Shown in pieces: positions 1-20,112 of a stretch of 20,112 nt of DNA. Source of the stretch: a virus; the IMG/VR virus record IMGVR_UViG_3300024433_000081, positions 1 to 20,112 of that record; one strand, given 5' to 3'. Both the position numbers and the translations under genes were made by a program. The stretch's first letter is position 1. The number at the start of each line of letters is the position of its first letter. The notes under the pieces were generated by a model. It worked only from the letters and a program-made list of their open reading frames with translations, ran no database searches and had not been told where the DNA came from.

Positions 1-2
1 AA

Positions 3-266
3 ACAGTAATACAGCAAGCACTAGACAACGGTGTTATAAGCGTGAATAAACAATTAAGCGATACTCAAATAGCTTATATCACAGACGCAAGCGGTAATGA
101 TGAAAATGCTTGGTATCAAGTGCAAAACTCAGGGTATTGGGTTAATGCAGATGTTGAAAGCTTTGAGCCAACACCAGGAAATGTTGAGTATAAAGCGGTT
201 TACACATTGATTTATGGCAAAGACGATGTAATCAACAAAATTGAAGGCGAACAAATACTAATTTAA
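3..266 (+). CDS. DUF3383-like tail sheath protein, C-terminal part (5' end outside window)
   Basis: The reading frame is open from the first codon of the window (position 3) to a TAA at 264-266, so only the last 87 residues are present. The GTG at 42 is simply an internal valine, not a start. The visible stretch ([15 protein letters not shown], then an IAYITDASG segment and a closing beta-rich [15 protein letters not shown]) resembles the C-terminus of DUF3383 phage proteins, which occupy the sheath-like position just upstream of the tube gene in small contractile-tailed phages. The tube-like gene follows 14 bases later with its own AAGGAG site. The sheath assignment rests mostly on position and on family resemblance read by eye; the fragment is too short for certainty. 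Confidence 0.6.
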
Positions 267-280
267 AAGGAGTTTTTAAG

Positions 281-724
281 ATGGCTGATATTTCAGGTTT
301 TGGATTAGTTGTTACAGTTGTCGCTAGTAATACTTTTCCTGTAGGTTTCCAGGTAACACAGTTTGCAGATGATACTGACCCGTTCGATGTTCCAAGTATC
401 CAGATTGCAGACAAAGCGATGGGCTTAAATGGCGACTTGGTTGTGTGGTCAACAGCTAACCCTTTAAATATATCTTTAGCAGTTGTACCGCAAACACCAG
501 ACGACACAAACTTAGGTATATTGTTTGAAGCTAATCGTGTCGCACGCGGTAAACTTGGCGCAGGTGATATAATCACAATGAACGCGGTTTATAAAAATGG
601 TAAATTTATAACTTTGACAAACGGTTTAATAACTGATGGTATGCCAGGCGATGCAGTAGCAAGCGCAGGGCGCATTAAGTCAAAAGTTTATAATTTTAGT
701 TTTGAAAACGTAATAGGTATTTAA
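281..724 (+). CDS. Tail tube-like structural protein (DUF3277-like)
   Basis: A 147-residue protein starting at ATG 281, with AAGGAG at 267-272 as ribosome binding site. It has no cysteine, no membrane segment and an alternating beta-strand pattern from the N-terminus ([32 protein letters not shown]) to the end ([14 protein letters not shown]). The length, the opening, and the position between sheath and chaperone genes are those of the DUF3277-type tube proteins in contractile-tailed phages. The tube protein would polymerise around the tape measure inside the sheath. There is no catalytic motif to check, so the role is inferred from gene order and fold-like pattern. A gap of only three bases separates it from the next gene, consistent with a single late operon. 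Confidence 0.6.
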
Positions 725-727
725 TAA

Positions 728-1147
728 ATGTTAGAACCCAAACAAATAGAAATCGATGGACAGAAATTTATAATTTCAAAATTTCCGGCAACGGAAGGAC
801 GCAAAATAATAACAAGCTACCCGCTGACGGCAATTCCTAAAGTTGCCGAATATTCAGCAAATGAAGAAATTATGTATCAATTAATGAGTTATGTTTCTAT
901 TAAAACGGGTTCTACAGAAATACCATTAATCAATAAAGATTTAATTAATAATCATGTTAAATCGTGGGAAACGCTGATGAAAATCGAGGGGGCAATGATA
1001 GAATATAATTGCTCTTTTTTTCAGAACGGGCTAGTCTCGACTTTCTTAGGAGATTTAGCCCAGAAGGCCCCACAGTGGATTTTAAAAATATTGACGGACT
1101 TTTCGGAGCAATCATCTCGGAAAACAAAGCGACGCTCAAAGAGTTAA
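728..1147 (+). CDS. Tail assembly chaperone, zero-frame product
   Basis: A 139-residue protein (ATG 728, TAA 1145-1147) lying between the tube and tape measure genes, the usual place of the gpG-type tail assembly chaperone. The N-terminal part (KQIEIDGQKFIISKFPATEGRKI) reads like the substrate-type beta start of such chaperones, followed by helices. The C-terminal segment from about residue 95 (FFQNGLVSTFLGDLA) to the basic end SSRKTKRRSKS is still protein-like, which argues that the zero frame is translated to its own stop. This would be the abundant short form; a minor longer form arises by -1 frameshifting inside the gene. Known role of the family: these proteins coat the tape measure and recruit tube subunits and are absent from the mature virion. 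Confidence 0.75.
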   Translation: MLEPKQIEIDGQKFIISKFPATEGRKIITSYPLTAIPKVAEYSANEEIMYQLMSYVSIKTGSTEIPLINKDLINNHVKSWETLMKIEGAMIEYNCSFFQNGLVSTFLGDLAQKAPQWILKILTDFSEQSSRKTKRRSKS

Positions 1148-1257
1148 AAACTATATACACGCTAGAAGATGCTTTTTTAATGTGGGAAGTAATAGCGGTT
1201 ACGCGGTATAATGAACACTTAGCAGCGCAACACGCGGCGAAGCAAAGGAAAAAATAA
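728..1257 (+). CDS. Tail assembly chaperone, -1 frameshift fusion (gpGT-like)
   Basis: Zero-frame translation up to the lysine codon at 1085-1087, then a one-base backward slip, gives a 176-residue fusion ending at TAA 1255-1257. The -1 frame is open from at least 1009 and adds NIDGLFGAIISENKATLKELKTIYTLED and a helical tail rich in Ala, Gln and Lys. There is no good stand-alone start for this downstream frame: its first ATG (1009) lies deep in the upstream gene without a Shine-Dalgarno site. The slip heptamer T TTA AAA is in the correct phase. The layout matches the gpG/gpGT arrangement known from lambda and many other tailed phages, in which the T extension binds the tape measure. The next gene (tape measure) starts directly after the fusion stop. 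Confidence 0.75.
1081..1124 (+). promoter_or_regulatory. Programmed -1 frameshift signal (slippery heptamer plus hairpin)
   Basis: T TTA AAA at 1081-1087 fits the X XXY YYZ rule in the zero frame of the chaperone. Twelve bases downstream, TTTTCGGAG (1100-1108) can pair with CTCGGAAAA (1116-1124) with one G-G mismatch and a seven-base loop, a possible stimulatory hairpin. A second in-phase heptamer, T TTT TTT at 1015-1021, would lead to the same -1 frame, but it would discard a zero-frame stretch that looks genuinely coding. Which site is used is an inference. Confidence 0.65.
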
Positions 1258-1258
1258 C

Positions 1259-2533
1259 GTGGCGATACTAGATACTTTTTACATACTTTTTAAAAGTGAT
1301 TCCAAAGATGCTGAAAAAGGCATTAAGAATGTTAATAAGTCTGTTAAAAACTTAAATTCTAGTCTTTTAGCAACTGCAACTAAAGCGATATCATTAGCCG
1401 CGATTTTTAAAAGTCTAACAAGCGCATTTAGTTACGCTTCGGAAATTAGCGCAGCCTCTCAAGCTTTACAAGTTAACGCGAATGATTTAGAAGTTTGGGG
1501 AAATGCTTTAAAAACAACGGGCGGCAATGTTGGAAGTTTAACAAGTTCATTGCAAAGCTTAGCGGATCATTTGCAAACTACGCCGCGTGTTGCACTTCAA
1601 GTATTGCCAAAACTTGCCGAACAATTCGAAAAACTAGATCAATTCCAGGCGACGCGCTACGGTAAAATATTAGGGTTAGATATGCCTACTATTTTATTGT
1701 TGCAACAGGGGCGGCGTGAGTTAGATTCGATCATAACAAGACAAAAAGAGTTAAGCACAGTTACAGAGAAAGACGCGCAATCGCTTAATAAGTTTCAGTA
1801 TGAACTAAATAACACGGGTTTAGCATTTAAAAAATTAAGTTATAGGCTAATAAGGCCGCTCTTGCCAACAATTGAAAAGATAATGAAATCTTTTGAAAAA
1901 ATGGCATTGTCTTTAGAAAAACATAGCGGATTTATTAAAGGCGCGCTTGTTCCCGTTGCAGTTATCGCGGGAGTGGTTGCGGCTGAATTTTTGATAGCTA
2001 ACGCTATTATACTAGCGTTAGCCGCCGCGATAGGGTTGGCGTGGGATGATATACAAGTATTTATGGAGGGCGGAGACTCGCTAATAGGCCTCGCACTTGA
2101 AAGATGGCCCGCGTTATCCGAAGTTGTTAAAACAACAATGCAAGCTATAAAAACCGCTTTTAAAGCTGTTTTGTGGTTTTTTGATGACATGGCAGTAGGC
2201 ATTAATAAACTTATAAATAGTTTTAAAACCGTGGGTAATGCTATCTCAAAATTTACTGGAAAATTTAAAGATTCTAAAGTTAACGTAATGTTTGACACAG
2301 CGCAAAGAGAATTAAACTTAGCAACTAATAGCGGTTTGGCGTCGCAAACATCTAGCAGCATATTTAATAACAGCGTTAATAATAAAAATTTAGAATCAAG
2401 CGTGAATATCAGTGATATAACTATAAACACGCAAGCAACAGACGCGAGTCAAATAGCTTATGGTTTAACAACAGAATTAAAAAAACAATTTAGACAAACA
2501 CAAAATGAAGTTGCAAACGGAGTATTAATATAA
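1259..2533 (+). CDS. Tail tape measure protein (short)
   Basis: A 424-residue protein with a GTG start at 1259, an AGGA element about eight bases upstream, and the chaperone stop immediately before it. The N-terminus (residues 1-60) is a Lys/Asn-rich helical stretch with repeated VNKSVKNLN-type heptads. A hydrophobic region lies around residues 224-260 (GALVPVAVIAGVVAAEFLIANAIILALAAAIGL), directly followed by WDDIQVFMEGGDSLIG, a motif commonly seen in tape measure proteins of small myophages. The C-terminus is Asn/Ser-rich. Tape measures set tail length and carry the segment inserted into the host membrane. At about 0.15 nm per residue, a helix of this length would suggest a tail tube of roughly 60 nm. 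This is an estimate from the family rule. Confidence 0.8.
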   Translation: MAILDTFYILFKSDSKDAEKGIKNVNKSVKNLNSSLLATATKAISLAAIFKSLTSAFSYASEISAASQALQVNANDLEVWGNALKTTGGNVGSLTSSLQSLADHLQTTPRVALQVLPKLAEQFEKLDQFQATRYGKILGLDMPTILLLQQGRRELDSIITRQKELSTVTEKDAQSLNKFQYELNNTGLAFKKLSYRLIRPLLPTIEKIMKSFEKMALSLEKHSGFIKGALVPVAVIAGVVAAEFLIANAIILALAAAIGLAWDDIQVFMEGGDSLIGLALERWPALSEVVKTTMQAIKTAFKAVLWFFDDMAVGINKLINSFKTVGNAISKFTGKFKDSKVNVMFDTAQRELNLATNSGLASQTSSSIFNNSVNNKNLESSVNISDITINTQATDASQIAYGLTTELKKQFRQTQNEVANGVLI

Positions 2534-3075
2534 TGCCCGCAATATTTCAAACATTAATACCTACTCATGCTTATGATCAAGTTGCGATTTTTGATGATGA
2601 CTTTATACAACTTTTTCCAGGCGCACGCGCTATAAAAGCAATCGTTAAAGAACAATCAAAAGTCATGGAACACCCTCTCGAAGACGGCGCGACAATTACA
2701 GATCATAGGGTGATTTTACCGATTGAAATTGAATTGTCTTTTATTCTTAAACCCGAAGATTATCAAGATACATACAATCAAATTAAACAATATTATCTTG
2801 ATGCTACATTGTTAAACGTGCAAACAAAATCAGGCGTATATCAAAATCAATTAATACAAGCAATGCCTCATGAAGAAAACACAGAGCAATATAATACTTT
2901 AGTTTTAGCAATAACTACGAAAGAAGTTTTATTCGCACTAACTGAATTTGAATACAGCGCCGCCGATCCTTTGCAGTCTTCGACAGTTAATCGAGGTGCA
3001 CAGCAGGGAACAACGGTTAACACTAATACTTCAATCGTTAGACAGGGAATTGATAAACTAAGAGGTGCAGCATGA
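2533..3075 (+). CDS. Dit-like distal tail/baseplate protein
   Basis: A 180-residue protein whose ATG (2533) overlaps the tape measure TAA by one base. The sequence begins with FQTLIPTHAYDQVAIFDDDFIQLFPGARAI and then shows a beta-rich core containing VMEHPLEDGATITDHRVILPIEIELSF. This pattern (an output residue pair followed by His-Pro-Leu-Glu-Asp-Gly and a stretch of strands) is that of Dit-like N-terminal domains in contractile-tailed phages. The end is Ser/Thr/Asn-rich and low in complexity. Placed after the tape measure and before the plug and hub, it would form part of the ring joining tube and baseplate. The name is by recognisable family pattern; the detailed position in the baseplate is inferred. 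Confidence 0.65.
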   Translation: MPAIFQTLIPTHAYDQVAIFDDDFIQLFPGARAIKAIVKEQSKVMEHPLEDGATITDHRVILPIEIELSFILKPEDYQDTYNQIKQYYLDATLLNVQTKSGVYQNQLIQAMPHEENTEQYNTLVLAITTKEVLFALTEFEYSAADPLQSSTVNRGAQQGTTVNTNTSIVRQGIDKLRGAA

Positions 3076-3389
3076 TTATAGTACCTTTGGCTAGAGTACC
3101 GAATCAAACATTTTCGATCACTTTAGATAGTAATCAATATAATATTGGTGTGTTTACTACTCGCTCGACCATGGCAATAGATATAACACGCAATAATGAG
3201 ATAGTAATACAAGGCCAGCGCCTTGTACCAGATTCTATCGTAATACCTTATAGGTATTTAGAAGACGGTAATTTTTTTATATTAACTGAAAATGGCGAAT
3301 ATCCGTTCTATACAGAATTTGGAGTTTCTCAATTTTTGCTTTATGCTTCTACCGCAGAGCTTGAAGAATTGAGGGCTGAAAATGGCTGA
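3072..3389 (+). CDS. Small baseplate plug-like protein (Pam3 gp18-like)
   Basis: A 105-residue protein starting at ATG 3072 in a four-base ATGA overlap with the Dit-like gene. The opening IIVPLARVPNQTFSITLDSNQYNIGVFTTRSTMAIDIT and the later aromatic PFYTEFGVSQFLLYAS resemble the family annotated after the cyanophage Pam3 baseplate plug gp18, all-beta proteins of about 100 residues. Gene order (Dit-like, plug, hub, spike) is also that of this phage type. It overlaps the hub gene by eight bases, so the three are probably translationally coupled. The assignment is by pattern memory plus position and carries moderate confidence. Confidence 0.55.
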   Translation: MIIVPLARVPNQTFSITLDSNQYNIGVFTTRSTMAIDITRNNEIVIQGQRLVPDSIVIPYRYLEDGNFFILTENGEYPFYTEFGVSQFLLYASTAELEELRAENG

Positions 3390-4209
3390 TGCTTTAGACC
3401 CTCGCATAGTAAAAGTATCTATAGAAATTAACGGAGTTACTCAAACTTTCCAAGATATACTTATAACCGCGTCGGGTACAAAGTACGCTAACCCTTTGCA
3501 AAATTCAGCTAATATAACTTTGACAAACTTAGATAAAACAACACAAGATTTTATACTAAGTGAGACAAGCCCTTTTAATTTAAATCGCACGCCTAAAATT
3601 GTGTCTTTGTTTGCAGGTCGTGAGAGCTACGGCGATACGCTAATATATCGCGGCAATGTGATAAGCGCGGTTGTATCTCAACCGCCAGACTTAACAACAA
3701 CACTAAAATGTTTAACAGGAAATTATGTTAAGGGGAGTGTTATAGCGCGTTACCAACCAGGGACCGCTACATTATCAAACATTGCGAAAGGTATAGCACA
3801 AGATACAAATACTATTTTAAATTTTCAGGCTACAGATAAAAATATTACTAATTATAATTTTTCAGGTGCAGCATTAGACCAAGTTAAAAACTTGAATAAC
3901 GCGGGTAATTATAACGCTTATATAGATGACAATATACTAGTTGTTAAAGATGCTGGTGTGCCAATAACGGGCAGTGTTAGAACACTAAGCGCACAAGACG
4001 GGTTAATAGGTATTCCCGAAATTACAGAGCAAGGTGTAAAAGTTAAATATTTACTTGATAATGTTAGCAGACTTGGCGGCGCGTTAGATTTAAGAAGTGA
4101 AGTATACCCAGCGGTTAACGGAAGGTATATAATATATAAGTTAGGTTTTGAAATAGCGAACCGAGAAACCCCATTTTATTACATTGCAGAAGCGGCTAGA
4201 ATTTTATGA
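3382..4209 (+). CDS. Baseplate hub protein (gp44/gp27/gpD-like)
   Basis: A 275-residue, strongly beta-rich protein. The first part (RIVKVSIEINGVTQTFQDILITASGTKYANPLQNSANITLTNLD) and the central SLFAGRESYGDTLIYRGNVISAVVSQPPDLTTTLKCLTG look like the barrel domains of hub proteins, which carry a field of the type gives-a-modification-of-the-tube followed by a module on which the spike sits. The later SVIARYQPGTATLSNIAKGIAQD has the helix found in the middle domain of such hubs. The ATG (3382) lies inside the end of the plug gene and the stop (4207-4209) overlaps the spike start in ATGA, as expected for components needed together. The role as trimeric hub is inferred from gene order and pattern. 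Confidence 0.6.
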   Translation: MADALDPRIVKVSIEINGVTQTFQDILITASGTKYANPLQNSANITLTNLDKTTQDFILSETSPFNLNRTPKIVSLFAGRESYGDTLIYRGNVISAVVSQPPDLTTTLKCLTGNYVKGSVIARYQPGTATLSNIAKGIAQDTNTILNFQATDKNITNYNFSGAALDQVKNLNNAGNYNAYIDDNILVVKDAGVPITGSVRTLSAQDGLIGIPEITEQGVKVKYLLDNVSRLGGALDLRSEVYPAVNGRYIIYKLGFEIANRETPFYYIAEAARIL

Positions 4210-5078
4210 GTGCAAGCGAAACAGGCAATAACCCAAACATTAATCCGGCTGATAATGAATCGTTAGCGGGTGTTATGCGCTTTGCATTTAATCAATTATT
4301 GCGAAACACGGACGGCATGTTGCCAGCTCAAGTGATAAGTTATGATAGAGCAGAAAACCGCGTACAAGTGCAGCTAATGATCGCGATGGTTTCGACGTCG
4401 GGCGCCCAAGTTAGTAGATCGCAAATTGCAAGTATCCCCGTAATTAACTTGGGGGGTGGTGGCTATGTGCTTAATTTCCCGTTGCAACCAGGCGACTTAG
4501 GTTTTGTGATGGCTAATGATAGAGACCTAAGCTTATTTTTACAAACTTACATAGAGTCACCCCCGAATACTCAGCGTGTTAAAAACTTTGCTGATGGTGT
4601 TTTTATACCTAGTGTTTTATCTGATTATGACGTAAGCGGCGAGGACGGCAATGCTGTTTTGCAAAATTTAGATGGTTCTGTAAAAATATCATTATCACAA
4701 ACAGACATAAACATAGTCGCAGATAATACTATTATAAATTCTGTAAATGTTACAGTTAACGCAGACACAGACGTAACAGTAAATACAAATACAGCAACTG
4801 TTAACGCTGATTCTAGTGTGACTGTTAACGCTAATACTACAGACATAAACGCAGATACTAGCATAACTTTAAATGCGCCGATCACCACAGTAACCGGTGA
4901 ATTTATAACGCAAGGTTTAGCGCGAAATCAGGCAGGCTTGAGTGTGACAGGTCTCGCAACTAGTGTATATTCAGCATATTTTGCTAATAGTATTTATGTT
5001 GTTACAAGCGGGCAAGCTGGCACAGTGTTTAATCCTGGAGGACCAGGGCCGGTAGTACCAGCCCCACCACCGCCATAG
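4206..5078 (+). CDS. Baseplate spike/puncturing protein (gp138/gpV type) with proline-rich C-terminus
   Basis: A 290-residue protein. Residues about 20-120 contain MLPAQVISYDRAENRVQVQLMIAMV and, later, PVINLGGGGYVLNFPLQPGDLGFVMANDRDLSLFLQ, the OB-fold pattern of the phage Gp138 N-terminal domain family. Residues about 165-235 form a run of short Val/Thr/Asn/Ala/Asp repeats (VTVNAD-like units), which suits a triple-stranded beta-helix needle. The C-terminus is GGPGPVVPAPPPP rather than an obvious His-x-His metal-binding tip. The spike would cap the hub and pierce the outer membrane. The first domain assignment is fairly secure; how the proline end is capped (for instance by a separate PAAR-like protein) is unknown, and no such gene is seen in the window. 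Confidence 0.75.
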   Translation: MSASETGNNPNINPADNESLAGVMRFAFNQLLRNTDGMLPAQVISYDRAENRVQVQLMIAMVSTSGAQVSRSQIASIPVINLGGGGYVLNFPLQPGDLGFVMANDRDLSLFLQTYIESPPNTQRVKNFADGVFIPSVLSDYDVSGEDGNAVLQNLDGSVKISLSQTDINIVADNTIINSVNVTVNADTDVTVNTNTATVNADSSVTVNANTTDINADTSITLNAPITTVTGEFITQGLARNQAGLSVTGLATSVYSAYFANSIYVVTSGQAGTVFNPGGPGPVVPAPPPP

Positions 5079-5088
5079 GAATTAAAAA

Positions 5089-5442
5089 ATGACGCAAACA
5101 TTAGCGGTAAATGATAAAAATGATATTTTTATAGATGGTGAAAATAACATAGCGATTGCTTTTGATTTAGAAGCAACATTACAAGCATGTGCTCAAGCTA
5201 CTAAAACATTATTAAATGAAATGATTTACGCGCAAGGACAAGGCGTGCCATATTTTGAAACGGCTTATGCAGGCGTTCCGAACTTGCAACAGTTCGAAGC
5301 TGCAACAAGAAACGCGATACTTGCAGTTTCCGGAGTTGTTGAAATCGTATCGTTTATTTTAGGTCAAGAAGGCGATACACTTAGTTATTCAGTTGTAATA
5401 AGAACAGTTTATGGAATAGGAAATATTCAAAATGGCGGATAA
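5089..5442 (+). CDS. Baseplate wedge protein, gp25/gpW-like
   Basis: A 117-residue protein starting at ATG 5089 behind an AGGA site (5077-5080). The sequence has the usual order of gp25-like lysozyme-fold wedge proteins: an initial IFIDGENNIAIAFDLEATLQACAQATKTLLNEMIYAQGQGVPYFETAYAG, then a helix (LQQFEAATRNAILAVSGVVEIVSF), and a final strand pair with YSVVIRTVYG. It overlaps the J-like gene by 11 bases, and the pair gp25-like then J-like is the standard order in contractile-tail gene clusters. In the family these proteins join the wedge to the sheath at the top of the baseplate. They are not expected to be enzymatically active despite the fold name. Confidence 0.75.
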   Translation: MTQTLAVNDKNDIFIDGENNIAIAFDLEATLQACAQATKTLLNEMIYAQGQGVPYFETAYAGVPNLQQFEAATRNAILAVSGVVEIVSFILGQEGDTLSYSVVIRTVYGIGNIQNGG

Positions 5443-6649
5443 TGTTTATAATTACGTAGAGCCAACAGGTGTCATAATACCTGATACCGAAACAATACAA
5501 GAACAAGTCATAGAAGAATATAAAAACCTTTTTGGTCAAGATTTAATAGTCACGCCAAACACGCCGCAAGGCTTGCTTATAACCGCTGAAACCACAGCGC
5601 GTGACGCCGTCGCAGTGAATAACGCAACTCTTGCAAATCAAATAAACCCAAATTTTGCAGGCGGTATTTTCTTAGACGCAATTCTAGCACTTACCGGAAC
5701 AGAGCGCACACCGGCGACTTTTACAACTGTGACCGGAACACTTACAGGTGTGCCTGGAACTATTGTTCCCTCAGGCTCGCAAGTTAGAGAAACAACAAAT
5801 CAAGCGCTTTTTGAGTCTGTATCAGCGGTGACTATACCTACAGGCGGCACTATTGATGTTGATTTTCAGGCGGTAGACCCTGGTCCAATTGCAGTTACCC
5901 CAGGCACTCTAACAGACATAGTAAGTAATGTTATAGGCTGGCAAACAGTTGACAACGCAGCAGATCAAAATACATTGGGTACGTTAACTCAAACAGACGA
6001 TCAAGCGAAGTCTTTTAGAAAAGCAACGCTCGCAATTCAGGGCCAGGGACTAGCAGAATCTATATTGAGCGGTGTTAACGCTTTGCCGAATGTTACAAGT
6101 GCGACATTTTTAGAAAATGTTAGCAGCTCGCCGCAAGTTATCGAAAATGTAAACATGAACCCCAATAGTATGTATTTATGTGTTGATGGCGGAGTTGATC
6201 AAGCGATAGCAGAAGAATTAACAAATAAAAAAAATGGCGGGTGTGGTTATACAAATGGCGCGGCCGTGCCCGTAAGTGTTCCCGTGACCGTGCCATTTTC
6301 GGGACAAGTTATAAATGTATTGTTTGACAGACCTGACGAAGTTCCCATGCTTGTTCGCGTAACAGTTCCCGCAGATATTTTTTCTAGCTTAGTTGTGCAA
6401 ATAGTCAAAGACGCAATTTTAAATTATGCGGCTGGAAATATCCCAGGTGAGCCGGGGCTTGTCATCGGTCAAGATGTTTCATGTTTTGAATTATCAGCAG
6501 CTATTAATTATTATGATCGTACTATTTTTGTTGATGATGTTGAGATATCAGACGCGGCGCCCGTTGCATATACACGAGATACAAAATTTATAGAAGTTTT
6601 TGAGAAAGCGACAATACAAGAAAGCTCAATACAAGTGATTCCAGCATGA
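5432..6649 (+). CDS. Baseplate J-like protein (gp47/gpJ family)
   Basis: A 405-residue protein with the typical beginning of baseplate J-like proteins (IIPDTETIQEQVIEEYKNLFGQDLIVTPNTPQGLLITAE) followed by RDAVAVNNATLANQINPNFAGGIFLDAILALTGTERTPAT. A middle beta domain (TGVPGTIVPSGSQVRE) precedes the characteristic acidic turn region and a C-terminal mixed domain. The length fits the family range. The stop overlaps the next gene in ATGA (6646-6649). Function known for the family: part of the wedge that joins the baseplate hub to the peripheral plate and controls sheath triggering. There are no odd features. Confidence 0.85.
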   Translation: MADNVYNYVEPTGVIIPDTETIQEQVIEEYKNLFGQDLIVTPNTPQGLLITAETTARDAVAVNNATLANQINPNFAGGIFLDAILALTGTERTPATFTTVTGTLTGVPGTIVPSGSQVRETTNQALFESVSAVTIPTGGTIDVDFQAVDPGPIAVTPGTLTDIVSNVIGWQTVDNAADQNTLGTLTQTDDQAKSFRKATLAIQGQGLAESILSGVNALPNVTSATFLENVSSSPQVIENVNMNPNSMYLCVDGGVDQAIAEELTNKKNGGCGYTNGAAVPVSVPVTVPFSGQVINVLFDRPDEVPMLVRVTVPADIFSSLVVQIVKDAILNYAAGNIPGEPGLVIGQDVSCFELSAAINYYDRTIFVDDVEISDAAPVAYTRDTKFIEVFEKATIQESSIQVIPA

Positions 6650-7296
6650 GTATAGACACAATAGAAAAATTTGATTTTAACATAGATACTCTAACAGCGA
6701 TTTTGTGGCAATATGATCAAGCAGATAATTTAAAACAGTTGCTAACTGATAAAAATTCATGGCTCGCAGAGTATTATACGCAATTCTGGAACGATTGGGT
6801 TTTTGATGTTTTTGACCTACGTACAGCGAATTTATTCGGTTTGACGATCTGGAGTATAATTTTAGATTTTCCTTTGTATGTGTCGTTAACGCCCCTTGAT
6901 CCCGCCGTGCCGCTTTGGGGTTTTAATGCGTATTTAACACCCCCGCCGCCACCGTTTGACTTAGAAAATACTTATAAAAATTTTCAAAACGGAAACTTAG
7001 CGCCCGCTAATACTTTAAGTTTGACAGAAGACGAGCAGCGAATAGTGTTACAGTTAAGGTATTATCAATTAGTAACGCGCGGGGCGGTCGGTGCGACAGA
7101 TGCGCTAGGTGTTAATCAATTTTTAAATTATGTTTTTGGCGATCTTGGCGGCGTGTGGATGCTCGATAATTTAGATATGACTATCACATATGAGTTTAAC
7201 TATACGCCGAGCAATAATTTACTTGATATAATAGAAAGTAATTTTTTATTACCGAAGCCGGCAGGCGTTGCAGTTAATTATATATTACCGCCGTAA
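6646..7296 (+). CDS. DUF2612 baseplate/tail protein (gpI-like position)
   Basis: A 216-residue protein, rich in Trp and Tyr, beginning with a helix-forming stretch (FNIDTLTAILWQYDQADNLKQLLTDKNSWLAEYYTQFWNDWVFDVFDLRTANLFGLTIWSIILDFPL). This Trp/Asp pattern, followed by DEQRIVLQLRYYQLVTRGAVGATDALGVNQFLNYVFGDLGGVWMLDNLDMTITYEF, matches DUF2612, a family encoded just after the J-like gene, where gpI sits in P2-like phages. A proline run (TPPPPPFD) in the middle probably is a flexible loop. The ATG overlaps the J-like stop by four bases. The family has no demonstrated biochemical activity; a role in attaching the fibre to the baseplate is inferred from position. Confidence 0.7.
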   Translation: MSIDTIEKFDFNIDTLTAILWQYDQADNLKQLLTDKNSWLAEYYTQFWNDWVFDVFDLRTANLFGLTIWSIILDFPLYVSLTPLDPAVPLWGFNAYLTPPPPPFDLENTYKNFQNGNLAPANTLSLTEDEQRIVLQLRYYQLVTRGAVGATDALGVNQFLNYVFGDLGGVWMLDNLDMTITYEFNYTPSNNLLDIIESNFLLPKPAGVAVNYILPP

Positions 7297-7313
7297 AATA
7301 TGGAGTTTTGAAT

Positions 7314-8186
7314 ATGGCTAAGTTTTTTTATTACCCGTTCGCGGATGGCGGCGACAAAGCGCCGATCCCCGATGGTACCCAAGGAAATGGTTCAGTAAGT
7401 TACCAGATCGGGTGGGGCGCTGATTATCAACTAGATTTAGACGGGCCAGACCCGAACGCTAAACCGATCCCACGTGATCAAAGCAATCAATTGTATTTTG
7501 ATATAACAGACAATATAAGACAGTATCAAACAGAAGCAACCCCTGATTATATCACGCCGGCTGAAAACTTAGGCACGCCGTTTGCTTATCCTGTTTTTGC
7601 CCGTGTGCGATATGATGACGGCGGCGGCGTTAGACTGTATGAGAATCAAGTACCGGGCAACACAACAGACCCAACAGATCCTAGTTGGATTGATATAAGC
7701 GGCGGTAATCCAGCGGGTTCATTGCTAGCATTTGCAGGGCTTACTGTGCCCGACGGTTATCTAGTGTGCGACGGTTCAGCGGTTAGCCGTACAACATATG
7801 CGCAATTGTTTGCAGCTATTGGCGAAATATGGGGAGCTGGTGACGGTGTTAATACTTTTAATTTGCCAAATATGGAACGACGTGTACCAGTTGGCGCAGG
7901 AGGTGCAGCAGGTGTTGACTTGGGTAATTCTGTGGGCGACCTTGGCGGCGCTGAAGCCGTAGCGCTTACAATTGCCGAAATGCCAGCGCATAATCACACG
8001 AATTCAAATGTGCGACTACGTGGCGGCCCCTCTACTATTCAACAAACTTGTATCGATGTGGGGGCTAATAGTAGATTAGATACACTTACAAATACAGCGG
8101 TGCTAAACATAACAACTCAAGGCGGCGGCGTAGCGCACAACAACATACAGCCAAGCGCAATTATGCAATGGATTATTAAAACATAA
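7314..8186 (+). CDS. Tail fibre protein with phage tail collar domain
   Basis: Start chosen at ATG 7314 because GGAG (7302-7305) is eight bases upstream; the TTG at 7308 would leave only two bases to that site. The product has 290 residues. Residues 1-130 (FYYPFADGGDKAPIPDGTQGNGSVSYQIGWGADYQLDL and later YPVFARVRYDDGGGVRLYE) make a baseplate-attachment region common to fibres of this phage type. From about residue 135 a collar domain follows (GSLLAFAGLTVPDGYLVCDGSAVSRTTYAQLFAAIGEIWG, FNLPNMERRVPVGAG), ending with HNHTN and HNNIQPSAIMQWIIKT. The His pairs can bind metal along the fibre axis as in short tail fibres. This is the host-range candidate of the window. No separate fibre chaperone is seen. 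Confidence 0.85.
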   Translation: MAKFFYYPFADGGDKAPIPDGTQGNGSVSYQIGWGADYQLDLDGPDPNAKPIPRDQSNQLYFDITDNIRQYQTEATPDYITPAENLGTPFAYPVFARVRYDDGGGVRLYENQVPGNTTDPTDPSWIDISGGNPAGSLLAFAGLTVPDGYLVCDGSAVSRTTYAQLFAAIGEIWGAGDGVNTFNLPNMERRVPVGAGGAAGVDLGNSVGDLGGAEAVALTIAEMPAHNHTNSNVRLRGGPSTIQQTCIDVGANSRLDTLTNTAVLNITTQGGGVAHNNIQPSAIMQWIIKT

Positions 8187-8674
8187 TGTTAGAATTCGAA
8201 AAAGCGTGTAAAGTTTTGTTTGATTTTGAAGGGGGTTATGTAAATGACCCCGTGGACCCAGGCGGTGAGACAAAATACGGTATTAGCGCAAGATCATATC
8301 CATTTTTAAATATTGCAGAAATCACAGAAGATCAAGCAAAGCAAATATACAAGCGTGATTATTACGATAAATATCGCATTGCAGAAATTAAAGACCAGAC
8401 AGTAGCGCTTAAAATTTTTCTGGCGTACTGCAATATGCCGAGATTTTCAGTAGGTTATGCTGTTCAAAAAGCGCTTTTAAAATTAGGTTTTCCTTTAAAA
8501 TTTGATTCTATTATAGGCTCTAAAACTATTAGTTGTATAAATGATTCACGAGCCAGCCTTTTAGATGATTTAATTTCGTACGAATTAATACAACATTATT
8601 TTTGGCGTGCTATGATAAAAAAAGATCAAACAAAATATTTAAAAGGCTGGATACGGAGGGTTTTATTATGCTAA
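8186..8674 (+). CDS. Endolysin, glycoside hydrolase family 108 (DUF847)
   Basis: A 162-residue protein with ATG 8186 overlapping the fibre stop by one base. Residues 13-30 read DFEGGYVNDPVDPGGETK followed by YGIS, the hallmark of GH108 muramidases, with Glu15 as the catalytic acid. ITEDQAKQIYKRDYYDKYRI is the family's conserved second block, and KGWIRRVLL at the end corresponds to the usual closing helix of the peptidoglycan-binding C-domain. No signal peptide or SAR-type N-terminal helix is present, so release should depend on a holin. The next gene, overlapping by seven bases, encodes a small membrane protein, a reasonable lysis partner. Length is close to the family norm of 160-180 residues. 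Confidence 0.9.
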   Translation: MLEFEKACKVLFDFEGGYVNDPVDPGGETKYGISARSYPFLNIAEITEDQAKQIYKRDYYDKYRIAEIKDQTVALKIFLAYCNMPRFSVGYAVQKALLKLGFPLKFDSIIGSKTISCINDSRASLLDDLISYELIQHYFWRAMIKKDQTKYLKGWIRRVLLC

Positions 8675-8859
8675 ATCTGAAAAATATTTTAAACATTTTT
8701 AAGAGTGGCGATAAAAAATGGAATATTAGAGATATTATAATCACGATTTTAAGTCTTGTTCTTGCAGTGCTTACAAATACAGAAATGCACACAAAAGCTA
8801 CAGTCTCAGAAATGCAACAACACATTGCAGAAATGCACGATAGTATTATGCCCCATTAA
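8668..8859 (+). CDS. Small single-span membrane protein (holin or spanin candidate)
   Basis: The ATG at 8668 is preferred: GGAGGG (8655-8660) stands seven bases upstream, while the longer reading from 8602 has no site and runs through the lysin gene. The 63-residue product has an N-terminal Lys-rich part, a hydrophobic helix at residues 22-37 (DIIITILSLVLAVLTNTE begins and ends it), and a His/Met/Gln-rich helical tail (SEMQQHIAEMHDSIM). It overlaps the endolysin end by seven bases, so it belongs to the lysis cassette. One transmembrane segment fits class III holins or an i-spanin fragment, but neither family is recognisable, and no o-spanin lipobox is visible nearby. A function in lysis is only an inference from the neighbourhood. 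Confidence 0.6.
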   Translation: MLNLKNILNIFKSGDKKWNIRDIIITILSLVLAVLTNTEMHTKATVSEMQQHIAEMHDSIMPH

Positions 8860-8865
8860 ATTTTA

Positions 8866-8883
8866 ATGATATAATGATATCAT
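8866..8883 (+). promoter_or_regulatory. Candidate operator/promoter region: tandem ATGATAT with a palindrome
   Basis: ATGATAT occurs twice eight bases apart (8866-8872 and 8874-8880), and the second copy is the left half of a perfect 10-base palindrome, ATGATATCAT (8874-8883). TATAAT at 8870-8875 overlaps the repeats. No good -35 box stands at the right distance. The site lies directly upstream of a ribbon-helix-helix gene; such proteins usually bind short tandem or inverted repeats overlapping their own promoter. Autoregulation is therefore plausible but unproven. Confidence 0.35.
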
Positions 8884-8903
8884 CAAGGTTGAAGGGGGGA
8901 AAG

Positions 8904-8949
8904 GGAAGGGCAAATTTAAAAGTATAAATAACTTGCCCTCCTAATTTTT
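8904..8949 (+). terminator. Hairpin followed by T-run after the lysis genes
   Basis: AGGGCAA (8907-8913) pairs with TTGCCCT (8933-8939), extended by GG/CC around a bulged A, with a 19-base AT-rich loop. Five T follow at 8945-8949. This may end the late transcript. The long loop and the two bases between stem and T-run make it a weak terminator at best. It could instead control the next gene, whose ATG (8952) has no clear Shine-Dalgarno site. Confidence 0.35.
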
Positions 8950-8951
8950 GT

Positions 8952-9095
8952 ATGAAAAAAAATATAAATTTTTTGATTGATGAAGAATTAAGAACGCAAA
9001 TTAAAATCGCAGTCGCAAACAATCAAACAACAATCACAGATATTTTAATAAAAGCAATTAAAGAGTATTTAGCAAAATGCGAAAATATAGAATAG
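8952..9095 (+). CDS. Small ribbon-helix-helix (CopG/Arc-like) DNA-binding protein
   Basis: A 47-residue protein, ATG 8952 to TAG 9093-9095. The sequence reads MKKNINFLIDEELRTQIKIA, then VANNQTTITDILIKAIKEYLAK and a short end. The opening strand (INFLID), helix A (EELRTQIKIAVANNQ), a Thr-Thr-Ile-Thr turn and helix B (DILIKAIKEYLAK) have the order and spacing of ribbon-helix-helix repressors. Such proteins bind DNA as dimers through the strand. No Shine-Dalgarno site is obvious; the purine-rich stretch lies more than 40 bases upstream. A palindrome and tandem repeat upstream (8866-8883) could be its operator. The gene overlaps the next by 19 bases. It might control the switch from early to late transcription, which is speculation from its place at the late operon's end. 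Confidence 0.65.
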   Translation: MKKNINFLIDEELRTQIKIAVANNQTTITDILIKAIKEYLAKCENIE

Positions 9096-9298
9096 TTCAA
9101 TTTATTAACGGTGATTTTGGTATACAAACAAAAAAAAGTTTTTTTGGTTTTTGGCACTTAATGCCTTTTGATCCAATTTTAGATATAGTGCACGCAGAAA
9201 TAGCAGTTAATAAGCTTGAAGCAAAACAAAAAGAAGACATAGAAAAACAAAAATTATTAAAAATTGCGCGTGTTTACAAAAAACCCAAAATCATTTAA
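9077..9298 (+). CDS. Hypothetical phage protein, 73 residues
   Basis: The ATG at 9077 lies within the last codons of the ribbon-helix-helix gene, with a 19-base overlap. The first part (YRIVQFINGDFGIQTKKSFFGFWHL) is short and aromatic with a FFGFW core, and the second half is a charged Lys/Glu helix (HAEIAVNKLEAKQKEDIEKQKLLKIARVYKKPK). Small proteins opening with a YRIVxxxxGxFxIQ..FFGxW pattern are seen in several phages, but no function is known to me. There is no signal peptide, membrane segment or cysteine. The basic, helical end suggests nucleic acid or protein binding, which is only an inference. The strong terminator starts 30 bases after its stop. Confidence 0.6.
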   Translation: MRKYRIVQFINGDFGIQTKKSFFGFWHLMPFDPILDIVHAEIAVNKLEAKQKEDIEKQKLLKIARVYKKPKII

Positions 9299-9327
9299 TA
9301 TAAAACTTCATGTGGTAAGTCCTTTTT

Positions 9328-9354
9328 AGCCCGCGCCCAAACGGGCTTTTTTTT
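9328..9354 (+). terminator. Strong rho-independent terminator
   Basis: AGCCCG (9328-9333), loop CGCCCAAA, CGGGCT (9342-9347), then eight T in a row counting the last stem base (9347-9354). It closes the late operon and the two small genes after it. There is no A-run on the left side, so it acts on rightward transcripts only. Confidence 0.85.
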
Positions 9355-9364
9355 AGGTTTTTAG

Positions 9365-9556
9365 ATGAATGATAAATATGTTAAACACATAAACAAGCGC
9401 GGACGAGAAAATACATGGTGTGGTAAAAAAAACGAATCATGGAATTTATCAGATGCAGAAGAGGCCGCCAATTACGACGGCCATATTAAGTTGTGTTGGT
9501 CATGTGTAGCTGAAATTGAATATAAATTCAATCAAAATATAGACCCCGAATATTGA
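9365..9556 (+). CDS. Small Cys-containing protein, putative zinc-binding (paralogue of 16808-16987)
   Basis: A 63-residue protein. Conserved-looking points are His9, TWCGK (Cys19), SDAEEAANYDGH in the middle and LCWSCVAEI (Cys44, Cys47). The spacing (Cys-Gly turn, about 24 residues, CxxC) suggests one zinc site made by Cys19, Cys44, Cys47 and perhaps His9 or His40. The gene at 16808 encodes a 59-residue protein with the same layout: AWCGA, then KDAEAA, then ACKECIKEI. Both start with a His within the first ten residues. The start ATG follows the terminator by ten bases, so a separate promoter or readthrough is required, and no Shine-Dalgarno site is visible. It overlaps the end of a tiny - strand gene. 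Role unknown. Confidence 0.55.
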   Translation: MNDKYVKHINKRGRENTWCGKKNESWNLSDAEEAANYDGHIKLCWSCVAEIEYKFNQNIDPEY

Positions 9557-9615
9557 CATAAAATATACAGTAATTCAGCGACACAAAGTAATCCAAAAAT
9601 TAATAAATTATTCAT
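9532..9615 (-). CDS. Tiny hydrophobic peptide, 27 residues
   Basis: ATG (complement of 9613-9615) with AGGAG eight bases upstream; stop at 9532-9534. Residues 1-20 are MNNLLIFGLLCVAELLYILC, an uninterrupted hydrophobic helix with a short polar end (QYSGSIF). It is the last member of a - strand chain of four short genes and lies partly opposite the 9365 gene's end. The good ribosome site and the hydrophobic character are the only support. No family is recognised; phage-encoded micro-membrane peptides often affect lysis or the host envelope, but nothing here shows that. Confidence 0.35.
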   Translation of the reverse strand: MNNLLIFGLLCVAELLYILCQYSGSIF

Positions 9616-9619
9616 ATTG

Positions 9620-9757
9620 TTAACTCCTCACAAACATCATTTGTATTTGTTTGTTCATAGCGTTAACTGATTGCAGCGCTTCTTGATTTACTTTTATGCT
9701 ATAAGTAGTTATAAATATTATTCCGACTATTAGTGTTAGTTCTACTATCCTATCCAT
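9620..9757 (-). CDS. Small single-span membrane protein, 45 residues
   Basis: ATG at 9755-9757 (complement) with AGGGAA eight bases upstream; TAA at 9620-9622. The sequence starts MDRIVELTLIVGIIFITTYS, with one transmembrane helix at about residues 4-20, followed by a soluble helix rich in Asn, Gln and Met (VNQEALQSVNAMNKQIQMMF). The layout (short N-terminus, one helix, amphipathic tail) resembles the i-spanin type in miniature but is far too short for it. Its stop lies four bases from the next tiny gene's ATG, and its ending bases form that gene's ribosome site, so the two are probably coupled. Function unknown. Confidence 0.45.
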   Translation of the reverse strand: MDRIVELTLIVGIIFITTYSIKVNQEALQSVNAMNKQIQMMFVRS

Positions 9758-9774
9758 GTGATTAATTCCCTATG

Positions 9775-9864
9775 TTAAAAAGTATTTTTGTTTTGCCATT
9801 CCATTAATTTTTCTAAAATTTCTGGTGGTAATTCATCTATTATTTTCTGTAATTCAATATCCAT
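9775..9864 (-). CDS. Very short helical peptide gene, 29 residues
   Basis: ATG at 9862-9864 (complement), one base after the stop of the 75-residue gene, with GGGTGGG about nine bases upstream. The peptide (MDIELQKIIDELPPEILEKL and a nine-residue end) has a plausible helix-PP-helix pattern with acidic and hydrophobic residues in order, which is unlike noncoding AT-rich sequence. No family is recognised. Support comes from the tight spacing in the chain 10093-9532 and from the residue pattern only. Confidence 0.35.
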   Translation of the reverse strand: MDIELQKIIDELPPEILEKLMEWQNKNTF

Positions 9865-9865
9865 T

Positions 9866-10093
9866 TTATTTAACCCACCCATTATTTTTAAATTGTTCTA
9901 TAAGAGTGTTTTGAAAATCTTCTAATTCAGTATCAGACATTTTATAAATTGGTTTTATTGTATTTAATGATTCTCTAAGAGTTAATATTCTTATCTGATT
10001 AATACAAAAATCATCATGATGAGTTTCTATAATATTTTTTATTAGCGTTAATTTATCTATAAGTTGTTGATCAAAAATTGCTTGTAGGCTCAT
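9866..10093 (-). CDS. Hypothetical protein, 75 residues
   Basis: ATG at 10091-10093 (complement), preceded by AAGGATTAAACAC, nearly the same leader as in front of the 14504 gene. The protein is all-helical by appearance (MSLQAIFDQQLIDKLTLIKNIIETHHDDFCINQIRILTLRESLNTIKPIYKMSDTEL is the main part), acidic and without membrane segment or clear motif. A complete sigma70-type promoter lies just upstream (10132-10160). It heads a chain of four small genes, and although it lies downstream of the polymerase gene, the separate promoter suggests independent, probably early, expression. No family is recognised; small early proteins of this kind often act on host enzymes, but that is conjecture. Confidence 0.6.
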   Translation of the reverse strand: MSLQAIFDQQLIDKLTLIKNIIETHHDDFCINQIRILTLRESLNTIKPIYKMSDTELEDFQNTLIEQFKNNGWVK

Positions 10094-10131
10094 GTGTTTA
10101 ATCCTTAAAGTTTGTTTGTGTTTACATGATT

Positions 10132-10160
10132 ATAATAATATTAGTTAACGCTAGAGTCAA
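10132..10160 (-). promoter_or_regulatory. Leftward promoter P3 for the small-gene cluster
   Basis: On the - strand TTGACT (complement of 10155-10160), a 17-base spacer and TATTAT (complement of 10132-10137). The start point would be near 10125, about 30 bases before the ATG at 10093. It shares the -35 box and the TATTATTAT...CATGT downstream part with the promoter at 14663-14692, but lacks that promoter's dyad TATTG-N10-CAATA. Confidence 0.65.
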
Positions 10161-10163
10161 TAA

Positions 10164-12257
10164 CTATTTACTATATTTTTTTGCGCGCCAGCCTCCAGTA
10201 GCTTTTATTGGCCAATCTTTTGCCCATTTTGGCATTGTTGACATTATACGTTCGAATTCTTTTAATGATTTTTTGTTTTTTGGTACTTCGCATACTATTT
10301 CATCATGTATATGCAAAACGACGGGATAGCCTTTCTCTTCAAGATTTATTAGAGCGTGTGCTAATATATCACGTGCAGTAGCTTGCACTATGTTTTCTGT
10401 AAGTCGACCGCCGTATGTGTTTTTCCTAATCCAGCCTGTTTTGCCTTGGAGAGGGTTAGAGTTCCAACCCTCAAATGTAAGTTTTTTATCGTGACTTAAA
10501 ATTGGTTTATGATATTTCAACGTGCGACCGCTCAAGAGCTTGCAGTATAAAACATCATTAACACATAAAAATTTTATATCATTGTATGAGTACTCAATGT
10601 TCGGTGTGCTTACAGCATTTATTGCAGCTTGTTCTATCTCATGCCAAAATTTAACAATGTTTGGTGACTCAGAACGCCATTTTAGTATAGCTTTTTTTAT
10701 TTCTTCGTCGCTATAAAACTTATCAGCGCCAAATGCTTTCCATGCGCCAATCCAGCCCTGATAGCCTGAACTGAGTTCTGAAATTTTACCTACAGTTTTT
10801 CTAAAAGGATGATGTGTCCCGTATTCTTCTTTGTGTCTTTCAAATTCTGAAAACGGCACACCGCTAATTTTTGAGGCACTCATTTCGTATATTTTGCCAT
10901 GCGTCCTAAAAACTTCCAGACGCCATTCTTCACGTGCTAACGCTGCAAGAACGACGGCTTCAATTGCGCTATAATCTGAACACAATAAATCGTGTCCAGG
11001 CGCTGCTATAAACATACTACGCAAACAACCGCTAATTGTCGCAACGCAATCATTAAAAAATAACTCGACTAATTCTAAATTTTCGCAATTTAATATTTCT
11101 ATTGCGTTATCAATTGCTTCAGTATTCCACTCAATTTCTTGTAATTCGCTTTCTTGTGTACACCACAGACAGGCATTTAAATGCACGCCTGAATGTTTCC
11201 CGCAAGCGCTGCATTTTTTAACGGCTGGTCCTGAATTGGGCAGGTTTTGCGGTTGCGGTCCAGTGCCAGCCGCGCGCCCTGTGTGTGCGCTATGATATAT
11301 AAATAGGTCGTGCAAACGGCCATCTTTACACACGCTGTTAGACATTGAGTATAGCTTTTTAACAGCAGCACTACCTATATTTTCACGTATTTGTAATACA
11401 CGCTTAACGTGTTTTGGCAAGTCTTGTTTAAGCAATTCTGTTATATCTTGAGCGCGTAGAATATCTATTTTTAACCATTTTTTTAAGTCTGGTAATTTAC
11501 TTGCAGACTTAACAGCGCCGCAGGTTAACAACTCTAACTCTTTGTTGTATTTGTCATATGCTGTTTCGAGCAGTTTAATACATTTATTAATTAATTCTAT
11601 ATCAATACACACGCCCCGCGTATTTATAGCGTGGTCTACATGCCATAGTTTTTGTTCAATTTCTGGTAAGTCTGGAATTATTTTTGAGAGTTGCGCTTCT
11701 GCTTCAATATCACGCAAGCAGTATTCATATAAATCTTGTTCGGGTTGTGTGCGATGAGCTGGGTTATTTTTGGTAGGATTACGAGGTACACAATATTTTT
11801 TTATTAATAACTTACCCTCTTTAAATTTTTGTTTTTCTATGTTTGCAACTTCGCCGGCTTTTTCTAACGACCCGGGGTAAGAAAATGCGCGACTTTTGGC
11901 AGCCGCGCAACGTAACGACAGAGGGGGAAGGAAAGGGAATTTATATTTCGTTACTGCTATATTATTCCACACCCAAGATTCAAATGCTACATTCCACGCT
12001 TCAATTAAATTACCTTTTTCTAAATGTTCAAAGAGATCCAGGGGGTGAGAGTCGCCAGGTTTCCAGAGTTTCGCGCCATTTCCTAGATTATACGCTAAAC
12101 ATAATATCTCAGTTTCGGGATGTTCTGTATATCTTGCAGCGCCAACAACACTTAAACCTTTTTTATTAGCCCCAGGCAAGCACTCATATTTATTTGTTTT
12201 TTGGTTAAAAATATAGCCAGCGGGGCTGTATGTTTCAAAATCCATGCAAGCGATCAT
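10164..12257 (-). CDS. Family A DNA polymerase with 3'-5' exonuclease domain and a four-cysteine insertion
   Basis: A 697-residue replicative polymerase. The exonuclease domain carries MDFET (Asp6, Glu8), EAWNVAFESWVW (exo II, about 86-96) and YEYCLRD (Asp183, exo III). The polymerase domain has HTGRAAGTGPQPQNLP (about 325-340), motif A CSDYSAIE (Asp428), motif B RKTVGKISELSSGYQG (486-501) and motif C HIHDEIV (His651, Asp652, Glu653). All catalytic residues are present. Between the first block and motif A there is CSAC...CLWC (Cys349, 352, 363, 366), a likely zinc ribbon found in related phage polymerases. The start ATG has AAAGGAA a few bases upstream. An intrinsic terminator lies between this gene and the upstream SSB gene, so expression needs readthrough. 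With the PrimPol-helicase at 17463 it should form the phage replisome. Confidence 0.93.
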   Translation of the reverse strand: MIACMDFETYSPAGYIFNQKTNKYECLPGANKKGLSVVGAARYTEHPETEILCLAYNLGNGAKLWKPGDSHPLDLFEHLEKGNLIEAWNVAFESWVWNNIAVTKYKFPFLPPLSLRCAAAKSRAFSYPGSLEKAGEVANIEKQKFKEGKLLIKKYCVPRNPTKNNPAHRTQPEQDLYEYCLRDIEAEAQLSKIIPDLPEIEQKLWHVDHAINTRGVCIDIELINKCIKLLETAYDKYNKELELLTCGAVKSASKLPDLKKWLKIDILRAQDITELLKQDLPKHVKRVLQIRENIGSAAVKKLYSMSNSVCKDGRLHDLFIYHSAHTGRAAGTGPQPQNLPNSGPAVKKCSACGKHSGVHLNACLWCTQESELQEIEWNTEAIDNAIEILNCENLELVELFFNDCVATISGCLRSMFIAAPGHDLLCSDYSAIEAVVLAALAREEWRLEVFRTHGKIYEMSASKISGVPFSEFERHKEEYGTHHPFRKTVGKISELSSGYQGWIGAWKAFGADKFYSDEEIKKAILKWRSESPNIVKFWHEIEQAAINAVSTPNIEYSYNDIKFLCVNDVLYCKLLSGRTLKYHKPILSHDKKLTFEGWNSNPLQGKTGWIRKNTYGGRLTENIVQATARDILAHALINLEEKGYPVVLHIHDEIVCEVPKNKKSLKEFERIMSTMPKWAKDWPIKATGGWRAKKYSK

Positions 12258-12279
12258 GTAGTATTCCTTTTTTTAAGCG

Positions 12280-12304
12280 AAAAAAAAACCCGCCAGGTGG
12301 CGGG
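12280..12304 (-). terminator. Rho-independent terminator between SSB and polymerase genes
   Basis: On the - strand CCCGCC (12304-12299), loop ACCT, GGCGGG (12294-12289), then nine T (12288-12280). It stands 14 bases after the SSB stop and 23 bases before the polymerase ATG. There is no room for a full promoter after it. It should reduce polymerase expression relative to SSB. Confidence 0.85.
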
Positions 12305-12317
12305 CTGTATTTATAAT

Positions 12318-12956
12318 TTACACTAAGCCATATTCTTTGAGTTGCTCAGCGCTTAAAGTGTTTGATGATTTTGGGGTTTTACTAAGTCCAGCAGGCATTG
12401 GACCTTGACCAAAACCTATTGTTTTTAAGTCTATCTTAGAAGAGCTAATACGCTCGCCGTAACCTATGTGCGCAACGTGAGAGAAATTAAGGTGTACACC
12501 AGGTTTTAAGTCGCTACCATTATCTACTACAGTGCCCAAAACTTGTATATAGTCGCCGCAATTTATAGCGCCCTCAGGCAAAGTTAACGGTGCGCCTTCA
12601 GCATTAAGTAGTACTGGTGCAAAATGACTTTTAAATTTAAGTACCCAATGCCCGGCGTAACCCTCATGATCACAGGGTTTATTTCCCTCCATGTTTACTT
12701 GTGTACTATCGCCGTCGGTAAGTTTCCAAGCGAATTGGTCGTTATTATATTGACCTTTCGGGAATGATTTAGCGCCAACATTATGAATTAATTTACCCCA
12801 TGATGTTTCGTTCCAGTGCTGCTCATTTTGTTTTTCTATCGCTACGTTAAACCAAAAATACGGCTTAACCTCTACGCCCCCAAAACCTTTTGTTTCTGGC
12901 GCGTATAAACTACCCATAACTAAACGACCTACAGGGAATAATATTTGTTCTTTCAT
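12318..12956 (-). CDS. Single-strand DNA-binding protein, Enc34/DUF2815 type
   Basis: A 212-residue protein with ATG 12954-12956 (complement) behind AAGGA. The beginning (FPVGRLVMGSLYAPETKGFGGVEVKPYFWFNVAIEKQNEQHWNETSWG) and the central GNKPCDHEGYAGHWVLKFKSHFAPVLLNAEG and GDYIQVLGTVVDNGSDLKPGVHLNFSHVAHIGYGERI match the Enc34 ssDNA-binding family (formerly DUF2815), an OB-fold related in role to T7 gp2.5. The final 35 residues (LSKTPKSSNTLSAEQLKEYGLV) are Ser/Lys-rich and flexible, where SSBs usually contact partners. It has its own promoter (12998-13026) that lies over the end of the nuclease gene, and a terminator right after, consistent with need for a large amount. It should coat single strands for the polymerase and helicase. 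Confidence 0.85.
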   Translation of the reverse strand: MKEQILFPVGRLVMGSLYAPETKGFGGVEVKPYFWFNVAIEKQNEQHWNETSWGKLIHNVGAKSFPKGQYNNDQFAWKLTDGDSTQVNMEGNKPCDHEGYAGHWVLKFKSHFAPVLLNAEGAPLTLPEGAINCGDYIQVLGTVVDNGSDLKPGVHLNFSHVAHIGYGERISSSKIDLKTIGFGQGPMPAGLSKTPKSSNTLSAEQLKEYGLV

Positions 12957-12997
12957 ATGTGTATATCCTTATGGTTAAAATTATTAATAAAAATTGA

Positions 12998-13029
12998 ATA
13001 CTAATTATTATTGCTTATGATGTCAATAA
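12998..13029 (-). promoter_or_regulatory. Leftward promoter P2 with dyad operator, SSB gene
   Basis: On the - strand TTGACA (complement of 13021-13026), 17-base spacer, TAGTAT (complement of 12998-13003); start near 12991, about 35 bases before the SSB ATG. A dyad TTATTG-N10-CAATAA (13008-13029 on the + strand) overlaps the -35 box and spacer. Over 20 bases it differs at only two positions from the site at 14675-14694. A repressor or activator binding here is inferred. Confidence 0.7.
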
Positions 13030-14088
13030 GTTTTTAAGTTTTTTAAAATCAGTAGCTTTAAGTTTTATTTCGCCTTTCGGTGTTTCGCTATATTGTTCTA
13101 TAACATCACGCGGTATGCCGGCTTTAACTGCTTGCTTGGGTGTAATCAATTGATATTGTACAGATTTTTTTAAATCTATATCTAATGTTTCACCGAGTGC
13201 AATTATTTCTTCAGCTGGTTTTTTCCATCTTTCACGCGCTTTAACTTGTGACAATTCGTAAAAAGGAACACGAGCGCCATTTTTAAGTTTTGCCAGTGTT
13301 TCTTCTTCAAGCGCAGTTATTCGCATTTTTAACATTTTTGCAGCATCATGCAATATTCTTAATTCTCCGCCCAGTTGATCATCTTTTAAATCATGAGGCA
13401 TGTTATAAGCTAAACTATCAACGTGACTTAAAGCTGTTTGTTGTAAAGCTTTGCACGCGTGCTTAGCAGCGCAATATAAGCACTCAGGCGACGGTCTACA
13501 TTCTGCTTGATCTTGCATTGCTGCATTTTCAGCATCTTGCAATATTTTAAAATATTTTTCTAAGTCTTTCTTTTTAATTTCCCATGTTCTAATAGATCCC
13601 TCTTGATTAAAATCGCGCGGTTGTACTATGTGAAAAGTTATTAAATCTATATCGTGATTTTCTTCTTCATCTAATATACCCGCTGCATATTCTATAAGCT
13701 GCCAGTTTTCGAACACTTCTACAGTCTTAAAGCCATACTTAAAATCTATTACATGTAGCACGCCATCATTTACGCAATAAGCATCTACAGTTCCGAAACA
13801 TTCGGGGTGTATAACAGATATATCAATAGTTTTTTCTATTTCTAAACGACCGCCAGCAGATAATTTTTTTACATGATTTATATAAACAGCGCAATGCTCT
13901 TTCATCTCGTCGCTTATAGTGTCTTCATAGTCAACGCCAAGCAAAATTGTAGCAACGTAGTCGTGCGCTTTCGTGCCCTCACTTGCAGCACTTGAAGCTT
14001 CTCTAGGGTATTGTTTTTCTAATGCACGCGAACCAGGACATGCAACGCGGCGCGCCGCGGATGACGGCGCAAGTATTGAATGTAACAT
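13015..14088 (-). CDS. DUF2800 Cas4/AddB-like PD-(D/E)XK nuclease
   Basis: A 357-residue protein starting MLHSILAPSSAARRVACPGS, followed by EASSAASEGTKAHDYVA, the signature opening of DUF2800 phage proteins. The nuclease core is visible as FGTVDAY (Asp102), VIDFKYG (Asp115, Lys117) and ENWQLIEYAAGIL (Gln130). A cysteine set C17, C203, C206 and C212 (ECLYCAAKHACKAL) resembles the iron-sulfur cluster of Cas4 and AddB nucleases. The activity is probably 5'-3' resection of DNA ends for recombination or single-strand annealing, working beside the SSB. The gene overlaps its upstream partner (14088) by one base, suggesting coupled translation. All expected catalytic residues are present. The name by family is secure, the polarity of digestion is not known from sequence. 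Confidence 0.85.
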   Translation of the reverse strand: MLHSILAPSSAARRVACPGSRALEKQYPREASSAASEGTKAHDYVATILLGVDYEDTISDEMKEHCAVYINHVKKLSAGGRLEIEKTIDISVIHPECFGTVDAYCVNDGVLHVIDFKYGFKTVEVFENWQLIEYAAGILDEEENHDIDLITFHIVQPRDFNQEGSIRTWEIKKKDLEKYFKILQDAENAAMQDQAECRPSPECLYCAAKHACKALQQTALSHVDSLAYNMPHDLKDDQLGGELRILHDAAKMLKMRITALEEETLAKLKNGARVPFYELSQVKARERWKKPAEEIIALGETLDIDLKKSVQYQLITPKQAVKAGIPRDVIEQYSETPKGEIKLKATDFKKLKNLLTS

Positions 14089-14504
14089 TATTTCACCTCT
14101 TTTAATAAATCAGCTAATGCATTTTGTGCCGCTGGTAGTTTGTCTAATTGTGTAGATAATTCAGCAATTTTTTGTAGCCCTATTTTTTCAGAGATGTTTT
14201 TAATATCGGACGGGTTTATTTTTTGTTGCGCTATTGCATCCGTAATTTTAGACATAAAAAGAGGAAACGTTAGTATTTCTTCTGGCGCTGGTTCTGGCGC
14301 TGGTTCTGGCGCTGGTTCTGGCGCTGGTTCTGGCGCTGGTTCTGGCGCTGGTTCTGAAACAATAGGAGGCACGCAACCGCTCCAGCTTTCTTTAAATGTG
14401 CCTAGCTCATTATCATTTATTTCTGCAAGTTTTTTTAAAAAATCAGCGGTAGCTAATAAAATTTTACTGCTTGCTAATTCAATATCAGTTATTTCTATTT
14501 TCAT
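14088..14504 (-). CDS. Hypothetical protein with (EPAP) linker, 138 residues
   Basis: ATG at 14502-14504 (complement), behind AAGGATAAACAC. Residues 1-50 form a helical domain (IELASSKILLATADFLKKLAEINDNELGTFKESWSGCVPP), then about 25 residues are repeats of Glu-Pro-Ala-Pro, then a second helical domain of about 60 residues (FPLFMSKITDAIAQQKINPSDIKNISEKIGLQKIAELSTQLDKLPAAQNALADLLKEV). The linker would be a stiff extended rod joining two domains. It is encoded by six exact 12-base repeats. No family is recognised. The position at the head of the leftward replication operon and the one-base overlap with the nuclease suggest a replication or recombination accessory role, for example bridging two proteins; this is inference. 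Confidence 0.7.
   Translation of the reverse strand: MKIEITDIELASSKILLATADFLKKLAEINDNELGTFKESWSGCVPPIVSEPAPEPAPEPAPEPAPEPAPEPAPEEILTFPLFMSKITDAIAQQKINPSDIKNISEKIGLQKIAELSTQLDKLPAAQNALADLLKEVK
14284..14355. repeat. Six perfect 12-base tandem repeats inside the PAPE protein gene
   Basis: The unit GGCGCTGGTTCT (+ strand) is repeated six times without a mismatch across 72 bases. Read on the - strand in frame it gives Glu-Pro-Ala-Pro. Because the unit is a multiple of three, copy number can change without breaking the frame. Perfect identity points to recent expansion. Confidence 0.95.
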
Positions 14505-14539
14505 GTGTTTATCCTTATTTAATTAATTAATTTTTAGTT

Positions 14540-14591
14540 GCGAGCCGCCGGGCGTGTAACTTTAAGTTTGGAGACTTTCGCCCGCGCTCGC
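14540..14591. other. GC-rich imperfect inverted repeat in the leftward leader
   Basis: GCGAGCCGCCGGGCG (14540-14554) is complementary to CGCCCGCGCTCGC (14579-14591) apart from two single-base bulges, giving a 13-pair stem with a 24-base AT-rich loop. It stands out from the AT-rich surroundings. It would lie in the 5' leader of transcripts from the leftward promoter at 14663-14692, about 36 bases upstream of the 14504 ATG. No T-run follows it on either strand, so it does not look like a terminator. A structured leader, a replication origin element or a protein-binding site are all possible. Confidence 0.6.
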
Positions 14592-14649
14592 TCTAGTTGT
14601 TTTAAGCCACCGACTAGTAGGCCGTGAAAAAAGCATCAAATTTAATTAC

Positions 14650-14677
14650 TTGACACATGATAATAATAATATACTAT
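14650..14677 (+). promoter_or_regulatory. Rightward promoter for the helicase operon
   Basis: TTGACA at 14650-14655, a 16-base spacer and TACTAT at 14672-14677, with the helicase ATG 35 bases further on. The -10 box is only a partial match to consensus. It overlaps the leftward promoter and the dyad at 14674-14695, so only one polymerase can probably occupy the region at a time. Confidence 0.55.
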
Positions 14678-14695
14678 TGCTGATGAAGTCAATAG
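14663..14695 (-). promoter_or_regulatory. Leftward promoter P1 with dyad operator
   Basis: On the - strand TTGACT (complement of 14687-14692), an 18-base spacer and TATTAT (complement of 14663-14668), start near 14656. The dyad CTATTG-N10-CAATAG (14674-14695) overlaps the -35 box and spacer. The matching copy in front of the SSB gene (13009-13028) differs at two of 20 positions. It should drive the 14504 and 14088 genes. Confidence 0.7.
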
Positions 14696-14711
14696 GGAAA
14701 GGATAAAAAAA

Positions 14712-16313
14712 ATGGAATTAAGAGATTATCAGTTTAATTTAATTAGTGATGTGTGTAATGCTTGGCAAGACGGGCATAAAAATGTATGTATGCAGTTGCC
14801 AACGGGCGGTGGTAAGACCGTTATTTTTTCAAGTGTTATAGATATGCACGATGGCCGCTCAATAGTAATCGCTCATAGAGTCGAGATACTATATCAAATT
14901 AGCTTGACTCTAGCGCGTAACAATATAAGACACAATATAATAGCGCAAGATTCTACAGTACGAGAAATTGTAAAACTACACATGCAAGAATTTAATAAGC
15001 GTTTCTATGACGATGGCGCAGAATGCACGATAGCAAGTGTTGATACTCTAATAAAACTAGATGCAAGTTGGTTTGATGATATAACGCTAGTTATACAAGA
15101 TGAAGCACACCATGTTTTAAAAAATAACAAATGGGGGAAAGTTGCTAGTAAATTTAAAAACGCAAAAGGTTTATATCCTACAGCCACCCCCGTGCGCGCA
15201 GACGGCAAAGGCTTAGGCGTGCAATCAGACGGCATAATGAATTATTTATGTCAAGGGCCAAATATGCGCGAATTAATGAACCTAGGTTTTTTAACAGATT
15301 ATAAGATATACGCGCCGCCGTCGAAGCTTGATTTATCTAGCGTGCCGCTAGGCGCGACTGGTGATTACAGTAGCGCTAAACTACGCGAAGCAGTACACAA
15401 AGCTCGCTTGATGGGCGATATAGTACAGCATTATTTAAAACTAGCTAAGAATAAGCTGGGCGTAACTTTTGCGGTTGATGTACAAGCAGCTACAGATATC
15501 GCAAAAGAATTTAATGCAAACGGCGTACCCGCAGCAGTTATAAGCGCTAAAACACCCGCGTTAGATCGTGCTAATTTAATGAGAAAATTTAGAAATAGGG
15601 AAATTTTACAACTTGTAAACGTAGATATTTTAGGCGAAGGCGTAGACGTGCCGGCAATTGAAGTTGTAAGTTTTGCAAGACCGACGAAGTCTTATGCTTT
15701 ATATGCTCAGCAATTTGGAAGAGCGTTAAGACCAAGCCCAGGCAAACAACATGCTATTATAATAGACCACGCTGACAATGTAAGATTTCACGGTTTGCCC
15801 GACGCGCCGCGCGCGTGGACATTAGACAGACGCGAGAAAAAAGCAAGATCAACGCCAGGCGATGTTATGCCCGTGACTACTTGTTTTGAATGTTTTGCAG
15901 TTTATGAAGCTTATAAGTCAAGTTGCCCATTTTGTGATTATGTAGCAGTGCCAGAGTCAACAAGAAAAATAGAGCATGTTGGAGGTGACTTAGTATTATT
16001 AGATATTGACGTACTGCATCCCATTTTAAAAGAAATTGATAAGATCGCGGACGTTGTGCACATGCCGCGCGGTTTATCTATCATAGCTCAAAAATCATTA
16101 CGCAAGAAACACGAAGCGCGCAGACTAGCGCAAAGTGAATTAAAAATATCTATAGCTAATTTTATGGACGATAACGGCAACAACGCAGAAGCAAGAAAGA
16201 AATTTTATTATACTTTTGGCGTTGATATGTTAACAGCGCAAACAAAAACAGCTAGAGAAATGAGCGAGTTACAAATATTAGTTGACGAACACAGCAACAA
16301 CAAGCTATCATAA
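14712..16313 (+). CDS. SF2 DNA helicase (DEAH type) with C-terminal zinc-ribbon motif
   Basis: A 533-residue protein; ATG 14712 follows AAAGGA. The helicase core is complete: Q-like MELRDYQ start, Walker A LPTGGGKT (29-36), motif Ia SIVIAHR (51-57), DEAHH (131-135), TATPVRADG (158-166), the second domain with VNVDILGEGVDVPAIEVV (303-320) and motif VI QQFGRALRPS (334-343). After it, CFEC...CPFC (Cys392, 395, 406, 409) forms a probable zinc ribbon, then a charged helical region to the end. Phage helicases of this RadD/Hef-like shape take part in replication restart or branch migration. The VRR-NUC nuclease follows 27 bases later, and this helicase-nuclease pair is common in phage replication modules. 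The substrate cannot be told from sequence. Confidence 0.9.
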   Translation: MELRDYQFNLISDVCNAWQDGHKNVCMQLPTGGGKTVIFSSVIDMHDGRSIVIAHRVEILYQISLTLARNNIRHNIIAQDSTVREIVKLHMQEFNKRFYDDGAECTIASVDTLIKLDASWFDDITLVIQDEAHHVLKNNKWGKVASKFKNAKGLYPTATPVRADGKGLGVQSDGIMNYLCQGPNMRELMNLGFLTDYKIYAPPSKLDLSSVPLGATGDYSSAKLREAVHKARLMGDIVQHYLKLAKNKLGVTFAVDVQAATDIAKEFNANGVPAAVISAKTPALDRANLMRKFRNREILQLVNVDILGEGVDVPAIEVVSFARPTKSYALYAQQFGRALRPSPGKQHAIIIDHADNVRFHGLPDAPRAWTLDRREKKARSTPGDVMPVTTCFECFAVYEAYKSSCPFCDYVAVPESTRKIEHVGGDLVLLDIDVLHPILKEIDKIADVVHMPRGLSIIAQKSLRKKHEARRLAQSELKISIANFMDDNGNNAEARKKFYYTFGVDMLTAQTKTAREMSELQILVDEHSNNKLS

Positions 16314-16340
16314 TTGAAAGATATCAAAAAGGAATAAAAA

Positions 16341-16811
16341 ATGTTTTTTGCTGCATGGGCTAAAAAATGGAACGTTTCAAACGAAGCGATTAAAGAATTA
16401 ACTCAATCGTTTGGTTTAAGTAATTATGACTACGTAGATACTCAAGACGCAAGCGAAGCTAGTATAACAAATATTGTAAGAGTTGAAGCAAGCAAGAAAG
16501 GGTGCAGACTCTGGAGAAATAACGTAGGCGCAACAAAAACCGAAAATGGCTGGATACGGTACGGACTAGCTAACGAATCGGGCAAGATGAATAAATATAT
16601 AAAATCTGCTGATTTGATTGGTATAAGGCCGGTAATGATAACACAAGAACATATAGGCGCAACGATAGGACAGTTTATAAGCAGAGAAGTTAAAGCTGCA
16701 AACTGGACATATAAAAAAACAGAACACGAACGTGCACAACTTAGATGGATTGAATTAATAACGGGGTTGGGGGGTGACGCATGTTTTACTAACAAAGAGG
16801 GTTCACTATGA
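16341..16811 (+). CDS. VRR-NUC domain nuclease
   Basis: A 156-residue protein with AAGGAA before ATG 16341. After an N-terminal helical stretch of about 40 residues, the VRR-NUC pattern is seen: IVRVEASKKGCRLWRNNVGA (Glu49), YGLANESG, then SADLIGI (Asp91), ISREVKAANW (Glu116, Lys118) and ERAQLRWIELITGLGGDACF (Gln133). These are the PD-(D/E)XK residues, so it should be active. Family members resolve or cleave branched DNA, often beside an SF2 helicase as here. The N-terminal 40 residues are unusual, since small phage VRR-NUC proteins often begin directly at the Glu-bearing helix; this part could contact the helicase. The stop overlaps the next gene by four bases (ATGA). Confidence 0.85.
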   Translation: MFFAAWAKKWNVSNEAIKELTQSFGLSNYDYVDTQDASEASITNIVRVEASKKGCRLWRNNVGATKTENGWIRYGLANESGKMNKYIKSADLIGIRPVMITQEHIGATIGQFISREVKAANWTYKKTEHERAQLRWIELITGLGGDACFTNKEGSL

Positions 16812-16987
16812 ATCATATTAAGTACACGTGTGATGATAATAAAGCTTGGTGTGGCGCTGACTTAGATAATAGTTTTTATTTTAAAGACGCGGAAGCAGCA
16901 ACAATAAACGCAAAAATGAACGGTGAAACAAAAGCATGTAAAGAATGTATTAAAGAAATCAGGGGATATTTAAATGACGTACTTTGA
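16808..16987 (+). CDS. Small Cys-containing protein, putative zinc-binding (paralogue of 9365-9556)
   Basis: A 59-residue protein, ATG 16808 in four-base overlap with the nuclease gene. It contains His3, Cys8, AWCGAD (Cys15), then KDAEAATINAKMNGETKACKECIKEI (Cys43 and Cys46). The order and spacing (WCG, DAEAA, CxxC, then Ile/Glu-rich helix) parallel the protein at 9365, so both belong to one family with low identity, about a quarter by eye over the shared part. One zinc ion bound by Cys15, Cys43, Cys46 and Cys8 or His3 is likely. The function is unknown. Its place between the nuclease and the TetR-like gene puts it in the replication operon. Confidence 0.65.
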   Translation: MNHIKYTCDDNKAWCGADLDNSFYFKDAEAATINAKMNGETKACKECIKEIRGYLNDVL

Positions 16988-17120
16988 AAATTTGCAAGTT
17001 GGGTATTTTAGATTAGAAAAAGGAGGCGTGAATATATCTATGTATTCACAACCTTCTAGATTACAAATATTTTTTTGGGGATTATTAGGTTTTAAATATA
17101 TACAAAATGATGAGGATTAA
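16974..17120 (+). CDS. Hypothetical protein, 48 residues
   Basis: ATG 16974 overlaps the end of the previous gene by 14 bases, with AGGGGA about eight bases upstream; TAA at 17118-17120. The sequence (MTYFENLQVGYFRLEKGGVN, then ISMYSQPSRLQIFFWGLLGFKY) is aromatic and partly hydrophobic without a full transmembrane helix. It resembles the aromatic FFGFW segment of the 73-residue protein at 9077 only in composition. Its tight overlap, clear Shine-Dalgarno site and placement six bases before the next gene support it as real. No function can be given. Confidence 0.5.
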   Translation: MTYFENLQVGYFRLEKGGVNISMYSQPSRLQIFFWGLLGFKYIQNDED

Positions 17121-17126
17121 TTAAAA

Positions 17127-17432
17127 ATGAGATTAAGAAAAAAACCAGAGGAAAGAAAAAAAGAATTATTGCAAAACGCTATAGAACTATCGATTGAACA
17201 CGGCTATATTTACATAACGCGCGAGATGTTAGCTAATTATAGCGACGTGTCGGAAGCGTTAATAAATAACTATTTTGGCACTATTGACAATTTAAAATCA
17301 GAAATTGTTTTAGAAGCAATTAAGGAGGAAATACCACAAATTATTTTACAAGCTTTAGTTTTAAACGACCCTCTAGCGGCAAGGATTACGCCAAAAATTA
17401 GAAAAAAAGCGGCGCGGTACTTGTCAAAATAA
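17127..17432 (+). CDS. Minimal TetR-like HTH protein, 101 residues
   Basis: The N-terminus, residues 3-55 (RKKPEERKKELLQNAIELSIEHGYIYITREMLANYSDVSEALINNYFGTIDNLKSEIV), has the signature order of TetR DNA-binding domains: a helix, GYIYITREMLA (helix 2-3), then VSEALINNYFG as recognition helix and a closing helix. The usual ligand-binding domain of 120-150 residues is absent; only a short helical tail with basic ending (KIRKKAARYLSK) follows. Comparable short TetR-like proteins occur in other phages. It is the best candidate to bind the dyad sites at 13008-13029 and 14674-14695, since TetR proteins use palindromes. It lies in the middle of the operon that the upstream dyad would control, so negative feedback is plausible. 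This is an inference. Confidence 0.7.
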   Translation: MRLRKKPEERKKELLQNAIELSIEHGYIYITREMLANYSDVSEALINNYFGTIDNLKSEIVLEAIKEEIPQIILQALVLNDPLAARITPKIRKKAARYLSK

Positions 17433-17462
17433 AATATTTTTGACAGCAAGGATTCAAAACTT

Positions 17463-19745
17463 ATGGATAAATTACCACAGGCTTTCTGTACTCTAAATTC
17501 CTATAAACAGTTCATTGTTTATAAGATATCAGGAGACAGCAAAAAGAAAATTAAACAACCCGCAAATTATAAGACGGGTGCTATAGAAAATGCGCATGAT
17601 GCGCAAATATGGACAGATTCAGAAACAGCAATACAAGCAGCTAAAACACTAGGCGAAAATTACGGGGTCGGTTTCGTGCTTACAGATAACGACCCATTTT
17701 TTTTACTAGATATTGATAGTTGTATTAATGATGGCGTTATGAGCACTACAGCACAAGCACTATTAGCTATGTTAGACGGTGCAGCGGTTGAAACATCAAC
17801 ATCAAGAAACGGCTTGCATATTCTTGGCAGCACTAGACCGCTTCAACATACGTGCAGAAACTTAGAGCACAGCTTAGAGCTATATACTACTAAAAGGTTT
17901 ATAGCTCTAACTGGAATTGATGCAAGAGGCGATATTGGGAAAGACTGTACAGATGCGCTTGATATGGTTATTGAGTGTTATTTTGATAGACCCGTTACAG
18001 AAACAGTAAGTAATCACACAGTGCAAGAAAGCAGTTTAGAAGATGACGAGGTTATACAAAAAGCGTTAAGCTCAAAGTCTGCAAAAGCTAAGTTTGGGCA
18101 TGAGGTCGCAACATTTAAAGACTTGTTCGAAGCTAACGAAGATGTATTAAGTAAAGTATATCCCGCCGACACTAACAGCACTTCAGCATATAACGCAAGT
18201 AGCGCAGATATGGCGCTTGCTATGCACTTAGTGTTTTGGTGTGGGGGCGATCAAGATCAGATATTGCGCTTAATGTGTCGTTCTGCGCTTGCCCGCGAAA
18301 AATGGAATCGGAGCGAGTATTTACTAAATACTATTACGCGAGCAATGCAAAAAAACACAAACAATTACGCAGAAACTAAAGATAAAGTAAAAGACTCAGA
18401 AAGTCAACAGCCAGGCACTTATATATCAATTGAAGAACAGCGTGTATTGTTTGCTAATGATGTTTACGTATTAAATGATCATTCAATATTTAGACATGAA
18501 GCTGGTAAAGTGATGGATAAAGCAAGATATGATAGTTGGCTTGGAGGACACTATTATAGAATTGATGACGATAACGCGAAGACGGTTAGGAGCGCGTTCG
18601 ATGCTTTAACAAGATCAGCTTATTTAAATGTGCCAAAAGTTGACGACACTATGTTTATGCCAGCTTTACCTAGCGGTGATATTATCACAATAGAGGGTCG
18701 TAAGTTTGTTAATGTGTACGCGCCGCTTGATATCAAACGTAAAGCGGGAGATATCAAGCCGTTTTTAAATCATCTTAAGTTGTTGTGGCCAGATCCAGAA
18801 GACCAAAAAATTGCGTTAAGTTATCTTGCATCATTAGTTCAGTATCAGGGCTACAAGTTTCCGTGGTGTATCGTGATTCAGGGGACGCAAGGCAACGGTA
18901 AAAGTTTTATAGGTAATTGTTTAGAAAAAGCGATAGGCGAAATCTACACGCAAAAGCCTAACGCCGGTCAACTTACGAATAAATTTAACGATTGGCTTGA
19001 TAATTCCATACTTGCAATAGTTGAAGACTTCCATACGAGCAGCAAAGATAAATTTGAAGTTATGGAGCTTATGAAACCTCTTGTTACTGAAATCAGACAA
19101 GCGATTGAGGGCAAAGGTAAAAAGAAATTAACTAAAACTATATGTACTAACTTTATATTCACGACTAATAACGCAGACGCATTACAAAAACATAAAGACG
19201 ATAGGCGCTTTTGTATGTTGTTTACAGCTCAGCAATCAGTCGAAGACTTGCAGCGCGACGGCATGGGAGACAAATATTTTGTTGATTTGCATGATTGGGC
19301 GCACAATAAAGACGGTTTCGCGATAATAACAGATTATTTATTCAATTATGATATACCGCGTGAATATAATCCGATGTATTGTACCCGCGCGCCGAAAACA
19401 TCTACTACAGACGAAGCAATATATAAATCACTTGGCAACGTAGAGCACGCGATAATTGAAGCTACAGAAGAATACAGAATAGGTTTTAGGAATGACTGGA
19501 TTAATACGCTAGCTTTAAGAGATTACTTAAAAGACATGGGGCTTAAGTTAGCTGATAAAAAGTTTCCGGAAACTCTTGAGCGAATCGGGTATATAAAACA
19601 TCCAGGGCTTAACGACGGTAGATGTTATGCCCCGTTGCCGGGCACAACCTGCAAGCCAAGGCTTTATATTCACAAAGGCAGCGATAAAAGCAAGCTAACA
19701 GATCAAAAGGAAATAATAGATATTTATCTAGAAGACCAGAAGTAA
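17463..19745 (+). CDS. NrS-1-like primase-polymerase fused to SF3-type helicase
   Basis: A 760-residue protein with AAGGA ten bases before ATG 17463. Residues 1-170 form the PrimPol domain: IWTDSETAIQAA, GVGFVLTDNDPFFLLDIDSC (Asp83 and Asp85), TSTSRNGLHI (His119) and ELYTTKRFIALTG (Glu139, Arg145). A helical bundle (about 245-295, ALAMHLVFWCGGDQDQILRLMCRSALAREKWNR) links it to the helicase: Walker A GTQGNGKS (474-481), Walker B SILAIVEDF (515-523), FIFTTNNADA (564-573, sensor) and DDRRFCMLF (arginine finger near 581-582). This order is that of the NrS-1 phage polymerase and DUF5906 proteins, which can prime with dNTPs and extend. It ends the rightward operon. With the family A polymerase, it gives the phage two DNA-synthesis activities. 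Confidence 0.88.
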   Translation: MDKLPQAFCTLNSYKQFIVYKISGDSKKKIKQPANYKTGAIENAHDAQIWTDSETAIQAAKTLGENYGVGFVLTDNDPFFLLDIDSCINDGVMSTTAQALLAMLDGAAVETSTSRNGLHILGSTRPLQHTCRNLEHSLELYTTKRFIALTGIDARGDIGKDCTDALDMVIECYFDRPVTETVSNHTVQESSLEDDEVIQKALSSKSAKAKFGHEVATFKDLFEANEDVLSKVYPADTNSTSAYNASSADMALAMHLVFWCGGDQDQILRLMCRSALAREKWNRSEYLLNTITRAMQKNTNNYAETKDKVKDSESQQPGTYISIEEQRVLFANDVYVLNDHSIFRHEAGKVMDKARYDSWLGGHYYRIDDDNAKTVRSAFDALTRSAYLNVPKVDDTMFMPALPSGDIITIEGRKFVNVYAPLDIKRKAGDIKPFLNHLKLLWPDPEDQKIALSYLASLVQYQGYKFPWCIVIQGTQGNGKSFIGNCLEKAIGEIYTQKPNAGQLTNKFNDWLDNSILAIVEDFHTSSKDKFEVMELMKPLVTEIRQAIEGKGKKKLTKTICTNFIFTTNNADALQKHKDDRRFCMLFTAQQSVEDLQRDGMGDKYFVDLHDWAHNKDGFAIITDYLFNYDIPREYNPMYCTRAPKTSTTDEAIYKSLGNVEHAIIEATEEYRIGFRNDWINTLALRDYLKDMGLKLADKKFPETLERIGYIKHPGLNDGRCYAPLPGTTCKPRLYIHKGSDKSKLTDQKEIIDIYLEDQK

Positions 19746-19749
19746 AACC

Positions 19750-19770
19750 AAGGGCCGCGAGGCCCTTTTT
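19750..19770 (+). terminator. Rho-independent terminator after the primase-helicase gene
   Basis: AAGGGCC (19750-19756), GCGA tetraloop, GGCCCTT (19761-19767) with the T-run continuing to 19770. It starts five bases after the gene's TAA. The reverse direction has a weaker T-rich tail (TTGGTTTT), so the hairpin could also slow the converging leftward transcript from the Gly-rich gene. Confidence 0.85.
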
Positions 19771-19791
19771 AATATAGGAAAAGATTAAGAG

Positions 19792-20112
19792 TTATTCCAT
19801 ATAATTCTCCGCGCGGAAATCGCCATGGCCAGTGCCATCGTCATCGTTATAGCCATAGCCATAGCCAGCGCCAGAGCCAGCGCCATAGCCCGCGCCAAAG
19901 CCAAAGCCATCGCCAGAGCCATCGCCATAGCCATAGCCAGAGCCATCGTCAAAGCCATCGCCACAGCCATAGCCAGAGCCAGAGCCATCGTCAAAGCCAT
20001 CGCCATAGCCATAGCCATCGCCATCGCCATCGCCATCGCCATAGCCATCGCCAGAGCCATCGTCAAAGCCATCGCCACAGCCATAGCCAGAGCCAGAGCC
20101 AGAGCCATTTTT
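19792..20112 (-). CDS. C-terminal part of a leftward gene with a (Gly-X)n repeat tail (5' end outside window)
   Basis: The - strand frame open from the window end to TAA at 19792-19794 gives 106 residues: after Lys-Asn it is Gly-X repeats (GSGSGSGYGCGDGFDDGSG and so on) with X limited to Ser, Tyr, Asp, Cys, Phe and Ala, and it ends NDDDGTGHGDFRAENYME. The Gly codon is almost always GGC and X codons vary in the second base. Gly-X tails of this type end many small phage and prophage proteins. The other - strand reading (Ala-Leu/Ala-Met repeats) is open too but is less likely a protein. Two + strand frames are also open because the tract is hexanucleotide-repetitive. The N-terminal domain, needed to name it, lies beyond the window. 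Confidence 0.5.
   Translation of the reverse strand, partial: KNGSGSGSGYGCGDGFDDGSGDGYGDGDGDGDGYGYGDGFDDGSGSGYGCGDGFDDGSGYGYGDGSGDGFGFGAGYGAGSGAGYGYGYNDDDGTGHGDFRAENYME
19824..20106. repeat. Hexanucleotide-type tandem repeat tract
   Basis: The + strand reads as GCCATA, GCCAGA, GCCATC and related six-base units for about 280 bases. A 50-base block is duplicated exactly (19937-19986 and 20051-20100, 114 bases apart), and CATCGTCAAAGCCATCG occurs three times. Copy differences other than these are single-base changes in one position of the unit. This pattern points to expansion by slippage or unequal recombination. Confidence 0.9.

Follow-up and report, generated by a model that had tools for sequence, protein, structure and literature searches.

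The replication genes of the phage fragment analysed here are preceded by a recurring operator-promoter module, a 20-bp dyad with the -35 box of a promoter inside it, which is conserved in sequence and in position across phages, takes part in a pair of promoters that face each other between the helicase and exonuclease genes, and occurs together with a gene for a small protein with the predicted fold of a TetR-type regulator, here called the mini-TetR. To judge from the sequences compared, these sites are most likely the operators of that protein (17127-17432), which would act as a phage-encoded, autoregulated repressor of early genes without a ligand-binding domain. The fragment, hereafter the window, is linear, makes up a whole IMG/VR record (20,112 bp) and carries contractile-tail genes of the E217 type. 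Its replication block is divergent, with a 138-aa ORF, exonuclease, single-stranded DNA binding protein (SSB) and polymerase running leftward, and a superfamily 2 helicase, nuclease-like gene, 59-aa ORF, mini-TetR and primase/helicase running rightward. No integrase or immunity gene was identified within the window, a near-identity search among phage records gave no match to it, scans of viral contigs with the exonuclease or the polymerase as single proteins returned no relatives, and an Rfam search of the window was without matches. The genes concerned are the following.

9866-10093, - strand: 75-aa ORF, under operator C
10164-12257, - strand: family A DNA polymerase
12318-12956, - strand: gp2.5-like SSB
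13015-14088, - strand: DUF2800 / PD-(D/E)XK exonuclease
14088-14504, - strand: 138-aa ORF that opens the leftward operon and contains an (E-P-A-P)n stretch
14712-16313, + strand: superfamily 2 (DEAD/ResIII) helicase
16341-16811, + strand: nuclease-like gene (phrog_93, endonuclease)
16808-16987: 59-aa protein (p59), next to the nuclease gene and conserved likewise in the relative L007
17127-17432, + strand: mini-TetR, proposed repressor, 101 aa, PHROG 8723, third gene after the helicase
17463-19745, + strand: DNA primase/helicase (DUF5906, NrS-1 polymerase-like HBD)

In total the window holds four operator-promoters (A-D), to which a fifth promoter, facing that of operator A, has to be added.

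Operator A, TATTGACTTCATCAGCAATA, 14675-14694, - strand: covers the leftward -35 box and overlaps the rightward -10 box and presumed start
Operator B, TATTGACATCATAAGCAATA, 13009-13028, - strand: inside the exonuclease gene at its 3' end, ahead of the SSB gene
Operator C, TATTGACTCTAGCGTTAACT, 10143-10162, - strand: resembles the family core more closely than any other site of the window
Operator D, AGTTGACGAACACAGCAACA, 16280-16299, + strand: inside the helicase gene at its 3' end, ahead of the nuclease gene
Leftward promoter, TTGACT-18-TATTAT, 14663-14692, - strand: serves the 14504-14088 ORF and exonuclease genes
Rightward (helicase) promoter, TTGACA-16-TACTAT, 14650-14677, + strand: faces the leftward promoter
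SSB-polymerase promoter, TTGACA-17-TAGTAT, 12998-13026, - strand
Promoter of the 75-aa ORF (10093-9866), TTGACT-17-TATTAT, 10132-10160, - strand
Promoter before the nuclease-like gene, TTGACG-18-TATCAT, 16282-16311, + strand

Operators A and B are the two sites on which the original prediction was built, and their sequences, coordinates, strands, match at 18 of 20 positions and TATTG-N10-CAATA symmetry were all re-verified, as was the overlap of both with sigma-70 -35 boxes; the additional contact of A with the rightward -10 box (TACTAT, 14672-14677, after a 16-bp spacer) amounts to 3 shared bases. That inventory was nevertheless incomplete, operator D having been missed. The promoter at 10132-10160, which had been taken as a third promoter free of the dyad, and so of the common control, turns out to hold operator C, which contains the only exact TTGAC-N6-GTYAA of the window (TTGACTCTAGCGTTAA; 0.07 expected) and has one mismatch to the family consensus. 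Since this is the best-conserved core in the window, the promoter should not escape control, and the claim that it does is not supported; the promoter also aligns with the leftward one over about 40 bp, through the -10 region. The dyads of the window operators are imperfect (5 of 8 pairs), their right half-sites (AGCAATA) are degenerate, and the region directly upstream of the window's TetR gene has no TTGAC site. The proposal of one operator type common to the polymerase-side, SSB and helicase operons holds, across phages as well as in the window, and has to be completed by the regulator gene itself, which as the third gene after the helicase lies within the controlled helicase operon.

Statistics confined to the window were judged insufficient, because a match at 18 of 20 positions is not in itself rare in 20 kb and several other such pairs occur outside tandem repeats. 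The expectation for the site pattern in the window is 0.01, a value that is partly circular since the pattern derives from the sites themselves, and the pattern TTGACN6AGCAAYA, also drawn from the sites, has three exact copies in the window (the third at 16282-16299) against 0.00 expected from shuffles. Seven promoter matches at 10 of 12 consensus positions were found in 9500-17600, five of them from the module, at 10160(-), 13026(-), 14692(-), 14650(+) and 16282(+).

An independent test was provided by some 150 IMG/VR loci (80 helicase loci and 79 further SSB loci, with some contigs occurring in both sets), which were fetched by protein similarity alone, with promoters ignored. The consensus had been set on the window, Scuro, L007 and L003 before these loci were retrieved; consensus and anchor were thus fixed after the window and Scuro had been seen, and the helicase and SSB loci took no part in defining them. 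In the spacing spectrum of TTGAC-Nx-GTCAA, N6 is represented by 104 distinct contexts and each other spacing from 0 to 20 by 0-5, which rules out a chance repeat as the explanation, and TTGAC as anchor gave 134 operator-promoters as compared with 0-6 for nine other 5-mers. Dyads of at least 6 pairs precede the helicase gene in 27 of 75 loci, compared with 4 of 375 control windows, and 13 of 75 loci have one at the helicase 3' end (none in the controls). Such a dyad precedes the SSB gene in 23 of 68 loci (controls 0-1), always on the SSB strand and with the -10 box mostly 17 bp from the -35 box, and the TetR gene in 21 of 63 (controls 0-3); a -10 box at 17 bp is also usual for the TTGAC-N6-GTCAA sites as a whole. 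This recurrence at the same genes, in relatives chosen blind to promoters, also sets the module above chance. It might still be argued that nothing more than duplication of strong sigma-70 promoters inside the genome lies behind the sites and that their symmetry is accidental, as the window dyads are imperfect and several 18/20 repeats arise by chance or as repeats. This is extremely improbable, for the right half-site GTCAA, which has no promoter role, is conserved at exactly N6, and promoters without a dyad would not show it. In four of the loci (L059, L081, L087 and L095) the single gap upstream of the helicase contains a number of operators of 20 bp, or operators that lie 40-70 bp from each other, an arrangement that suggests cooperative binding or an iteron-like array.

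The original prediction had also proposed a scan of relatives, and further conserved copies were found at the same genes in Scuro, L007, JD001, PEAT2 and the IMG/VR loci. The polymerases nearest to that of the window belong to several phages, among them Scuro of Acinetobacter and SppYZU01 of Shewanella, in which the divergent arrangement of genes is preserved and a TetR_N gene is part of the helicase operon. TATTGACAN4TGTCAATA is matched six times in Scuro, where 0.18 would be expected: in the gap, at the exonuclease 3' end before the SSB gene, before the TetR gene and at other short operons. Exact TTGAC-N6-GTCAA sites number seven in Jedunavirus JD001 (0.02 expected) and nine in Peatvirus PEAT2 (0.13 expected), mostly in promoters, and several of those in JD001 precede small genes oriented opposite to the structural genes. 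The closest relative of the window, contig IMGVR 3300035691 (helicase 59% and TetR 53% identical), has exactly three exact cores in 48 kb, in the gap, before the SSB gene and at the helicase 3' end. The position of operator A is kept in L007 (2572), Scuro (26263) and JD001 (33474), that of operator B in L007 (5919), Scuro (28348), SppYZU01 (32533) and JD001 (35803) and in about half of the 68 SSB loci, and that of operator D in L007, L003, L004, JD001 and PEAT2, while an operator lies in the TetR gene's own promoter in Scuro (21957), JD001 (29913) and SppYZU01 (38000).

The TTGAC dyad is absent from five phages with a member of the mini-TetR family, R9Y1, AeroV_348, PD0307, VP16T and 1.009; a different repeated operator is carried by Psp6, VP16T and 1.009, as is expected if operator and recognition helix drift together. 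In Psp6 (L024) this is a palindrome, AATCRTAAWTTAYGATT, with six matches (0.04 expected) at 5549, 5605, 10962, 13272, 16405 and 30780, including the divergent gap, the helicase 3' end and a place just after the TetR gene. In VP16T (L026) and Vibrio 1.009 (L013) it is TTAGATTAGCATTAGAT, at 31745, 37735 and 40910 in the former and at 5915 in the latter, located at the divergent gap and the TetR promoter and overlapping the -10 region.

The candidate regulator belongs to PHROG 8723, a family listed as "unknown function", whose HMM matches 30 of 30 scanned members and the window protein with an E value of 2e-19. A TetR_N helix-turn-helix is indicated by profile, Pfam and structural model alike: the mini-TetR profile matches TetR regulators of the PDB (best E 1e-10), Pfam TetR_N is found in 20 of 30 members, with the window protein alone at E 0.0013, below the curated cut-off, and the AlphaFold2 model of the window protein (pLDDT 92.5) has seven helices and aligns over 97 of its 101 residues with DNA-bound Vibrio LuxR (Z 10.1, rmsd 1.9), its alignments to TetR/LuxR structures reaching Z of about 10. 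The C-terminal ligand-binding and dimerisation domain of full-length TetR proteins (about 120-150 residues) is missing, the protein ending about 35 residues past the DNA-binding domain. The model thus portrays a protein that would work like TetR without being a typical full-length member, hence the name mini-TetR. Of 80 helicase loci, 70 have its gene downstream of the helicase, and operator-promoters occur in 46 of 57 full-context loci with the TetR gene as against 0 of 3 without it. The 21 of 63 IMG/VR loci with an operator in the TetR gene's own promoter are those in which autoregulation is direct; in the window it would run only via the promoters of the helicase operon. A CTTGAC-type operator flank accompanies a distinct PPxLITYH-type recognition helix, whose bearers form one clade, and operator specificity follows helix 3 modestly when helicase distance is allowed for (partial Mantel r 0.21, p about 0.003), a correlation that is partly phylogenetic. 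A plasmid search found no mini-TetR. The TetR proteins of Scuro (L014 21424-21924) and SppYZU01 (L015 38065-38565) have 166 aa, and their added N-terminal half looks like a second, degenerate helix-turn-helix, as if two mini-TetRs had been fused.

Of the two regulators named in the original prediction, a TetR-like and a ribbon-helix-helix (RHH) protein, the TetR-like one is strongly favoured. That the dyad serves another phage regulator, either the RHH protein (8952-9095) or p59, and that the mini-TetR acts elsewhere, is quite unlikely: the window does contain a 47-aa RHH-like ORF, and p59 is conserved in L007, but an unsystematic look across phages found no co-occurrence of either with the operators, whereas the mini-TetR co-occurs with them and often has one in its own promoter. 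TetR dimers fit 20-bp palindromes with an 8-bp inner spacing, and the sites have just these dimensions. The RHH-like ORF (MKKNINFLIDEELRTQIKIAVANNQTTITDILIKAIKEYLAK...) is itself preceded by a near-palindrome, ATGATATAATGATATCAT, perhaps its own operator.

A host protein might also be the binder, for instance a quorum regulator of the LuxR/HapR/SmcR type, through which the phage would listen to its host. The consensus of these Vibrio regulators has the frame TATTGA-N8-TCAATA, in which the half-site is TATTGA and the inner spacing, like that of the phage operator, 8 bp, and this frame occurs 29 times in the loci as compared with 0-2 at other spacings. The helix-turn-helix of the mini-TetR also resembles theirs; they are its closest DNA-bound structural matches (7amt, 7amn), and they are among its profile matches, although not the best ones. 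The phage operator differs, however, in having C/G (TTGAC..GTCAA) where their consensus has T/A, and the regulators themselves in being full-length host proteins of about 200 aa that both activate and repress. The operator is found again in phages that infect Acinetobacter, Klebsiella, Pectobacterium or Shewanella, which are not known to have a regulator of this type in common, and the phages supply a TetR gene of their own that often has this operator in front of it, so that control by the host is very unlikely. The dual action of Vibrio LuxR could further suggest that the mini-TetR brings polymerase to these promoters, as an activator or as a regulator with both effects. This too is unlikely, as the -35 hexamer lies in a fixed frame inside the site, where a bound dimer would block the contact with sigma, and the operator promoters look strong unaided, with 10 of 12 consensus positions matched.

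In the gap between the helicase and exonuclease genes the outer TTGAC..GTCAA span, from the -35 box of one predicted promoter to that of the other, extends in the window from 14650 to 14692, or 43 bp, and the regions from -35 to -10 overlap, as in a face-to-face phage promoter pair. The span is exactly 43 bp in the window, L007 and Scuro, with a distance of 61-64 bp to the helicase start, and across the loci inward spans in this gap are concentrated at 40-44 bp, with 32 pairs there as against 1 in 375 control windows. The better dyad is on the exonuclease-side promoter in 29 of 36 facing pairs. Two polymerases cannot use 43 bp of DNA at once, and this geometry, conserved across phages, supports the proposal that the leftward and rightward promoters exclude each other.

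A mechanism may be outlined in which the identity of the binder, repression as the sign of its action and the timing are inferred from sequence. A mini-TetR dimer would bind the 20-bp palindrome TRTTGAC-N6-GTYAAYA, whose left half-site takes in the -35 hexamer TTGACN of each early promoter, and therefore bound repressor and RNA polymerase could not share a promoter; with the -35 box in the same frame of the operators everywhere, the simplest interpretation is repression by steric hindrance. A single dimer on 14675-14694 would block both replication promoters, the leftward one at its -35 box and the rightward one at its -10 box and start. Early expression of the helicase operon would raise the level of the repressor, which, once accumulated, would silence the operon it comes from along with the remaining replication operons. 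Early genes would in this way be shut off by negative feedback with a delay, as follows from the place of the repressor gene inside the operon it controls, and replication-gene expression would first be limited and then ended. Polymerase occlusion may act in addition between the two facing promoters.

Both elements of this scheme are of known kinds. TetR-family autorepressors (TetR/tetO, AcrR, QacR) have the same TetR_N helix-turn-helix, a promoter palindrome that often lies between divergent genes, and autoregulation; the mini-TetR differs in being phage-encoded, in being only about 100 aa long and lacking the greater part of the ligand-binding domain, in having several operators per phage genome, each with a -35 box in the same frame, and in its early phage targets. 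Facing phage promoters with expected interference and repressor sites in the overlap are those of P2 (Pe/Pc) and 186 (pR/pL), which are lysis-lysogeny switches, whereas the pair in the window drives replication genes in both directions. No description of a regulon of ligand-domain-less TetR proteins with operators embedding the -35 box was found for phages in the open-licence literature, so that the control system, common to many bacterial viruses, has apparently not been described before. The "TetR family transcriptional regulator" of PD0307 and Jedunavirus belongs to the same family as the mini-TetR, PHROG 8723, and in PD0307 it was published as an auxiliary metabolic and antibiotic-resistance gene, with no operator reported there (PMC10132091). 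The present results suggest a core family of phage regulators instead.

On a wider scale, we lean slightly towards the view that PHROG 8723 consists of ligand-free mini-TetR master repressors that time early shut-off through a -35-centred operator in a large, taxonomically mixed group of phages, Klebsiella Jedunavirus included, with operators drifting between lineages (TTGAC-N6-GTCAA, AATCRTAAWTTAYGATT in Psp6, TTAGATTAGCATTAGAT in VP16T) and the facing-promoter pair serving as a direction switch. With the repressor role proposed here, a widespread phage protein family would acquire a function together with a target open to testing, and early regulons could be predicted straight from sequence in many phages, Klebsiella phages among them. 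The repressor inside its own replication operon would form, with the facing promoters, a simple timing circuit independent of the host.

Three further features of the window were observed. A GC-rich inverted repeat (14540-14600, GCGAGC..CGGGCG / CGCCCG..GCTCGC) interrupts the AT-rich leader that runs from the facing promoters to the 138-aa ORF, and may represent an origin, an attenuator or a terminator. Control by a leader RNA was considered and set aside; the hairpin has a folding z of -1.5 on the leftward transcript and of -2.6 on the + strand, where it folds better than shuffles. Inside the 138-aa ORF a 12-bp tandem repeat, GGTTCTGGCGCT, at 14275-14355 encodes (P-A-P-E)n. The end of the record (19785-20112) is a long run of six-base GCCATN-like repeats with Met/Ala-rich frames open on both strands, possibly a repeat array or an assembly end.
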